From positions 62,001 through 126,000 of the forward strand of contig JAAHGF010000020.1 in assembly GCA_010672585.1 (NCBI GenBank): a stretch of 64,000 bases of DNA, read 5' to 3'. The notes under the pieces were generated by a model, which was not told where the DNA came from, ran no database searches, and was given only the letters and a program-made list of their open reading frames with translations. Position 1 is the stretch's first letter, and every line of letters begins with the position of its first letter. The translations under genes were made by a program, and so were the position numbers. The stretch comes from Okeania sp. SIO1I7 (GTDB taxonomy: Bacteria > Cyanobacteriota > Cyanobacteriia > Cyanobacteriales > Microcoleaceae). Shown piece by piece: positions 1 through 64,000 of the stretch.

Positions 1-471
1 ATAATTTACGACATCAAAACTGGTATTAAACTTGTTCATTCTGACTTCTCCTCCTGGGAGGGGTTATATCATGTTCGGATAATCAGTTATAAATAAAATT
101 TGGCGTTGCTGAATTGAAGTATGAATGCGCGATTGTTTGTTTCTGGTCAAGCCCCCTAAATCCCCCAAAATTGGGGGACTTTTAGAGTTTGATTCCCCCC
201 AAAATTGGGGGGCTAGGGGGGCAAAATCATACCCAGAATCAGCAACGCCTAAAATTTAAGGACTTACAGTACTGACGGTACAAAAAAAATACTGAAATTA
301 TCAATACTCCATCTCCAATATTTCCTATTTTCCCCCTTTCTTCCCTCCTGACTCCTGACTTCCCCTCCTGGGAGGGGTTAGGGGTGGGTTGACTCCTGAC
401 TCCTCCATCATTTATTTATAAGTATTCAACCGAACATGGTATTAGGGGTGGGTTGACTCCTGACTCCTGAA
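1..471. other. Intergenic stretch with repeats
   Basis: No gene is visible. It holds a miniature inverted-repeat element (102-249, listed separately), a half-copy of the ATATCATGTTCGG repeat near 68, and pyrimidine-rich seven-base repeats of the CTCCTGA type around 345-470. Confidence 0.6.
94..257. mobile_element. Miniature inverted-repeat element, GGCGTTGCTGA family, copy 1
   Basis: The element runs from 102 to 249 and is bounded by inverted ends GGCGTTGCTGA and its complement. The 8-bp sequence TAAAATTT stands directly on both sides (94-101 and 250-257), as a target-site duplication would. The interior is a palindrome of C-runs and G-runs and carries no ORF, so any transposase must act in trans. 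Copies in opposite or divergent form lie at 23641-23845 and 58872-59050. Confidence 0.75.
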
Positions 472-1170
472 CTATGCTAAATCAAATAAAAGAATTTCTG
501 CATCTGACTTAGCTGTAATATAAACATCATTAACTTCGCTTAAAGCAGCACCATCACCTGCTTTTAAAGATAAATCATTAAGGTCTATTTCCCCACGAGC
601 AACTTGAACCCATCCGTAACGTTCAGAATCAAAAGAATAAGAAAAGCGATCGCCCTCTTTCAAAACACCTGCAAATAAATCAACATCCTGATTAATTTTT
701 AGTGCGCTATTTCTACCATCTTTCGCAACTATTAAATTTAATTTACCAGAGTTTTTTTCTATATCAAAATAACGTTGATTATATGTTGGTTTTAAACCCC
801 TATAATTTGGTAGTAACCAAATTTGTAAAAAGTGAACCTCCTCAGATTTTGAGTAGTTATATTCGCTATGCATAATTCCTGTACCCGTACTCATGTGTTG
901 TACTTCTCCAGGATAAAGTACAGCAGTATTTCCTGTACTATCTTTATGTTCTAATGCTCCTTCTAAAACATAAGTAATAATTTCCATATCTCGATGTCCA
1001 TGAGTTCCGAAACCATTACTAGGAGAAACTCTATCTTCATTAATTACTCTGAGAGAACGAAACCCCATATATTCACGGTCAAAATAGTTGGCAAAAGAAA
1101 ATGTATGATAACTATCGAGCCAACCATGATTTGCGTGTCCTCTTGCTTCAGCTTTTCGTATAGAAATCAT
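472..1170 (-). CDS. Pirin family protein (YhhW-like, cupin)
   Basis: A 232-residue bicupin protein of the pirin/YhhW family; some members have quercetin 2,3-dioxygenase activity and others act as redox-sensitive regulators. The N-terminal cupin shows the metal ligands H57 and H59 (in FGTHGHRDME), H101 and E103 (in GIMHSEYN), so a metal site should be intact. Length matches the family. The start is supported by a strong ribosome binding site, GGAGGT, a few bases upstream on the minus strand. The next gene is a HxlR-type regulator about 1.1 kb away on the other strand, a common kind of partner for redox-responsive pirins, but regulation of one by the other is only an inference. Confidence 0.9.
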   Translation of the reverse strand: MISIRKAEARGHANHGWLDSYHTFSFANYFDREYMGFRSLRVINEDRVSPSNGFGTHGHRDMEIITYVLEGALEHKDSTGNTAVLYPGEVQHMSTGTGIMHSEYNYSKSEEVHFLQIWLLPNYRGLKPTYNQRYFDIEKNSGKLNLIVAKDGRNSALKINQDVDLFAGVLKEGDRFSYSFDSERYGWVQVARGEIDLNDLSLKAGDGAALSEVNDVYITAKSDAEILLFDLA

Positions 1171-2280
1171 TATTACTACCTCCGATAAAATTTGATTTTT
1201 TTGTGAAAATTAAACTTTCATTACTAACATTAATTTAATCTAAAAAATTAATAACTACGTCGAGTAGCTAAAATTATTTGATGGTTCATATTTTATTACT
1301 CCCAACTAATGTTACATAATTATGATTTTATAGACATTAGTTTTTAGTCAAAATAATTGGTTCACTCATGGTCTTTTTCTCTATTGAATTAATCTCTGGA
1401 TACAAAATCTATAGAAGTTAATAACTGAGATTTTGTTTTGACATTTATAATCTAGCTTAAGTTAGGTTAATATGTGTAGTATGCACTTTAAAGTTAGATA
1501 GTACCTAAAAAGATACTATGAGTGGAGGTAGTAGACAAAAAAGTAAAAATATTGGTTCTTATACAGCAGTTTCCCAAGTTATGAAGTACAGAGATTAACA
1601 ATTGAATGTTTGTAGTGCGGACATCTTCCCCGCCATGGGTATACTTCACCCTTAGTGTTCTGCTGTATCGGTCGAATGGCTTTCATAAAAACTGGTAGCT
1701 TTAATATAGAACCCCCGATCATATCTTCATAAATATGCGCGTTTTTTTAGCTAGTCCTCAGGAGACAGGAGACAGGAGTTCATTAATTGATAATTGATCA
1801 TGGATAATTGATAATTACCTCGGGTTTTAACCGTTACGGAATTGAATATAAGGAAATATCCTAGCACTTTTTTTTCCCCTTAAAAGAGGAGGATTTTTAC
1901 CTTAATTCTTTAATTATTAATTATTAATTATTCGGTAAGAGGGAAGAGGGAAGATGTGGGAGAGATAATACAAAAAAATCAACACTCCTTCAGATGATTT
2001 TTCCTCAAAATTGATGCGCGAAAAGACTTGACTACCATAATTATATAGCTATCAAATGGGTTCTATAAAACTTTAATATAAAAATTCAGCAAACCAAAAA
2101 TTTGGTAAGCATTCAGCTATTAGCCATCAGCTATCAGCAATAATACCTTGTGCTTAAGGAAAAGTTTTAAATGAATATAGACTTTGGAACTGACTTTTAG
2201 TCAGATTTTTCTAGCTTAATTAAATATTGCTTTTAGTGAGTGATAAAAGCAATAGCTGATAGCTGATAGCTGACGGCTGA
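1171..2280. other. Long intergenic stretch
   Basis: No gene is recognisable. It contains AATTATT heptamer repeats (about 1909-1933), a TTGATAA-type repeat around 1780-1815, and AGCTATC-type repeats just before the HxlR gene (2105-2140 and 2250-2281). The divergent promoters of the pirin and HxlR genes should lie here, but no convincing -35/-10 pair stands out. Confidence 0.5.
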
Positions 2281-2652
2281 ATGCTTACAAAATTTGAGAT
2301 GAAAATTAAAAGTACAAATAAGAAGAAAAATTGTCCAGCAGAGATGGCTATCAAAGTCATTGGTGGACGTTGGAAACTTTTGATTCTCAAGGAATTATTT
2401 GATGGGGTTAAACGTTTCAATGAACTGCATCGTTCTTTACAAGGTGTGACTCATAAGATGCTTACCCAACAATTGCGGGAAATGGAAGCAGATGGTATTG
2501 TTCATCGGCAAGTTTATTTGCAGGTTCCTCCAAAAGTCGAATATTCTTTAACTCCTCTCGGAAAAAGTCTTAAACCGATGATTAATGAAATGCACGAATG
2601 GGGAATTGAACATCTGAATTCTCATAAGGAAAATGAAAATATAGATGAATAA
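2281..2652 (+). CDS. HxlR family transcriptional regulator
   Basis: A 123-residue winged-helix protein with the HxlR signature: a Cys near the N-terminus (NCPAEMAIKVIGGRWKLLIL), then RFNELHRSL and TQQLREMEADG of the recognition region, and YSLTPLGKSL of the wing. HxlR proteins are small DNA-binding regulators, often sensing oxidants or aldehydes through that Cys. The first ATG (2281) lies at the end of a heptamer repeat, and the next ATG (residue 7, position 2299) is an equally good start. Pirin is encoded divergently, which makes pirin a plausible target. No transmembrane or extra domains are seen. Confidence 0.88.
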   Translation: MLTKFEMKIKSTNKKKNCPAEMAIKVIGGRWKLLILKELFDGVKRFNELHRSLQGVTHKMLTQQLREMEADGIVHRQVYLQVPPKVEYSLTPLGKSLKPMINEMHEWGIEHLNSHKENENIDE

Positions 2653-3424
2653 TATCATGTCCGGTTGAACAGTTATAAATAAATGATGGAGTAGTCAGGA
2701 GTCAACCCACCCCTAATATCATGTCCGGTTAAACAGTGATAAATAAATAACTACGGAGTCCTCAGGAGTCAACCCACCCCTCACCCCTCCCCCTCCCAGG
2801 AGGGGAAGTCAGGAGTCAGGAGGAAAGAGGGAAGAGGGAAGAAAGAAGAAGAGGAGGAAAAGGAGAAAGTTTTTTTATAACTAATTATCCGGACATGATA
2901 TAATATCATGTCCGTTGGTATCGTTTGTGTAAAAGTTGGCGTGGATATTTGCAGGAAATTTAAGTTTTTTTCTTGCCTGTTGCTTTCCGGAGCTGTTGCC
3001 TGTTGCCTATTTACTATACAAGACCGATGCTACCGGACATGATATAACCCCTCCCAGGAGGGGAAAGACCGAGGACCGAGTCAGGAGGGAAGAAAGAAGC
3101 AAGAAGAAGAGGAGGAAGAGGAGGAAAAGGAGAAAGTTTTTTTGATCGCTAGACATCTCCTCCAAAAGAGGGAGTAGGGAGTAGGGAACCCACCCCTCAC
3201 CCCTCCCCCTCCCAGGAGGGGAAGAATTGATAATTTCTGTACGATAGTTGATTTTATTTTTTATTATTGGAGATGTCTACTAATTATCCGGATTTAGTAT
3301 AATATCAAATCCGTTTAATTCGGCACGTAAAAAATGTTCTATCTTCAACCATTACCAAATATTTCCCCATCCCCCCATCCCCCCATCTCCCCATCTAATT
3401 ACACCGATGCTACCGGACATAATA
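2653..3424. repeat. Intergenic repeat cluster
   Basis: The 770 bases hold at least five copies or half-copies of the ATATCATGTCCGG end sequence (2654, 2718, 2888 inverted, 2903, 3033 inverted), STRR-like GGAAGAG/GAAGAAG purine tracts and CCCACCCCTCACCCC tracts. One complete inverted-repeat element (2903-3045) is listed separately. Short ORFs here fall inside repeats and are not believable genes. Confidence 0.6.
2903..3045. mobile_element. Miniature inverted-repeat element, ATATCATGTCCG family, copy 1
   Basis: A 143-bp sequence with ends ATATCATGTCCG and CGGACATGATAT. The interior includes GGAAAGCAACAGG-type sequence, seen here as its complement. A second, inverted copy with the same interior is at 23004-23140, and part of the interior recurs at 43676-43710. 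No ORF is carried. Confidence 0.65.
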
Positions 3425-5395
3425 TTACGACCGCTCTGAACTTAAAATATGGTCAGTTTTTAATGTTACAACAGTTGGTAGATTTATACTAAAAGTAGAT
3501 CCAACACCAACAGAGCTTTCTACCGTAATTTTTCCACCCATCATTTCACAAAATTTTTGACAGATAGACAACCCCAAACCAGTCCCACCGTACTTACGAG
3601 TCGTAGAATTATCAGCTTGTACAAAAGGCTGAAACACTTTTTCAATTTGCTCTGGAGTCATACCTATACCAGTATCAGTCACACTGAAAATTATCTGATT
3701 TAATGTCTGATTATCTGAAATATTAGCCGACTCTATTTCCAATGTGCTACTACCATTTCCATTCTGCTCTATATTGTGTTCCCGAACTACTTTTAAAGTA
3801 ATAATACCTTCGTGAGTAAACTTGCTAGCATTACTCAATAGATTAATCACGACTTGTTTAATTTTTGTTCGGTCAGCAAACATCGTCCCTATTTCACTAC
3901 TACAATGCATCTCAAAAGAATTACCATTTTTCCTAATCAGTGGTTGTACAATGCTCTGAACTTCTTTTACTAATGTCAAGATATCAAATTCTTCTTCATA
4001 TATAGTCATCTCCCCTGATTCTACCTTAGAAATATCTAGGATATCTTGAATAATTGTTAGCAGATGTAAACCAGAACTTTTAATTTGCTCCAGGTCTGGA
4101 ATAAAATCTTCATAGCCTAAATCTTCAGCATCTTCTCGCAGCAGATCGCTATACCCAATAATCGCGTTAAGAGGTGTTCTCAGCTCATGACTCATACTAG
4201 CAAGAAACATACTTTTGGCTTTGTTCGCACCTTCTGCAGCTTCTTTTGCTTGCTTCAACTCTATATTAGCTAACTTACTTTCTGTAATATCTCGAACAAT
4301 AGCTAAAACTTCATTTTGACCACTTGCCAATATTCTCGCTTCAAAATGATGACGTCGCCCATGGACAAACCACTCATATTCAAATATTTTAATATCTCCT
4401 GTTTGAAGTGCCTCCTCAAGATATTGTAAATATTGTTTTGCAGCATTTTCTGGCAAAACTTCGGAAACTTTTTTACCTATTAATTCATCACTAGACCAGG
4501 GTAAATCATTTTTTCTAGAAGGTTTATAGTAGAGAAAAATCCCATTATTGCTGAATCGCAAAATTACATCTGGAATAGCATCAAGCAACGCTCTATTTTT
4601 AGCCTCACTTTGACGTAAATCTTCTGCTCTTTGTTTTAAACTACGAATTAGCTCCTCCTTGCTATGAATTAGTTCTCTAAGTTGATAAGTCATACTATTA
4701 AAAGACTTTGCCAATACAGCTAATTCATCTCCGGTACAAATCTCCATCTTCTGAGTTAGGTCTCCAGAAGCGAGACGTTTAGTAACTACAGTCATTTCCT
4801 GTAGAGGTTCAGTAATAGAGCGACTAATTAACAATGCCAGAAAAGTTCCAGCAGTAGCAGCCATAGCTGCTACTATCAGACCTTGATTACGCACATCAGC
4901 AATCTTTTGATTTAAGGGAGTTGTAGATAAACCTACACTCACAGCTCCCAGTCTTTTCCGTCCAACAACTACTGCCTTACCAGCAAGCAATTGAGTAGAC
5001 TTCCACTCAAAAATTGTTTCATCGCTCTCCAGTAAACGCTGGCCAAATTCATCGGGTTTAATATTGTAAACCAAAACATCTTCACCATAAGCATCAGCAA
5101 CTATTCTTCCCTCTTTCTCGTAAATACGGCCTGCCGCTAGTACTTGATCTTCTCCAAGCTGCTCCATGATTTCTTCCATAAAATCAGCATCTAGCCTGTA
5201 CAGAGAATCTCTAACTGTTATTGATATAGTATTGAGTAAAATTTCCGCCTGTTTTTGCAATTCACTACGAAAATTTTGTTGCTGACGGTGAACAGATAGC
5301 CAAGTGACACCCGCCACTACCACGACAACCAAACCTGTCATGGCTAGCGTTAACTTGGTGGCTAGTGACCCTTGTCCAATCCTGAATAAGCCCAT
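3425..5395 (-). CDS. Membrane sensor histidine kinase (HAMP-PAS-HisKA-HATPase)
   Basis: A 656-residue sensor kinase. The order is: membrane segment at about 14-33, an extracytoplasmic sensor region to about 170, second membrane segment about 172-191, HAMP about 190-245, coiled coil, PAS about 262-375, HisKA with the phosphorylatable H403 in [14 protein letters not shown], and HATPase with N-box (NLLSNASKF), DTGIGM and GGTGLGLSI. No receiver domain is attached, so the response regulator must be elsewhere. It begins 5 bp after the stop of the PhnD-like binding protein gene on the same strand, so the two are an operon. The binding protein probably presents an anionic ligand to this kinase; that pairing is inferred from position. 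Confidence 0.92.
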
Positions 5396-5400
5396 CTAAT

Positions 5401-6333
5401 TCACCTGTTTTGAACAAGTTCATACAATTCTCGCATTCTTTCTATACTTGACTCTGGGGGAAAATCATCGAATTTGGCTGTCTTTTCAAACTTCTCCAAT
5501 ACTTCTCGTCCCTCTGCCGTTTGATCCATTTTAATTAAAATAGCTTTGATGGCCTCAAGCATTTCCGGTTTCATATCAGGTCTAACTAAAACTATATGAC
5601 GAGCTACTTTTTCACTTTTTGCTAAAACTTTCATAGCTTGTCGATTTACTTCCGGAATTTCCATAAAAGTACCGATGTCAACTGCACCAGCAGCAACTTT
5701 TCCACTAATTACCCATTGGATAGTATTTTCATCATCATCAGTAAAAACATATCCTACTTCATTAGCGGATACTGTGGAACTAGCAGATTTTTTCTCTTGA
5801 GGATTTAAACCACTTTCTATTAGCAAAGAAGTGGGCAACATATAGCCTGAGGTAGAGCTAATTTCATCAAAACCAACTATCTTACCTTTTAAATTTTCTA
5901 AGGATTGAATCCCACGATCCTTCATGGTAAAAATGACAGTATAATAATCTGGTTCACCACCTTTCCAGCGACGTAGAATTGGTTTAGCACCAGACTCATC
6001 GCCAATAATCATTGCTGGGTAGGGACTATCAAAGTAAATATCTACTTCTCCTGATTTGAGTGAATTGGCCATTTCTTGCAAATCAGAAGCTATTTCGACA
6101 TCCCCTACTTTTACTCCAAATTGGCCTAATCTTTCTGCCAAGTAGTCTGCTAAGGGCTGGTAGCGTTTAATCTTTTTTGAAGGATTATTAGAAATATCAG
6201 CAATAACTACTGTACTTGGGTCTTGAGTGCTAGCTAACAGCTTTGGGTTTAATGCTGATGATTTTAAACTAGAGCTGACCAAGGCGATGACCATGCCAAA
6301 GAGTGCTAGTTTCACAAAAAGCTTGCGTAACAT
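5401..6333 (-). CDS. PhnD-like periplasmic phosphate/phosphonate-type binding protein
   Basis: A 310-residue secreted solute-binding protein. A signal peptide is clear (LFVKLALFGMVIALVSSS), followed by a PhnD/phosphite-type fold with the hallmark binding segments DSPYPAM and STSGYMLP and the sequence VAAGAVD. Start is supported by GGAGAAG upstream. No ABC permease or ATPase is adjacent; instead a sensor kinase follows 5 bp downstream. That layout is typical of binding proteins used as kinase input modules rather than for uptake. The ligand (phosphate, phosphonate, phosphite or another anion) cannot be told from the sequence. Confidence 0.87.
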   Translation of the reverse strand: MLRKLFVKLALFGMVIALVSSSLKSSALNPKLLASTQDPSTVVIADISNNPSKKIKRYQPLADYLAERLGQFGVKVGDVEIASDLQEMANSLKSGEVDIYFDSPYPAMIIGDESGAKPILRRWKGGEPDYYTVIFTMKDRGIQSLENLKGKIVGFDEISSTSGYMLPTSLLIESGLNPQEKKSASSTVSANEVGYVFTDDDENTIQWVISGKVAAGAVDIGTFMEIPEVNRQAMKVLAKSEKVARHIVLVRPDMKPEMLEAIKAILIKMDQTAEGREVLEKFEKTAKFDDFPPESSIERMRELYELVQNR

Positions 6334-7407
6334 TTTTTACACTTCTCCATTCTTGATAGTTTTAACTTTAAGGATATTACTGATATGACTCAAATAAATT
6401 CACGAACAAAAGCTTTAATCAGGTAATTTTTCCACAAGTCTATGGCTATTTGGCCAGTGATGTCTACATTCGGCATGGTATTTAGCTCTATAATTGCCAA
6501 TATATAGTCTAGTTACTAAACTTGAACACTTGACTGATTTTGTTTAGTATTTGGCCATCGATCTTAGTTCGGTATTTTTATGGTCACTTTTTTGACAGCA
6601 CCACAGATATTTATACTATCCTAACAAGATTCTTGGAGGGCTGTAGGCAAGATATAGTCGCTCATTATATTGACCTAATGCAACTATTCTTTGTAAATAG
6701 CCACTCAGGATGGCTACTTTAATGAATCAATAATATATGAAGATTTGATGAAGTTGGCTCATAGCTATTGCATATTTATAACTAATAATGCAATTATTTA
6801 TTAAAGTCTTAATCAGAATTGTTTTTTGTACTCATACCAAATTCATAATGAAGTTGCATAGAATAATACTTTAATCAGAGTTGACTGTAGATTAAGACAG
6901 ACGAGTTAATAAATTTCATCATTCTGTGCAGCCTCACATAAATTTTGTATAAAACATCAAACCTAATTCTGTGCAACATCGCATAAAACTTGTATCACAA
7001 TATGGGTAACTCAGTGAAAATGTTCAGAGAGATTATTCTATCATTGCAATTCCATATTATAGTTTAAGTGTTTTGACCTGGTAGTAAGCTTGTTTAGCAT
7101 TTAAATTGAGTATCTGAATATTGACTTATTAAGTAGGGTTGATAGCTGAAAAGCTTCTCCCTACTAAGTATTGTCTTTGACAGCTTTCTCTCGTATTACT
7201 AAAATACATCTTAGCTGATTAGACTTGAGTAATATTGAGAAAATTGCTAGTAATTTAAGACAGGAAAATGTATATATAAAATTTTTACACATTTTCTTTG
7301 CTCTAAAAATACTACCCGTGAAATCCATAGCATGATTGAAAAAAAATTTATCTAGAATAAATCTGAAATAATTGCAAAAATCTATTGAGTTAGGAGATAC
7401 ATAATTT
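6334..7407. other. Long AT-rich intergenic stretch
   Basis: About 1.07 kb without a believable gene. A 60-codon ORF at 6540-6722 has no family resemblance and no ribosome site. An imperfect internal duplication is visible around 6920-7000 (variants of TTCTGTGCA-CATAAA-TTGTAT). The promoter of the downstream anchor protein should lie near its 3' end; AGGAGA at 7391 is that gene's ribosome site. Confidence 0.5.
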
Positions 7408-9132
7408 ATGAGACACTATCAGGATAAAAGTAAATATACTAATATATTAGGAAAAATTATTGAAGTAACTTTACAATCAAGTATGGCGATCGCCTTGATG
7501 GCAGCACCAAGTAAAGCTATTGGTTTGAGTTTCACACCAGTAGGTACTTATGCTACAGGCGTATTTGATGAGAGTGCGGCCAGAATCACAGCCTTCGATC
7601 CAAACAGTGACAGGCTTTTTGTTGTTAACGATGACTCACTGGCAATAGATGTTTTGGATATCAGTAACCCCAACACTCCAGGGCTGGATTTTAGTATAGA
7701 TTTAGGTCAATTTGGTAATTTTGGTGGTGTCAATAGTGTTGCCTATAGTAATGGTATTTTTGCAGTTGCTGTTGAAAGTGCAATAATCACAGATCCAGGA
7801 GAAGTTTTATTCTTTAATTCTAGTGGCAATAAATTAAATCAAATAACAGTGGGTGCTTTACCCGATATGCTGACTTTTACACAAGATGGCACTAAACTAC
7901 TGGTGGCCAATGAAGCCGAGCCAGAAGGTTATCTTGCAGGAGATATAGATCCAGAAGGCTCTGTTAGTATCATCGATATGTCTAATGGCGTAGGAAATCT
8001 TACTCAGGATGATGTAACTGTTGCAGGTTTTCAGGCTTTTAACGATCAAGTAGCTCAACTACTAGCAGAAGATGTGAGAATATTTGGCCCTGGTTCAACA
8101 GTAGCCCAAGATTTGGAGCCAGAGGCGATCGCTATTTCTGAAGATGGAACAACAGCTTGGGTAACATTACAGGAAAATAATGCTATAGGTATACTCGATA
8201 TAGAAACAGCTACATTTACAGATATTGTTGCTCTTGGTTTTAAGGATCATAGCCTACTTGGTAATGGAATAGATGGTAGCGATCAAGACGGTGAAATTAA
8301 TATTGAAAATTATCCTGTATTTGGGATGTATCAACCAGATGAAATTGCTAGCTATACAGTGGGGGAAAAAACTTACTTAGTGACAGCTAATGAGGGTGAT
8401 AGTCGTGACTATGATGGGTTTAATGAAGAAACAGAAGTGGCAGATGAGGAGCTAGACCCAAATGCTTTCCCAGATGCTGACATACTCCAGCAAGATGAAA
8501 CTATAGGGCGTTTGGAAATTACAAATACCCTTGGTGATACAGATGGTGATGGTGACTTTGATGAACTATATGCTTTTGGCGGTCGCTCTTTTTCTATTTG
8601 GGATGAAGCAGGAGGTTTAGTTTTTGACAGTGGGGATGATTTTGAACAAATAACTGCTAAATTATTTCCTGAATTCTTCAACTCCAATAATGATGAGAAT
8701 GATTCCTTTGATAATCGGAGTGATAATAAAGGTCCTGAACCTGAAGGTGTAGCTATTGGTATGGTAGGCAATAGCACCTTAGCCTTTATTGGTTTAGAAA
8801 GGATTGGTGGTTTTATGACCTACGATGTTAGTGATCCATCAGCTCCTAAGTTTATTAGTTACACAAATAATCGTGATTTCTTTGGAGATCCTGAAGCTGA
8901 TACTGCTGGCGATCTAGGGCCAGAAGGGTTAACATTTATTAGTGCAGAAGATAGTCCCAATGGTATAGCTTTGTTAGTAGTGGCTAATGAAGTTAGTGGT
9001 ACAACTACTATTTATGAAATTAATTCTGTACCTGAACCTGGTACAATTTTTGGTTTGTTGGTATTCGGAGCAGCAGGAAAGTTATTGTTGAAGGGTAAGA
9101 ATAAAACTACTGCAAAAAATTCTGCCTTCTGA
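7408..9132 (+). CDS. Choice-of-anchor I domain protein with PEP-CTERM signal
   Basis: A 574-residue exported protein. The N-terminus is a signal peptide (hydrophobic stretch ending near residue 35). The body is a beta-propeller-like choice-of-anchor I domain, recognisable from LVTANEGDSRDYDGF and LEPEAIAISEDGTTAWVT-like blades. These were once annotated as alkaline-phosphatase-like. The C-terminus has VPEPGT, a hydrophobic stretch and basic residues (KGKNK), the PEP-CTERM tripartite sorting signal recognised by exosortase. Many Asp/Gly-rich loops (DTDGDGDFDE) suggest calcium binding. Start is supported by AGGAGA 11 bp upstream. The exosortase is not in the window. A role at the cell surface or sheath is inferred. 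Confidence 0.88.
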   Translation: MRHYQDKSKYTNILGKIIEVTLQSSMAIALMAAPSKAIGLSFTPVGTYATGVFDESAARITAFDPNSDRLFVVNDDSLAIDVLDISNPNTPGLDFSIDLGQFGNFGGVNSVAYSNGIFAVAVESAIITDPGEVLFFNSSGNKLNQITVGALPDMLTFTQDGTKLLVANEAEPEGYLAGDIDPEGSVSIIDMSNGVGNLTQDDVTVAGFQAFNDQVAQLLAEDVRIFGPGSTVAQDLEPEAIAISEDGTTAWVTLQENNAIGILDIETATFTDIVALGFKDHSLLGNGIDGSDQDGEINIENYPVFGMYQPDEIASYTVGEKTYLVTANEGDSRDYDGFNEETEVADEELDPNAFPDADILQQDETIGRLEITNTLGDTDGDGDFDELYAFGGRSFSIWDEAGGLVFDSGDDFEQITAKLFPEFFNSNNDENDSFDNRSDNKGPEPEGVAIGMVGNSTLAFIGLERIGGFMTYDVSDPSAPKFISYTNNRDFFGDPEADTAGDLGPEGLTFISAEDSPNGIALLVVANEVSGTTTIYEINSVPEPGTIFGLLVFGAAGKLLLKGKNKTTAKNSAF

Positions 9133-9442
9133 TGATGCTTGGATAATCAATTAATTAGGGTTTGCTGAAAAACTCTTATGGGTGAGGGTAGGAGACAGGA
9201 GACAGGAGAAATGGGAATGTAGAGGAGATAGGAGTAGAATTGTCAGAATGATTTTTCTGCCCAACTCCTGCCTAAAATACGAGCCATGCATGAGCATTTT
9301 AGACGTTATACCAAGCACTTTTTTCTGTCCTAAAAAGGCTAAAACCTTTATATGTAAATACTTTTAGATTTAATTAGCAAGCCCTAATTATTAATAAAAT
9401 CTTCTTATAGGGACGTTCCATGGAGCGTCCCTACGCTTATAT
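9133..9442. other. Intergenic stretch with a hairpin
   Basis: No gene is seen. A GGAGACA repeat lies near 9190. A palindrome at about 9411-9435 (GGGACGTTCCATGGAGCGTCCC) could terminate either of the two convergent neighbours and belongs to a family of GTAGGG-CCCTAC hairpins also found near 22299, 52619 and 62753. Confidence 0.5.
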
Positions 9443-10348
9443 TTAAAGATTGTTAAAATCAGCTGGACCTTTATAACCGGAATATTGTGCTAAATCCTCT
9501 AAAGAAATTGTACCTTCGTAAGACTGACCATTAATTTTCCAAGTCGGATATGCGGTAATGTTGGCTGCGATACATGAGCTTTGTTGAGGGTTTTTGCCTT
9601 TAGGATCGCACTCAATATAATTAAGTTTACTAACAGCTTCTTGACCAAACAACTGCTTTTGGTCTTTACAGTGACCACACCAATAAGCACCATACATTTT
9701 TGCTCCCACTTCTGTCAGATGTTCTGCTAAAGCAATTTTTGCTGGAGTCGAAGTAGTTGTAACTCCATAAATATCTGGTGTCTCAGCAACAGGACTATGA
9801 ATTGGAGCATAAACCGCAAATGTTCCTACAAGGGTAACCATCCCAACAATAATAGCGGTAAAGATTAATTGCCCAATATCTTCCCAGTCACGACCGATTA
9901 ATGCTAAAACAAATAAAGCTACAGAACAAATAGCTGAACCGATGCAATAAAAACACAGAGATTTAATCTCAAATGCCATGATGTACATCAAATAGCTACT
10001 GAAGATAGTCATGGATACGCCACCCACAAACATTAATAACCAACTCCAGTTTTCTAGTTTTGAGCGTAACTCTTTCTGAGAATCTGGGTTAATTACCCAA
10101 GGACCGATCGCCATTGTTCCCATGCCAGCATAAGCTATAAAGCCAAATAGAGCTAGAGGTAAGCCAAAAATCATAGCATAAGGACTTTCAAGTACCTTAT
10201 CACAACCACCCACAGGACAAGTCACAACTCCTCCCATGAATTTTTCTATAGCGAGATATGCTGTAATTACTGCTCCTACTGTGGAAATACCAGCAATAAT
10301 AAAACGTGAGTTATTATGAATCCAGGGTTTAGAGCGTTTACTACGCAT
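9443..10348 (-). CDS. VKOR-thioredoxin fusion disulfide oxidoreductase
   Basis: A 301-residue membrane protein that makes disulfide bonds in exported proteins. The N-terminal vitamin K epoxide reductase domain has several membrane helices, the loop cysteine pair C44 and C49 (TCPVGGC), and the quinone-site CxxC C132/C135 (LCFYCIG). The C-terminal lumenal thioredoxin-like domain has the active site C224-G-H-C227 (YWCGHC) plus C247 and C259. This full set of eight cysteines is the pattern known from cyanobacterial VKOR fusions. The ribosome site AAGGAGG is strong. It is a single gene with no operon partner, which is usual. Confidence 0.94.
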   Translation of the reverse strand: MRSKRSKPWIHNNSRFIIAGISTVGAVITAYLAIEKFMGGVVTCPVGGCDKVLESPYAMIFGLPLALFGFIAYAGMGTMAIGPWVINPDSQKELRSKLENWSWLLMFVGGVSMTIFSSYLMYIMAFEIKSLCFYCIGSAICSVALFVLALIGRDWEDIGQLIFTAIIVGMVTLVGTFAVYAPIHSPVAETPDIYGVTTTSTPAKIALAEHLTEVGAKMYGAYWCGHCKDQKQLFGQEAVSKLNYIECDPKGKNPQQSSCIAANITAYPTWKINGQSYEGTISLEDLAQYSGYKGPADFNNL

Positions 10349-11288
10349 TTATGCCTCCTTGTTTATTACAGTTTCTTTTCATATTACAGGACTTACGCAG
10401 AGACTCTACATATAGCGAGGGCGAATGGTATTCGCCTCTACAAATGGTGCTTTAAAAGTCAATTTGCGTAAGTCCTGTTCATATTATTGACTTTCCGAAC
10501 AACTGGACAGTCAAATATGAAGTTTCATAGTAAATAATTTTATCTGACTTTTCAAAATGTGCTTATGGCCAGAAGAAAGTTCAGAATTCACCAACGCCAG
10601 AATTTTTTGTAGCTACTTGTCTCGTGATGGCGATCGCATTCCATACATAACCTTTGCCTGAAAAGTTTTTATCAATTGCTGTGAAGATTCTTGTATTCGG
10701 CAAAGATTGAAAAACTACATATTCAATTATACCCGATAGACTTAATTTTGTAATTTTTTGCTGGCAGCACTTTTAATTTTTGCTTTTTCTCGTTTTTAAA
10801 ATTACCGCTAAAAGCTCATATCAAGTTATATAGTAATAGTTTTCCTCCATTTATTGCTTTGTTTAAACACAATTAATGTTTATTTACTTTCGTCCCCAAT
10901 AGCAATTTAAATGTTTGTTGAATGTGCATATTTGCAGATATAATTTTTTGGGGGAATAATCATATTATTACCTTGACAATTTGAGTAGATAACTGTAAAA
11001 TTTTACTCACATAATCGCTCCAAGAAACCAAGAGTAATTTTATCATAAAGATTGATTTTTTTTATTAATTTTTATTGAGATTAAAACAGTAAAAACTAAT
11101 ATTAATCATGTCGATATTTGGATTGAGAATTTATACTTAAAAAAATCAGTAATCGCTCATAAAATGAGAAAAAATATAGTAAAAAGTATAGTAGTTAACA
11201 ATAAATGATCTAAACTTAGAGATATAAAAAGAATATAGATAGTAATTCACTATCCAAAAAGTAAACCGATTACAGGAGAGTTTTTATA
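10349..11288. other. Intergenic stretch with one miniature element
   Basis: About 940 bp without a gene. It contains an AGGACTTACGCA-family element (10388-10476) and a HIP1-like GCGATCGC near 10629. The rest is AT-rich. The last 20 bases hold the ribosome site (ACAGGAGAG) of the following small secreted protein gene. Confidence 0.5.
10388..10476. mobile_element. Miniature inverted-repeat element, AGGACTTACGCA family, copy 1
   Basis: An 89-bp element whose ends AGGACTTACGCA and TGCGTAAGTCCT are perfect inverted repeats. The interior includes a small hairpin (GGGCGAATGGTATTCGCC) and AAATGGTGCTTTAAAAGTCAA, both shared with the copy at 59724-59830. It carries no ORF. Confidence 0.7.
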
Positions 11289-11552
11289 ATGAAAAGGTAC
11301 TTAATCCTATCTGCACTAGCTTCTCTCGGCATTTTTTTACAAGCAGGATCGGCAAACGATCAGTATAGATGCAATTTTAGATATAAAGTTGGCGCAAATG
11401 ATTGGGTTAATGACAGTGCCAGTGCAACAACTCGTTCTCTTGCTAAAGGTTCAGTTGCCAGCATCCTAGAAAGTAAAGAAGCTAAAGCGAATAGAGAAGG
11501 TCAAAGTTTTGATTCAACTAACTTATTTTGTAGGGAAGTACTTGGGGATTAA
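11289..11552 (+). CDS. Small secreted protein of unknown function
   Basis: An 87-residue protein with a clear signal peptide (YLILSALASLGIFLQAGSA) and a mature part of about 65 residues with two Cys (in YRCNFRY and FCREV), which could form a disulfide. The ribosome site ACAGGAGAG is well placed. I do not recognise a named family. The gene stands alone between long intergenic regions and is followed 85 bp later by an excellent intrinsic terminator, so it is probably a real, independently transcribed gene. Confidence 0.7.
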   Translation: MKRYLILSALASLGIFLQAGSANDQYRCNFRYKVGANDWVNDSASATTRSLAKGSVASILESKEAKANREGQSFDSTNLFCREVLGD

Positions 11553-11553
11553 T

Positions 11554-11616
11554 ATGAGCGATAAAGTTAGTGAATTTCCCAACAAAAACGAACGTTTTAG
11601 TGAAATCAAGCTCTAA
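11554..11616 (+). CDS. Possible 20-residue ORF before terminator
   Basis: An ATG one base after the stop of the small secreted protein opens a 20-codon frame (MSDKVSEFPNKNERFSEIKL) ending 21 bp before the terminator stem. A GGGGAT sequence precedes it. Its position fits translational coupling, but there is no conservation evidence and a frame this short can arise by chance. Confidence 0.25.
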   Translation: MSDKVSEFPNKNERFSEIKL

Positions 11617-11637
11617 GAGTAGTTGCTATTTATAGGG

Positions 11638-11668
11638 GTTCCCTGTTTCTAGAGGGAACTTTTTTTTT
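11638..11668 (+). terminator. Intrinsic terminator of the small secreted protein gene
   Basis: A perfect 7-bp stem, GTTCCCT (11638-11644) pairing with AGGGAAC (11653-11659), has an 8-base loop and is followed by nine T residues (11660-11668). This is the clearest Rho-independent terminator in the window. Confidence 0.88.
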
Positions 11669-12166
11669 GACTAATAGCAGAAGGAAGAAGGAAGAAGGCG
11701 GAAGGAAGAAGGAAGAAGGAAGAAGGAAGAAGGAAGAAGGAAGAAGGAAGAAGGAAGAAGGAAGAAGGAAGAAGGAAGAAGGTTTTATACTAATTACCTT
11801 GACGATAGGTAGTACTTCAATTATTAAGTATAGGACTTATGTATGAATAGTATTGGTAGCTATTGGTAGCATTAGATTATCAAAATAATTGGGTCGCGCA
11901 ACCCTGCCTTTTAAGGCGATCAGGTTTTTGGAGCGAAGCTCAAATTCACTACTTCCCCTCCCCTCCTGGGAGGGGGAGGGGCGAGGGGTGGGTTAACTTC
12001 TGACTTCTGACTTCTGACTTCGTTAATGGGGCGGGGGCGGGTTTATCCAGTCGTGGGTTACACCATTAACTTAACGGGGAACCCGCCCCTACTACCCATT
12101 TTTTTGGGTCTCAAATTTTGAAATATCGATCGCCTCCTCATATCAATATCGGTAGTATGATAATCG
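11669..12166. repeat. GGAAGAA heptamer array and intergenic sequence
   Basis: From 11679 to 11782 the sequence GGAAGAA is repeated about fourteen times, the STRR type of tandem heptamer known from filamentous cyanobacteria. The remainder holds TTGGTAGCTA duplications (about 11848-11870), ACTTCTG heptamers near 11995-12020, and a GGGGCGGG/CCCGCCCC inverted repeat around 12028-12090. No gene is seen. Confidence 0.75.
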
Positions 12167-13105
12167 ATGACTACTGACTCTAATATCCAAACTATGTCCC
12201 AAAATCAATTGTTATTTACACCTGGCACTCTCTGGGAAAGACTGAAACAACAAACTGAATATGCTCTAGAATGTGGCGCACTTCAACCTATACCTACTGA
12301 ATACGAATTTGTGGAACAGGATAATATTCGCTTCCTAGTACGCATTTTGTCTAATTTATCCCGGAAAGATGATGCCAAAAAACAGCAGAAAAAAAAGAAA
12401 GCTGAGACTGGCAAAGATTTTAACCCTTTTTTACCTTATGAGCAGGATTTATTTGTTGCCGATATCTCTAAAACTCATCTGTGTTTGTTGAATAAGTACA
12501 ACGTTGTAGATAATCATCTACTTATTGTAACTAGGGAGTTTGAGGAACAAGAAAATTTGCTTAATTTGCAAGATTTTCAGGCTTTGGGTTGCTGTATGGC
12601 AGAATTTGATGGTTTGGCATTTTACAACGCTGGGAAAGTAGCAGGTGCGAGTCAACGTCATAAACATTTACAAATGATACCTCTACCAATGGTTTTGGAT
12701 GGAGAGAGAATACCCATAGAAAGAGCGATCGCTACTGCTACGTTTGATAATGGTATAGGTGTTACGTCTGAGTTTCCTTTTCGACACGCTTTGGCTAAAT
12801 TAGATTCTGGTTGGATAAATTCTCCTGTTGACTGTGCTGGTGAAATTTTGGCATCTTATTTTGCTTTACTCAAAGTTGTGGGGATAGAAAATAGTGATGA
12901 CAAGAGTGAGAAACAGTCTGGTGATTATAATCTTTTGGTGACGCGAGAATGGATGTTAGTTGTGTCGCGATCGCATGAGAGTTTTCAGTCTATTTCTGTT
13001 AATAGTTTGGGTTTTGCGGGTGCTTTGTTGGTAAAAAATCAGGAACAGATGAAAATTATTAAGGAGCATAAACCTTTAAATATTCTTCGTGATGTGGGTA
13101 ATTAG
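12167..13105 (+). CDS. ATP adenylyltransferase (Ap4A phosphorylase)
   Basis: A 312-residue enzyme of the Ap4A phosphorylase branch of the HIT superfamily; it phosphorolyses diadenosine tetraphosphate to ATP and ADP. The catalytic segment QRHKHLQMIPLP carries the H165-x-H167-x-Q169 motif in place of the classical HIT triad. The upstream segment FLPYEQDLFVADI and the substrate-binding N-K-Y-N-V-V-D-N-H stretch also match. A Lys-rich insert (KKQQKKKKAE, 71-80) is low complexity. An internal ATG at codon 10 is an alternative start, since no strong ribosome site precedes either. No operon partner is seen. Confidence 0.9.
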   Translation: MTTDSNIQTMSQNQLLFTPGTLWERLKQQTEYALECGALQPIPTEYEFVEQDNIRFLVRILSNLSRKDDAKKQQKKKKAETGKDFNPFLPYEQDLFVADISKTHLCLLNKYNVVDNHLLIVTREFEEQENLLNLQDFQALGCCMAEFDGLAFYNAGKVAGASQRHKHLQMIPLPMVLDGERIPIERAIATATFDNGIGVTSEFPFRHALAKLDSGWINSPVDCAGEILASYFALLKVVGIENSDDKSEKQSGDYNLLVTREWMLVVSRSHESFQSISVNSLGFAGALLVKNQEQMKIIKEHKPLNILRDVGN

Positions 13106-13395
13106 AAGAAGGAAGGAAGAGGGAAGAAGGAAGAAGGAAGGAGGCTTTAGTTATCTATTAGTTATATAGAAAAGAAGGAAGAGGGAAGAAGAAAGGAGGA
13201 AGAAACCTTGGTGGTGGTGCATTTTTATTGGTCGTGCATTGTCTGGCAATGTTTGTTACGACAACAGTGGGAGCATCTTGCTCCCGTGCCTGGTATTCTT
13301 TTTTAAGGAGTCAGGAGGGAGGAAGAACAAAAGGCTCGTAGTTGGGCTTTATATCAAGTCTCTTTAATTAGCCATAATAAATTAGTTATCTTTAT

Positions 13396-13484
13396 AGGAC
13401 TTACGCAGATACGCTATATATAGTACTTGTAACTATTGTCCAATAGTTACTGGACTCTATACATAGTGTCTTTGCGTAAGTCCT
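13396..13484. mobile_element. Miniature inverted-repeat element, AGGACTTACGCA family, copy 2
   Basis: An 89-bp element with ends AGGACTTACGCA and TTGCGTAAGTCCT. Its interior differs from copy 1 and contains the palindrome AACTATTGTCCAATAGTT, the same palindrome that is repeated in the tandem array just downstream. Confidence 0.65.
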
Positions 13485-13585
13485 GCTTTAGTCATCTTTA
13501 GATGACTTCTGCTTTGAGCCAAGAAATTTATTTCTTGGCGGATGACATGGTTCGCTACTCTTCATAACGCGCGGAAACTGCTGTA

Positions 13586-13965
13586 ACTATTGGACAATAG
13601 TAAATAGAACATCAATGTTTGAGGTGAAAAAGGCTGAAGATTTTACCTGTAAAAGCTTTGAGGTTTGATCGCTAGAGCAATAACTATTGGACAATAGTAA
13701 ATAGAACATCAATCATCGCAAAAGATAGCGTACGCGTTCTCAGCAGAGCAATAACTATTGGACAATAGTAAATAGAATATCAGTAAATAGAACATCAATA
13801 ATTGCAAAAGATAGCGTACGCGTTCTCAGCAGAGCAATAACTATTGGACAATAGTAAATAGAACATCAATAATTGCAAAAGATAGCGTACGCGTTCTCAG
13901 CAGAGCAATAACTATTGAACAATAGTAAATAGAACATCAATCATCGCAAAAGATAGCGATATAGC
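13586..13965. repeat. Tandem repeat of about 70 bp with palindromic core
   Basis: Four near-identical units begin near 13675, 13745, 13831 and 13900, with a partial unit at 13583. Each has the palindrome ACTATTGGACAATAGT, then AAATAGAACATCAAT, GCAAAAGATAGCG and TACGCGTTCTCAGCAGAG. One unit is lengthened by a 16-bp internal duplication. There are no unique spacers, so this is not a CRISPR array. Confidence 0.8.
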
Positions 13966-14044
13966 TGCGGAATGGATGTTAAGAACGCTACTTTCATGCA
14001 ACAAAGCCATTATTAATTATTCATTATTAATTATTCATTATTCA

Positions 14045-14230
14045 TTATCCATCCCATTCCTGATCTAAGATTAATGGGATTTTTTCTGGAGGTACAATAA
14101 CTACTTTTCCATCTTCCCAAATAGCGATATACTCTCCTAATTTTCGGTGTTTTTCTAAGGCTTCAGCAATGGCTTTATTGATACCTTTCAGGAGTCTTTC
14201 TGAAAATAATTTAGGTTGTTCATTATTCAT
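14045..14230 (-). CDS. Small conserved-looking hypothetical protein
   Basis: A 61-residue protein, mostly helical at the N-terminus (LFSERLLKGINKAIAEALEKHRKLG) and ending in a short beta-like part (IAIWEDGKVVIVPPEKI). A good ribosome site (GGAGAT) precedes the ATG. It resembles the many small cyanobacterial proteins in which a helix precedes a strand ending in PPEK-I. I know of no function. It lies 220 bp downstream of the Uma2 gene on the same strand, but the gap makes co-transcription uncertain. Confidence 0.6.
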   Translation of the reverse strand: MNNEQPKLFSERLLKGINKAIAEALEKHRKLGEYIAIWEDGKVVIVPPEKIPLILDQEWDG

Positions 14231-14388
14231 AATTTTATCTCCATAATTTGAGAATAAGTTTGAGGTTGATAAATAATCGGTGTGTGGTTAATTCTTTTTT
14301 TCCCAATACAAACTGATTTATACAAACTGTTTAAGTAGACTCTACCTAACTCTCTTACCTAATTTTTTTTTAAGTTAACTTGACTACA

Positions 14389-14547
14389 AATAAAATTGAA
14401 TTATTTATCAAAAATATTCTGTAGCCAAGTTAGTATGAATCTATTCAGTTATCTAATTATTATTAGCCGAATTAGCTATTTGTTGAACAACCGACAAAGG
14501 CAAGTCTAAAGATTCAGCAATTACCTCTAAACTCAATCCTAATTTAA
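14389..14547. repeat. 159-bp duplicated segment, copy 1
   Basis: Identical, base for base as read, to 15312-15470. It covers the last 32 codons of the Uma2-like gene and about 64 bp of downstream sequence. A further 14 matching bases lie just beyond, across two mismatches. Confidence 0.9.
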
Positions 14548-15262
14548 GCAATCGAGGGACTGCTTCTTGTTTGGCTTTCTGTTGGCCTGTTTGTTCGCCA
14601 ATTTGTTCTCCAACTTGTTGACCATCAGCATACGCTTGTAATTGAGCTTCTTGAGCTTGCAATTTTTCTTGTATTGCTGACTCCTGGGGAGTTGGCACTC
14701 GTTCACCGTTGGCAGTGAAGTAACGCAGTTCACCTCCATCTACTCCTAAGTATAATTCTAATTCTTGACTCCAACGCCAACCTTCCTGATTCGGTTGAAT
14801 TTCTTCATAGCGATTTTGTTGTAAGCGAAATCCCATAAATTCCATAGTTTCGGGGTCGAACCAAAAATACTCTGGGGTGCGGAAGTTGTCTTGATATAAC
14901 TGTTTTTTCAAGTTACGATCGACTCTAGCAGTAGAGTCTGATAGTAACTCAATAATTAAGTTAGGATATTTACCATTTTCTTCCCAAACTACCCATGATT
15001 TCCGAGGTCGCTTCTCGGTTTGCTTGACTAAGAAAAAGTCTGGTCCGCGAAAGTCGCGAGTTTTTAGCTGCTGGCGACTGTAATAAATAGTCAAGTTGGC
15101 ACCGATAAAGTAATCGTTGCGATCGCGCCACAACCATTCTAGACAAATAACTAGCAACATGAGTTGGGTATAGTGTTGAGAGCTTTCCATTTCGGGCTCG
15201 TCGCTTTCTAGTTGAGTAGCATCGGGCATTATTGCCTCTAATTCTTGGGCTGTTAAAACCAT
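14453..15262 (-). CDS. Uma2 family (DUF820) putative endonuclease
   Basis: A 269-residue Uma2/DUF820 protein, a PD-(D/E)xK-type fold that is hugely expanded in cyanobacteria. Visible signature pieces are GPDFFLV, LIIELLSDST, the Lys-rich segment around KKQLYQ and TPEYFWFDPET. Biochemical function is not settled for the family. The C-terminus (from about residue 200) is a Gln/Gly/Glu repeat (QQVGEQIGEQTGQQ) followed by a helix LKLGLSLEVIAESLDLPLS. That tail is almost identical to the tail of the next upstream gene, and the DNA there is duplicated. Confidence 0.85.
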   Translation of the reverse strand: MVLTAQELEAIMPDATQLESDEPEMESSQHYTQLMLLVICLEWLWRDRNDYFIGANLTIYYSRQQLKTRDFRGPDFFLVKQTEKRPRKSWVVWEENGKYPNLIIELLSDSTARVDRNLKKQLYQDNFRTPEYFWFDPETMEFMGFRLQQNRYEEIQPNQEGWRWSQELELYLGVDGGELRYFTANGERVPTPQESAIQEKLQAQEAQLQAYADGQQVGEQIGEQTGQQKAKQEAVPRLLKLGLSLEVIAESLDLPLSVVQQIANSANNN

Positions 15263-15311
15263 TGCGCTTTACCTTTTTTTCAGTTATCAGTTATCAGTTA
15301 ACTTGACTAGC

Positions 15312-15470
15312 AATAAAATTGAATTATTTATCAAAAATATTCTGTAGCCAAGTTAGTATGAATCTATTCAGTTATCTAATTATTATTAGCCGAATTAGCT
15401 ATTTGTTGAACAACCGACAAAGGCAAGTCTAAAGATTCAGCAATTACCTCTAAACTCAATCCTAATTTAA
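15312..15470. repeat. 159-bp duplicated segment, copy 2
   Basis: Identical to 14389-14547 at an offset of 923 bp. It holds the 3' end and downstream flank of the DUF2887-like gene. Confidence 0.9.
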
Positions 15471-16233
15471 CCATTCGAGCAACTGCTTCTTGTTTAGCTT
15501 TCTGTTGGCCTGTTTGTTCCCCAATTTCTTCACCAATTTCTCGGCCTCGTTGTTCCCCTCGTTGTTCCCCAATTTGTTGACCATCGGCAAAAGCATCTTG
15601 GTAAAATCTGGTCTGTTTTAAATCTCCTAAATTAAACATTGCTGCAATTTCCTCCCGACTTTTTTGTGGTAATTTGTAGACTATTATAGTCTCTATTAAT
15701 TCGATGATATTTTCTTGTCTGACTGGATCTGTTAATTGAGTTTGAGTTTTTTCAACTAACGATTTAGCCAGATCGACTGCGGTTTCTTCTGGTTCTACTA
15801 CCAGTTTAACAATTTCTACTCCTAACGAGTTTATTGTTGTTAACTCATCTAAATAGATTCGTTGGACTCTTTCTAGAGTTAAAATATCTCCAAACTGATG
15901 AGCTTCTTCTCTTTCAATACTACGAGTTGGATAAATAACTACTACTCGCCAAGGATTAGTCGGTTGATATTGTCTTAAATATAGAAAAAGTTCGGAAAAG
16001 ATACGATAGTATAATTCTTCTTTGGGTTGGAATTGTACTTCTACTAAATAGAATGGTTGGTCAGAATTAACATTGGTTGGTACAAATAATCCGTCCATAC
16101 GAAATGATAATTGTTTGACTTCACGGGAAGTAAATTTGTAATTTTTGGCTTCATTGCCAGAAATACCAATTAGTTCAAAAAAACTGGATGGAATTGTCAG
16201 AAATAATTTATAGAAGATGCTGTCTGTTTTCAC
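15376..16233 (-). CDS. DUF2887 / Rpn-like putative nuclease
   Basis: A 285-residue protein of the DUF2887 type, related to the Rpn/PD-(D/E)xK transposase-like nucleases common in cyanobacteria. The start IFYKLFLTIPSSFFELIG, the core RMDGLFVP followed by FYLVEVQFQP (a D...E-x-Q nuclease-like triad) and the RIFSELFLYL helix are typical. The tail carries RGEQRGREIGEEIGEQ repeats and then the same helical end as the neighbouring Uma2 gene. The two genes lie in tandem on the same strand, 113 bp apart. The shared tail suggests a mobile C-terminal module exchanged by recombination. Confidence 0.82.
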   Translation of the reverse strand: MKTDSIFYKLFLTIPSSFFELIGISGNEAKNYKFTSREVKQLSFRMDGLFVPTNVNSDQPFYLVEVQFQPKEELYYRIFSELFLYLRQYQPTNPWRVVVIYPTRSIEREEAHQFGDILTLERVQRIYLDELTTINSLGVEIVKLVVEPEETAVDLAKSLVEKTQTQLTDPVRQENIIELIETIIVYKLPQKSREEIAAMFNLGDLKQTRFYQDAFADGQQIGEQRGEQRGREIGEEIGEQTGQQKAKQEAVARMVKLGLSLEVIAESLDLPLSVVQQIANSANNN

Positions 16234-16398
16234 GTTTTTATTTTGGAATTTAATTTAGCATACTGTTTTCCTGTTGTTGTTGCAACTGGAATGAAGTGGA
16301 AAAAAGCAATCTTAGTTGGTCTAAATTATTTCTTGATTTTCTGTTCCGGTTTAGTTTAATATGTTAATATGTAGACTTAAAATAAGCTGCTGTTTTCT

Positions 16399-16557
16399 AT
16401 AGCAGTTCTTTAACATAAGAGGTACAGCTTTAGATCCCCCCTAACCCCCCTTAGTAAGGGGGGAACGGCTTAAAAAGTGGGGAGTCTTCAAAGTCCCCCT
16501 TTTTAAGGGGGATTTAGGGGGATCGTAAATTTACCTCATAACTTTGGGAATTGCTAT
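16399..16557. mobile_element. Inverted-repeat element with C/G-run core
   Basis: A 159-bp element with imperfect inverted ends of about 40 bp: ATAGCAGTTCTTTAACATAA on the left and, read inverted, ATAGCAATTCCCAAAGTTAT on the right. The core is the CCCCCCTAA ... TTAGGGGG palindrome found in several places here, including inside the NB-ARC gene (51451-51690). It covers the TTG at 16544, so that codon is not a credible start for the HEAT-NACHT gene. Confidence 0.65.
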
Positions 16558-16573
16558 ATCTCTCAATCTAACG

Positions 16574-19500
16574 ATGATAAAACTCTGTAACTCCTTTCTC
16601 CGTAAATGGCGTTTTTTGCTGCTGTTGTTGTTGGTGCTGTTGGTGGTAAATTTGGGTCATGTTCGAGCTTCTGAGAAGTCGCCGCCGGAAGATTGGCAAC
16701 TCCAGGGAATGTTGGCGGCGTTGGATGATTCTGACCCTGATGTTTGGGTTGAGGCTTTGAAGAAAATGTCTAGGTATGACCTTAAGTCTCCTGTTGAAAT
16801 TCCCCCGGATCGGGTTGAACAAATTGGAGAGTTTTTGAGCGATGAAGACTCGGATGTCCGTGAAGCATCAGCAAAAGCACTGGGTGAGATGGGTTCGGAG
16901 GCTAAACAATTTATTCCTGAGTTGCTGCAGTTGTTCAGTGATAATGATTCGGATGTTCGTGAAGCAGTAGCAACAGCAGTGGGTAATTTGGGGTTGCAAT
17001 CTAAAGAATTAATTCCCCAGTTGCTACAGTTGTTCAGCGATGAAGATTCGTTTGTCCGTGAAGCAGCAGCAATGACAGTGGGGAATTTGGGGTCGCAATC
17101 TAAAGAATTAATTCCCCAGTTGCAGCAGTTGTTGAGCGATGAAGATTCGTTTGTCCGTGAAGCAGCAGCAATGACAGTGGGGAATTTGGGGTTGCAATCT
17201 AAAGAATTAATTCCCCAGTTGCAGCAGTTGTTCAGTGATAAAAATTGGCGTGTCCGTGAAGCAGCAGCAACAGCAGTGGGTAGTTTGGGGTCAGAGGCTA
17301 AAGAATTGATTCCCCAGTTGCTCCAGTTGTTCAGTGATAAAAAGTGGCGTGTCCGTGAAGCAGCAGCAACAGCAGTGGGTAGTTTGGGGTCGGAGGCTAA
17401 AGAATTGATTCCCCAGTTGCTCCAGTTGTTGAGGGATGAAGATTTCGATGTCCGTGAAGCAGCAGCAATGACAGTGGGTAGTTTGGGGTCGGAGGCTAAA
17501 GAATTGATTCCCCAGTTGCAGCAGTTGTTGAGGGATGAAGATTCCGATGTCCGTGAAGCAGCAGCAACAGCAGTGGGTAGTTTGGGGTCGGAGGCTAAAG
17601 AATTGATTCCCCAGTTGCTCCAGTTGTTGAGGGATGAAGATTCTGATGTCCGTGAAGCAGCAGCAACAGCAGTGGGTAATTTGGGGTCGGAGGCTAAAGA
17701 ATTGATTCCCCAGTTGCTCCAGTTGTTGAGGGATGAAGATTTCGATGTCCGTGAAGCAGCAGCAATGACAGTGGGGAATTTGGGATCGCAATCTAAAGAA
17801 TTAATTCCCCAGTTGCTCCAGTTGTTGAGGGATGAAGATTCCGATGTCCGTGAAGCAGCAGCAACAGCAGTGGGTAATTTGGGGTCGGAGGCTAAAGAAT
17901 TGATTTCCCAGTTGCAGCAGTTGTTGAGCGATGAAAATTGGTCTGTCCGTGAAGCAGCAGCAACAGCAGTGGGTAGTTTGGGGTCGGAGACGAAACAATT
18001 GATTCCTCAGTTGCTCCAGTTGTTGAGCGATGAATATTCGTTTGTCCGTAGCGCAGCAGCAACAGCAGTAATTCAGATAGGAAAGTTGAATACTCAGCAG
18101 ATTTTACCGATTTTGAATGCAGCTCACAAAAGCAGCTATGAAGAAGCAGTACTTCGTTTTATCGCTTACTTTGTCAGTGGCGGAGAATATAACGCCGTTA
18201 CCTTAATTCAATGGTTGGGTTCACCCAAAAAATATCCCTACGAAAATAATAAGTTTGATAATACTCGCAAAGAAGGCAAAAAAGTCTTAAACCTCTTTGC
18301 CGAAATTTGGCAAGCAACCGAAACCCTAGATGAATTACGCCCAGAATTAGAAAGACAAATTGCTAAAGTAGTCGATCGCGTCCAATGGGAACCCCAAGAC
18401 ATTAACCTACTCACAACCCACTACAAAAATTTAAAAGATGCCAAGTCTACTCATGCTGATTCCATCAACACCAAAATCAAGATATTAAAAGGAATACAAG
18501 TTTTCTCCTACATCTGGAAATTTCTACTCCTTCACGCCATCACTTGGCTCATCCTCCTCTCCCTCTATCCCAAATCTCCCGAAATTCAAACCCTATTCTG
18601 GCATCCCCTAATTCGCAGAATTGCCGGACTCGGTTACGTCGGTTTATTACTCACCTGGATACCATTCCTCCGCCGCCGACTCCTCTCCCCTTTCCAACCC
18701 CTCCTCATTGCAGATGCCAACCTCGACAGTTTCAACCCTCAAGATTATTTTCCCGACTCCAACGTTTGCCTCAAAAATACCCATAACCTCCAACCAATCA
18801 AAACCGCCATTGCCAAAGTGCAATCTCCCATTATCCTCGAAGGAGAATCAGGTCTCGGCAAATCCATGTTCTTGCGCTACTGGGCGAAAACCTGCAAAAA
18901 TCTAGTGGTTTACCTACCTGCCAGCAAATGTTCCCAAGGAGCGATCGCTGCCATCCAAGCAAAAATCCCCATTTCTCAAACAGACGGCAAATTCCTAGAA
19001 AATCTCATCTACAACAACGCCCTAGAAATTTGTATTGACGGTCTCAATGAAGTCACCCCCGACACCCGCACTAAAATTAGTTATTTCGTCGAGCGTCATT
19101 TCCGGGGTCATATTCTCCTAGCAACCCAACCCCTAGATTGGATTCCACCCTCCGCCACCAAAACCTATATTCTCCAACCATTAAAACGTCAGCAAATTCG
19201 ACAATTTCTCCAGACTCGTCAGTTTACCCCATCCGCAGAAACATCAATTTCCCAGTCCGAGTATGAGGAAGCTTGCGAAGAATACCTGGAAAAAACCTTC
19301 AATTCAAACCAACAGTCAGAGGAAGAGCGCAAAGCAGTACGTCGGTTATTATCGAATCCCATGGATTTAACTATTGTGGCGCAAATTCTTGCCCAGGGGA
19401 AAAACCCCGACTTGCTCAACCTGCAACAACAGCAGTATAACGTTATGGCAGCAGCATACGAGCAGATTAATTTTGATTCCTTTCCCCTAACAGACTTTGC

Positions 19501-20152
19501 CGAAACAGCATATCAAATGCGCCTCAACGATGAAATTAATATTCCGTCGGAGTGGAAAAAAGAGCTAAATTCCATGGAAAACTACAAAATGGTTTTGCGC
19601 CGTCAACGCAATGTAGAAGGTAATTCAGGTTCCCAATGGTATTTCCGCCATGATAAAATTCAAGAATATTTTATTGTCCAGACATTTCTCGGTGAGGGGA
19701 ATCAAAAATTAGAACAACATATTAAAGACCCCAGATTTCGAGGAGTTTATCTATTATTAGCAACTTTGTTACCCTATAACGAAGCACTGTTATTACGAGA
19801 GAAATTATTAATAAATGCAGCGGAAACCAAAGACCATGTTGTGAGCGACCAATTTATTCAGCGATTAAATTCTCGGTCGGAACTATCCAAAAATGGTGAG
19901 AATTTGAATCTAGTGGAAATTATTAAATTGCTGATTGTTGAGAAAAATAATAATATAAATATTGAAGTTAACCCTAATATTGAAACTAAGCCTAATACTG
20001 AATTTAACCCTAATATAAGGAATGAAAAAATGAATGATTCTTACAGCTCAAAATATGACCAGAGACACGCTGAACGTAATAATATAGTCGATCAAGAACA
20101 AAATAGGAAGATTGATGCTAATATGGTGGGGAATTTTGTTGGGTTACGCTAG
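16574..20152 (+). CDS. HEAT-repeat NACHT ATPase with membrane segments
   Basis: A 1192-residue protein from the ATG at 16574. Order: N-terminal hydrophobic signal/anchor (FLLLLLLVLLVV), thirteen HEAT repeats of 33 residues (consensus VREAAATAVGSLGSEAKELI), a helical linker, two membrane segments (FLLLHAITWLILLSLY and GYVGLLLTWIPF), then a NACHT NTPase with Walker A EGESGLGKSMF and Walker B LEICIDGLNE, and a helical domain ending in an Asn/Pro repeat (NPNIETKPNTEFNPNI). Such STAND ATPases act as signal-sensing switches, some in antiphage defence. Here the HEAT domain would lie across the membrane from the ATPase if the anchor is uncleaved. The final codons lie inside a GTTGGGTTA hairpin repeat. 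Confidence 0.88.
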   Translation: MIKLCNSFLRKWRFLLLLLLVLLVVNLGHVRASEKSPPEDWQLQGMLAALDDSDPDVWVEALKKMSRYDLKSPVEIPPDRVEQIGEFLSDEDSDVREASAKALGEMGSEAKQFIPELLQLFSDNDSDVREAVATAVGNLGLQSKELIPQLLQLFSDEDSFVREAAAMTVGNLGSQSKELIPQLQQLLSDEDSFVREAAAMTVGNLGLQSKELIPQLQQLFSDKNWRVREAAATAVGSLGSEAKELIPQLLQLFSDKKWRVREAAATAVGSLGSEAKELIPQLLQLLRDEDFDVREAAAMTVGSLGSEAKELIPQLQQLLRDEDSDVREAAATAVGSLGSEAKELIPQLLQLLRDEDSDVREAAATAVGNLGSEAKELIPQLLQLLRDEDFDVREAAAMTVGNLGSQSKELIPQLLQLLRDEDSDVREAAATAVGNLGSEAKELISQLQQLLSDENWSVREAAATAVGSLGSETKQLIPQLLQLLSDEYSFVRSAAATAVIQIGKLNTQQILPILNAAHKSSYEEAVLRFIAYFVSGGEYNAVTLIQWLGSPKKYPYENNKFDNTRKEGKKVLNLFAEIWQATETLDELRPELERQIAKVVDRVQWEPQDINLLTTHYKNLKDAKSTHADSINTKIKILKGIQVFSYIWKFLLLHAITWLILLSLYPKSPEIQTLFWHPLIRRIAGLGYVGLLLTWIPFLRRRLLSPFQPLLIADANLDSFNPQDYFPDSNVCLKNTHNLQPIKTAIAKVQSPIILEGESGLGKSMFLRYWAKTCKNLVVYLPASKCSQGAIAAIQAKIPISQTDGKFLENLIYNNALEICIDGLNEVTPDTRTKISYFVERHFRGHILLATQPLDWIPPSATKTYILQPLKRQQIRQFLQTRQFTPSAETSISQSEYEEACEEYLEKTFNSNQQSEEERKAVRRLLSNPMDLTIVAQILAQGKNPDLLNLQQQQYNVMAAAYEQINFDSFPLTDFAETAYQMRLNDEINIPSEWKKELNSMENYKMVLRRQRNVEGNSGSQWYFRHDKIQEYFIVQTFLGEGNQKLEQHIKDPRFRGVYLLLATLLPYNEALLLREKLLINAAETKDHVVSDQFIQRLNSRSELSKNGENLNLVEIIKLLIVEKNNNINIEVNPNIETKPNTEFNPNIRNEKMNDSYSSKYDQRHAERNNIVDQEQNRKIDANMVGNFVGLR

Positions 20153-20180
20153 CGCTTAACCCAACCTACAGTATTTTTTA
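20138..20180 (+). terminator. Probable terminator hairpin at the end of the NACHT gene
   Basis: GTTGGGTTA (20138-20146) pairs with TAACCCAAC (20157-20165), followed after a short gap by TATTTTTTA. The hairpin includes the TAG stop codon. The same GTTGGGTT...AACCCAAC sequence is a common cyanobacterial repeat, so termination is likely but not certain. Confidence 0.45.
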
Positions 20181-20462
20181 ATAATTCTTATAGCAGTCGA
20201 AGCAATGATTAGGGCAGATAAAAAGCTGAAAGCTCAGACAAAGCAAGACTTTTGCTTCTTCCTTCTTCCTCCTTCCTTCTTCCTTCTTCCTTCCCCTATT
20301 CTGCCATTTCTAAATAGCAGTGCTAAAATTACCAGTGTATTGGACAAAAGCCATTGGGATACGGTGGAAAAATATTAATAATAAGTTAAAAATCTTTAAC
20401 TTCCACATTGCCGTATTATCTTTTGTCCATACATTCTGCACTAATAATATCTAAAATCTAAC
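20166..20462. repeat. Intergenic stretch with CTTCTTC heptamers
   Basis: A run of CCTTCTT repeats (20255-20294) is the complement of the GGAAGAA array seen elsewhere. An imperfect inverted repeat flanks GGATACGGTGGAAAAATAT...AACTTCCACATTGCCGTAT (about 20355-20418). No gene is seen. Confidence 0.5.
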
Positions 20463-21353
20463 ATGAGTGGTACAATTACTCCTTCCCAACCAAATATAAG
20501 TCAGTTGTCTGACACTAAAACGACACCTTTAACCTCCGGTTCTGTAGTGGGAGATTTCTTCCAAGAAACCCTAGCATTAACCCGTCGGTTATTTATCCAA
20601 CTAAAACGACGCCCTTCCACATTAATAGCTGGAATTATCCAACCCCTAATGTGGTTAATCCTATTTGGGGCACTTTTCCAAAATGTACCTCAAGGTTTAT
20701 TTGGTGAAAGTCAAAACTATGGACAATTTCTCGGTGCTGGTATTATTGTCTTCACCGCTTTTGCTGGTGCCCTTAATGCTGGTTTGCCAGTCATGTTTGA
20801 CCGAGAATTTGGCTTTCTCAACCGCCTATTGGTAGCTCCATTAACATCCCGCTTTTCTATTGTCATAGCTTCAGCTACTTTTATTGTCACCCTGAGTTTT
20901 ATTCAGTCAGCAATAATCATCGGTGCTGGTGCATTTTTGGGTGCTGGATTACCTGATATATTAGGATTAGCTACCATAGCCCTGATTGTCCTAATGTTGG
21001 TTTTGGGCGTAACTGGTTTAAGTTTGGGTCTGGCCTTTGCTTTACCGGGTCACATTGAACTTTTGGCAGTTATTTTTGTAACTAACTTACCTTTACTCTT
21101 TGCTAGTACTGCTTTAGCACCTCTATCTTTTATGCCTAATTGGTTACAGGTAGTGGCAAGTTTAAATCCTTTGACTTACGCGATCGAGCCGATTCGCTAT
21201 TTGTATCTACATAGTGACTGGTCTATTGGTAGTATAATCATGGAAACACCTTTTGCTGATATTTCTTTTGGTACAGCATTGTTGGTATTGTTGGTATTTG
21301 ATGTAGTGACTTTAGTCGCAATTCAACCTTTATTACGTCGTCGGTTTGCCTAA
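20463..21353 (+). CDS. ABC-2 type transporter permease (DrrB-like)
   Basis: A 296-residue membrane protein of the ABC-2 family. After a 35-residue cytoplasmic start it has the family segment FIQLKRRPSTLIAGIIQPLMW, then about six hydrophobic helices, with MFDREFGFLNRLLVAPLTS in the first cytoplasmic loop. These permeases work with a separate ATPase to export lipids, polysaccharides or natural products. No ATPase gene is adjacent, so the partner is elsewhere. Its closeness to the cyanobactin precursor (1.2 kb) invites a link, but they lie on opposite strands and nothing in the sequence proves it. No clear ribosome site precedes the ATG. Confidence 0.87.
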   Translation: MSGTITPSQPNISQLSDTKTTPLTSGSVVGDFFQETLALTRRLFIQLKRRPSTLIAGIIQPLMWLILFGALFQNVPQGLFGESQNYGQFLGAGIIVFTAFAGALNAGLPVMFDREFGFLNRLLVAPLTSRFSIVIASATFIVTLSFIQSAIIIGAGAFLGAGLPDILGLATIALIVLMLVLGVTGLSLGLAFALPGHIELLAVIFVTNLPLLFASTALAPLSFMPNWLQVVASLNPLTYAIEPIRYLYLHSDWSIGSIIMETPFADISFGTALLVLLVFDVVTLVAIQPLLRRRFA

Positions 21354-21679
21354 ATTGATTCGATCGAGTGGGTAAATACAATTATATTTAGGACTGACGC
21401 TAAAAATGTAGGCTGGGTAGAACGAAGTGTTAGGGTCACTTATCCTGACAGATAAACCCAACACGCACTTACACTTAATCTGTGCATCCGTGCCATAATC
21501 TGTGTTAGCAACCCAACCTACCCAACCTACGCTTATTGCACTATATTTAGCTGAAACAGTCCATTAGAGTTGCAAGGCACCTAATACCACTACCGTAAAA
21601 TTAGCTCTCTTCTTCAAACAAACCAAAAAAGTTGTATGCTATATATCTAAAGTTTCCTAAAAAAACTACGATATGACCT
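21354..21679. other. Intergenic stretch with inverted repeat
   Basis: An imperfect inverted repeat (GTAGGCTGGGTAG near 21408 and CTACCCAACCTACG near 21519) encloses CATCCGTGCCATAATCTGTG. This is another non-coding repeat. No gene is seen. Confidence 0.45.
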
Positions 21680-22051
21680 ATGTCTGCTCAACTTTTGACA
21701 AAAATCATTTTCAGCACCTTAACCACAGGAATAATAACTATATTCCTACCTCAGCCATCTTTTGCTGAACCTTATGAAACTAATACAGTTAATCCTCTAA
21801 AGGATTTGCAAACCGTAGATAACCCCGATCCTTTCAGTGGTTCCGGTGGGTTGAATATGTTCGACATTATTCATAACTCTAGACTGGGAAATAACCGGAA
21901 TATGAAAGAGTATATGCTCGAACAACGTGACAGTCTTAATGATGCAGCGACACAGTTTCGCAATAAACAGCAGCAACTTATACAACCATCACAGAATGCT
22001 GTTGGTGATACTCCTGCTTCTACCGTAGGTGAGAGTGAAATTAATCCTTAA
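21680..22051 (+). CDS. Small exported hypothetical protein
   Basis: A 123-residue protein with a signal peptide (LLTKIIFSTLTTGIITIFLPQPSFA, cleavage likely after SFA). The mature part has a Pro/Asp-rich start (LKDLQTVDNPDPFSGSGG), a helical middle with Asn/Gln, and a disordered end. Similar small periplasmic proteins with the NPDPFS-GGLNMFDIIH block seem common in filamentous cyanobacteria, as far as I recall, but no function is known. It is a single gene followed by repeat-filled DNA. Confidence 0.68.
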   Translation: MSAQLLTKIIFSTLTTGIITIFLPQPSFAEPYETNTVNPLKDLQTVDNPDPFSGSGGLNMFDIIHNSRLGNNRNMKEYMLEQRDSLNDAATQFRNKQQQLIQPSQNAVGDTPASTVGESEINP

Positions 22052-22564
22052 TCGACGACATAGTTATTTATTCGAGCGATCGCTCTGTTGTTCAAAGTAG
22101 CAACATGAGCGTTTTGTTTTTTTTCAAAGGGAACAGGGAACGGGAACTATATAGGAGTACCTTCTTTGGCCTTTGATATCAAGTTGCACTGATTAATCAC
22201 AATATAATAAAGATGGCATATTCCTCAAGAGTCATCTTAAGATGACTTATAGCGGTTTTCAAATTGATGAACCACATCGCCATAACCAAAACCCTGTAGG
22301 GACGTTGCATGCAATGTCCCTACAGTGGTCTACTGAAATGAAAACCGCTGTAAACTATTAGCCAAGGATTTCAATCCTTGGCTTTGATATAGCAACTTTT
22401 ATTGTGATGAAGCAGAGTTATCAAAATAACATGGGTCTAAAACCCCGCCTTTTAAGGCGCAATATTTTTGGAGAGTTGCTCAAATCCCCTACTTCCCCTC
22501 CCCTCCTGGGAGGGGTTAGGGGTGGGTTAACTTCTGACTTCTGACTTGGGGACTTCTGACTTCG
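22052..22564. other. Intergenic stretch with miniature element
   Basis: Contains a GCGATCGC site, an element with ends GCGGTTTTCA (22252-22348, listed separately), GATTTCAATCCTTGGC duplications near 22370, and CTTCTGA heptamers leading to the precursor gene's stop. No further gene is seen. Confidence 0.5.
22252..22348. mobile_element. Miniature inverted-repeat element, GCGGTTTTCA family, copy 1
   Basis: A 97-bp element with ends GCGGTTTTCAAATTGATGA and, inverted, GCGGTTTTCATTTCAGTAGA. Inside is a hairpin TGTAGGGACGTTGCATGC pairing with the complementary half. A second copy with a different hairpin loop is at 62710-62806. Confidence 0.65.
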
Positions 22565-22750
22565 TTAATCTGCGTCACCATCATAGGAACATCTGTAAGG
22601 CCGATTCCTCCTGGCACCTTGTGGGGCTATTCCCTCTCTGGAGGCGAAACCAGTAGTCAGGTTTTCTTCTTCAAGTCCCTCTATAGATTTTTCAACGTTC
22701 AAGCGAATCACAGGCTCTTTTTGTTGTGGCATCAGATTTTTCTTGGCCAT
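22565..22750 (-). CDS. Cyanobactin precursor peptide (PatE/TruE-type)
   Basis: A 61-residue RiPP precursor. It opens with MAKKNLMPQQKEPVIRL, matching the conserved cyanobactin leader start (M-x-KKN-[IL]-x-P-x-x-x-x-PVIRL) known from patellamide and trunkamide precursors, and ends in CSYDGDAD, the SYDG signal that directs macrocyclase cleavage just after the core. The core therefore ends ...RNRPYRC, with one Cys for the heterocyclase to convert to thiazoline. The N-terminal core boundary is uncertain: GFAS (before REGIAP) or a site nearer QGARRN are both possible. An AGAGGA ribosome site lies 9 bp before the ATG. The matching heterocyclase gene is upstream on the same strand, in the usual D-then-E order. 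The core is unusually Arg-rich. Confidence 0.88.
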   Translation of the reverse strand: MAKKNLMPQQKEPVIRLNVEKSIEGLEEENLTTGFASREGIAPQGARRNRPYRCSYDGDAD

Positions 22751-23003
22751 CGGATTATTCCTCTGTGTATTTTGAGCTTAATTTGCTTGAATTTTAGGCT
22801 TCTAAGTCACTACTGTCAAGCTTGGCTTGGCGAGCCATCAGGTATAAAGTTGTGTGGCTTTGTCATCCGCCAAGAAATTTATTTCTAGGCTCACAGCAGA
22901 AGTCATATCATGTCCGGTAGCATCGGTCTTGTATAGCAAAGGTAAGGAAGAAGGAAGAAGGAAGAAGGAAGAAGGAAGAAGCTTTAAGAAAAGGAAAAAT
23001 TTT

Positions 23004-23140
23004 ATATCATGTCCGGTAGGATCGGTCTTGTATAGTAAATAGGCAACAGCTCCGGAAAGCAACAGGCAAGAAAAAAACTTAAATTTCCTGTAGATATCCA
23101 CGCTAACTTTTACACAAACGCGCCCCAACGGACATGATAT
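23004..23140. mobile_element. Miniature inverted-repeat element, ATATCATGTCCG family, copy 2
   Basis: A 137-bp element inverted relative to the copy at 2903-3045. Both share GGCAACAGCTCCGGAAAGCA, AAACTTAAATTTCCTG and GATATCCACG and the same outer ends. Confidence 0.65.
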
Positions 23141-23438
23141 TACTTATATGGCGGCAGATATTTCCCCAACTTTTACACGGGACTATACCAACGGATATGA
23201 TATCATCTTTAGATGGCTAAAAATAGCTGATTTATTATGGCTAATTAATGAGACCTGATATTATACCTTAAAACTCCCTCTTCTTCCCTCCTGACTCCTG
23301 ACTCCTCTATTATCTCAACGTTGGCCCTTGACCCGCGTTCTCCCGTTAGCGGAGCCTAGCGGCAGCTATTAGGGGAGCGGAGAGATGGGAAAACCAATCA
23401 ATTTTGAGGTTTTGTCAATAGTATTTTAGACTTAAAAT

Positions 23439-23618
23439 TTGGCTGCTGGGCTAGCAGTGTCAGTCTGTGGAGCGCGCCTTTAGACCGAAAAGAGGCTCGA
23501 CCTTGGAGGCTGGTGCATTGTTAGCGCAGCTCCTCTGCAAGAGGCAGCAGAAAGACCTAAGAGCGCGATGGTTAGGAATCCCGCGCTGTCTCGTAGAGCA
23601 GCGTCGGGAGGATGTCAA
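23439..23618 (+). pseudogene. Probable remnant of IS200/IS605-type tnpB 3' end
   Basis: The frame from 23439 reads LAAGLAVSVCGARL then stop. I think this resembles the last residues of cyanobacterial TnpB proteins. It is followed by GAATCCCGCGCTG, a hairpin (CCCGCGCTG with CAGCGTCGGG) and GGAGGATGTCAA, which looks like the right-end hairpin of IS605-type elements, where the TnpB guide RNA scaffold also lies. The region is more GC-rich than its surroundings. No transposase domain remains. This is a memory-based resemblance and needs a search. Confidence 0.42.
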
Positions 23619-23632
23619 TTCGGACATGATAT

Positions 23633-23853
23633 TAAAATATGGCGTTGCTGATTCTGGGTATGATTTTGCCCCCCTAGCCCCCCAATTTTGGGGGGAATAA
23701 AATTCTAAAAGTCCCCCTTAATCCCCCTCCCGTACCCCTTGGAAAGGGGGAAGCCAGAGGATGCTGCGCTTTTTGTTGAAAGGGGATTTAGGGGGCTTGA
23801 CCAGAACCAAACAATCGCGCATTCATACTTCAATTCAGCAACGCCTAAAATAT
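23633..23853. mobile_element. Miniature inverted-repeat element, GGCGTTGCTGA family, copy 2
   Basis: The element spans 23641-23845, in opposite orientation to copy 1, with TAAAATAT on both sides (23633-23640 and 23846-23853) as an 8-bp target duplication. It carries an extra internal segment with GGAAGCCAGAGGATG. Its last base forms the G of the heterocyclase stop codon TAG. Confidence 0.78.
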
Positions 23854-26163
23854 TATCGGCATTGAATTCATCTGTTTTTCCTGCAATGCTTCAGACAACC
23901 AACCCATTTTCACAGGTACATCATACAATCTACCCCTCCCAAACCTCGGCCAAAAATGGCGTAACCCAGGCACAATAACTTTCACCACATTTAGTTCAAT
24001 ATCTGGGCGAGTCTGATCCAAAACTAAAGTTTCCATTCCTGCTGCTTGAGCAATTTTCACACAAGTCAAAACATCTTCATAAATGTCATCACTCCAAACC
24101 AGAGGATAATCTCCATAAACTTTGGCTGGTATTTCTGGGTGGGGAGCTAAATAAGGTTGATTTTCTAAAGTTGCTGTGGTCATCCATTCCTGTATCCCTT
24201 CTTCCATTTGACTAATATCTTCTTCATCTATTCCCAAACTAATCTGATTAAGTTCTGTTACCGCTCGCAGCATGGCAATTTTTGGGTCAAAATGCGCTCC
24301 AAAACCTGTAATAATTCGTTCATACTCCCCATCAATTCGACGCGAAACTGCGCTAAAAGCTGGTATCCCCAAATCTGTTGTTAAATCTAATACCCATAAC
24401 TCACGATGATTTTGTTGATAAAATTCTTGTACTGCCAATAAATAGGGGTCGTCAAAACTGGCTAAATCTACCGATGGACGCTTCAGGCGATTATACCACC
24501 AAATTGCTACACTATCGCGCTCTACTAATTCCATAAATCCTTGCAAAATTGCTTCTTCTATGGTATTGCCAGCAGCGTTGCCATTAGAATCAGCTATACA
24601 GAAATTATGGTTTGTGGGCAAGTTATAAGCATAATAACACCAAGCAGTAGGCAAGTATTTACGAGTATCTTCTGTGAGAGACCATACTGGAGTCCAATCA
24701 ATTTTTTTGTTGGGATTAAAAGGTTGGGGAATCCAATCGCAGTCTACTTTACTTTTGGCATTCAATTTTTTGCGGTTTGCATATTGAGTAGGACTGAAGT
24801 GCAAAATTTTTTCTGGGTGAATAGCTTTTTCTCCCAATTCAGCTAAAGTTGATTTTTTCCTGGGTTCGTCTCCTTGGAATATTCCTGAATAACGTTCGAT
24901 CGCTTCACAAAAACCACTAGCTTTAGCTTGGCGATCGCTCTTGCCTTTTCCTCCACTTTTATGATTAAGGGAACGACGCAAAGTACTGATAGTTTTGGCA
25001 CTACCGAAACTATGAATAGCGTTGTAGGTATGAATTAAAGGATTATTTGGGTCGGAGGTTGGTACTAAAGCACTGACAACACCAGTAATGGGACTTATCA
25101 GTTGTTCGTAGCGTTTTGTTGTTTGGTCGGGAGTGAGTGCGCGATGACCACCATCAGAGGTAAAATGTTTTTTGCGATTGGTGAGAGTCAGGGGATAAAA
25201 TGCCATGTCTTTGAGTAATTTAGGATCGCCGCAAGCTTGACATTGAGGTCTTTTAATCAAAATATGAGTTTCTGTGGTCAGGTTTGTCTGATTAAAGGTA
25301 ATTACTTTTCCCGCGAGGGTAGTAAAGTTAGGAATTTCCTCCCCACATCTTTGTACTATCCATTTGGCAACTTCAGTGGTTATCAGATTTATAGCAGTTG
25401 CCATAGTTGAGGGTAGGAAACCAAAAGAGGTAGGGAGACATCCAGAAATTTCTCTTTTACTCGCACTAGGTTTTTTGGTGGAAGGAGATTTCTGTTTCTG
25501 TCGCAAAACAGCAGCTTCAACTTCCCGATGACCGCGCAAACGTTGAGCTAAACATTCCCAACATCCGGTATCTTCTGGTTCAAATATGGGACCTAACCAC
25601 AGTAACCCTCCCACAGGTTTTGCTAGCAACCAAGGTTGATGAGCGCAGACTGCGGTTTCATTGATTTTTGCAAGTTGTGGTTGTAGGTAGTCATCGGTGA
25701 GGACAACTAATAGTGCGTTGCGGTCTGATGTTAGTGGGTAATTTTCCCAAAGCTTGGTTTTAATACCTATTGCTGTCAAATTTTCTATTAATAAGTCTGT
25801 GGTTGTTTTTCCGACTGAGGCGACATAAACTGAGATTTTCTGGAGATATTCGGAGGCGAGTTGTGGTTCTACATTGAGTAATGACCAAAATGCAGCGACT
25901 TGTTGTGGGAGTTGGGGAGTTGCTGTGGTTAAATAACCTTTGTTGTGGAGGCGATCGAGAACATATTCGATTTGTTCTAAGTCTGCTATTTCTGATAGGG
26001 TTTGGCAAATTTCTTCAAAGGTATGTTGACCGTCTAATAGGGGAATTAGGTGACAATAAAATTCTCCTGTTAGGGCGTGAGTGGAATTTTCTCCTAAGAG
26101 GTAAACGTGTTTTGGTTGGATAATTTCGATGCGAAAATGTGGTTTAATTTGTGGATTTTTCAT
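23845..26163 (-). CDS. Cyanobactin heterocyclase (PatD/TruD-type YcaO cyclodehydratase)
   Basis: A 772-residue enzyme that uses ATP to turn Cys (or Ser/Thr) of the precursor core into azolines. It starts MKNPQIKPHFRIEIIQPKHV, as PatD/TruD proteins do, so the 80 further upstream codons open in this frame are only tandem repeat. The N-terminal half is the leader-binding and E1-like part with zinc cysteines (CWECLAQR and CQACGDPK). The C-terminal YcaO half shows FCEAIERYSG, DSNGNAAGN, EEAILQGFMELVERDS and GFGAHFDP, the ATP/Mg-binding motifs. It ends MNSMPIIF, close to the family's usual end. The stop codon abuts an inserted miniature element. The precursor gene lies 1.1 kb downstream on the same strand. 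Confidence 0.95.
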   Translation of the reverse strand: MKNPQIKPHFRIEIIQPKHVYLLGENSTHALTGEFYCHLIPLLDGQHTFEEICQTLSEIADLEQIEYVLDRLHNKGYLTTATPQLPQQVAAFWSLLNVEPQLASEYLQKISVYVASVGKTTTDLLIENLTAIGIKTKLWENYPLTSDRNALLVVLTDDYLQPQLAKINETAVCAHQPWLLAKPVGGLLWLGPIFEPEDTGCWECLAQRLRGHREVEAAVLRQKQKSPSTKKPSASKREISGCLPTSFGFLPSTMATAINLITTEVAKWIVQRCGEEIPNFTTLAGKVITFNQTNLTTETHILIKRPQCQACGDPKLLKDMAFYPLTLTNRKKHFTSDGGHRALTPDQTTKRYEQLISPITGVVSALVPTSDPNNPLIHTYNAIHSFGSAKTISTLRRSLNHKSGGKGKSDRQAKASGFCEAIERYSGIFQGDEPRKKSTLAELGEKAIHPEKILHFSPTQYANRKKLNAKSKVDCDWIPQPFNPNKKIDWTPVWSLTEDTRKYLPTAWCYYAYNLPTNHNFCIADSNGNAAGNTIEEAILQGFMELVERDSVAIWWYNRLKRPSVDLASFDDPYLLAVQEFYQQNHRELWVLDLTTDLGIPAFSAVSRRIDGEYERIITGFGAHFDPKIAMLRAVTELNQISLGIDEEDISQMEEGIQEWMTTATLENQPYLAPHPEIPAKVYGDYPLVWSDDIYEDVLTCVKIAQAAGMETLVLDQTRPDIELNVVKVIVPGLRHFWPRFGRGRLYDVPVKMGWLSEALQEKQMNSMPIIF

Positions 26164-28769
26164 AATGATTTTCAAGTTGGGATAAGTGATTAGTTTTATA
26201 GCAGAAAATAGGGAATAGTAGGAAAAATATTTTCCATTCCAGATATTTTGCCATTCCAAATATTTTCCGTTGCAGATATTTTCCGTTGCAGATATTTTCC
26301 GATTCCAAATATTTTGCCATTCCAGATATTTCCGATTCCAAATATTTTGCCATTCCAGATATTTCCGATTCCAGATATTTTGCCCTTCCAGATATTTTGC
26401 CATTCCAGATATTTTGTCATTCCAGATATTTCCGATTCCAGATATTTTGTCATTCCAGATATTTCCCGTTGCAGATATTTTGCCATTCCAGATATTTTGT
26501 CATTTCAGATATTTCCCGTTGCAGATATTTTCCGTTCCAGATATTTTGCCATTTCATACCAAATCCTGTTTAGTTAGACCACAAATAATTCAACTACAAT
26601 TCATATATATCAAGCTTTTTTCAATAATAAATTGTGGTCTATAGTAATCGGATTTGGTATCAGATATTTTGCCATTCCAGATATTTCCCGTTCCAGATAT
26701 TTTCCGATTCCAGATATTTTGCCATTCCAGATATTTCCCGTTCCAGATATTTTCCGATTCCAGATATTTTGCCATTCCAGATATTTTCCGTTCCAGATAT
26801 TTTCCGATTCCAGATATTTTGCCATTTCAGATATTTCCCATTCCAGATATTTTCCCGTTCCAAATATTTCCCATTCCAGATATTTTGCCATTCCAGATAT
26901 TTTCTTTTCCGATTCCAAATATTTTCCCATTCCAGATATTTTCCCGTTCCAAATATTTCCGATTCCAGATATTTCCCGTTGCAGATATTTCCCCGTTGTA
27001 GATATTTCCCCGTTGTAGATATTTTCCGTTGCAGATATTTTCCCGTTCCAAATATTTCCGATTCCAGATATTTCCCGTTGCAGATATTTTGCCATTTCAG
27101 ATATTTTCCCGTTGCAGATATTTTGCCATTTCAGATATTTTCCCGTTGCAGATATTTTGCCATTTCAGATATTTCCCGTTGCAGATATTTTCCCGTTCCA
27201 AATATTTCTGATTCCAGATATTTTGCCATTCCAGATATTTTCTTTTCCGATTCCAAATATTTTCCCATTCCAGATATTTTCCCGTTCCAAATATTTCCCA
27301 TTCCAGATATTTTGCCATTTCAGATATTTCCCATTCCAGATATTTTCCCGTTGCAGATATTTTGCCATTTCAGATATTTCCCGTTCCAAATATTTCCCGT
27401 TCCAAATATTTTCCCATTCCAGATATTTTCCCGTTCCAAATATTTCCCATTCCAGAGATTTTGCCATTTCAGATATTTTCCCATTCCAAATATTTTCCCG
27501 TTCCAGATATTTCCCATTCCAGATATTTTGTCATTCCAGATATTTTGCCATTTCAGATATTTTGTCATTCCAGATATTTTGCCATTTCAGATATTTCCGA
27601 TTCCAGATATTTCCCGTTGCAGATATTTTCCCATTCCAGATATTTCCCATTCCAGATATTTTCCCATTCCAGATATTTTCTTTTCCGATTCCAAATATTT
27701 TCCCATTCCAGATATTTTCCCATTCCAGATATTTTCTTTTCCGATTCCAAATATTTTGCCATTCCAGAGATTTTCCCGTTCCAAATATTTCCCATTCCAG
27801 AGATTTTGCCATTTCAGATATTTCCCATTCCAGATATTTTGCCATTTCATATATTTCCCGTTCCAGATATTTTCCGATTCCAGATATTTCCCGTTGCAGA
27901 GATTTTGCCATTTCAGATATTTCCCGTTCCAGATATTTTCCGATTCCAGATATTTTCTCATTTCAGATATTTTCCCGTTCCAGATATTTCCCGTTCCAGA
28001 TATTTTGCCATTTCAGATATTTCCCGTTGCAGATATTTTCCCGTTCCAGATATTTTGCCATTTCAGATATTTCCCGTTCCAGATATTTTGCCATTTCATA
28101 TATTTCCCGTTCCAGATATTTCCCGTTCCAGATATTTTCCCGTTCCAGATATTTCCCCGTTGTAGATATTTTCCGTTGCAGATATTTCCCGTTGCAGATA
28201 TTTTGCCATTTCAGATATTTCCCGTTCCAGATATTTTCCCGTTCCAGATATTTCCCCGTTGTAGATATTTCCCGTTGCAGATATTTTCCCGTTGCAGATA
28301 TTTTGCCATTTCAGATATTTCCCGTTCCAGATATTTTCCCGTTCCAGATATTTCCCATTCTAGATATTTTCCCATTCCAGATATTTTCTTTTCCGATTCC
28401 AAATATTTTCCAATTCCAGATATTTCCAATTCCAGATATTTTGCCATTTCAGATATTTTCCCGTTCCAGATATTTTCCGATTCCAGATATTTTCTCATTT
28501 CAGATATTTTGCCATTTCATATATTTCCCGTTCCAAATATTTCCCGTTCCAAATATTTCCCGTTGCAGATATTTCCCGTTGCAGATATTTCCCGTTCCAA
28601 ATATTTCCCGTTCCAAATATTTCCCGTTGCAGATATTTCCCGTTCCAGATATTTTGCCATTCCAAATATTTCCCATTCCAGATATTTTGCCATTCCAAAT
28701 ATTTCCCATTCCAGATATTTCCCATTCCAGATATTTCCCATTTCAGATATTTTGCCATTCCAAATATTT
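26164..28769. other. Non-coding interval between the VMAP gene and the heterocyclase
   Basis: Apart from 63 bp next to the heterocyclase start (26164-26226), the whole interval is a tandem repeat array with one inserted element. The heterocyclase promoter must lie in those 63 bp or within the array. Confidence 0.7.
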
Positions 28770-28770
28770 T
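26227..28770. repeat. 2.5-kb array of 16/17-bp tandem repeats
   Basis: About 145-150 units of the forms GATATTTCCCGTTCCA (16 bp) and GATATTTTGCCATTCCA (17 bp), with variants at the middle (CCATT, CCGTT, CGATT, CCGTTG) and at the end (CCAGATA, CCAAATA, GCAGATA). Longer blocks recur, for example the marker TCTTTTCCGATTCCAAATA near 26908, 27240, 27679, 27736 and 28387, showing expansion by duplication of multi-unit blocks. Several frames stay open for hundreds of codons on both strands simply because the unit lacks stops; these are not genes. The array reaches into the stop codon of the VMAP gene. Confidence 0.95.
26557..26659. mobile_element. Miniature inverted-repeat element inside the tandem array
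   Basis: A 103-bp sequence unlike the array, with inverted ends TACCAAATCC...TAGACCACAA and the complement. TCA stands on each side (26554-26556 and 26660-26662), and the undisturbed array sequence is ATTTCAGATATT, so this is an insertion into a repeat unit with a 3-bp target duplication. Confidence 0.75.
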
Positions 28771-30191
28771 CACCGCTTGGTTATAGCTGTATAATTTTTT
28801 ATATAATGCTTAAATATAGCTTTAACTGTAAATAAAATATCTTTTTCTGCTGTAATTTTATCTATCAAATATCGTCTTTCTAAAGATAGTAATGTCTGAA
28901 ATAATTCTGGTGATGATAATTGGGATTTTTCTAATAACTGGCAAAGTGAAACAGATTTTGGTTGTTCGCTCAGTAGAGAGATAACTTGTTTTTCTAATTC
29001 AGACAAACGTTGAAAATGCTGCTGGAAAATATTGGTTAATTCACTGCACAAAAATAATGGTTGATAACTCAAATATTGAGCTACACTCCCACCAAATAAA
29101 TTTTTAATTGTCTGCCCTACTAATTTTAACCATTGAGGATTACCTTGATAGAAATTTATCAATTCTTGCCATTTCTCTTCATCTAATAATCCTTGATTTT
29201 TCAGCATCTCACGCGCCACCTTTTCCGTTAAACCAGTTAATTGAAATAAACGTACTGCTGAGTCATTATCTGTAAAGTTGAAAATGTCTAAAGGCGGCTC
29301 CCAACTGTTAAGAATAAAACAACTATTGTGAGGAAGTTCGCCGATAATTTTAAATAGGTTGCCATAGTTTTCATACCCTGATTTATAGTTACCAATAAGT
29401 TCCCCACTACTGAATATTTGCTGTAAGTCATCTAGAATAATTAGACAACGCATATCCCGTAATTTTTCAACGAGTAATGACAGTTGAGCATCGGTGTTAT
29501 TGGAGAGGTTTATTTCTGTTACGTTGGAGATAATTTCAATTAAATTTTTGAGAGTTACGTTTAGAGGTGGAGATGTGAAGAGGGTGCGCCAGATGATGTG
29601 GTCGAAATTAGATTCTATTTCGGGGATGAGGTGACGAATAATAGTGCTTTTACCGATACCGCTTATTCCTGAGACGGTGATGAGACGACAGCGATGTTTG
29701 ACTATCCAGGTTTTGAGAGTGGTGAGTTCGGTGGAGCGATCGTAGAATATTTTTCTGATATCTGGTGCGTCTCTGAGGTCGAGTTTTGGCAGTGGGGTAT
29801 TATTTTCGTTTGTTGTTTGTGTAGTGGGTAATTTTTGTTTGGTTTCTGGGGAAGGAATGTTTTCTGTACAGAGATTAATATTACCTTTTACATAATTACT
29901 TTTTCCCAAATAAACTAAATTTGAACTATTAGAAACTAGATATCTTTCCATCGCAGCGCGGAAATTTGACTTATGAATTTTTTCATTTAATTCCTTGGAA
30001 ATAAGTTGCCATAAATTTGAAGCGACATTGCCAACATGAAATTTAGTGCAGTGGTATTGTTGAGCAACCTTTGAGTATTTTTCCCCTTGCCAAGTAGCGC
30101 GTAAAATAGCTTCTTGCAGACTATCAAGGTGTTTGCCAGTTTTGTCAAAAACCACATCATCGACAAACCTTAAAATTTCATTAAGAGTCAT
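28770..30191 (-). CDS. VMAP-type HTH/NB-ARC ATPase, possibly truncated
   Basis: A 473-residue STAND ATPase. Residues 1-90 resemble the N-terminal helix-turn-helix domain of vWA-MoxR-associated (VMAP) proteins (LDSLQEAILRATWQGEKYSK, FHVGNVASNLWQLISKELNE). The NB-ARC core follows, with P-loop GISGIGKST, kinase-2 CLIILDDLQQ and a winged-helix part near the end. Such proteins usually carry a C-terminal sensor (WD40 or TPR); here the frame ends just after the winged helix, and its stop codon contains the first base of the tandem array. The sensor may have been lost when the array formed. Function in signalling or defence is inferred from the family. Confidence 0.8.
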   Translation of the reverse strand: MTLNEILRFVDDVVFDKTGKHLDSLQEAILRATWQGEKYSKVAQQYHCTKFHVGNVASNLWQLISKELNEKIHKSNFRAAMERYLVSNSSNLVYLGKSNYVKGNINLCTENIPSPETKQKLPTTQTTNENNTPLPKLDLRDAPDIRKIFYDRSTELTTLKTWIVKHRCRLITVSGISGIGKSTIIRHLIPEIESNFDHIIWRTLFTSPPLNVTLKNLIEIISNVTEINLSNNTDAQLSLLVEKLRDMRCLIILDDLQQIFSSGELIGNYKSGYENYGNLFKIIGELPHNSCFILNSWEPPLDIFNFTDNDSAVRLFQLTGLTEKVAREMLKNQGLLDEEKWQELINFYQGNPQWLKLVGQTIKNLFGGSVAQYLSYQPLFLCSELTNIFQQHFQRLSELEKQVISLLSEQPKSVSLCQLLEKSQLSSPELFQTLLSLERRYLIDKITAEKDILFTVKAIFKHYIKNYTAITKR

Positions 30192-30465
30192 TAGTCAATT
30201 TTGGTTAGGAATTTCTTCCTATTATACATGATGTTTTCTGATATTTCGGAAAAAAAATCTGATATTTTCTGATAATTATGCTTAGTTGTACATTATTTTT
30301 TGTGACTTTTATAAGTAATGGCTATTATTATCACTTGACTATTATCTGTAGTAACCTATTAGGTACTTAGATGACTGTGCCACACAATTAACAATAACAA
30401 TTGTTGATTTTTAATAAAGTCTTCTAAGAGCTAATTTATCAAGTAAATATAAGGAGAACCATCAA
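30192..30465. other. Divergent promoter region
   Basis: This 274-bp region separates two divergent genes. It is AT-rich, with a direct repeat TTTCTGATATTT/TCTGATAATT near 30236-30276. The ribosome site AAGGAG at 30451-30456 decides the GTG start of the radical SAM gene 9 bp later. No clear operator was found. Confidence 0.45.
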
Positions 30466-31743
30466 GTGCTTAGTTTGACCGAAACTCCAGTATTTTCCAC
30501 CGAAGATACCCGATTTCAAGAAATTAGTAATCTGATTGTTAAAGTCACAAACCGATGTAACTTGAATTGTAGCTATTGCTATGAAAATATAGTCCAAAAA
30601 GGTCAAGATATGGATTTAAAAACCTTTAAAAACTTAGTAGACAAAGTAATGAAAAATTCTGTGCAAAACAGGATTAATTTCATTCTTCACGGAGGAGAAC
30701 CTACCTTAATTGGTATTGAGTGGATTACAGCAGCAGTAGAATACGCTAAACAACAAGCAAAAATTTATGGAAAAAGTACTACTTTTGGGATTCAAACTAA
30801 CATGATTGCTCTAACTGATAAGTTAATTAATACTTTTATAGATTTGAATGTACATATTAGCTGTAGCTTAGACGGACCACATTATTTGAAAGGAGCAATG
30901 AGAGACTATGCTCAAAAAGCTTATCAATGTTATCAGCTAGCTAGAAAGTTAGATGCAAATGTCGGGATTTTAATGACTATAAATCATAGTAACTATCAGT
31001 ATTTTACAGAAATCATAGACTGGCTAAAAAATGAACTTCAAGTCAGAGAATTTAAGGCTAATGTTATTACCTCTGTAGGTGCTGGTTACAACTTGCCACC
31101 ACTAAGTGCAGAGCAAGTATTTACTGCACAAAAAGATATTTTAAATGCCATGATTAAAACTGAAGGAAAAGAAATAGTTGAGGAAAACTTAAAAGTAGAA
31201 TTACTGCGCTTTTTTGACAATAATAGAAGAGAAACTCTTTGTGCAGAAAAAACCTGTGGAGCAGGGAAACGAGTTGTTGGTATTACACCAGATGGTAGTT
31301 TGCTTCCTTGCGGACGTTTTCAGTGGGATGATTATAACTTTCAGTTAGGTCATTTATCTGAAAAAATAAATAGTCAAGTTGCTGAAAATTTCCAGAAGTC
31401 GGTTCAAAACTTTCATTCCTTGGTACCAGAATCATGGTACGATTGTGAATCATGTTCAGCACGAAAAATTTGTTCCTATGGTTGTCAAGCATTTATTGTC
31501 AGGTCAAAGGAAAAAGCTAATGTTGAATGTTTACCTACTAAAATGAAATATCGTTTTTTTGAAGAAAACCGGGATAAACTTTTACCAGTAGTCAATTCTA
31601 TACGAGAAAAATATGATGAATCTCGGCAACCAGAATCAGATTATCCAGATTATCAAGATGAAATAACATACCGAGACTACCAGGACTATTCCGACCAATT
31701 CTATAAGGATTCTACCTATACAGATGGAGGACATGGTTGGTAA
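30466..31743 (+). CDS. Radical SAM/SPASM peptide maturase with Y-x-D repeat tail
   Basis: A 425-residue radical SAM enzyme. The SAM cluster motif is C31-x3-C35-x2-C38 (CNLNCSYCYE), followed by HGGEPTL and the barrel. A SPASM domain provides auxiliary-cluster cysteines C259, C264, C282, C327, C330, C336, C340 and C355. This architecture belongs to RiPP maturases and anaerobic sulfatase activators. The last 35 residues are not enzyme-like: they hold seven Tyr-x-Asp motifs (YPD, YQD, YRD, YQD, YSD, YKD, YTD) and end GGHGW. Aromatic-x-Asp is the kind of motif that three-residue-cyclophane maturases crosslink, so the tail may be a fused substrate. Start GTG, with AAGGAG 9 bp upstream. The substrate is otherwise not visible nearby. 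Confidence 0.88.
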   Translation: MLSLTETPVFSTEDTRFQEISNLIVKVTNRCNLNCSYCYENIVQKGQDMDLKTFKNLVDKVMKNSVQNRINFILHGGEPTLIGIEWITAAVEYAKQQAKIYGKSTTFGIQTNMIALTDKLINTFIDLNVHISCSLDGPHYLKGAMRDYAQKAYQCYQLARKLDANVGILMTINHSNYQYFTEIIDWLKNELQVREFKANVITSVGAGYNLPPLSAEQVFTAQKDILNAMIKTEGKEIVEENLKVELLRFFDNNRRETLCAEKTCGAGKRVVGITPDGSLLPCGRFQWDDYNFQLGHLSEKINSQVAENFQKSVQNFHSLVPESWYDCESCSARKICSYGCQAFIVRSKEKANVECLPTKMKYRFFEENRDKLLPVVNSIREKYDESRQPESDYPDYQDEITYRDYQDYSDQFYKDSTYTDGGHGW

Positions 31744-31825
31744 CAGTGCAAAATCTGAATAGACAATTACAGCAGTACTGCAGCACTTTGAGACTTGAAT
31801 TAATCAAAAATTTAACTTAAGTATT

Positions 31826-31882
31826 AGGTGGGCAAATATTGGTTTGTATATCAACAGTAAAATTTGTGATATTTGCCTACCC
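31826..31882. terminator. Possible bidirectional hairpin between convergent genes
   Basis: AGGTGGGCAAATAT (31826-31839) pairs imperfectly with ATATTTGCCTACCC (31869-31882). It lies between the radical SAM gene and the convergent nuclease-like pseudogene. The loop is long (29 bases) and there is no T-run, so termination is only a suggestion. Confidence 0.35.
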
Positions 31883-31923
31883 TACTTATTACTTTAATAC
31901 CTACTTATTACTTTAATACCTAA

Positions 31924-32529
31924 TTACAAAGACTTAACCGATCTAACCATTTCCACCAAAATTCCTATTATCTTCCTCGAATCTTTAATATAGTAATTCT
32001 CCACATCAATAAACACTACATTCTTTTCCAATTTCAAAAATTTCCAGACATGACCTGTCGTAACCACACCATAAACAAAAGGAATATCTTTACCATCTTG
32101 TTGATTATATATTTCAGCCCCAACCATTTCTGCAATACATTCTCCTAAACCACCAACTATCCTTTCATTTTTAGCCTCTACAAGAACAACTACAGGAGTA
32201 TCCAAATATAATTGTTCCGGAGATTGACTAATAATAAAATCACAAAATCCATTCAATCCCTTATCTCTATCAACTGAGAAATCTATACCCGAAAAAAAAC
32301 TGATTTGAAGTTGCCTTTTAATCTCCAGCAAAATATTAATAATTATTAGCTCAGAACTAGCTTTTTCTGTCGCGATCGCTAAAGCAATAGGAACATTTTG
32401 CTTTAACATTTCAGCTAATAAATTACTAATCTCTACAGGTTCAACTTAAGAAAATAAATCTTCTGTTTCTATAAATTTTAAATTAAACTCAGCTTTGACT
32501 TTTTTTAAGTCAAAGTCACTATATGACAT
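31924..32529 (-). pseudogene. PD-(D/E)xK-like hypothetical gene broken by an in-frame TAA
   Basis: From the ATG at 32529 the frame reads MSYSDFDLKKVKAEFNLKF...TEDLFS, then TAA (32446-32448), then VEPVEISNLLAEMLKQNVP and the rest, all in the same frame, ending at 31924. The whole resembles a common cyanobacterial family of about 200 residues. A D (in CDFIIS) and VVVLVEAKNE form a PD-(D/E)xK-like nuclease triad. Downstream of the stop the next ATG (32409) allows a 161-residue product lacking the first 40 residues. Either this is a recent pseudogene or the shorter product is made. Confidence 0.8.
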
Positions 32530-32624
32530 TTTACTTATTCCTTATTTTTTTTATAAAATCTCAATTTATATCCTAAATTATACTTTTAATTAACTATAAA
32601 AATTTATCAAAAAAATACTTATAT

Positions 32625-32738
32625 CATGTGCGGATAATAAGTAATAAAAAAGTTTTTGTTTGTAGTTTTGCTCTAGACCATTAAATATCTATACTTCTTG
32701 CTCAAGCCCTACTACGAGCTTTAATTATAACTATTCAT
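32625..32738. repeat. Interspersed repeat with ATATCATGTGCGGATAA start
   Basis: The sequence ATATCATGTGCGGATAATAA-GTAATAAA-GTTTTTGTTTGTAGT, ending with CTACGAGCTTTAATTATAACT, recurs at 38571-38682 with small changes. It is part of the large ATATCATG(T/C)CCGG repeat family. Confidence 0.6.
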
Positions 32739-32741
32739 AAG

Positions 32742-33968
32742 TCAATGCTCCAAAATACTAACCAATTCTGAAATCTCTGTAATAGATTTTATTGCTGTAT
32801 CTGCCACAAAATTATGGGCATTGGTAGTAGGATGTATGTCATCAAAGAATAAAAAATCATCGGGGTTAATTGCTCCAGAAGCTAAGAAATTATCCGTGAC
32901 ATTCGTAAAGCCAAAATCAGTAGGGTTAACAATAACATCGTCAAAGATAGTCCTAAAATCAGGGCTAATAATATTAATATTCGGGTCTTGCTCTAATATT
33001 TGGGAAGCTGCTGCTAACCCACTATTGTGACCGTCACTTAATAAGCTTAACCCCTGTTGTTGTTCCGGGGGTAAACTCTGTCCGAATGGAGTCAAACCTA
33101 GATCTGGTAAATTTGGCAACATAAAATTTCTGGCTCCAATGCTTGCTAGCTTATTTACTGCCACTGACAAATTACCCACACTTGACTGCACACCTTGGGT
33201 GCTACCCCCTAAATAATCATTTGCACCGGCCCACACTACATACAAAGCATCAGGGTCAGTTTCTGGAGTCTCTGCTATAAAATTGTCAATTTGTGTCTGC
33301 AGTCCAATTAACAGTGGGGGAGTACCCTCTGGCAATAGATTATTGGTACTATTCACAAATCCTGTGGTGGCTCCATTTACTGCAAAATTGAGACTGGGGT
33401 TAGATGTTAACTCTAATTGTGGTGCAAGAGTTTCTATCCATAGAGGACCGTTGCTAATGCGACCTTCAAAATAGGGAGGACTGGGTGGCAACAGACCGCC
33501 AGTAGCTGCAAAAGCATTGCCTGTATCAGACAAACTATCGCCAAACACATAGATATCGCTGAATAACAAACGTGGCAACCGTCCTTCAAATTGACCAGTA
33601 TTGAGAAAGTGTTCTGTTGCTGTGAGTGAGGTATTTGCTAGTGCTTCACCAACATCTGGGTAACGGTCTAGATAAAAACTGGTGTCTAATAAAGTACTAG
33701 GGTCGCGTTGTTCAAATTGACCAAAATTGATGAAGTGTTCTGTAGGAGTCAAAACATTTTGTTCTACAGCAGCAGCTACTCCAGGGTTAGTATCAAGATA
33801 GAAATTAGTATTAAAAATAGCGTTGGGATCGCGACTTTCAAATTGACCAAACCGAATAAAATGGAAAAAGCCATCACTGACGATGCCATTGGCGACTGCT
33901 TCAGCTACTTCTGGGTAGGTTTCTAAATAGAATTGTTCATCAAATAGTTCGTTGATAGTTAATGCCAT
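32742..33968 (-). CDS. GDSL/SGNH esterase with three N-terminal FxxxYL repeats
   Basis: A 408-residue secreted-type esterase. Residues 6-130 are three copies of a 41-residue repeat (F-x-x-x-FYLxxxPxV...HFxxFGQFExRxP), known at the N-terminus of many cyanobacterial surface enzymes. The esterase domain follows, with block I FGDSLSDTGN (nucleophile S145), the GAND block and the C-terminal DDIHPTTNAH supplying catalytic Asp and His, so all SGNH catalytic residues are present. The domain resembles thermolabile hemolysin/lecithinase-type lipases. There is no classical signal peptide, so export, if any, would use another route. Upstream are TTATCAG heptamers. Confidence 0.9.
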   Translation of the reverse strand: MALTINELFDEQFYLETYPEVAEAVANGIVSDGFFHFIRFGQFESRDPNAIFNTNFYLDTNPGVAAAVEQNVLTPTEHFINFGQFEQRDPSTLLDTSFYLDRYPDVGEALANTSLTATEHFLNTGQFEGRLPRLLFSDIYVFGDSLSDTGNAFAATGGLLPPSPPYFEGRISNGPLWIETLAPQLELTSNPSLNFAVNGATTGFVNSTNNLLPEGTPPLLIGLQTQIDNFIAETPETDPDALYVVWAGANDYLGGSTQGVQSSVGNLSVAVNKLASIGARNFMLPNLPDLGLTPFGQSLPPEQQQGLSLLSDGHNSGLAAASQILEQDPNINIISPDFRTIFDDVIVNPTDFGFTNVTDNFLASGAINPDDFLFFDDIHPTTNAHNFVADTAIKSITEISELVSILEH

Positions 33969-34440
33969 TTCAGTTATCAGTTATCAGTTATCAGTACCTT
34001 TGCTTAAAATGGGAGGCTTTAGACCACTATTTTTCAGTAATAAACTCTGAATTTCATAATCTTAATAGAATAAATCTGCCACAAGTTAAAAATAGTCAAA
34101 TACTTTGGAAAATAAATTATAAATCTCTCTATGTGTTAAGAAATTATCAAGGTTTAAAGCCTTTTTTTATAAAGGCAAATTTTTTTAACTTGGTCAATCC
34201 TATCAGTTTTCAGGGTAATTGTTAATGATTAATGATTAAATTTGATGTAGATATAGCAAGTTAGCATTCAAGCGTATAATTAGTCAGTTTTTTAGTATTT
34301 ATGAGTAGGCTTGAGAAAGTTTATCCCAAATTATTTTCTGAAATATTCTTAATAAGAATATGGATTATCACATTAGATAACCCATCCTAAATACCATAAA
34401 CAAATTTATTTATGTACTTACTTTCTTCTTCCTGCAATTA
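33969..34440. other. Intergenic stretch
   Basis: TTATCAG heptamers (33970-33995) precede AT-rich sequence and an AATGATTA duplication (34223-34240). No gene or terminator is convincing. Confidence 0.45.
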
Positions 34441-35022
34441 CTAATGAGAAGTCAAAAGTACAAAATCAGTTACTTTATCTCCATTGTAAGTCCGCCAATG
34501 TTCTGATACTTGGAAAAACTGTTCATTATTTGGAGTTTGATTCACAATTCTGAAAATTTCTGAAGGAGAATTTTCTTCTTGGCAAGGTTGATTTTTTCTG
34601 AAGCTAGCAACTAAGTTTTCCATAAATTTATACCCATCACAAAAGGCATTTGGTGGATAACCCATTTCTCCTTCACTATAAGCTTTTCCAGCAATAGAAA
34701 TTATATTGTGATAAAAAGAATGTGAGTCCATCTTATCTATATGTCTGTGTAATTTCAAAGGTGATGGTGCGATTAAGTAAACATCTTCACAGTCAGGTTC
34801 ACAATACATCAATTCATCCCAACTTCTATAAGATTGTAGAGTTTCTCCTGACTCTAATTCATAACCTAAAGCAAACTGCATTTCATCTAATAATTCTGCT
34901 TCCCAATCTTTTTGAGATATTCGTTCAAGCCAATGATGAATAATATTATATAGTTCCATTTCTGAGAGGGAAAGCAAAGCTTTTTTGACCGCTTCGGTGT
35001 GTAGTTGAGTTTTGATTTTCAT
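34441..35022 (-). CDS. Hypothetical protein
   Basis: A 193-residue soluble protein that I cannot assign. The N-terminus is helical (TEAVKKALLSLSEMELYNIIHHWLE). The middle has ELESGETLQSYRSWDELMYCEPD. The region SHSFYHNIISIAGKAYSEGEMGYPP could be a small-molecule or nucleic-acid binding patch, but this is guesswork. A consensus ribosome site (AGGAGGT) precedes the ATG at the right distance, so it is very likely translated. No neighbours on the same strand are close enough to suggest an operon. Confidence 0.72.
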   Translation of the reverse strand: MKIKTQLHTEAVKKALLSLSEMELYNIIHHWLERISQKDWEAELLDEMQFALGYELESGETLQSYRSWDELMYCEPDCEDVYLIAPSPLKLHRHIDKMDSHSFYHNIISIAGKAYSEGEMGYPPNAFCDGYKFMENLVASFRKNQPCQEENSPSEIFRIVNQTPNNEQFFQVSEHWRTYNGDKVTDFVLLTSH

Positions 35023-35758
35023 GACGTTACCTCCTGTTTTATATAGTGAATAGACTTTGATGGAATTTATTTTAGTTAGCTTTTATGAAGGAGATATCCT
35101 TCAGGATTAACTATAAATATTTGGCAGTATTCTACTTGTATAGGAAGTAGAAGATGATAATTTTAATTCCCTCTATTAACAGAGTTATCTTTTGAAGATT
35201 ACTCCTGTAATACTGAGGAATACCATTTTCTTTCGGCTTGTTATTTCTGTTACTTTCTAGTTATCACAGAATAACTATTGATTTTGTCGATCCCAATCAG
35301 TAAATCCATACACTTAGGTAGGAATTTCTTGTGGGTAAGAAAATTAAATAAGCAATTATACTGTGAGCATACTTTTTAATACTTCTCCGCTTGGAAGGCC
35401 CTTTACGACTTTGCGTCGTCATATCGGCCTTGAGTGGAGAATATTTATCTGCCAAAACTCTTAGTATAGTATATAAACAAATTTTTGTCAATCAAAATTT
35501 GGGTAGTATGTATTGATTTTTAATTTTGTTTTTTAACATTAGGTGAGTATGGATGACATAGCACTACGGATTTAGGTGTTTGACACTACTAAACCCTGTT
35601 TGCGGAGCATTGACCTTAGGAAAAAATAGCGTCAGAGATTACTTTTGACTTTTGAATTTCCACTTCTAACTTGCGCGTAGCGCTATATTAGGTTTGAATT
35701 CTGAGGTGTTAAGAAGCTACAGTATACTTTATCAGTCAATAAATTCTAAAATCGTCAA
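35023..35758. other. Intergenic stretch with a double palindrome
   Basis: Holds a structured repeat at 35383-35442 (listed separately) and TTACTTTTGACTTTTGAATTTCC with GCGCGTAGCGC near 35668, which recurs near 45285. A 64-codon ORF at 35297-35491 falls across the palindrome and is not credible. Confidence 0.5.
35383..35442. repeat. Nested palindromic element
   Basis: The outer arms TTCTCCGCTTGGAAGGCC and GGCCTTGAGTGGAGAA are imperfect inverted repeats. They enclose ACGACTTTGCGTCGT, itself a hairpin. The folded RNA or single strand would be a branched stem-loop. No ORF is present. Confidence 0.6.
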
Positions 35759-36601
35759 ATGAAAGTATGGCAAATTGAGGAAAACCAAATTATCTGGGGA
35801 GAAGCGATCGCTGCTTTGGACAGGTATGTAAAAGATAGTAGTATCGATCTAATATTTGCCGATCCTCCTTATAATATTGGCAAGAAATTTAATGGTAGAC
35901 AAAACAAATGGGATTCTAATAATGAATATATAGAATGGTGTTATCAGTGGATAGATTTATGTTTGAGGAAATTGAAAAAGACAGGTAGTATTTATATTAT
36001 GGCAGCAACACAGTATATGCCATATCTAGATATATATTTAAGGGATAAAATTTCTATTCTTTCCCGAATTATTTGGTATTATGATAGTTCAGGAGTTCAG
36101 GCAAAGAAATATTTTGGTTCGTTATACGAGCCTATTTTATTTGCTGTAAAAGACCGCAATAACTATACATTCAACTCTGAAGAAATAATGGTTGAAGCTA
36201 AAACAGGTGCAGTGCGTAAATTGATTGATTATCGCAAAGCAAAACCAGCACCTTATAATACTAAAAAAGTGCCTGGGAATGTTTGGTATATTCCCAGGGT
36301 TAGATATAGAATGCCTGAGTATAGAAATCATCCGACTCAGAAACCAGAAGCTTTATTGGAAAGAATTATTAAAGCTAGTAGTAATCCTGGTAACTTAATT
36401 TTAGATTTATTTGCCGGAACATTCACAACATCTGTAGTTGCTCAAAGATTGGGTAGAAAATTTATCAGTATAGAAATAGAAGAAGAGTATGTAAAGTTAG
36501 GATTAGAACGATTAGATTTAGTTTCTGAAACTCAAAATAATCAGAAATTTTTCAAGAATAAAGCTATTCAATTAAGTTTGGATCTAACCATGGGTGACTA
36601 G
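35759..36601 (+). CDS. Adenine-specific DNA methyltransferase, YhdJ-like
   Basis: A 280-residue methyltransferase of the beta class: catalytic motif IV comes first (D35-P-P-Y38 in FADPPYNIGK) and the SAM-binding FAG motif last (LDLFAGTFTT). Long stretches match my memory of E. coli YhdJ, for example YDSSGVQAKK, YEPILFAVKD, TGAVRKLIDYRK and PGNVWYIPRVRYRMPEY. YhdJ methylates ATGCAT, so this enzyme probably does too. The stop codon TAG touches the ATG of the next gene with no gap, the arrangement expected of a methyltransferase and its restriction enzyme. Confidence 0.92.
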   Translation: MKVWQIEENQIIWGEAIAALDRYVKDSSIDLIFADPPYNIGKKFNGRQNKWDSNNEYIEWCYQWIDLCLRKLKKTGSIYIMAATQYMPYLDIYLRDKISILSRIIWYYDSSGVQAKKYFGSLYEPILFAVKDRNNYTFNSEEIMVEAKTGAVRKLIDYRKAKPAPYNTKKVPGNVWYIPRVRYRMPEYRNHPTQKPEALLERIIKASSNPGNLILDLFAGTFTTSVVAQRLGRKFISIEIEEEYVKLGLERLDLVSETQNNQKFFKNKAIQLSLDLTMGD

Positions 36602-37708
36602 ATGGAACATGAGTTTACACAAGTAATCAAAAGTCTTCTTCAGAATGTTTTTAGAGATCGATCGGAATTAATCTATTCAATGTCTCCTATTTTACAATAT
36701 ATTAATGTCAAAACTAGAGCTGCTAATCGAGGATCAAAAGCCAGAAATTCTTTTGGTAATTTGTATGCAATTTATGTTTTAGTTGAGGATTATGTAAAAA
36801 AAGGATTTGATGAAAGTGGTCAATACAATTTCTATGAAGGTAGCAAGTATTCTGAACTTTTAAGGCGACAAAGAGAATTGCCTTTTGGGCAAAAATTACA
36901 AAACCATGCTTTGAATCACAGACTAAACCAAGAATTTAAAAAATATTTCCCTACTTGTGATTATATTCCTGTTATCAGAGAATCTTCAAACAATAGGTAT
37001 TGGTTTAATGAAAATTTACTTCTTTGTATAACTGAAGATAACATTTACAATCTAGGAGCGATAATTATTAAAATAATTGATAAGTATATTGAGACTAAAA
37101 TTGATGCTTTTGAAAATTTCATAAACTCTTGCGAACAAATAAATCAATTAGTAGAAGCAAATCAAAATGAGGCTGTTGATTTTATTGTTGAACTGTTACA
37201 ACCAAATGTCGATGCTAGATTATTTGAGATAGTTAGCTATAGTATTTTGAAGTATTATTACTACGAACAGACTATATTTTTTGGTTTTGATATGCAAGAT
37301 ATACAACAAGAAAATTTGAAACTCTATAAAACAGGGCGAACTAATGCTAATGACGGCGGTATAGATTTTGTAATGAAACCATTAGGAAGATTTTTTCAAG
37401 TCACTGAAACAACAGATTTTAAAAAGTATTTCTTAGACATTGATAAAATAGAAAAGTATCCCATAACTTTCGTAATTAAAGCAACTGAAAATACAGATAA
37501 ATTGTTACAAAAAATTAGAAAGAAGGCTGAACAGCAATACTCTGTCAATTTAATAGTCGATAAGTATATAGACTGTATAGAAGAAATTATTAATCTGCCA
37601 ATTTTGAGAGAACGTTTTAAGCACGCTGTAGAAATGGGATACTTGGGTAATATACTAGAGGAAATAATTAAACAAAGCAAAGTAGAATTTAACTATAATT
37701 TTATTTAA
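36602..37708 (+). CDS. Probable type II restriction endonuclease partner
   Basis: A 368-residue protein that I do not recognise by family. It starts immediately after the methyltransferase stop codon (TAG-ATG). The N-terminal half is helical and basic (RSELIYSMSPILQY, NRGSKARNSFGNLYAIYVLVEDY). Around residues 245-268 is TNANDGGIDFVMKPLGRFFQVTE, which fits a PD-(D/E)xK nuclease core with the second acidic or polar pair replaced by Q-x-x-E. Context makes it the cognate restriction enzyme of an ATGCAT-type system (as AvaIII or NsiI), but no sequence match to such enzymes was tested. It converges with the next gene 6 bp away. Confidence 0.72.
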   Translation: MEHEFTQVIKSLLQNVFRDRSELIYSMSPILQYINVKTRAANRGSKARNSFGNLYAIYVLVEDYVKKGFDESGQYNFYEGSKYSELLRRQRELPFGQKLQNHALNHRLNQEFKKYFPTCDYIPVIRESSNNRYWFNENLLLCITEDNIYNLGAIIIKIIDKYIETKIDAFENFINSCEQINQLVEANQNEAVDFIVELLQPNVDARLFEIVSYSILKYYYYEQTIFFGFDMQDIQQENLKLYKTGRTNANDGGIDFVMKPLGRFFQVTETTDFKKYFLDIDKIEKYPITFVIKATENTDKLLQKIRKKAEQQYSVNLIVDKYIDCIEEIINLPILRERFKHAVEMGYLGNILEEIIKQSKVEFNYNFI

Positions 37709-37714
37709 GAAAAA

Positions 37715-38494
37715 TCAATAACTGGTAAAACTATCTTTACCTCCAGGAATAGGAGTATTAATATCGACGATCGCGAACAGAGAGTCATTAAAGTAAGTGT
37801 AAATACCCTGTTGATTATTTTCACCATAGCCTAAAAATAACACTTTCTCATTATCAATAGCTGCACAGGAGCCAAAATCTGTAAAAGTACCCTTACCTCC
37901 GGGGATAAAGGTAGTGCGGTCTACTATCGTTGACAACAACCCTCCCTGATAAATATATATTCCTTGCTGGTTATTGTTACCATTCGCTGTAAATACCACA
38001 CTTTCATTTTTGATAGCTAGACAAGACCCAAACTCGGTAAATGTTCCCTGACCATTAGGAATGCTAGTTTTTCTATTTGTCACTTTTGAGAGAAAACCAT
38101 CTATAGAAATATATATTCCCTGCTGATCTTCACTCCCTTGAGCAATAAATACTACGTTATCTTGATCGAATGCAGGGCAAATTCCAAACTGAGTAAATTT
38201 TCCTGTACCTTCTGGTATTGATGTATTTTGGTTAGCTATAGTTTTTAGATAACCATTCATATAAAGGTAAATTCCCTGCTGATTATTATTTCCTTCTCCT
38301 CGAAAAACAACATTACCATTCTCAATGGAGGCACAAAATTTTGCATCGGTTAAGGTTTTTCTATATTGAGAAATAGATTGACTATTCTCATCATAAATTT
38401 GACTTAAAGCTAGAGCTTTTCCCATCAGAAGTAGGCTAAAAATTAATCCCACTAAAGTTGTTATTATCAATCTAATAATCTGATTCATTTTCAT
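37715..38494 (-). CDS. Exported repeat protein, possibly cut short
   Basis: A 259-residue exported protein with an N-terminal hydrophobic segment (LIITTLVGLIFSLLLMGKALA). Four repeats of about 48 residues follow, each of the form VVFxGxGNNNQQGIYxYxxGxLxxI...TxIPxGxGxFTxFGxCxAI, suggesting beta-propeller blades. The last repeat stops at FTSY, just where FGxC is expected. The missing end faces the restriction gene 6 bp away, so the 3' part may have been lost when the restriction-modification genes arrived. Function is unknown. Confidence 0.75.
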   Translation of the reverse strand: MKMNQIIRLIITTLVGLIFSLLLMGKALALSQIYDENSQSISQYRKTLTDAKFCASIENGNVVFRGEGNNNQQGIYLYMNGYLKTIANQNTSIPEGTGKFTQFGICPAFDQDNVVFIAQGSEDQQGIYISIDGFLSKVTNRKTSIPNGQGTFTEFGSCLAIKNESVVFTANGNNNQQGIYIYQGGLLSTIVDRTTFIPGGKGTFTDFGSCAAIDNEKVLFLGYGENNQQGIYTYFNDSLFAIVDINTPIPGGKDSFTSY

Positions 38495-38845
38495 CTTTTT
38501 AGTAGTTATAGCAATTTTTTGAATAAGGTAATTATTTGAGATTTTTTATAGCAGTTTTTCTGTTCAATAATATCATGTTCGGATAATTACTTATAATAAA
38601 GTTTTTGTTTGTAGTTGCGCTTGAGCCTCTGAAATGCTTATTATTAGGACTAAAGTCCAACTACGAGCCTAATTATAACTGTTCTAGCAAACATGATCTA
38701 AGTCATTTTTTTTACCAAATAATGAGGTTTAATGCCTCCCCCTTTTAAGGGAAAAAATATTCAATTCAGTATTTTAAAACCTCCAACTTTAGTGGTCGGT
38801 ACTGATAACTGATAACTGATAACTGATAACTGAAATGACCGAACA
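38495..38845. repeat. Intergenic repeats
   Basis: A second copy of the ATATCATGTTCGGATAATTA element (38571-38682, with GTTTTTGTTTGTAGTTG and AACTACGAGCCTAATTATAACT) is followed by TGATAAC heptamers (38801-38833). No gene is seen. Confidence 0.6.
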
Positions 38846-40066
38846 TTAAATAGAGTCCAAAACTTCCAATACTGATTTAGGTAACAACTTATCCTTAAAC
38901 CAGACAATAGGTACTGGTACATCTTTCACTTTTACACCAGCTTTTTCCAAATTTAGTCGTTCGGAAACTGCCAATATTAAATTATCACACTCAGCACTTT
39001 GCACCTGATAAAATTTCTTTTTTAAATATTCCGGTCGCCAATATCCAACTATTTCTAATAAATATGATTGTCCATTGGGATGTACCAGTCTAAAATCAGG
39101 AATCATTACACTACCAGGAATTGGAATTAAATCAACTTCTCTTTCTAACTTCCACTCGGTTTTTAACTTAGCCCAACGTTCTGCAAATGATGCTTCTAAC
39201 ATACTATCGTAGGGTTTTCCTGGTGGATAATGACTAACTAAATCGCAATCAGAATTAAGGCTAAATCGACCTTTTTTCCAAACACCACTATAGGTGTCAC
39301 GATTTTGTAAGGTTGCGTGTAAACTCCATTTTGTAACGTGTAGTAATGCGGGCAACATTTTTGCTAGTGCTAAACCGTAACGAGTGCTAGGTTTAAATAA
39401 ACTATAAGGTCCATCAATTGTGAGAGTAAAACCATGGTCAGCATCTCCTTCAATATAAGTCATTAATTGAAAGAGTTTTACATACCTAAATAAGAGTTTG
39501 TATTCTCCTGGGTCATTGCGATGAGCATTTAATTCAATATGACTAGCTTTATAAAAAATACCTTGTACTTGAGACAGATTATATCTATGCAATAAAGCTT
39601 CTGATGTAGGAGCATCAAATTGAGTCAAAATTCTATTTTCTTGTAAGTCAGCATAGAGACCTTTTTTAATCTCATCAGGCACAACTTCTCGGTTTAATTC
39701 TTGACTAATTTGTGCGGCTAATTTTTCTAGAGTTAACTCTGTTGATTGGATACTAGGAACAACTTCTGCTGCTGTGGAAAAAACACGTTTTCTTAATTCT
39801 ATTGGTTCCAGAGGACTGATAATTTCAAAGGTAGAAAAACTGCCTCTCAACATATGTGCTAATCCTCTTTTGAAGCGATAGTTAGGGTCATCTCCTTCAA
39901 TTTCTTGTAAACGTTTATCAAGTTCTCCTTGAGTTTTGCCTACTGTTTCTTGGAAAGAGTTAATCATCTCTGTGGCAATGGCTAAATTTTTAGCATCAAT
40001 TTTTAGTTTTTGAGGAATAATTGTTTCTCCAGTTTGACGATGAGAAAGTAAGTCAGTTGGTAACAT
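38846..40066 (-). CDS. DUF790 family protein (Bax1-like XPB partner)
   Basis: A 406-residue DUF790 protein. In archaea the homologue Bax1 binds the helicase XPB and acts as a structure-specific nuclease in a nucleotide-excision-repair-like process. The family start MLPTDLLSHR, the central segment YRFKRGLAHML and the C-terminal nuclease-like part (LEASFAERW, PDFRLVHPNGQSYLLEIVGYW, with a D...E-I-V pattern) are present. The XPB-like helicase gene lies 1.4 kb upstream on the same strand, separated by one opposing gene. Length is normal for the family. Confidence 0.87.
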   Translation of the reverse strand: MLPTDLLSHRQTGETIIPQKLKIDAKNLAIATEMINSFQETVGKTQGELDKRLQEIEGDDPNYRFKRGLAHMLRGSFSTFEIISPLEPIELRKRVFSTAAEVVPSIQSTELTLEKLAAQISQELNREVVPDEIKKGLYADLQENRILTQFDAPTSEALLHRYNLSQVQGIFYKASHIELNAHRNDPGEYKLLFRYVKLFQLMTYIEGDADHGFTLTIDGPYSLFKPSTRYGLALAKMLPALLHVTKWSLHATLQNRDTYSGVWKKGRFSLNSDCDLVSHYPPGKPYDSMLEASFAERWAKLKTEWKLEREVDLIPIPGSVMIPDFRLVHPNGQSYLLEIVGYWRPEYLKKKFYQVQSAECDNLILAVSERLNLEKAGVKVKDVPVPIVWFKDKLLPKSVLEVLDSI

Positions 40067-40614
40067 AATTTATGATATTTAATCTAGACTTTTGAAGAAG
40101 GAGTCAGGAGGGAAAATTGCATGGGGATAGTCAACAACCTGCCGCTCCGCGTCTACTAACCCCTAACCCCAAACAATTTTGAGCACCGCGGGTGACGGTG
40201 GGGTATTAAACCCATAAGGGAAATGATAACTGCTATTATGGTGTTTTTATCAAAAATAAAATACTTTATTATATCATAATTGTGATTAAAATGACTAGAT
40301 TATTGGCATATAAAACCCATTTGAAAACTATTTAAAAAGATATGGGGAGGTGGGGAGTATTTTTCAATCTTTTTACCGAATAATTAAGGTTTAAAGACTC
40401 TTCTTTAAAGGAGAAGCAAGAAAAAATTTTCCTTTGAGTCAATCCTCTCTTTTCAAGGAGAGGTAATAATTAATAATTAATAATTGAACTTATGCCTTCC
40501 CTCGATCTCCTGACTCCTGGTAAGAACTTAATCCTGTATAATTTATGGATAGGAATTGATTTTATTTTTTATTCTTGAAGAGTTTGTTATAATCTAAATT
40601 AGAAGTATTCAGAA
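40067..40614. other. Intergenic stretch with an inverted-repeat partner elsewhere
   Basis: Contains 40106-40213, whose inverted copy is at 63344-63444, and AATTAAT heptamers near 40470-40490. No gene is seen. Confidence 0.5.
40106..40213. repeat. Interspersed repeat with an inverted copy at 63344
   Basis: AGGAGGGAAAATTGCATGGG at one end and GACGGTGGGGTATT at the other match, in reverse, 63344-63444. The middle parts differ. This is a non-coding dispersed repeat of about 105 bp. Confidence 0.6.
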
Positions 40615-40623
40615 TTGGAATTT

Positions 40624-41346
40624 ATGTTGAATATAAAAAAATTGATGAAACTAAGTTTTGTGGGAATTACAGGAGCTACTGTTACCTGTTTCCACCTTTT
40701 ATTAACTACTTCCCAAGCATTAGCAGATAGCCCATTGACTTCCACCCCTTTTAGTAAAGCTTATCAAGATGTTGAAATTGTTCAGCACGCTATTGAGGAT
40801 GGCTTTGATATCAAAACGATAAAAGCTTTAGGCGATCCTGATATTTCTAATGATGTAAGAGTTGCAATTATTAACCAGCTAATTATGACGGCTGTGAAAA
40901 AACATGGTTGGTTTCATAATAATTATTATACTGAGATTTATTTAGGCTACCTAGCTATTAAATATGGAATTAAGTACACAGAAATTACTCCCTCTCTTCT
41001 GACAGCAGAAGAGGCATTATCCTTAGGTTATTTAGTAGCATTTAGGCAAAGATTTGCAATTAAAGAAAACTTCAAGATAAGAGATGAAGAATTAGAAATA
41101 AATGCCTTAAATTTAACAAATAAAGCATTAGCTCAGAATCAAGAAGATTTTGCGGTTGCTGTAGTTAATAGCTTAGTTGTGGCGCACCAGTATTTTCGTC
41201 TTGGCACTAATAATTGGTGTAAAGTTTATCAAACTTTTAACTCTGTAGATCAAGAATTTAGTTCCGAAAACAGAAATATGCGCCCAGAAGCTGTAGATAT
41301 TATCAAAAATTACATTAATGTTTATCAGGAGTATTGCCAAAATTAA
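40624..41346 (+). CDS. Exported hypothetical protein
   Basis: A 240-residue protein with an N-terminal signal peptide (LSFVGITGATVTCFHLLLTTSQALA). The mature part is helical, with two Cys late in the sequence (NWCKVYQ and EYCQN). I do not recognise a family. The ATG at 40624 is preferred over an upstream TTG at 40615. The gene lies between, and opposite to, the XPB-like and DUF790 genes, so it may be a later insertion. Confidence 0.7.
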   Translation: MLNIKKLMKLSFVGITGATVTCFHLLLTTSQALADSPLTSTPFSKAYQDVEIVQHAIEDGFDIKTIKALGDPDISNDVRVAIINQLIMTAVKKHGWFHNNYYTEIYLGYLAIKYGIKYTEITPSLLTAEEALSLGYLVAFRQRFAIKENFKIRDEELEINALNLTNKALAQNQEDFAVAVVNSLVVAHQYFRLGTNNWCKVYQTFNSVDQEFSSENRNMRPEAVDIIKNYINVYQEYCQN

Positions 41347-41512
41347 ACAAACTGTTGCCTGACTAATATCATGTCCGGTTAAATAGTTATTGTATAGTTG
41401 GGAGTAGGGGAGTAGGGGAGCGGGGGAGTAGAGGAGATTAAATATTGAAGTAATTATAGAATTATCAACATATACTATATAACCAGATTCTATATAAGAA
41501 AAATGCTATAAC

Positions 41513-43249
41513 TTAGAAAAAATCTTCTATATCAATGTCATCATCGGAATTTTTAGAGAGATTTTCATCTATTTTTTTCTCTGATATATCTTCCAAATTA
41601 TTAACATTATTTTGTTTGTCACTATCCAATTTCACTCCTGGTTCTTGCTGAATATTTTTTAAGAGTTGAGATTCTGTTTTTTCGTTTTTTTGATCTTTAG
41701 ATTGAAAAGATTCTTTCAAATCATTTTGTCGATCATTATCCCATTTTGCACCTGGTTCTGCAGCACGTTTAGCAACAAAATTATTAACTCCATAAATTGG
41801 TTCTGGCTTCACAATTTCTAACGGCTTAACTTCTGTTTTATCCTCTTCTTTTTCTTGATATTTAGGAGATTTTTTCGGTCTAATTTTACCTCTACGTCTG
41901 CGAGAAGTTTGTTCTTCACTTGTATTTTCCGTAACAACTTCATACAAAATTGCTAACTTATTTTTATCGCTACCTCGACGTAAAACTCGACCCAATCTTT
42001 GAATATATTCTCGTTCACTTCCAGTACCAGATAAAATAATTGCTACCCTCGCATCTGGCACATCAACACCTTCATTTAAAACATGAGAAGCAACAAGAGT
42101 TTTATATTCCCCAGTTCTAAATTTACTTAAAACTTCATGTCTTTCTTTCACAGGAGTTTGGTGAGTTATTGCCGGAATTAAAAAGTCGTGGGAAATCCGA
42201 TAAACTGTTGTATTATCAGCCGTAAAAATTAAAGTACGTTCGGGAAAATGTTGAGCCAATAAATTAGCAAGAGTTCGTAATTTTCCATCCGTACCAAGAG
42301 CAATTTCTTTAGCTTGACGATGGGCTAACATTGCTCGACGTCCAGCCTTGGAACGGGCACTTGCTATCACAAAATTTTTCCAACCATTTAACCCACCTAA
42401 CTTAATATTTGCCTGCTTTAAAAAGTCATTTCTAACTGTCATTAACTTGTTATATTCTTCCCGCTCCTGTGCAGAAAGTTTAACCATTATTTGCACAATT
42501 TTATGGTCAGCTAAAGCATCACCTGCCAATTCTTCAGGAGTCTTACTAAAAACCGTAGGTCCAATTAAATAATCTAGGTCAGAATGGCGACCATCAGAAC
42601 GATTAGGAGTTGCTGTCAGACCCAGACGATAAGGAGCGATCGCGTATTCAGCAATGACCCGATAAAAATCAGTAGGTAAGTGGTGACATTCATCAAAAAC
42701 TAATAGAGCATACTTATTGCCGATCGCCTCAGCATGAATAGTAGCACTATCGTAAGTCGCTACTAAAATTGGTGTTTTGTCGCGAGACCCCCCACCAAGT
42801 AACCCCACCTCCACATCTGGAAAAGCTGCATTCAAATGCGCGTACCACTGGTGCATCAAATCCAGGGTAGGTACTACTACCAGAGTACTGCGGGGAGTTG
42901 CCTGCATTGCCAGTTGTGCCAAATATGTTTTACCCGAAGCAGTAGGGAGAATCACAACTCCATTTCTACCTGACTGTTTCCAAGCTTTCAATGCTGCCTC
43001 TTGGTGGGGATAGGGAGGCATTTCCAAACTAGGGATAAGTTCGAGAGGTTCAAATTCTTTAGCTTTGTCAGTAAAGTCAATTTTTGCTGCTTTTAATGAT
43101 TCCACTAAAGGGCGATAGTCTATTGCTCGAACCCGAAATTTTTCCACCCGGTCATCCCAAGTTGCATAGTCTACCCATGCTTTACCTTGAGGTGGGGGAT
43201 GGAGGATAAGAGTGCCGCGATCAAATTTGATAGTTGGTGTTCGATACAT
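41513..43249 (-). CDS. XPB-like superfamily 2 DNA helicase
   Basis: A 578-residue helicase of the XPB/Ssl2 type. It has Walker A LPTASGKTY, motif II VFDECHHLP, motif III LGLTATPNR and motif VI YIQRLGRVLRRG. The short N-terminal region (RTPTIKFDRGTLILHP, YATWDDRVEKFRVRA) matches bacterial and archaeal XPB. After about residue 440 comes a charged, low-complexity tail with a loose repeat (EPGAKWDNDRQNDL and EPGVKLDSDKQNNV), unusual for the family. With the nearby DUF790 gene it forms the XPB-Bax1 pair thought to act in DNA repair. Confidence 0.92.
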   Translation of the reverse strand: MYRTPTIKFDRGTLILHPPPQGKAWVDYATWDDRVEKFRVRAIDYRPLVESLKAAKIDFTDKAKEFEPLELIPSLEMPPYPHQEAALKAWKQSGRNGVVILPTASGKTYLAQLAMQATPRSTLVVVPTLDLMHQWYAHLNAAFPDVEVGLLGGGSRDKTPILVATYDSATIHAEAIGNKYALLVFDECHHLPTDFYRVIAEYAIAPYRLGLTATPNRSDGRHSDLDYLIGPTVFSKTPEELAGDALADHKIVQIMVKLSAQEREEYNKLMTVRNDFLKQANIKLGGLNGWKNFVIASARSKAGRRAMLAHRQAKEIALGTDGKLRTLANLLAQHFPERTLIFTADNTTVYRISHDFLIPAITHQTPVKERHEVLSKFRTGEYKTLVASHVLNEGVDVPDARVAIILSGTGSEREYIQRLGRVLRRGSDKNKLAILYEVVTENTSEEQTSRRRRGKIRPKKSPKYQEKEEDKTEVKPLEIVKPEPIYGVNNFVAKRAAEPGAKWDNDRQNDLKESFQSKDQKNEKTESQLLKNIQQEPGVKLDSDKQNNVNNLEDISEKKIDENLSKNSDDDIDIEDFF

Positions 43250-43359
43250 TATTTCATTTCACTGATTTAAAAATAACCTTGATTGAGAACTTTATTTATA
43301 TAGCAATATGATTTTAGTTGTAAGATATTGGAGACTTTTGTTTTAGGGAACAGGGAACA

Positions 43360-43430
43360 GTTGGAAAAACTTTTGGATTAGGTTTTGCTCGTGCTAGTTC
43401 ACTAATAATATTAGTATTAAATAGAAACAT
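43360..43430 (-). pseudogene. Truncated VapC-type PIN toxin
   Basis: From the ATG at 43430 the frame reads MFLFNTNIISELARAKPNPKVF, the start of a VapC/FitB PIN-domain toxin including its first catalytic Asp position (here N6; family usually D). It then runs into a GGGAACAGGGAACAG repeat and ends. Less than a fifth of a PIN domain remains. Confidence 0.7.
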
Positions 43431-43635
43431 TTTCAAGATCGTCACTAAAAGGATTTGGTCTATTTTGGCGAGAAGGAATTTCTAGTACATAATCTGCTTG
43501 GGTACACAAATTATGTAACTCTCCGAATGTCTCATTTCAGGTGGATTTTTGATGTTGTTTTTGCCATGCTAAAAATTTCTGAAATGTTTGGGCCTCGATA
43601 ATAGCTGCGACAAGTTTTTCTTGTTCATAAATCAT
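43417..43635 (-). pseudogene. Antitoxin gene with in-frame TGA
   Basis: From the ATG at 43635 the frame reads MIYEQEKLVAAIIEAQTFQK...QHQKST, a TGA at 43537-43539, and continues in frame NETFGELHNLC...YVLEIPSRQNRPNPF to a TAA overlapping the toxin ATG. The overlap is typical of antitoxin-toxin pairs. So this is a small antitoxin gene inactivated by one substitution, next to a truncated PIN toxin. A repeat lies directly upstream. Confidence 0.7.
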
Positions 43636-44077
43636 TAGACATCTCCAAAAAAGAATAGACTTTTTGCAAAAGTAGGCAACAGGCAACAGCTCCGGAAAGC
43701 AACAGGGAAGAAAATTTCTGAAAAAAGACACAACAAATGATCTATATGTGTAATTTCCGGAGATTTCTATTTGTGGTTTTTGGGTTGGTTATTTCAGGTC
43801 TGATAAATTTTCTTGTGCTTCGTGTATTTCCCAATTCAATTTTTACCTCCTATATTGATAATTTAATTTTGTTTATTTTAACATAGTGAGCAGGCAATAG
43901 TGCTACGCACCGCTACGCGATCGCTCCCATTCATATTTCCCACAAAAAAATTTGAATAAAGGGTTTATTTTCAATAAATTTGTGCTATTATTTGAACAAT
44001 AGAAAAAGTGCGCTCATATATACTCTATATTACATAGCATAATTTGAGAATAAGACAGATAATATTGATATAAATTA
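43636..44077. other. Intergenic stretch
   Basis: Part of the ATATCATG element interior (GGCAACAGGCAACAGCTCCGGAAAGCAACAGG) lies at 43673-43706. The rest is AT-rich with a GCGATCGC-like site near 43917. Nothing else is seen. Confidence 0.45.
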
Positions 44078-44296
44078 ATGACAAACACAAACATTTATAC
44101 CGAGTAGGAAAAAATACTAATTGCCAAAATCCGGAATTTGCCTCCAGATAAAGTTTCCGAAATAGTAGATTTTGTGGATTTTTTGTCTCAGCGACAACAA
44201 CAGCAAAGTTTTACTAATTCTATTACTCAACTGTCTGAAGCAGCTTTTGAGAAAATTTGGGATAATCCTGAAGATGATGATTATGACTATTTATAA
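44078..44296 (+). pseudogene. DUF2281-like antitoxin gene with in-frame TAG
   Basis: The frame from the ATG at 44078 reads MTNTNIYTE, TAG (44105-44107), then EKILIAKIRNLPPDKVSEIV...FLSQRQQQ...EKIWDNPEDDDYDYL and TAA. This is the full length of a DUF2281/VapB-like antitoxin (about 72 residues) with codon 10 changed to a stop. It lies 24 bp upstream of xisH on the same strand, an arrangement I believe is common in cyanobacteria. Confidence 0.7.
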
Positions 44297-44320
44297 TAAG
44301 TAAATTAGAGAAGGGTAAAA

Positions 44321-44737
44321 ATGGGCGCTAAGGATAAATTTCATGCTGTAGTTAGAATTGCTTTGGAAAAGGAGAAATGGCAAATAACTGACGATCCTCT
44401 CCTACTGGAAGTAGGCGGAACTAAATTTGAAATTGATTTAGGTGCAGAGCAACTATTAGCAGCAGAGCGCGGTGAAGAAAAAATTGCAGTTGAGATTAAA
44501 ACTTTTTTGAGTGATTCGCCATTGACAGATTACCATAATGCTTTAGGACAATTCTTGAATTATCGGTTAGCTTTAGAAATTAGCGACCCAAAACGAATTT
44601 TATATTTAGCAATACCTGTGGTTGCTTATAATACTTTTTTTAAGCGGGAATTTGCCCAAATATCTTTAGAAAGGTATGAAATAAAACTAATTATTTATGA
44701 CTCAAAACAGGAGGAAATTGTAAGATGGATACCTTAG
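44321..44737 (+). CDS. xisH: XisH family protein
   Basis: A 138-residue XisH-type protein, named for the fdxN element excision controlling factor of Anabaena. The start MGAKDKFHAVVRIALEKE..W.ITDDPL and the segment RGEEKIAVEIKTFLSDSPLTDYHNALGQF are characteristic; the D...E-I-K arrangement suggests a PD-(D/E)xK-like fold. It overlaps xisI by 13 bp. Most cyanobacterial genomes carry many xisH/xisI pairs far from any fdxN element, and no excision element is visible here. So its role here is unknown. Confidence 0.9.
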   Translation: MGAKDKFHAVVRIALEKEKWQITDDPLLLEVGGTKFEIDLGAEQLLAAERGEEKIAVEIKTFLSDSPLTDYHNALGQFLNYRLALEISDPKRILYLAIPVVAYNTFFKREFAQISLERYEIKLIIYDSKQEEIVRWIP

Positions 44738-45060
44738 AATCTTATCGCAATATTATTCAGTCTTTATTAACAGTTTATGCTGCTATTCCTATAGCAAATG
44801 GTCAGATAGATAATTACACGGTTTTTGATACAAAACAAGACCATTACATGGTTATGAATGTAGGATGGGATGGTTATCGGCGAGCTTATGGTTGTGTTTT
44901 ACATTTGGATATTAAAGGAGAAAAAATTTGGATAGAGCAAAATATGACCGAAATTAGAATTGCTCAAGAACTTGTGGAGCGAGGAGTACCAAAAGAAGAT
45001 ATTGTTCTGGGATTTCAAGCTCCTGAAATGCGGAAATATACTGACTATGGAGTTGTTTAA
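44725..45060 (+). CDS. xisI: XisI family protein
   Basis: A 111-residue XisI protein, recognisable from MDTLESYRNIIQSLLT, HYMVMNVGWDGYRRAYGC, KIWIEQNMTEI and the end IVLGFQAPEMRKYTDYGV. It begins inside the last codons of xisH (13-bp overlap), so the two are translationally coupled and probably form a complex. Confidence 0.92.
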   Translation: MDTLESYRNIIQSLLTVYAAIPIANGQIDNYTVFDTKQDHYMVMNVGWDGYRRAYGCVLHLDIKGEKIWIEQNMTEIRIAQELVERGVPKEDIVLGFQAPEMRKYTDYGVV

Positions 45061-45075
45061 TTGAGGAAAAGAAAA

Positions 45076-45160
45076 GCTAGACAGAGATTCGGGCACGGAT
45101 AAACAGATTAATTATTTGTCATCATCCGTGCATTCGTGGCAAAATCATTGTCTAGCTCTG
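45076..45160. repeat. GCTAGACA intergenic repeat, copy 1
   Basis: An 85-bp imperfect palindrome beginning GCTAGACAGAGATTCGGGC and ending CATTGTCTAGCTC, with ATCATCCGTGCATTCGTGGC inside. Copies at 46827-46910 and 47726-47814 occupy two other nearby intergenic gaps. Confidence 0.7.
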
Positions 45161-45338
45161 TTCAGGCGATCGCTCTATTTTTTTGTCTTTTTTCAGGTAA
45201 AGAAGTAAACAGAAAGTTATGATTAGTGCAGGATGGCGGAAATAACTGGTTAAAAAATCCTAAAACAATTACAAATCAATACTTTTGACTTTTGACTTCC
45301 GCGTAGCGGCATTAGTCTTTGAACTGGAGAAATAACTT

Positions 45339-46823
45339 ATGCATAATAGGTTTACACAGGAAGATAACAACGTCCCCAATGAAGCGACAAATAGGTATAA
45401 CTCTCTAAGACCTTGGAATTTTTTTACACAACAAGTCAATAACGTCCTTGAGCTAGCTTTCGATGAAGCCAAACACTTGAATCATAGAGAAATAGGGCCA
45501 GTACATCTGCTTTTGGGTTTAATCAGGCAGGAACAAGGTTTAGCGGCGCAGGTACTTAGAAGCGCTGGTGTTAAGTTAGAAAATGCCCGCTTAGAGGTTG
45601 AAAAAATACAGAAACGAGGAACAGTATCTTACAACAAAGACCTGGACTACGATCCATATACCAAAGAAATATTGGGTTTTTCTCAAGATGAAGCAGAGAA
45701 GTTAAAAGAGTCTAAAATTGACACCGAACATCTATTACTAGCTTTACTGAGGCAGTCAGAAGAAAGGGTAATCAAAGTTTTGCAGAATTTAGGAGTTAGT
45801 CCCGCTCAATTGCGGAATCAAGTTTTCGGTAGGTTAAAACCAGCTCATCTGACGGCATCCCAACCAATTTCTACTTCTGCTAATTCTAGTGAAACAAACT
45901 CAAATAACTACCTACCTCTGATTCAGGAAATACTTAAGTATCCAGAAGGTTCCCTGGCAAAAGTTATTAAGAATTACCCAGGTACTGTCAATCCGGAGTT
46001 AATAGAAAATATGGCTACTATGGCTGCAATATTAGAACAAGAAGGTAATACTAAAGGTGCTAAGGTTTTAAGAGGACTCATTGCTCCTAGAACGGAGGAA
46101 GCTACTGATCGCTCAGAAATTCCTGTTGTTAATGTACCTGAACCCGTTCAAAAGTCTACTCCACCAGAGGAACAAGCTACTAAATCTGAACCGATAGAAT
46201 CTCCCGTTTCTCCTGAAGACTTTGAACCAGTATCTAGTCTACTAGAAGTGCAAGCTATTGAACCTGAGTTGATGGAATTCTTCCCTCCCTCAAATCAAGA
46301 TATGGAGAACTTCCCGCGTTTGTTACTTAAGGAAAGTTTAGTGAACAAAGGTAACAAGCAAGTAGTACACAATTTTTTAGGAGAAAATTTGGATAAGTTA
46401 AACGATCGCTTTCCTGAAGCGTTGCAGAATTGGTTTCATCAGACTTTGCCCAATGTAGGGGATACAAGGAAGCAAGAGTTTCTCAAGAGAGTTACTAATA
46501 TTAGCGATATAATTAGAACATTTGATGGAGGAGTGCGGGGGATTAATTTGGAAATTGCTCTGACTGGATACAATATTGTAGCTTCTATTCTGACTCCGAC
46601 TGAAACTCCTAAAGATTGGGCGGATATTCAGAACTGTTTGGGTTTAACTTACTTGGAAATGATTCGGGGAGAACGCCGTGAGAATTTGCAGAAGGCGATC
46701 GCTTGTTTTGATATAGCCTTGAATTTTTACAAAAAAGAGGAATGTCCTGAATTGCAAAATATTCGTGAGAATGCCAAAAAAGCGAGAACTGAACTTAGGA
46801 ATATACCACAAAAGGAAGAATGA
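45339..46823 (+). CDS. Clp N-domain protein fused to a helical/TPR-like domain
   Basis: A 494-residue protein. Residues about 28-165 are two Clp-N repeats like those of ClpC (LNHREIGPVHLLLGLIRQE and IDTEHLLLALLRQ), which normally bind substrates or adaptors. No AAA+ ATPase follows. A Pro/Glu-rich linker (about 250-330) leads to a C-terminal helical domain with TPTETPKDWADIQNCLGLTY, a TPR-like sequence found in cyanobacterial CHAT-type proteins. A ribosome site GGAGAA precedes the ATG. It might act as an adaptor or decoy for Clp, which is speculation. Confidence 0.82.
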   Translation: MHNRFTQEDNNVPNEATNRYNSLRPWNFFTQQVNNVLELAFDEAKHLNHREIGPVHLLLGLIRQEQGLAAQVLRSAGVKLENARLEVEKIQKRGTVSYNKDLDYDPYTKEILGFSQDEAEKLKESKIDTEHLLLALLRQSEERVIKVLQNLGVSPAQLRNQVFGRLKPAHLTASQPISTSANSSETNSNNYLPLIQEILKYPEGSLAKVIKNYPGTVNPELIENMATMAAILEQEGNTKGAKVLRGLIAPRTEEATDRSEIPVVNVPEPVQKSTPPEEQATKSEPIESPVSPEDFEPVSSLLEVQAIEPELMEFFPPSNQDMENFPRLLLKESLVNKGNKQVVHNFLGENLDKLNDRFPEALQNWFHQTLPNVGDTRKQEFLKRVTNISDIIRTFDGGVRGINLEIALTGYNIVASILTPTETPKDWADIQNCLGLTYLEMIRGERRENLQKAIACFDIALNFYKKEECPELQNIRENAKKARTELRNIPQKEE

Positions 46824-46826
46824 GCA

Positions 46827-46910
46827 GCTAGACACGGATTCGGGCACGGATAAACGGATTAATCATTTTCCATCATCCGTGTATCTGTGGCAAAATCCTT
46901 GTTTAGCTTT
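46827..46910. repeat. GCTAGACA intergenic repeat, copy 2
   Basis: Matches copy 1 in GCTAGACA-CGGATTCGGGCACGGATAAAC and CATCATCCGTG...GTGGCAAAATCCTTGT. It begins a few bases after the stop codon of the Clp-N protein gene. Confidence 0.7.
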
Positions 46911-46976
46911 TTTTGAAGTTAATTCAGCAATGTCTGCTATAATATTAGTATTTTATTGATATAAAAAGTTGGAAAT

Positions 46977-47297
46977 ATGACTCAAACAATACGCAGAAAA
47001 GTACCCAGAGGTACACCAATATATGGCGATCGCCCCCCTCTTTCCCCAGAGGAAATAGCCAGACGCGAAGCAGAAAAAGAAGCTTTTGGCCGTCGGTGTC
47101 GGGAAATTTTTTGGCGAGTTTATCCTGATTTGGTGAAAGAACATTACGACTGGTTTATTTATATCGAACCCGATAGTGGAGATTATTTTATGGATCGCGA
47201 TCGGGATGTTGCCCGCCAAAAAGCTCAACAAAAACACCCCGGTGCTTTATTGATGGCAATGTGCGTCAATGAAACAGGAGCAGTTGGGAAAATATGA
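46977..47297 (+). CDS. Small hypothetical protein paired with an aspartyl protease-like gene
   Basis: A 106-residue protein with a helical, charged core (SPEEIARREAEKEAFGRRC), then EHYDWFIYIEPDSGDYFMDRD and a C-terminal helix. I think such proteins are common in cyanobacteria and usually precede an aspartyl-protease-like gene. The stop overlaps the next ATG (ATGA), so the two are coupled, in the manner of two-gene toxin-antitoxin or processing modules. Function unknown. Confidence 0.75.
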   Translation: MTQTIRRKVPRGTPIYGDRPPLSPEEIARREAEKEAFGRRCREIFWRVYPDLVKEHYDWFIYIEPDSGDYFMDRDRDVARQKAQQKHPGALLMAMCVNETGAVGKI

Positions 47298-47668
47298 TTC
47301 AAGGATACTTTGGTAGTAAAGGTGAGCTATTTTTTGAAATAGAGCTAATAGCTGCCGACGGTTCGAGAATAATAGTTGATGCTTTGCTAGATACTGGTTT
47401 TACTGATTGGTTAGCAGTAGATACTCAAGATGTAGAAAGTTTAGGATGGTTTTTTCAAGAACAAGAAGAAAAGCAGACAGCATTGGGAGTGGCAACTTTT
47501 AATTTGTACCAAGGTGCAGTTTGTTTTGATGGTCAAGAAATGAAGATTCCTGTTGTTGTTGGTAATGGAATACCAGAGATTTTAATCGGTTTGTCTTGGC
47601 TGGAAAATCGGCGCTTGGTAGTGGAGAGAAAATCTGGTATTCTTACTTTAGAGAGCTTTTCTGATTAA
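47294..47668 (+). CDS. Retropepsin-like aspartyl protease family protein
   Basis: A 124-residue single-domain protein of the clan AA, retroviral-type aspartic protease family. The catalytic motif is D-T-G in DALLDTGFTDWLAV, and a hydrophobic ILIGLSWL flap/core segment follows. As with other such enzymes a dimer would be needed. It overlaps the preceding gene by 4 bp. Its substrate is unknown. Confidence 0.82.
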   Translation: MIQGYFGSKGELFFEIELIAADGSRIIVDALLDTGFTDWLAVDTQDVESLGWFFQEQEEKQTALGVATFNLYQGAVCFDGQEMKIPVVVGNGIPEILIGLSWLENRRLVVERKSGILTLESFSD

Positions 47669-47725
47669 TGAAAACTACTGTAGAAAGATTTGCAATGGAG
47701 GCAGGCGATCTTTTTCAGTTATCAG

Positions 47726-47814
47726 TAGATAGGCACAGATAAACAGATTTATCATTTTCCATCATCCGTGCATCCGTGGCAAAATCCTTGTCTTGCCCCC
47801 TGTCTAGCTCTGTT
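47726..47814. repeat. GCTAGACA intergenic repeat, copy 3
   Basis: Shares GGCACAGATAAACAGATTTA, CATCATCCGTGCATCCGTGGC and TGTCTAGCTCTGTT with copies 1 and 2. Confidence 0.65.
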
Positions 47815-47818
47815 ATTC

Positions 47819-50800
47819 TCACCGACAACGTTCAAGATTTTTTCGCACCTTAATAGTATGAGGATGTTCCCCACCTAATTTTTGCTCTAAAATATCTAGT
47901 GCTTCTTTGTACAAAGGTTCCGCTGCTTTGTATCTCCCTTGAGAACAATACAACAAAGCCTGGTTGTTGAGGAGGGTGGCAAGATATGGATGATTTTCCG
48001 GTAGAGCCTCTTTGACGATTGCGATCGCTTGTTGATACAAAGGTTCCGCTGCTGCGTATTTTCCTTGAGAACGATATAATCCTGCTAAACTGTTGAGGTG
48101 GGTGGCCAGATATGGATGATTTTCTGGTAGGGCAATCTTGTCGATAGCGATCGCTTCTTGGTACAATGGTTCTGCTTCTGCATATCTCCCTAGAGAACGA
48201 TGTAGTTCTGCCAAGCTATTCAGGTGGGTGGCTAGGGATCGATGATTTTCCGGTAGGGCAGCTTTGTCGATGTTGATCGCTTCTTGGTACAATGGTTCCG
48301 CTGCTGCGTATTCCCCTTGAGAACAATAGAATAAAGCCAAGCTGTGGAGGTGGGTGGCTAGGGATGGATGATTTTCCGGTAGGGCAGTTTTGTCGATTTC
48401 GATGGCTTGTTGGTATAAAGGTTCTGCTGCTTCGTACTTCCCTTGAGAATAATATAATGCTGCTAGACTGTGGAGATGGGTAGCCAGGGATTGGTGATTT
48501 TCGGGTAAGGCAGTGTTGTCGATTTCGATGGCTTGTTGGTACAAAGGTTCTGCTGCTTCGTATCTCCCTTGAGAATAATATAAATTTGCCTGGTTGTTGA
48601 GGTAAGTGGCAAGATGTGGATGGTTAGGAGATAGAGCAACTTTGGCGATATCGATCGCTTGTTGGTACAATGGTTCGGCTGCTGCGTATTTCCCTTGAGA
48701 ATAATATAATGTTGCGAGGGCGTTGAGATGGGTAGCTAGGGATGGATGATTTTCGGGTAAGGTAGTTTGGGCGATGTGGATGGCTTGTTGGTACAAAGGT
48801 TCTGCTGCTGTGTATTTCCCTTGAGAATGATACAGTTCTGCTTGTTTGTGGAGGTCGATGGCAGGGGGTAGATGATTTTCCGGGAGGGGGTTAGTTTGTT
48901 TAGGCATTGGTTCTGGTGTTTCATGTTTGCCTTGAGATTTATCTAATTCTGTTTGCTCGTCGATGTCGATGGCAGGGAATGGATGATTTTCCGAGAGAGG
49001 GTTTTTGTCCATTTCTGTAGTTTCTTTAGGCATTGGTTCTGCTGATTTGTGTTTGCCTTGAGAACGATATAATTCTGCCAGGTTGTTGAGGAGAGTAGCA
49101 AGATATGGATGATTTTCGGGTAAAGTGATTCTGAGGATTTGAATGGCTTCTATAAATAATGGTTCCGCTGCTGCGTATTTCTCTTGAGAATGATATAATT
49201 CTGCCAGGTTGTTGAGGGAGGTGGCAAGGTCGGGATGATTTTCGGGGAGAGCAATTTTAAGGATTTCCGTGCCTTGTTTGAACAAAGGTTCTGCTGCTTC
49301 GTATTTCCCTTGAGAATGATATAATTCTGCCAAGTTGTTGAGGGGCTTGGCAAGGTCGGGATGATTTTTGGGTAAAGCAATTTTGTTGATTTCGATAGCT
49401 TGTTGGTACAAAAGTTCTGCTGCTTCATATTTCCCTTGATAATAATATAATTCTGCCAGGTTGTTGAGGGAGGTGGCAACCAAGGGGTGATTTTCGGGTA
49501 AAGCGATTTTGAAGATTTCGATAGCTTGTTTCAATAAAGGTTCTGCTGCTTCGTATTTCCCTTGAGAAGAATATAATAAAGCTAGGTTGTTGAGGTTAGC
49601 GGCACGTTGGGGATGGTTTTCGGGTAAGGCGATTTTGACTATTTCAATGGCTTGTTGGTACAAAGGTTCTGCTGCTCCGTATTTCCCTTGAGAACGATAT
49701 AATTCTGCCAGGCAGTTGAGATAAGAGGCAAGGTCAGGATGATTTTCAGGTAAGGCGATTTTGACTATTTCAATGGCTTGTTGGTACAAAGGTTCTGCTG
49801 CTCCGTATTTCCCTTGAGAACGATATAATTCTGCCAGGCAGTTGAGGCTGGTGGCGCGTTTGGGATGATTTTCGGGTAAAGCGATTTTGACTATTTCAAT
49901 GGCTTGTTGGTACAAAGGTTCTGCTGCTCCGTATTTCCCTTGAGAACGATATAATTCTGCCAGGCAGTTGAGATAAGAGACAAGGTCAGGATGATTTTCA
50001 GGTAAGGCGATTTTGAAGATTTTGATGGCCTGTTTGAACAAAGGTTCTGCTGCTTCGTATTTCCCTTGAGAACAATATAAATTTGCCAGGTTGTTGAGGG
50101 AGGTAGCAAGATACGGATGATTTTTGGGTAAGGTGACTCTGAGGATTTTGATTGCTTGTTTGTACAGTGGTTCTGCTGCTTCGTATTTCCCTTGAAAACA
50201 ATATAAATTTGCCAAGTTGTTAAGGTTGCTGGCCCGTTCAGGATGATTTTCAGGTAAGGCGATTTCGATGATTTTGATGGCTTGTTTCAATAAAGGTTCT
50301 GCTGCTTCGTATTTCCCTTGAGAACAATATAAATTTGCCAGGTTGTTGAGGTTGCTGGCCCGTTCGGGATGATTTTTGGGTAAGGCGACTTTGTTGATTT
50401 CAATAGCTTGTTTGAACAAAGGTTCTGCTGCTTCGTATTTCCCTTGAGAACAATATAAATTTGCCAGGTTGTTGTAGATAGTCCCAACATCATGATTATC
50501 TTTACCTAGCCGTTTTTCTACTATTTCTCTACCCTTCTCTAACCAAGGTTCTGCCTGTGGATATAATCCTTGACCCTGATAGAAGAAACTTAATTGAGCA
50601 AAAGGAACAATCAAATCATTATCACTCAAATACTCAGTCAAATGTTCCGCCACTTCCGTAATATGGGGAATATAAACCTCAAATTCCTTAACTTCCTCAA
50701 GTGTAATGTTCTTAGGAATTTCCAGCGCCTGCTCCGCCATCACCCGACAAAAACTACGTTTCCATTCCTCCACAGACTCAAACTGCTGCAACTTACCCAC

Positions 50801-52009
50801 CATAAACTTTCTAATCAGTGGGTGTAACTGATAGATATCTTTATCCTTCCATTCCAGCAAACTTAAATTCAACAACACATCATCTCGTATCCCCTCCAAA
50901 TCTCCCTGCTCCACTTCCGACAAACACCTTTCCACTAAAATCCAAGGAATAGGAGCAGCAGCAAACAAACTCAACCTACATCCTACCTCCTTTTCCTCCT
51001 TATCCAACTCTTCCCAACTCAACTCAAAAGCCGCTTCCACCCCACGTTGAGCAGTCATATCCCGAAAAGCATCACCCTTGCGGTCTTTTTTTTGCAGAGC
51101 GCGGTGTTTTAAATCCAACCTTTCCCGCATTTTCACCAAAGATAAATCCCGGTTTCGCTTCAAATACCGCCCCACCAACTCCAAACCCAAAGGCAAATAA
51201 CCCAACTCAAAACAGAGCAACCTTGCCACATCTGCCTCCCCTTGAATGCGCTCCTCCCCAACCAAAGAAACCAATAATTCCAGAGCAGCACCCTCATCCA
51301 AAACCTCCAACTGTAATTGTTGCCAAGATTCTGCCAACCATTGTTTACGAGTAGTCACCAAAACCTTAAACCGAGGGTTGCTAGGCAGAAGTTCAGCAAT
51401 TTGCTCATACTCTGCCACATCATCAAATACGATTAAAACATCAGAAGAAATCCCCCTCCCGTCCCCCGGTGCGATCCCCCTCCCGTCCCCCTTTCTAAGG
51501 GGGAAGCCAGATGTATCCCCCCCTTGGTAAGGGGGGTTAGGGGGGATCGTCTTCTCCTGCATATTCCGACTTCTATCCCTCGCGATCCCCCTCCCGTCCC
51601 CCTTAGAAAGGGGGAAGCCAGATGTATTCCCCCCTTGGTAAGGGGGGTTAGGGGGGATCGTCTTCTCCCCTCGTTCCCTAGTATTAGGGGGAATAGGCCA
51701 TTTACTCCAACAGAAACTAATCTTCTCCTCCACACTCAGATCGTCAGGCAGGATCAGACCCAAATGCACCCTAGCAAAACTAAGAAACTGCAATACCACA
51801 TCCTCATCTCGTGCCCGCAACCAACACACCCCACCAGGATAAGTGCCTTTTTGCCAATGAGACCGAGCATATTGGAGAGCAAGTTCAGTTTTGCCAATAC
51901 CTCCCATCCCAGAAATAGAAGATATGGCAACCTTTTCTGTTTGTTGTAACTGTTTGTGCAGAGTAGCTAATGCTTTGTCACGCCCCACAAATTTTACCAC
52001 TCCACTCAA
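47819..52009 (-). CDS. NB-ARC ATPase with 21 TPRs (NLR-like)
   Basis: A 1396-residue STAND protein: FVGRDKALATLHKQL start, P-loop SISGMGGIGKTEL, kinase-2 VLIVFDDV, RNBS-like VLVTTRKQWLA, GLPL-like LGYLPLGLELVG, a winged-helix region, then from about residue 500 twenty-one kinesin-light-chain-type TPRs of 42 residues (YEAAEPLYQQAIEI...LPENHPxLATxLNNLAxLYxSQGK). Repeats 12 and 13 are degenerate. Between the P-loop and kinase-2 an 80-residue insert (NPPYQGG, GDGRGI) is encoded by C/G-run repeat elements. The ORF's only start is TTG at 52009, but the frame continues upstream without an initiator to a TGA that ends the preceding 166-residue gene, so both may be one broken gene. Such proteins sense ligands or phage. 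Confidence 0.87.
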   Translation of the reverse strand: MSGVVKFVGRDKALATLHKQLQQTEKVAISSISGMGGIGKTELALQYARSHWQKGTYPGGVCWLRARDEDVVLQFLSFARVHLGLILPDDLSVEEKISFCWSKWPIPPNTRERGEKTIPPNPPYQGGNTSGFPLSKGDGRGIARDRSRNMQEKTIPPNPPYQGGDTSGFPLRKGDGRGIAPGDGRGISSDVLIVFDDVAEYEQIAELLPSNPRFKVLVTTRKQWLAESWQQLQLEVLDEGAALELLVSLVGEERIQGEADVARLLCFELGYLPLGLELVGRYLKRNRDLSLVKMRERLDLKHRALQKKDRKGDAFRDMTAQRGVEAAFELSWEELDKEEKEVGCRLSLFAAAPIPWILVERCLSEVEQGDLEGIRDDVLLNLSLLEWKDKDIYQLHPLIRKFMVGKLQQFESVEEWKRSFCRVMAEQALEIPKNITLEEVKEFEVYIPHITEVAEHLTEYLSDNDLIVPFAQLSFFYQGQGLYPQAEPWLEKGREIVEKRLGKDNHDVGTIYNNLANLYCSQGKYEAAEPLFKQAIEINKVALPKNHPERASNLNNLANLYCSQGKYEAAEPLLKQAIKIIEIALPENHPERASNLNNLANLYCFQGKYEAAEPLYKQAIKILRVTLPKNHPYLATSLNNLANLYCSQGKYEAAEPLFKQAIKIFKIALPENHPDLVSYLNCLAELYRSQGKYGAAEPLYQQAIEIVKIALPENHPKRATSLNCLAELYRSQGKYGAAEPLYQQAIEIVKIALPENHPDLASYLNCLAELYRSQGKYGAAEPLYQQAIEIVKIALPENHPQRAANLNNLALLYSSQGKYEAAEPLLKQAIEIFKIALPENHPLVATSLNNLAELYYYQGKYEAAELLYQQAIEINKIALPKNHPDLAKPLNNLAELYHSQGKYEAAEPLFKQGTEILKIALPENHPDLATSLNNLAELYHSQEKYAAAEPLFIEAIQILRITLPENHPYLATLLNNLAELYRSQGKHKSAEPMPKETTEMDKNPLSENHPFPAIDIDEQTELDKSQGKHETPEPMPKQTNPLPENHLPPAIDLHKQAELYHSQGKYTAAEPLYQQAIHIAQTTLPENHPSLATHLNALATLYYSQGKYAAAEPLYQQAIDIAKVALSPNHPHLATYLNNQANLYYSQGRYEAAEPLYQQAIEIDNTALPENHQSLATHLHSLAALYYSQGKYEAAEPLYQQAIEIDKTALPENHPSLATHLHSLALFYCSQGEYAAAEPLYQEAINIDKAALPENHRSLATHLNSLAELHRSLGRYAEAEPLYQEAIAIDKIALPENHPYLATHLNSLAGLYRSQGKYAAAEPLYQQAIAIVKEALPENHPYLATLLNNQALLYCSQGRYKAAEPLYKEALDILEQKLGGEHPHTIKVRKNLERCR
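51451..51690. mobile_element. Two C/G-run repeat elements inserted in the NB-ARC coding region
   Basis: Two direct copies (about 51472-51556 and 51581-51668) of GCGATCCCCCTCCCGTCCCC...GGAAGCCAGATGTAT...GGTAAGGGGGGTTAGG lie in the coding sequence without breaking its frame. The same motif occurs at 16435-16527 and in the element at 23641-23845. Confidence 0.75.
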
Positions 52010-52069
52010 AGGCAGGTTTTGTGGAGGTTGGGTACTTTCCTTTGTCGGTGCCCCTCCCGACGACTTCAG

Positions 52070-52570
52070 TCAAAAGTGAACACCACCATGAATGGTACTA
52101 CCTTTAAATGCCTCCGGACTACCCACAATAGCTCCAGTGTCAACAGTATTATTTTCACTATCAACAACCTTACTTCCACTAATAGTGCTGTGCTGAAACA
52201 AAGCACCAATTTTCTCAGCAGTTACCCCTTGAGACTTTATTTCTTCCAACTTCGCCTCAAGATTTTTCACATCTTCTGGATATTCCTCTTTAGCAACGGC
52301 AACCACATTCATAATATCCTGCTTAAATTCCGGGTTTTGATTGGCCACCGCCTCCATTTCCCGTATCGCTGCCCCAAAATCTTCAGGAAAAGGATTTTCT
52401 TGTGCAGGTTTCAAAGCACGGAAAGTATTCGCAGGCATTCCTTTTACCCGTTGCCATAACTTAACCAATTGTTCCGTAGTCTTTTCACCTAAACCTTCCC
52501 CTGTCTTTTCCACATATTTAACTAAAAAAGGATAGGCGATCGCTACTACACTTAATTCTACAGGTTCCAT
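52070..52570 (-). CDS. Hypothetical N-terminal domain upstream of the NB-ARC gene
   Basis: A 166-residue protein. Residues 1-120 are helical (VELSVVAIAYPFLVKYVEK, TTEQLVKLWQRVKG), similar in style to the Bell-type or other effector domains found ahead of bacterial NLR-like ATPases. The end, HSTISGSKVVDSENNTVDTG and GSPEAFKGSTIHGG, is Gly/Ser/Asn-rich beta-like sequence resembling a signalling amyloid motif. Its TGA stop (52070-52072) is in the same frame as the NB-ARC protein and nothing but that stop separates them, with no ribosome site between. Whether it is a separate protein or the N-terminus of a broken gene is open. Confidence 0.68.
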   Translation of the reverse strand: MEPVELSVVAIAYPFLVKYVEKTGEGLGEKTTEQLVKLWQRVKGMPANTFRALKPAQENPFPEDFGAAIREMEAVANQNPEFKQDIMNVVAVAKEEYPEDVKNLEAKLEEIKSQGVTAEKIGALFQHSTISGSKVVDSENNTVDTGAIVGSPEAFKGSTIHGGVHF

Positions 52571-52871
52571 TTTTGATACTCCTTGCTAAATAATTAAAAA
52601 TTATAGCGAATTTCATCTGTAGGAGTGAATGGCCATTCACCCCTACAAGGTTTTGGTTGTGGCTATGTTCATAATTATTCAAGTCTTCACCTGTAACTTT
52701 AAAAGTTTAATTGAGTTCTTCAAACTCTTTACAAACAGCAAGAAAATTCTGGGGTAAATTATTTGTTACAGTCATAGTTAAAAATAATGTTAATTTTTAC
52801 AATTATTACCATTAGGATAGTATTCTACTAAAGTCAATAAAGTTAAACAATTAAAAATGGAGTATTAAATT
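52571..52871. other. Intergenic stretch with hairpin
   Basis: A GTAGGAGTGAATGGCCATTCACCCCTAC hairpin (52619-52646) belongs to the GTAGGG hairpin family and is a half-copy of the GCGGTTTTCA element. The rest is AT-rich. GGAG at 52859 is the ribosome site of the next gene. Confidence 0.5.
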
Positions 52872-53351
52872 ATGTCTGACATAGAACAGGACGCTAAATT
52901 GTGGTTGCATGGTGAAACCTATGGCTTTAAAAGTCTCCCACCAACTAAAGACCATGAAACAATTATTAAATCAGTTCTTATTTGTGCAAAAGGAGATGGA
53001 GTACTAGCACCAGAAGAAAGAAATTGGATTGTTGGTCGTGCTGCTGCACTCGGCAGTGACGGATATGAACTAGCAAAAACTTACCCAGCAGATGAGGATT
53101 TAATTGATGTTTTAAGTCAAGCATCTGCTGTGAATAATGCTGGTCGTCGTACAGTTATTTATCTTGCTATTAAGACTTGTGGTGCTGATGGAGAATTACA
53201 CCCAGATGAAATGGCTAAAATTTACCAAATAGCAGAAAAACTGGGATTGGCAAAAGATGTTGTTGATTCTCTCAAGGAACTTTGCCTTGAGGAAGCTGGA
53301 GTGCGAGAAAAACGGATAGGTCTGTTGTTCCCTGATGGTGCTCCTTACTAA
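52872..53351 (+). CDS. TerB-like protein
   Basis: A 159-residue all-helical protein of the TerB/DUF533-like type. It has the two acidic repeats typical of the fold: AKGDGVLAPEERNWIVGRAA and CGADGELHPDEMAKIYQIAE, which in tellurite-resistance TerB bind metal. Ribosome site GGAG upstream. It stands alone. The link to stress or metal sensing is by family only. Confidence 0.8.
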   Translation: MSDIEQDAKLWLHGETYGFKSLPPTKDHETIIKSVLICAKGDGVLAPEERNWIVGRAAALGSDGYELAKTYPADEDLIDVLSQASAVNNAGRRTVIYLAIKTCGADGELHPDEMAKIYQIAEKLGLAKDVVDSLKELCLEEAGVREKRIGLLFPDGAPY

Positions 53352-53481
53352 ACTTGATTGCTAAACATTAGATTATTGGAGTGAGAGCGGGTTCATCTGA
53401 TAATTTGTAACGCCATTAATTTAATGTGGAACCCGCTCCTACTATTGCAACATTTTAGGCGTGTCACGCCACTACTAATAC

Positions 53482-54885
53482 TTAACTCAACTGTGCTTCT
53501 GTCACCCAGGCAGCATGAAAACCATAAGGAACTCGCTGCGGAATAATTACTCGCGCTACAGTTTCCCCACTCATATCTTGAGCATTCACTACCACCAACT
53601 CAGAAGTCTGAGTATTTTCATCATAAACATAAGTCACTAACCAACCATCATCTTCGTTACTAGCATTCAGTCGAGGAGCAAACACTGCCTCACCACTATA
53701 ACACCCTTTACCAAACTCATGGGTTTCTGACTTCCCTGTATCCAAGTCATATTTAATCAGAGCATCAAACAGAGGAAAATTTCCTGGTGCCATTCTTGCT
53801 GAATAACCATACCGCGTCTTTCGTCCTAATAATTCTTCATTGACACGGGGAAACTCAGAAGCTACATCATCCAACTTTTCCTCCTTGACAGCTCCCGTTT
53901 TTAGGTTAAACCGCCAACGATGTAAATAAGGAATATCACCATCAGGGAGGCGATCGCTATCATTAGTCACAAACACATTAGTAGAGTTCATCCGACAAGC
54001 AAGCAATACAACCTCATCTCCTTCCTCATAAGCATTGAGAGTATGCCAAACAAAACAAGCTGGAGTTTCAAACCAACGTACTTCGCCACTATCGCCATGT
54101 CGGGGAATAATTCCGAAGCGACTGGGTGTCTCTGACTCAAACATTAGTGGAAACTGACTTTTTTCTATTCTTTCTGGGCGAAAAGTCATCGGTAAATCGA
54201 AAAATATACTATAGTTTTCGGTAATGGCAAAGTCGTGCATCATTACTCCCACTGGCAAATCTATAGGTATTGTGCGTAGTAACTCTCCACTTGCAGAAAC
54301 AACGCCGTATTGTAAAAAGGGAGGTTGAGACATGGAGTACCCGAAAAACATCATTTCTCCTGTGACGACATCAACTTTAGGGTGCGCAGTAAAAGGAGAT
54401 TCAAGCTTGCTGTTAAAAGTCTGTTTGCCAATGGTATCTAACTCAGGTAATTTAATATGGTAGGGTGCACCCCCACCACCTTCCCACAGAGCATAGAAAT
54501 GACCAGCATGATAGACCAGAGCAGTGTTAGCTGTATTTGTATCTGTACCGTGGGGATTATCTGGTTGGGATGGCTCTAATAATCCTGGCCATACTGCTTT
54601 ACCTTCCTGGTTTTCTACCTGGAATTTGTTGGTGCGTACATAACGGTTGCAATAGGATGCTTTACCGTCTTTTATTCTTACTCCATGGAGCATTCCGTCG
54701 CCGTCAAACCAGTGATATTCACCGATCGGTTTAAATTGTGGGTTGGGGCCATTACGCACAAACATTCCTGAGAGATCGGGAGGTAGTTCCCCGATAACTT
54801 TGAGGTTTTCGGCGGTTATTTCTTCTGTAACGGGGGCGAAATTATTGGTTAAGAAAGGATTAAGGGTAGGAGTTGTTGCAGTCAT
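53482..54885 (-). CDS. Carotenoid oxygenase (apocarotenoid-cleaving, RPE65 family)
   Basis: A 467-residue member of the carotenoid cleavage oxygenase family, which cut carotenoids or apocarotenoids, often at the 15,15' bond in cyanobacteria. The four iron-binding His are in FTAHPKVD, VMMHDFAIT, FVWHTLNAYEE and YGFHAAWV. Typical segments include GMFVRNGPNPQF, YHWFDGDGMLHGV and ARVIIPQRVPYGFHAAWV. It is complete and unlinked to neighbours. The exact substrate cannot be told from the sequence. Confidence 0.93.
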   Translation of the reverse strand: MTATTPTLNPFLTNNFAPVTEEITAENLKVIGELPPDLSGMFVRNGPNPQFKPIGEYHWFDGDGMLHGVRIKDGKASYCNRYVRTNKFQVENQEGKAVWPGLLEPSQPDNPHGTDTNTANTALVYHAGHFYALWEGGGGAPYHIKLPELDTIGKQTFNSKLESPFTAHPKVDVVTGEMMFFGYSMSQPPFLQYGVVSASGELLRTIPIDLPVGVMMHDFAITENYSIFFDLPMTFRPERIEKSQFPLMFESETPSRFGIIPRHGDSGEVRWFETPACFVWHTLNAYEEGDEVVLLACRMNSTNVFVTNDSDRLPDGDIPYLHRWRFNLKTGAVKEEKLDDVASEFPRVNEELLGRKTRYGYSARMAPGNFPLFDALIKYDLDTGKSETHEFGKGCYSGEAVFAPRLNASNEDDGWLVTYVYDENTQTSELVVVNAQDMSGETVARVIIPQRVPYGFHAAWVTEAQLS

Positions 54886-55024
54886 AAATTTTTGATATTG
54901 GGAATTCTTAAGTTATTTTATAACAATTAGAGAAAATTGGTTATAATTTGTTGAGTTGTTGGTAGGTTTCAGAAGTCAGGAGAGAATATTTTTTTCAATT
55001 TTGTATCTTTGACCAGATAACAAA

Positions 55025-55795
55025 TCAAATTTTTCCTATTACAGTATAAAAACGATTTCCTCTATTTGCCCTGTTAGAACCAATCTCTGACTTTGCGATT
55101 TTGAGCAAATCCCATCCTAAAAGTTCCGCAGATTTTCTATGGTTTTGATGATAATTAAAGACATTAATATAAGGTGGTGAAGTAACAAAAAAGTCTATTT
55201 TATTATCTGAAATAGGGAGTAATCTTGCGTCAGATAAATAAGCTGTTATCTTTTTGTTTGAGTTAGGTAAACTTTCAATCAGTTTTACTAATTCATAAAA
55301 TTTGCTTTGAATCAACTCATTAGTAATGTTAGATTTTGCTCCATCAATTAAAATTATCAATATATCAAATATTGGCTTGGCATTTTCATCCATTTTATCC
55401 CTAATTTTTGAGACTTTTTCTTCTAAATATTCAACTTCTTTTTCATAGTCGAGTAATATTCTGATGGGAAACTCTTTGTCTAAATATTCTCTTACCTGAC
55501 TTAAAATTTCTTTTTTATGAGGTTGATTAATCAACTCATAAATTTTCCCAAAAATCCAAGCGACAGGATTAATATCACATCCATAAGCTTCTAGAGAAAA
55601 ATATCCAGCTTCTAATAAAACAGTTCCACTACCAGCAAAGGGATCGAGAACAACTGAATTTGGTAAACAATAAACTTTGAGAATAGTCTCAACTAACTCT
55701 GGAGAAAACTGACCCCTTCAGGTAAATAAATTACTTCTTTTTTTATTAGCAATATCTAGAAGTTTTTGGGAAATAGGTTGGTCAAATTCTTGCAA
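55025..55795 (-). pseudogene. Broken DNA methyltransferase (DPFxGSG / TSPPY type)
   Basis: The frame from TTG at 55795 (after AAGAGGA) reads LQEFDQPISQKLL...NLFT, TGA (55718-55720), then RGQFSPELVETILKVY, VVLDPFAGSGTVLLEAGYFS (SAM-binding), and at about residue 205 FFVTSPPYINVFNYH (catalytic TSPPY). In relatives a Trp is expected where the TGA stands (WxGQFSPEL). The end, NRFYTVIGKI, stops soon after the catalytic motif, so the C-terminus is also missing. It was probably an N4-cytosine or N6-adenine methyltransferase, perhaps once part of a restriction system. Confidence 0.82.
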
Positions 55796-56124
55796 CTATT
55801 ACTATCCTCTTGATTAAATATTAGTAGTCAGGTTGGCAAATATTGAGTAATTTAGTTTTTCATTTTGCCAAAGGAAACAGACTCTGAGTCTACACTATTT
55901 CTTCTGTTCGATATCATTGTATCATTTTTTATGATTATTCTCGCCTTTAAGCACGGTACACAACCTTAGCTTTAGCTACTGTCAGTAATTTTACTCGATT
56001 AACTTTGTTTTAGATAACCAGCAAAATTTTTCATATTATGTATAATCTCTATTGTCAATCAGAAATAGAATGATTTAAACTATATTAGTGTACAAAAAAA
56101 TCTCAAATAATCCAGGATTGTACG
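55796..56124. other. Intergenic stretch
   Basis: A 329-bp AT-rich stretch. No repeat element or gene is recognised. Confidence 0.45.
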
Positions 56125-56736
56125 ATGGGAAAAAAATGTGAATCACTTAAAAAAAATACTGCTACTTCTGGCTACAAAAATTATAAAAGTGTTAATCAAT
56201 TTCCTCTACATATCCAAAAGCTAAAACGGAATGAGCTAGAAGCACAGTATCAAGAATTACGCCAGAATTATAAAAGTTTATTATTGAGTAGGTCGCAGTT
56301 AGTTAGAGGTAGAAAAGAAGAGAGAGAAAAATTTTTAAAGCTCAAAGATAACTTAAATAAATCTTTAAAAGTAATTGAGCAATATAAGTTAGAAAAGCAG
56401 AAATTAAGACAAGCATTATCCCATAGTGTTGAGACAAATACTAGATTACAACAAAAGGGAGATGAACTAACTAACCAAGTAGACAACTTAACAATTCAAT
56501 TGCAGGCAACAAAGAAATTAATAACTGATTTTGAATCTGTTTATGAAAATATTGAGAAAAACAAAAACGTCATGTCAGGATTGGATCATTTTAGAGCTAT
56601 AATGAAAGCTGCTAACAGACTTTTAAATACTGATATTAAAGATTTAATACCTATGAAATCAGCACAACCAAATCTAGTAAGTTGGGAAGAAGAAAGTACA
56701 GCTAACATTGGTCGTCAACTACTAGAAAATAAATAG
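56125..56736 (+). CDS. Coiled-coil protein, first of a two-gene unit
   Basis: A 203-residue protein with a long coiled coil (residues about 35-140: KRNELEAQYQELRQNYKSLL, LKDNLNKSLKVIEQYKLEK, LTNQVDNLTIQLQATKKLI). The rest is basic or disordered. It has no membrane segment and no family I recognise. The next gene starts 9 bp downstream and also codes for a coiled-coil protein, so they are likely an operon and may interact. A structural or cytoskeletal role is possible but unsupported. Confidence 0.72.
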   Translation: MGKKCESLKKNTATSGYKNYKSVNQFPLHIQKLKRNELEAQYQELRQNYKSLLLSRSQLVRGRKEEREKFLKLKDNLNKSLKVIEQYKLEKQKLRQALSHSVETNTRLQQKGDELTNQVDNLTIQLQATKKLITDFESVYENIEKNKNVMSGLDHFRAIMKAANRLLNTDIKDLIPMKSAQPNLVSWEEESTANIGRQLLENK

Positions 56737-56745
56737 AAAAAGAAT

Positions 56746-57279
56746 ATGGGTAAACTAACAGAATCACTTCAAGAAACTACTCAGCAGCTTAAAAACATAA
56801 AAAAGGGTATTAACCAAATGCAATTACTCGGTGATGAACTAACCGAAAATTCTTTTATGATTGCTGAAACTGCTCTGAAAGTTGGTTACAATTATGCTCA
56901 AAGTGAGATAGATTACACAACTACTAATTTAGTTGAATCTCAAGCTCAACTTCCATCTTTTAATGTTTTGGATCGGGAACTACTCAAAGAAGCAAATAAT
57001 TGGACAGAAAAATCTTTAAAGGCACGTTTCAAAAATTGTAATGCTGCATATAAACATCTCAAAGATGCTCATGGTATTAAACTTAGTAGTCGCAGTTGGA
57101 AACAAGTTGTTACAGCATTTAATAATGGTGCTAATAAGAAAACAGAAACAGGAATAGAACCTGAAGAGCAAGACTTAAAACAACAAGTAAAATTTCTAGA
57201 GAAAAGAATTATAACTTTAGAAAATCAACTTAAAGAACAAGGTCTGTTGATACAGCAATTAATAAGTCAGTTAAAGTAA
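56746..57279 (+). CDS. Coiled-coil hypothetical protein, second of the pair
   Basis: A 177-residue protein. The N-terminus is helical (SLQETTQQLKNIKKGINQMQ), the middle has LDRELLKEANNWTEKSLKARFKNCNAAY, and residues 145-177 form a leucine-zipper-like coil (QQVKFLEKRIITLENQLKEQ). It follows the preceding gene by 9 bp. The short middle segment AAYKHLKDAHGIKLSSRSWK looks like a nucleic-acid-binding or plasmid-type helix, but I cannot assign it. Confidence 0.72.
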   Translation: MGKLTESLQETTQQLKNIKKGINQMQLLGDELTENSFMIAETALKVGYNYAQSEIDYTTTNLVESQAQLPSFNVLDRELLKEANNWTEKSLKARFKNCNAAYKHLKDAHGIKLSSRSWKQVVTAFNNGANKKTETGIEPEEQDLKQQVKFLEKRIITLENQLKEQGLLIQQLISQLK

Positions 57280-57379
57280 TTTTTTAATAATTTCATCAAG
57301 CAAAAAACCAGGAATTAAGGGGAGATTATTTTCACCCCACACTTCATTTATTCAGACAAAACTTACCACTAATAAAAAA

Positions 57380-58429
57380 CTAAATATCAAAATATTGATG
57401 AGTCAAAAAAGGCACTTCAACTACTTCCCCTTCCACATCTCCTACTTGTACTTTTAAACCCGCTCCCCCTGCTTTTGTTCTGATATAAACTAAACCAAAA
57501 TAACCATCATTAGTTTCTGTAAAACTTGTTAATTTCCCAATTTTTTCTTCCCCAACTTGTACGACATTTCCTAATTCTGCTTTCCCATTTAAACGCACTC
57601 CCCAAAGTCTTTGTTTTACACCTTTATATGTATTTAAACGAGCAATAGTTTCTTGACCAATGTAACAACCTTTCTCAAAAGAAATAGTATTCCATAAACC
57701 TGCCTCCAGGGGGTTATAGTCATCTGTAAGTTCATAGTCTGGCGCGGGACGACCTTGCTCTATTCTCAGTTGTTGCCACAGGCGATCGCCCATAGGTACT
57801 ACTCCTGCTTCTGTTAACATTTGCCAAACTTTAGCAGCATTGTTTACAGGAACTATCAAAGTGCATCCCTCTGTTGCCAACCCACTACCAACAGTAAAGC
57901 GAACTTCTACATCTTTGAGACTTATTAACTGGTGACTACCGTGGGGTGTATCTGGAAGAGTTATCCCTGATAATTTGGCGATCAAGTTTTTGCTTTCTGG
58001 TCCAATGAGACTAAATATGGCGTATTCGCTACTAATATCTTTCACTTCTACCTTATCCATCGGGAATAGATAACGGTCAAACCACTCTATTAAATGTTGA
58101 CAACGGGTGGGGGAGACTAACAATAAAACAGCATCTTCTGTAACATAAGCTGTTACTAAGTCAATAGTCCGAGCAGTGGGGGTGACGAAAACTGTTTCAC
58201 AACCTTCACCTGGTTTGAGAATATTGAAATTATTTGTACTTTGGTTGTGTAGAAACCTGAGACGGTCATCATCGGAAATGTGTATTAGTCCCCAATGAGA
58301 GCGATCGCATACAGCTACTCCCTGTTTTGTTGCTTCTATTGCTTGAGTATTATTACCAAAACTAACTGGAATTGAGTCTTGAAAAGTTGCACCATTAGAT
58401 GTTTGAATATTCTGTAATTCTTGGTTCAT
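57380..58429 (-). CDS. ygfZ: YgfZ/GcvT-like folate-binding protein
   Basis: A 349-residue protein of the YgfZ family, folate-dependent helpers of iron-sulfur enzymes (such as MiaB). The signature K-G-C-Y-x-G-Q-E is present in FEKGCYIGQETIARLNTYKG, with the essential Cys. The GcvT-like N-terminal half (VAVCDRSHWGLIHISDDDRL, FLHNQSTNNFN) is typical. It is single-copy and unlinked. Confidence is high for the family, moderate for the symbol. Confidence 0.9.
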   Translation of the reverse strand: MNQELQNIQTSNGATFQDSIPVSFGNNTQAIEATKQGVAVCDRSHWGLIHISDDDRLRFLHNQSTNNFNILKPGEGCETVFVTPTARTIDLVTAYVTEDAVLLLVSPTRCQHLIEWFDRYLFPMDKVEVKDISSEYAIFSLIGPESKNLIAKLSGITLPDTPHGSHQLISLKDVEVRFTVGSGLATEGCTLIVPVNNAAKVWQMLTEAGVVPMGDRLWQQLRIEQGRPAPDYELTDDYNPLEAGLWNTISFEKGCYIGQETIARLNTYKGVKQRLWGVRLNGKAELGNVVQVGEEKIGKLTSFTETNDGYFGLVYIRTKAGGAGLKVQVGDVEGEVVEVPFLTHQYFDI

Positions 58430-59061
58430 AATTATAATTTTTGCTGTTGATTTTTACCGAAAAATTGTGGTTTAAAGCCGACCCTTTTAAGGGGATAATA
58501 AGCGGTCGTTAGCGGAGCTTCCCGTAGGGTGGGATGGATGGGTTTCCTAACCATATCCAATCGACCAAGAGAAGAAAAAATTTCATTATTAGTCAATCCT
58601 ATCCGTTTTCAAGGAGAGGTAATTATTAATTATTAATTATTAATTATTAATTATTAATTATGGAATTAATACACATCTGGTTAAAAAGATATAGACTTTT
58701 TGTAAAAGTAGGGAATAGGGAATAGGGAATAGGGAATAGGTAAGATATTTTTAGGAAAAAAACACGGAAAATGATTCTTTGAGTTATTACACTCTAGTTT
58801 ATAGCAAATAAAGGTCTAGTTGATTTTCTGGAGATATCTAATACAAATAGTTATTTTGTTCTGAGAAAATGGGCGTTAGTGATTTGAGGTATGATATCTG
58901 TCCGGATCAGAGCGCGATAGAACTTCGTTCCGCTTACGCAACCAAAAAACTTTCTCCTTATACTCTTCTTTCTTCCCTCCTGAATCCTGAATCCTGAGTT
59001 CTGACTCCTAAGTAATTAAGATTAATATCATACACTAATTCCGCAACGCCAGAAAATCTAT
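58430..59061. other. Intergenic stretch with repeats
   Basis: Contains CGTTAGCGGAGC repeat sequence near 58508, AATTATT heptamers (58621-58661), AGGGAAT heptamers (58712-58740) and the third GGCGTTGCTGA-family element (58872-59050). No gene is seen. Confidence 0.55.
58864..59058. mobile_element. Miniature inverted-repeat element, GGCGTTGCTGA family, copy 3 (diverged)
   Basis: The element at 58872-59050 begins GGCGTTAGTGATTTGAGGTATGATA and ends ATCATACACTAATTCCGCAACGCC. The flanks AGAAAATG and AGAAAATC are a near-perfect 8-bp target duplication. Inside are GAACTTCGTTCCGC and CTTCCCTCCTGA repeats. Confidence 0.6.
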
Positions 59062-59445
59062 CTATACTGTTGGTAAATCAGCCATCATATTCTCTACCAC
59101 TTTCAGAGCTTTTTCGTCAAGATGCTCCCAATTAACATTTCCTTCATCGTTGAGTAAGCTAGTATCAACTTCAACTTCTACTGTTTGTTCAGCAGTATGA
59201 GTAGAATGATAATTACTAAAACAAACTTGATAGCAAAGTTCCCAGATATCAATACTAACTTTTTGGTCTTTATATTCTAAATCTAATCTATACCCTGGAA
59301 TTGGTGTTTCTACTTCTTGATAATCTCCTTGCCAAACAGAATTATCTAGTTTTTTGCGAATATGATCTAATAATCTGATGAAAGCAGGTTGCATTAGTAG
59401 TTCAGCTTGTCTCCAGGCAGTAATGTTATTAATTTTAGGCTTCAT
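59062..59445 (-). CDS. Hypothetical protein
   Basis: A 127-residue acidic, soluble protein with NITAWRQAELLMQPAFIRLLDHIRKKL at its helical start and YHSTHTAEQTVEVEVDTSLL later. I believe it is a conserved cyanobacterial family without known function. Its stop lies 11 bp beyond the end of the copy 3 miniature element. No operon partner. Confidence 0.65.
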   Translation of the reverse strand: MKPKINNITAWRQAELLMQPAFIRLLDHIRKKLDNSVWQGDYQEVETPIPGYRLDLEYKDQKVSIDIWELCYQVCFSNYHSTHTAEQTVEVEVDTSLLNDEGNVNWEHLDEKALKVVENMMADLPTV

Positions 59446-59621
59446 TTAATTTCATTCAGAAACATTAGACTTCTTGCAGAAGTCAGGGAATAGGGAATAG
59501 GAAATAGGGAGATGAAATTGTTTATTTCATATCTTGAATTGGTTTAATTAAAACTTTTGCAAGAGGTCTATTCATTAATATAATATTTATTGGGAATAAT
59601 TATTCACATTTTGTCAATATC

Positions 59622-59713
59622 AGGACTTACCCATGAGGTAGGAAAAACTAGGACTTGAGATTGCTTCCCTATGGGTCGCTTCGGACGGAAATAGGTTGAG
59701 GTGCGTAAATCCT
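59622..59713. mobile_element. Miniature inverted-repeat element, AGGACTTACGCA family, diverged copy
   Basis: Begins AGGACTTACCCATGAGG and ends GGTGCGTAAATCCT. The interior GATTGCTTCCCTATGGGTCGCTTCGG differs from the other copies. It stands 10 bp before the next copy. Confidence 0.5.
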
Positions 59714-59723
59714 AAATATTCTC

Positions 59724-59830
59724 AGGACTTACGCACCAGACTCTACATATAGCAAGGGTGAATACCATTCACCCTTACAAATGGTGCTTTAAAAGTCAAT
59801 TTGCGTAAAAAGTCAATTTGCGTAAGTCCT
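59724..59830. mobile_element. Miniature inverted-repeat element, AGGACTTACGCA family, copy 4
   Basis: Shares most of its interior with copy 1 at 10388 (GACTCTACATATAGC, AAATGGTGCTTTAAAAGTCAA). It is 18 bp longer because TCAATTTGCGTAA is duplicated near the right end. Confidence 0.7.
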
Positions 59831-60110
59831 ATATTCTATTATTGTTGACAACTAAGTGACATTAACCATTGTCAACTTTTGTCTTGCTTGAAAAGAAAAA
59901 TGCCGAGTTGTTTGATGATACCAATTCCCTAGAAGAAGGTAGTAGGTGATAGAAGGATGAAGGAGAAAGCAATCATATAAACTTTTCCATCAATACTATA
60001 CTATCTCACTTTTGACTTTTTATTTTTGACTTTTGGCTTACTCAAACTGGGTACTCAATTATGTTATTCTTAATTATTAATTAACATTGAATTGCTAAAA
60101 TTAAAGAGTA

Positions 60111-61118
60111 ATGGTTAAACAGCGCGTACTCTCTGGAGTTCAACCAACTGGAAACCTTCATATTGGAAATTATTTAGGTGCTATTCGCAACTGGGTGGAG
60201 GGTCAAAAAGAATATGATAATTTTTTCTGTGTAGTAGACTTACACGCTATTACAGTACCACACAATCCAGCCACACTAACTACAGATACTTACACTATTG
60301 CAGCCTTATATTTAGCTTGTGGTATAGACCTGGATTATTCTACCATATTCGTACAATCTCACATTCCAGCTCATAGTGAATTGACATGGTTACTGAATTG
60401 TATTACTCCACTGAATTGGTTGACAGATATGATCCAATTTAAGGAGAAAGCAGTTAAGCAGGGAGAAAATGTTGGGACAGGTTTATTAGATTATCCAGTT
60501 TTGATGGCTGCAGATATTCTACTTTATGATGCAGATAAAGTTCCTGTGGGAGAAGACCAAAAACAACATTTGGAGCTTACCCGCGATATTGCAGTTAGAT
60601 TTAATCATCAGTTTGGTAAGGAAGAAAAGATACTAAAATTACCACAACCTTTGATTAGAAAAGAGGGTGCGCGGGTAATGAGTTTGGCAGATGGTACTAG
60701 CAAAATGTCTAAATCTGACCCTTCAGAATTGAGTAGAATTAGTTTATTAGACCCACCGGATGTAATTACAAAAAAAATTAAACGTTGCAAAACAGACCCA
60801 GTTAAGGGTTTAGAGTTTGATAATCCTGAACGACCTGAATGCAATAATTTATTAACCCTTTATAGATTATTTTCAGACAAAACAAAACAAGAAGTAGCAG
60901 TAGAATGTCAGGATATGGGATGGGGACAATTTAAACCTTTATTAACTGAGGCAACTATTGAAGCTTTGAAACCAATTCAAACAAAATATAAGGAAGTAAT
61001 GGACGATAAAGGTTATTTAGAATCTGTTTTATCCGAAGGTAGACAAAAAGCAGGAGGAGTTGCTAATCAAACTTTAGCAAGAGTTAAAGCAGCTTTAGGT
61101 TATTCTGTGCCAATTTAA
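60111..61118 (+). CDS. trpS: Tryptophan-tRNA ligase
   Basis: A 335-residue class I aminoacyl-tRNA synthetase that charges tRNA-Trp. It shows the HIGH-type motif HIGN in QPTGNLHIGNYLGAI and the KMSKS motif SKMSKSD (about residue 200), plus PVGEDQKQHLELTRD and VMSLADGTSKMS, typical of bacterial TrpRS. Length is normal. It is the clearest housekeeping gene here. No attenuator or T-box was seen upstream. Confidence 0.97.
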   Translation: MVKQRVLSGVQPTGNLHIGNYLGAIRNWVEGQKEYDNFFCVVDLHAITVPHNPATLTTDTYTIAALYLACGIDLDYSTIFVQSHIPAHSELTWLLNCITPLNWLTDMIQFKEKAVKQGENVGTGLLDYPVLMAADILLYDADKVPVGEDQKQHLELTRDIAVRFNHQFGKEEKILKLPQPLIRKEGARVMSLADGTSKMSKSDPSELSRISLLDPPDVITKKIKRCKTDPVKGLEFDNPERPECNNLLTLYRLFSDKTKQEVAVECQDMGWGQFKPLLTEATIEALKPIQTKYKEVMDDKGYLESVLSEGRQKAGGVANQTLARVKAALGYSVPI

Positions 61119-61546
61119 TAGAAAATAGTTAGTAGTTAACTACTCAGATAAAGTTCAAATTAATAACTTATTTATTTTTCTCAATCACAATTATCCTCAA
61201 CTGAAGTTACGTGGATTCACTTAATTGAAAAAGTTATTTGAAAGTTGGATAATTATGTGTAAATTCAAAGTGAAATTATAATTTGTTTGGGAAGCACGCA
61301 AATTGACCTTTAAAGTAGAAAAAGTAGAATCTGTAGGGAGGAATAGAATTCGCACTAGCTATCTTTAGAGTCCCTGCGCAAGTCCTGTTGTTAACGATCA
61401 ACAAAAATGATATTTGCTATTACCATTGCATATTCTGAAATTTCCGTCGTTAATAAAAGTAAATAATAGTTAGTTAGATAAAGATTTTTCTTCTATCGAA
61501 TAGTCTGAAAAAATTAACAACTTAACCACAACTAAGTAATAAATAA
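61119..61546. other. Intergenic stretch
   Basis: A 428-bp AT-rich stretch. A degenerate AGGACTTGCGCA-type end (near 61376) is visible. No gene. Confidence 0.45.
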
Positions 61547-62431
61547 ATGAATAGATTTCGTAATGCAGTAAAATCGGGAGAATTTTTAGTAACTGCTGAA
61601 GTAGCACCACCAAAGGGAGCTGACCCCACTCACATGATCGAGATGGCCTCAACACTAAAAGGTCGGGTTCATGCTGTTAATGTCACAGATGGCAGTCGTG
61701 CTGTTTTGAGAATGTCTTCATTGGCAGCCTCAATTATCTTAAAAAATAATGGCATAGAGCCAATATGTCAAGTAGCTTGTCGCGATCGCAACCGTATTGG
61801 GTTACAAGCGGATCTAATGGGAGCTTCAGCATTAGGACTTAATAATATTTTAGCTCTTACTGGCGACCCTGTAAAGGCAGGCGATCATAAAGACGCTAGG
61901 AGTGTATTTGATATGGAGTCAGTACGTTTATTACAAATGATTGCTAAATTAAACCAAGGGATAGATTGGAATGAGAAAGCTTTACCAGATGGAGCTACAG
62001 ATTTATTTGTAGGTGCTGCGGTAGACCCTCAGTCCCCTAGTTGGTCTGGATTAAAAAAACGATTTGAGCGGAAATTATTAGCAGGATGTCAATTTTTTCA
62101 AAGTCAATTAATTTCTGATTTTGATAAGTTAGAAAAGTTTATGAATCAAATTGCAGTTGAGAGTAATAAGCCAATTTTAGCTGGAATATTTTTACTCAAA
62201 TCTGCCAAAAATGCTGCTTTTATTAATAAGTATGTGCCTGGAGTTGATATACCAGAACATATTATTAATCGTTTGGCAAAAGCTGAAAAACCTTTAGAGG
62301 AAGGAATTAAAATTGCTGCCGAACAAGTACAAATTGCTAGTAATATTTGTCACGGAGTTCATTTGATGGCAATTAAGCGAGAAGATTTAATTCCTAGAAT
62401 ATTAGATATGGCTGAGATTTCTCCTATTTAA
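61547..62431 (+). CDS. Methylenetetrahydrofolate reductase family protein
   Basis: A 294-residue MetF-family TIM-barrel flavoprotein; typical MetF reduces 5,10-methylenetetrahydrofolate to 5-methyl-THF for methionine synthesis. The segments VTAEVAPPKGADPTHMI, VTDGSRAVLRMSSLAAS, ALTGDPVKAGDHKDARSVFD and FVGAAVDPQ match the short MetF-like form common in bacteria, somewhat different from E. coli MetF. It may serve methylene-THF or related folate chemistry. No riboswitch was seen upstream, and the gene is directly followed by a GGAAGAA array. Confidence 0.88.
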   Translation: MNRFRNAVKSGEFLVTAEVAPPKGADPTHMIEMASTLKGRVHAVNVTDGSRAVLRMSSLAASIILKNNGIEPICQVACRDRNRIGLQADLMGASALGLNNILALTGDPVKAGDHKDARSVFDMESVRLLQMIAKLNQGIDWNEKALPDGATDLFVGAAVDPQSPSWSGLKKRFERKLLAGCQFFQSQLISDFDKLEKFMNQIAVESNKPILAGIFLLKSAKNAAFINKYVPGVDIPEHIINRLAKAEKPLEEGIKIAAEQVQIASNICHGVHLMAIKREDLIPRILDMAEISPI

Positions 62432-62514
62432 GGAAGAAGGAAGAAGGAAGAAGGAAGAAGGAAGAAGGAAGAAGGAAGAAGGAAGAAGGAAGAAGGAGGA
62501 AGGAGGAAGGAAGG
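62432..62514. repeat. GGAAGAA heptamer array
   Basis: About eleven copies of GGAAGAA begin directly after the stop codon of the MetF-family gene. Similar arrays are at 11679-11782 and 22941-22981. Confidence 0.8.
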
Positions 62515-62838
62515 ACTGAAAAATATGGCGTTTTCATAGAAGAAGGAAGAAGGAAGGACTAAAAAATATGGTTTTGCCTGAGTTTTAAGCTTTTAATACA
62601 GTAGATTCCATCAAGGGTAAGGTACACTCATAGCGGGTAAGATGCCTGCACTTGTTTGTACCAGGTCTGTGGAAACAAAGCTACAAAATTCGCTATTGCC
62701 ATAATACAGAGCTTTTCAAATTGATGAGCCACATTGCCACAACAAAAATCGTGTAGGGGCGAAGGGCCCTTCGCCCCTACTGTGGTCTACCCAAATGAAA
62801 ACCGCTGATAACTGATAACTGATAACTGATAACTGAAT
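62515..62838. other. Intergenic stretch with miniature element
   Basis: Holds the second GCGGTTTTCA-family element (62710-62806) followed by TGATAAC heptamers (62805-62834). No gene is seen. Confidence 0.5.
62710..62806. mobile_element. Miniature inverted-repeat element, GCGGTTTTCA family, copy 2
   Basis: Similar to 22252-22348: AGCTTTTCAAATTGATGAGCC at one end, GTGGTCTACCCAAATGAAAA at the other, with GTAGGGGCGAAGGGCCCTTCG as a central hairpin. Confidence 0.65.
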
Positions 62839-63246
62839 TCAACCCCTATGAAAAAACTGCTTTAATATTTCAGTAGGTTTTCTATCCCAAGTATCTATAT
62901 GCTCATAAATTAATCCATCTTGATTCAATTTATAAGTCGAATAACCATTAAAAAAAATTCTGGCTTGCCAAGGAACTCTTAATACTCCACGCACAGTCCA
63001 ATTTGCCAAAATGATATTTTCTTCTGTTTGCTGAACATCGTGTAAATCAAAATATAGTTCTGTGAAAAATAACCGACCATGAAAGCGCAAAGTCCAAAAA
63101 ATAATTCGATAATTAAACTTCCACTTGAATGTATTAACTGGGTCTTTAAAAAAAATATCTTTAGTATAAATATTGTAGGAAATATCCTTTTCAAATAGAG
63201 TAGGTAAATCCAAATTTAGGGTATTAATAACTTGTTCAACTTTCAC
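62839..63246 (-). CDS. DUF2358 family protein
   Basis: A 135-residue NTF2-like protein of the DUF2358 family, found across cyanobacteria and plants. Visible signatures are DISYNIYTKDIFFKDPVNTF, an aromatic-rich middle (WTLRFHGRLFFTELYFDLHD) and WTVRGVLRVPWQARIFFNGYS. No catalytic function is established. It lies between repeats without an operon partner. Confidence 0.85.
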   Translation of the reverse strand: MKVEQVINTLNLDLPTLFEKDISYNIYTKDIFFKDPVNTFKWKFNYRIIFWTLRFHGRLFFTELYFDLHDVQQTEENIILANWTVRGVLRVPWQARIFFNGYSTYKLNQDGLIYEHIDTWDRKPTEILKQFFHRG

Positions 63247-63343
63247 TCTAATTTTCCTCAGAAAAAATTGACATATCTAGACTAGAGTTTACTTAAAAAA
63301 TAGTCAGCGTAAGTTGAAATAGCAGTTTTATCTTTTCTTTTGC

Positions 63344-63444
63344 GGGTTCAATACCCCACCGTCCATTGGGATGCCTAAAATTTCTTAGGGTGATAAGACA
63401 CGGAGTGGCCTATCGTTGACTATCCCCATGCAATTTTCCCTCCT
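63344..63444. repeat. Inverted copy of the 40106-40213 repeat
   Basis: Reads GGGTTCAATACCCCACCGTC at the left and GACTATCCCCATGCAATTTTC at the right, the reverse of the copy at 40106. The middle (ATGCCTAAAATTTCTTAGGG) differs. Confidence 0.6.
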
Positions 63445-63480
63445 GCCTTCTGCCTTCTGCCTTCTGCCTTCTTCCTTCTT
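63442..63480. repeat. CCTTCTG heptamer repeat
   Basis: Five to six copies of CTGCCTT/CTTCCTT end directly at the stop codon of lpxD. Confidence 0.7.
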
Positions 63481-64000
63481 CTAATAAGAACTAATATTTA
63501 ACATTCGCCTAATCTGTTTCACATATTGATAAATGTCAGGTAAACGTTTATAAATAGCAGACGCTTTTAAATAAATCTTATAAGGAACAGCAGGACTACT
63601 AGAAACAATTTCTCCAGCAGCAACATCATTATGAACACCTGCTTGAGCAGTAGCGATCGCTCCATCTCCAATTTTTGCTTGATTAGCAATACCCACTTGA
63701 CCTGCCAAAATTACATTCTCGCCAAGTTTCACCCCACCAGCTAGACCAACCTGAGCGGCCAAAGCACAGTTTTTCCCAATTTGACAACCATGACCAACCT
63801 GCACCAAATTATCCAACTTCGTATTTTTGCCAATTCTAGTTTCTCCCACTGCGGGGCGATCGATAGTAGTATTGCCACCAACTTCAACCCCATCTTCCAA
63901 AACCACTCTGCCAGACTGTTCCATTTTATACCAACCTTCTTGAGTGGGCACAAAACCAAAACCTTCTCCACCAATAACCGCTCCACTATGAATCACACAA
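63481..64000 (-). CDS. lpxD: UDP-3-O-acylglucosamine N-acyltransferase, C-terminal part
   Basis: The frame runs off the window edge, so only about 172 residues of the C-terminus are seen. It has the left-handed beta-helix hexapeptide repeats of LpxD ([44 protein letters not shown]) and the C-terminal helix ([17 protein letters not shown]). LpxD adds the N-linked acyl chain in lipid A synthesis, and the catalytic His is likely the one in VQVGHGC. A GTG near 63996 is not the real start. Confidence 0.93.

Follow-up and report, generated by a model that had tools for sequence, protein, structure and literature searches.

A radical SAM/SPASM enzyme with a Tyr-x-Asp tail beside a STAND ATPase in Okeania: a possible self-modifying peptide maturase

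The window, a stretch of 64,000 nucleotides from the cyanobacterium Okeania sp. SIO1I7, contains a gene for a radical SAM/SPASM enzyme whose C-terminal tail carries seven Tyr-x-Asp (Y-x-D) triplets. The gene stands beside a divergent gene for a STAND ATPase, in a segment which is replaced by other genes in related genomes. The features are collected in Table 1. The genome of the window is called G000; G424, G425, G426 and G427 belong to the same genus, and G396 to another genus of the family.

Table 1. Features of the window locus and of the related locus in G396
Feature	Position	Strand	Basis or remark
Divergent STAND ATPase, 473 aa, NB-ARC P-loop	28770..30191	-	Pfam NB-ARC, E 1.8e-8
Shared divergent promoter region	30192..30337	.	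most relatives keep it; words TTTTCTGA and TCTGATATTT present
Exchangeable cassette, radical SAM gene its sole content	30338..31826	.	alignment to same-genus regions
Ribosome-binding site AAGGAGA ahead of GTG	30451..30457	+	read directly
Radical SAM/SPASM enzyme gene, intact, 425 aa, GTG start	30466..31743	+	Pfam, NCBIfam
CNLNCSYC, the CxxxCxxC radical SAM cluster motif, residues 31-38	30556..30579	+	Cys also in G396
SPASM region, eight Cys for auxiliary clusters	31240..31530	+	8 of 8 also in G396
Fused tail, seven Tyr-x-Asp triplets, end GGHGW; proposed built-in multi-core substrate	31642..31740	+	residues 393-425
Palindromic element, downstream cassette edge	31827..31895	+	alignment, RNA fold
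G396: second radical SAM protein, downstream of the homologue	L029 3395-4657		weak MoaA and viperin matches
G396: 76-aa Tyr-tailed peptide ORF, upstream of the homologue	L029 6188-6418		

The enzyme and its tail

The first-pass annotation called the protein a radical SAM/SPASM enzyme, and this is borne out by the Pfam matches and by a complete set of cluster cysteines. Radical_SAM is matched with an E value of 5.6e-16 and SPASM with 19 bits, slightly below the cut-off of 21.5. Cysteines C31, C35 and C38 all align with cysteines of the homologue in G396; those of the SPASM region lie at residues 259, 264, 282, 327, 330, 336, 340 and 355. The enzyme matches 73 NCBIfam families, and the scores given here are from the 25 listed. 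QhpD/PeaB (131 bits, cut-off 453) and PapB (130, cut-off 340) lead the list; lower scores are those of YhhB (83, cut-off 445), AmcB (71, cut-off 425), FxsB (63, cut-off 370), GrrM (61, cut-off 310) and XyeB (59, cut-off 450). Among these 25 families the curated cut-off is reached for no named cyclophane family, and a YxdB model is absent. Since all the scores given here are far under the cut-offs, those of the cyclophane maturases included, the enzyme is an outlier among the SPASM peptide maturases and family membership does not fix its chemistry.

The matches to QhpD, the SCIFF maturase and HxsB start at profile positions 92, 89 and 75, as against positions 19, 13 and 14 of the enzyme. The enzyme therefore lacks most of the N-terminal segment of these three proteins, which, judged from the alignments, is the segment that precedes the barrel in several trans-acting maturases. 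In the SCIFF enzyme it is this N-terminal segment that holds the RRE. In PADLOC the enzyme scores 44 and 38 bits against viperin models, the likely reason being the barrel that both have in common.

The annotation had also counted seven Y-x-D triplets in the last 35 residues, a count confirmed by the residue positions, by shuffling and by the register of the tyrosines. The triplets YPD, YQD, YRD, YQD, YSD, YKD and YTD occupy residues 393-395, 396-398, 402-404, 405-407, 408-410, 413-415 and 418-420, all within residues 391-425. They are disjoint, and all seven could therefore carry cross-links simultaneously. Every one of the seven Tyr in the last 35 residues has an Asp at +2, and any other offset between -6 and +6 gives at most four of seven. 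Shuffling the whole protein 100,000 times never produced seven Y-x-D in 35 residues (the maximum was five), and shuffles at the composition of the tail reached seven once in 200,000. The background was counted in 2,730 open segments of at least 40 amino acids (228,286 residues from the window and the fetched loci, which partly overlap); besides the tail and its copies, the top count there was three Y-x-D per 35 amino acids. No Cys is found in the last 45 residues of the enzyme, and thioether chemistry inside the tail is therefore excluded.

Recent slippage of the DNA was considered as the origin of the tail and judged unlikely: the Tyr and Asp codons vary synonymously (TAT/TAC 5:2, GAT/GAC 4:3) while the middle position is taken by different amino acids (P, Q, R, Q, S, K, T). 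In this one sequence, which for that reason does not permit a selection test, the pattern looks like selection on the outer Tyr and Asp of the triplets.

The tail might instead be an unmodified, disordered appendage, acidic and rich in Tyr, which serves localisation, the binding of a partner such as the ATPase, the binding of metal through Tyr, Asp and His, or tyrosine phosphorylation, the enzyme itself modifying something else. Tails with clusters of Tyr are borne by bacterial tyrosine kinases; the tail here is indeed acidic and terminates in GGHGW, the only close homologue found, that of G396, has no such tail, and modification of the tail is a prediction from sequence. However, neither a charged tail nor a phosphorylated one needs the strict +2 register kept by seven of seven Tyr-Asp pairs, and this register equals that of a known radical SAM cross-link motif. 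Nor is a separate substrate gene seen beside the enzyme, the ORFs of at least 12 amino acids at 30150-30520 and 31700-31960 containing no Y-x-D. We regard an appendage of this kind as unlikely.

Relatives of the enzyme

The enzyme gene is, in the genomes sampled, rare. At the family level 21 of 61 genomes match it at E <= 1e-8; the closest non-self match is that of G396 (E 7.5e-44, 29% identity) and the following one has an E value of 4.9e-16. At the order level two of 388 genomes match at E <= 1e-18, namely G000 itself and G396, and at the class level G000 is the only one of 388 at E <= 1e-50. A profile made from the window and G396 enzymes finds 16 of the 388 class genomes at E <= 1e-22, self included, and the next best match has an E value of 1e-29; the two enzymes therefore form a small separate group. 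At E <= 1e-45 this sample yielded self alone. These three genome samples overlap. Among plasmids 41 records match the enzyme at E <= 1e-10, the 20 listed having 26-30% identity and being mostly annotated as PeaB; the G396 enzyme finds no plasmid record at E <= 1e-25. Viral contigs gave 28 matching loci with 22-41% local identity, and a contig scan based on exact short peptide words gave one clostridial relative with 26%.

No second tailed homologue was found in the 388 class, 388 order and 61 family genomes, and the tail used as a query found none in 98 relatives. Fifty-nine distinct homologous ORFs were read (phmmer, E <= 1e-5, loci L001, L029, L030 and L031-L099 being left out). In the last 60 residues 48 of them lack a Y-x-D and 11 have a single one, and counted over the whole proteins no 35-residue stretch has more than two. 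The set includes ORFs from 11 of the 28 viral loci, and none of these viral homologues carries the tail.

The G396 enzyme (410 aa) ends at the point where the tail of the window enzyme starts, which shows that a member of the subfamily can lack the tail. The 76-aa peptide encoded upstream of it ends in GYYVYHKYNKGT, with YYVYHKYNKGT at the C-terminus. All four of its Tyr lie within the last 11 residues, and the peptide contains two Y-x-K triplets (YHK and YNK), a number reached by 1,160 of 200,000 shuffles. It has no homologue at E <= 1e-3 in the other 203 of 204 order genomes. From its position and composition we infer that it is a precursor. With its two radical SAM proteins and the Tyr-tailed peptide the locus is a candidate two-enzyme RiPP locus.

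The two loci (that of G396 being L003/L029) share the closest pair of enzymes found, an equal set of SPASM cysteines and a divergent STAND ATPase, of 462 aa in G396; they differ in that G396 has no tail, a separate peptide and a second radical SAM gene. The G396 locus thus looks, from gene content, like a split version of the fused system in the window. It should be noted that the annotation had named a homologue with the same core, no tail and a separate precursor gene as the finding that would speak against a fused substrate, and if the 76-aa peptide is a precursor G396 is one such case. We would rather read the two loci as a split and fused pair of the kind known from borosins and burpitides than as a refutation.

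The split arrangement in G396 would also suit a pseudosubstrate, that is, a tail which regulates the enzyme by occupying its active site until displaced, the real substrate being a peptide encoded elsewhere. This we consider improbable; seven motifs exceed the need of one active site, and a search of G000 with the tail gave no second match at E <= 0.1, a weak argument as the query is short and of low complexity. Equally small is the probability we give to a tail modified in trans, either between molecules or by another maturase. The sequence does not separate the action of a neighbouring copy from action in cis; another maturase is at variance with the finding that the enzyme has no further relative in G000 at E <= 1e-3 and that its gene is the sole match of the GrrM/OscB model in this genome at E <= 1e-15.

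The ATPase and the exchangeable cassette

The first-pass annotation missed two points, the STAND ATPase neighbour and the exchange of the cassette. By inspection the N-terminal region of the ATPase is helix-turn-helix-like, and PADLOC matches the protein to PDC-S27 at 21 and 19 bits. Along almost the full length it shares 36% identity with the ATPase adjoining the G396 operon, which is likewise placed divergently beside the peptide gene and the two radical SAM genes. The chance of such a neighbourhood in G396 is estimated at about 0.7%, from 22 candidate ATPases in a genome of 6.8 Mb and an assumed one gene per 1,100 bases. Matches with 84-94% identity to the window ATPase are found in six genomes, the four of the same genus together with G391 and G440; in two of these four, G426 and G424 (L053, L056), the gene is broken by one TAA. 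The 69 overlapping ATPase loci L031-L099 include only two with a radical SAM gene of this kind, both covering the window locus. Paralogues of the ATPase in G000 adjoin other contents, for example, by inspection, an E1-like/ubiquitin-like operon (L048). The translations inspected place ThiF/ubiquitin-like genes beside the paralogue at L048 4371-7848, and a JAB-like gene beside the one in L059. NB-ARC joined to sigma-70 regions is on record in cyanobacteria in the available text of PMC11119718, and the ATPase might therefore simply be a transcription regulator.

The promoter region between the two genes is 88-95% identical in G424, G425, G426 and G391 and 74-76% identical in G427 and G440. The word TTTTCTGA is present in all seven promoter regions compared and TCTGATATTT in five of the seven, and together they are a possible operator. 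A -10-like TATTAT lies at 30326-30331; promoter matches are no commoner than in shuffles. Homology ends at 30337 in G424, G425, G426 and G440 and at 30310 in G427, whose promoter region has diverged further; in G391 it extends to 30330, with the contig end shortly beyond. It returns at 31827 in G424, G425, G426 and G427. A DNA search of five genomes of the genus gave, among the matches listed, nothing except self inside 30338-31826. In the same slot G426 encodes one protein of 148 aa and one of 138 aa, G425 several small proteins which by inspection are mostly secreted-looking, G427 a protein of 501 aa that contains an SH3 domain, and G424 proteins of 262 and 222 aa and a small ORF. RiPP-like genes are not apparent among these contents in G424-G427, and the window cassette has neither a transporter nor a peptidase. 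In the loci compared, the radical SAM gene is a rare cargo of a variable slot.

The palindromic element at the downstream edge could be a site of exchange by recombination. Folded as RNA the segment 31740-31900 gives -33.4 kcal/mol (z -1.9), and the element is not called a terminator by a consensus scan. The G424 slot (L085 6533-7735) has three copies of the element, one of them partial, between its genes, as if cassettes had been added successively. An ATPase with variable neighbours fits the STAND-NTPase conflict systems, in which case the neighbours would be the effectors.

The annotation took the nearby cyanobactin genes as a sign that the region collects RiPP functions, and this found no support. 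A link between the radical SAM gene and the cyanobactin-type YcaO gene (23845-26403) was rejected as unsupported: YcaO-homologous DNA is kept in G426 without the radical SAM gene, and in G425 it is kept from 24384, the limit of the fetched region, onwards. Neither genome has a radical SAM match at E <= 1e-8. The comparison covers G426 and G425, the contigs of G424 and G427 being too short, and the two regions are probably not linked.

Between the YcaO gene and the ATPase, at 26200-28830, lies a long stretch of short repeats with several frames open on both strands and with repetitive translations (MAKYLEWQNIWNRK..., MPFQIFCHSRYF...). The DNA of this stretch has an aligned counterpart at the corresponding position in G426 and G425; the called start of the YcaO ORF falls within the stretch and probably lies too far upstream. 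A second variable stretch, 36573-37474, is missing from G426, where the flanking matches (to 36572 and from 37475) are contiguous; most of the ORF following a DNA methyltransferase, by inspection likely a restriction enzyme, is thereby absent in G426.

Proposed mechanism and known systems

The best reading, which we hold to be moderately probable, is that of a fused, self-modifying maturase of the triceptide type. In this model, which also postulates cleavage by a protease, regulation through the ATPase and a function in conflict, the cross-links would be formed in cis. The radical SAM/SPASM domain at the N-terminus (residues about 19-355) would generate a 5'-deoxyadenosyl radical which abstracts a beta-hydrogen from the Asp of every Y-x-D triplet in its own C-terminal tail. 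The Cβ of the Asp would then couple to C3 of the Tyr two residues earlier, an auxiliary Fe-S cluster accepting the second electron, with a loss of 2 H per motif and of up to 14 H for seven. The covalent tether of the tail would stand in for leader recognition, and release of the tail would require a protease, of which none was identified. The gene would be a replaceable effector cassette using the divergent promoter region shared with the STAND (NB-ARC) ATPase, and a conflict or signalling module gated by the ATPase would probably have the modified peptide as its output.

The annotation had suggested that the enzyme may be a maturase of its own tail. This part is favoured by the radical SAM/SPASM core with all its cluster cysteines, by the non-random tail of seven disjoint triplets without Cys, in which all Tyr are paired and the motif is that of YxdB, and by the flanks without a small Y-x-D ORF. 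The fused reading is also preferred because most of the N-terminal segment of QhpD, the SCIFF maturase and HxsB is missing, because the nearest homologue has a separate Tyr-tailed peptide, because the searches of G000 gave no second tail or enzyme, and because both subfamily members found adjoin a divergent STAND ATPase of about 470 aa. Against it are counted the occurrence in a single genome with no second tailed homologue found there or in the samples, the scores below the cyclophane cut-offs, the cassette without transporter or peptidase, the slot contents of the relatives which are not RiPP-like, the other ATPase loci without such a radical SAM gene, and the stop in the ATPase gene in two of four same-genus genomes. 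The wider proposal of a one-gene, self-cross-linking radical SAM RiPP with seven Tyr-Asp pairs, serving as an exchangeable effector of a STAND ATPase and having a split sister in another genus of the family, is a tentative one about which we remain in some doubt.

The triceptide enzyme YxdB acts on a Y-x-D motif and forms a bond between C3 of Tyr and Cβ of Asp, as described in the available part of PMC11002830. The likeness consists of Tyr-x-Asp triplets together with a radical SAM enzyme and is one of motif. As we read that source, enzyme and precursor are separate genes of a cluster, whereas the motifs in the window are fused to the enzyme. Of the features of the triceptide maturases (3-CyFE) the window has CxxxCxxC, the SPASM cysteines and aromatic-x-polar triplets, which would act as substrate; the flanking ORFs listed include no separate precursor with Y-x-D, and the score lies under the cut-off of each named cyclophane family listed.

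QhpD uses Asp/Glu as cross-link partner. The accessible text on PapB states that this enzyme likewise acts on Asp/Glu and accepts many leader-tethered sequences if Cys is present (PMC9413430). These two families, QhpD/PeaB and PapB, give the best of the listed NCBIfam scores, though far under the cut-offs, and they differ in that their thioether is built with Cys. In the tail a cross-link motif with Cys is missing, a difference that concerns the tail and not substrates in trans.

Pathways that occur in a fused as well as a split form are described, in the parts of these sources at hand, for borosins (PMC11395268) and for burpitides (PMC12186524). There, as proposed here, enzyme and core peptide(s) form one polypeptide with split versions in relatives, the enzyme being a methyltransferase or a copper cyclase instead of a radical SAM enzyme. 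No precedent for a radical SAM enzyme fused to its own precursor was found in a literature search for which subscription papers were mostly outside reach. For another NTPase conflict system a radical SAM enzyme acting on a peptide effector was predicted by Kaur et al. 2020, and this makes a STAND-controlled context credible (PMC7159879, available portion). Their FtsH ternary systems, as that portion presents them, have a standalone peptide gene and a vWA-MoxR-FtsH module, whereas the window has a STAND ATPase and a fused peptide. On this comparison the presumed triceptide-type chemistry would be of a known kind, here in a fused architecture and in a cassette of a STAND ATPase locus.

If the model is true, a single gene both encodes a peptide with several rings and carries out its modification, and radical SAM enzymes join the small set of RiPP enzymes which are fused to their substrate. 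The enzyme would be a leader-free cis-acting cross-linker with seven consecutive sites, useful in studies of the order of events and of processivity. Radical-modified peptides would be tied to NLR-like ATPases in cyanobacteria, and the conserved slot with its changing contents offers a natural set of comparisons from which to learn what is controlled by these ATPases.
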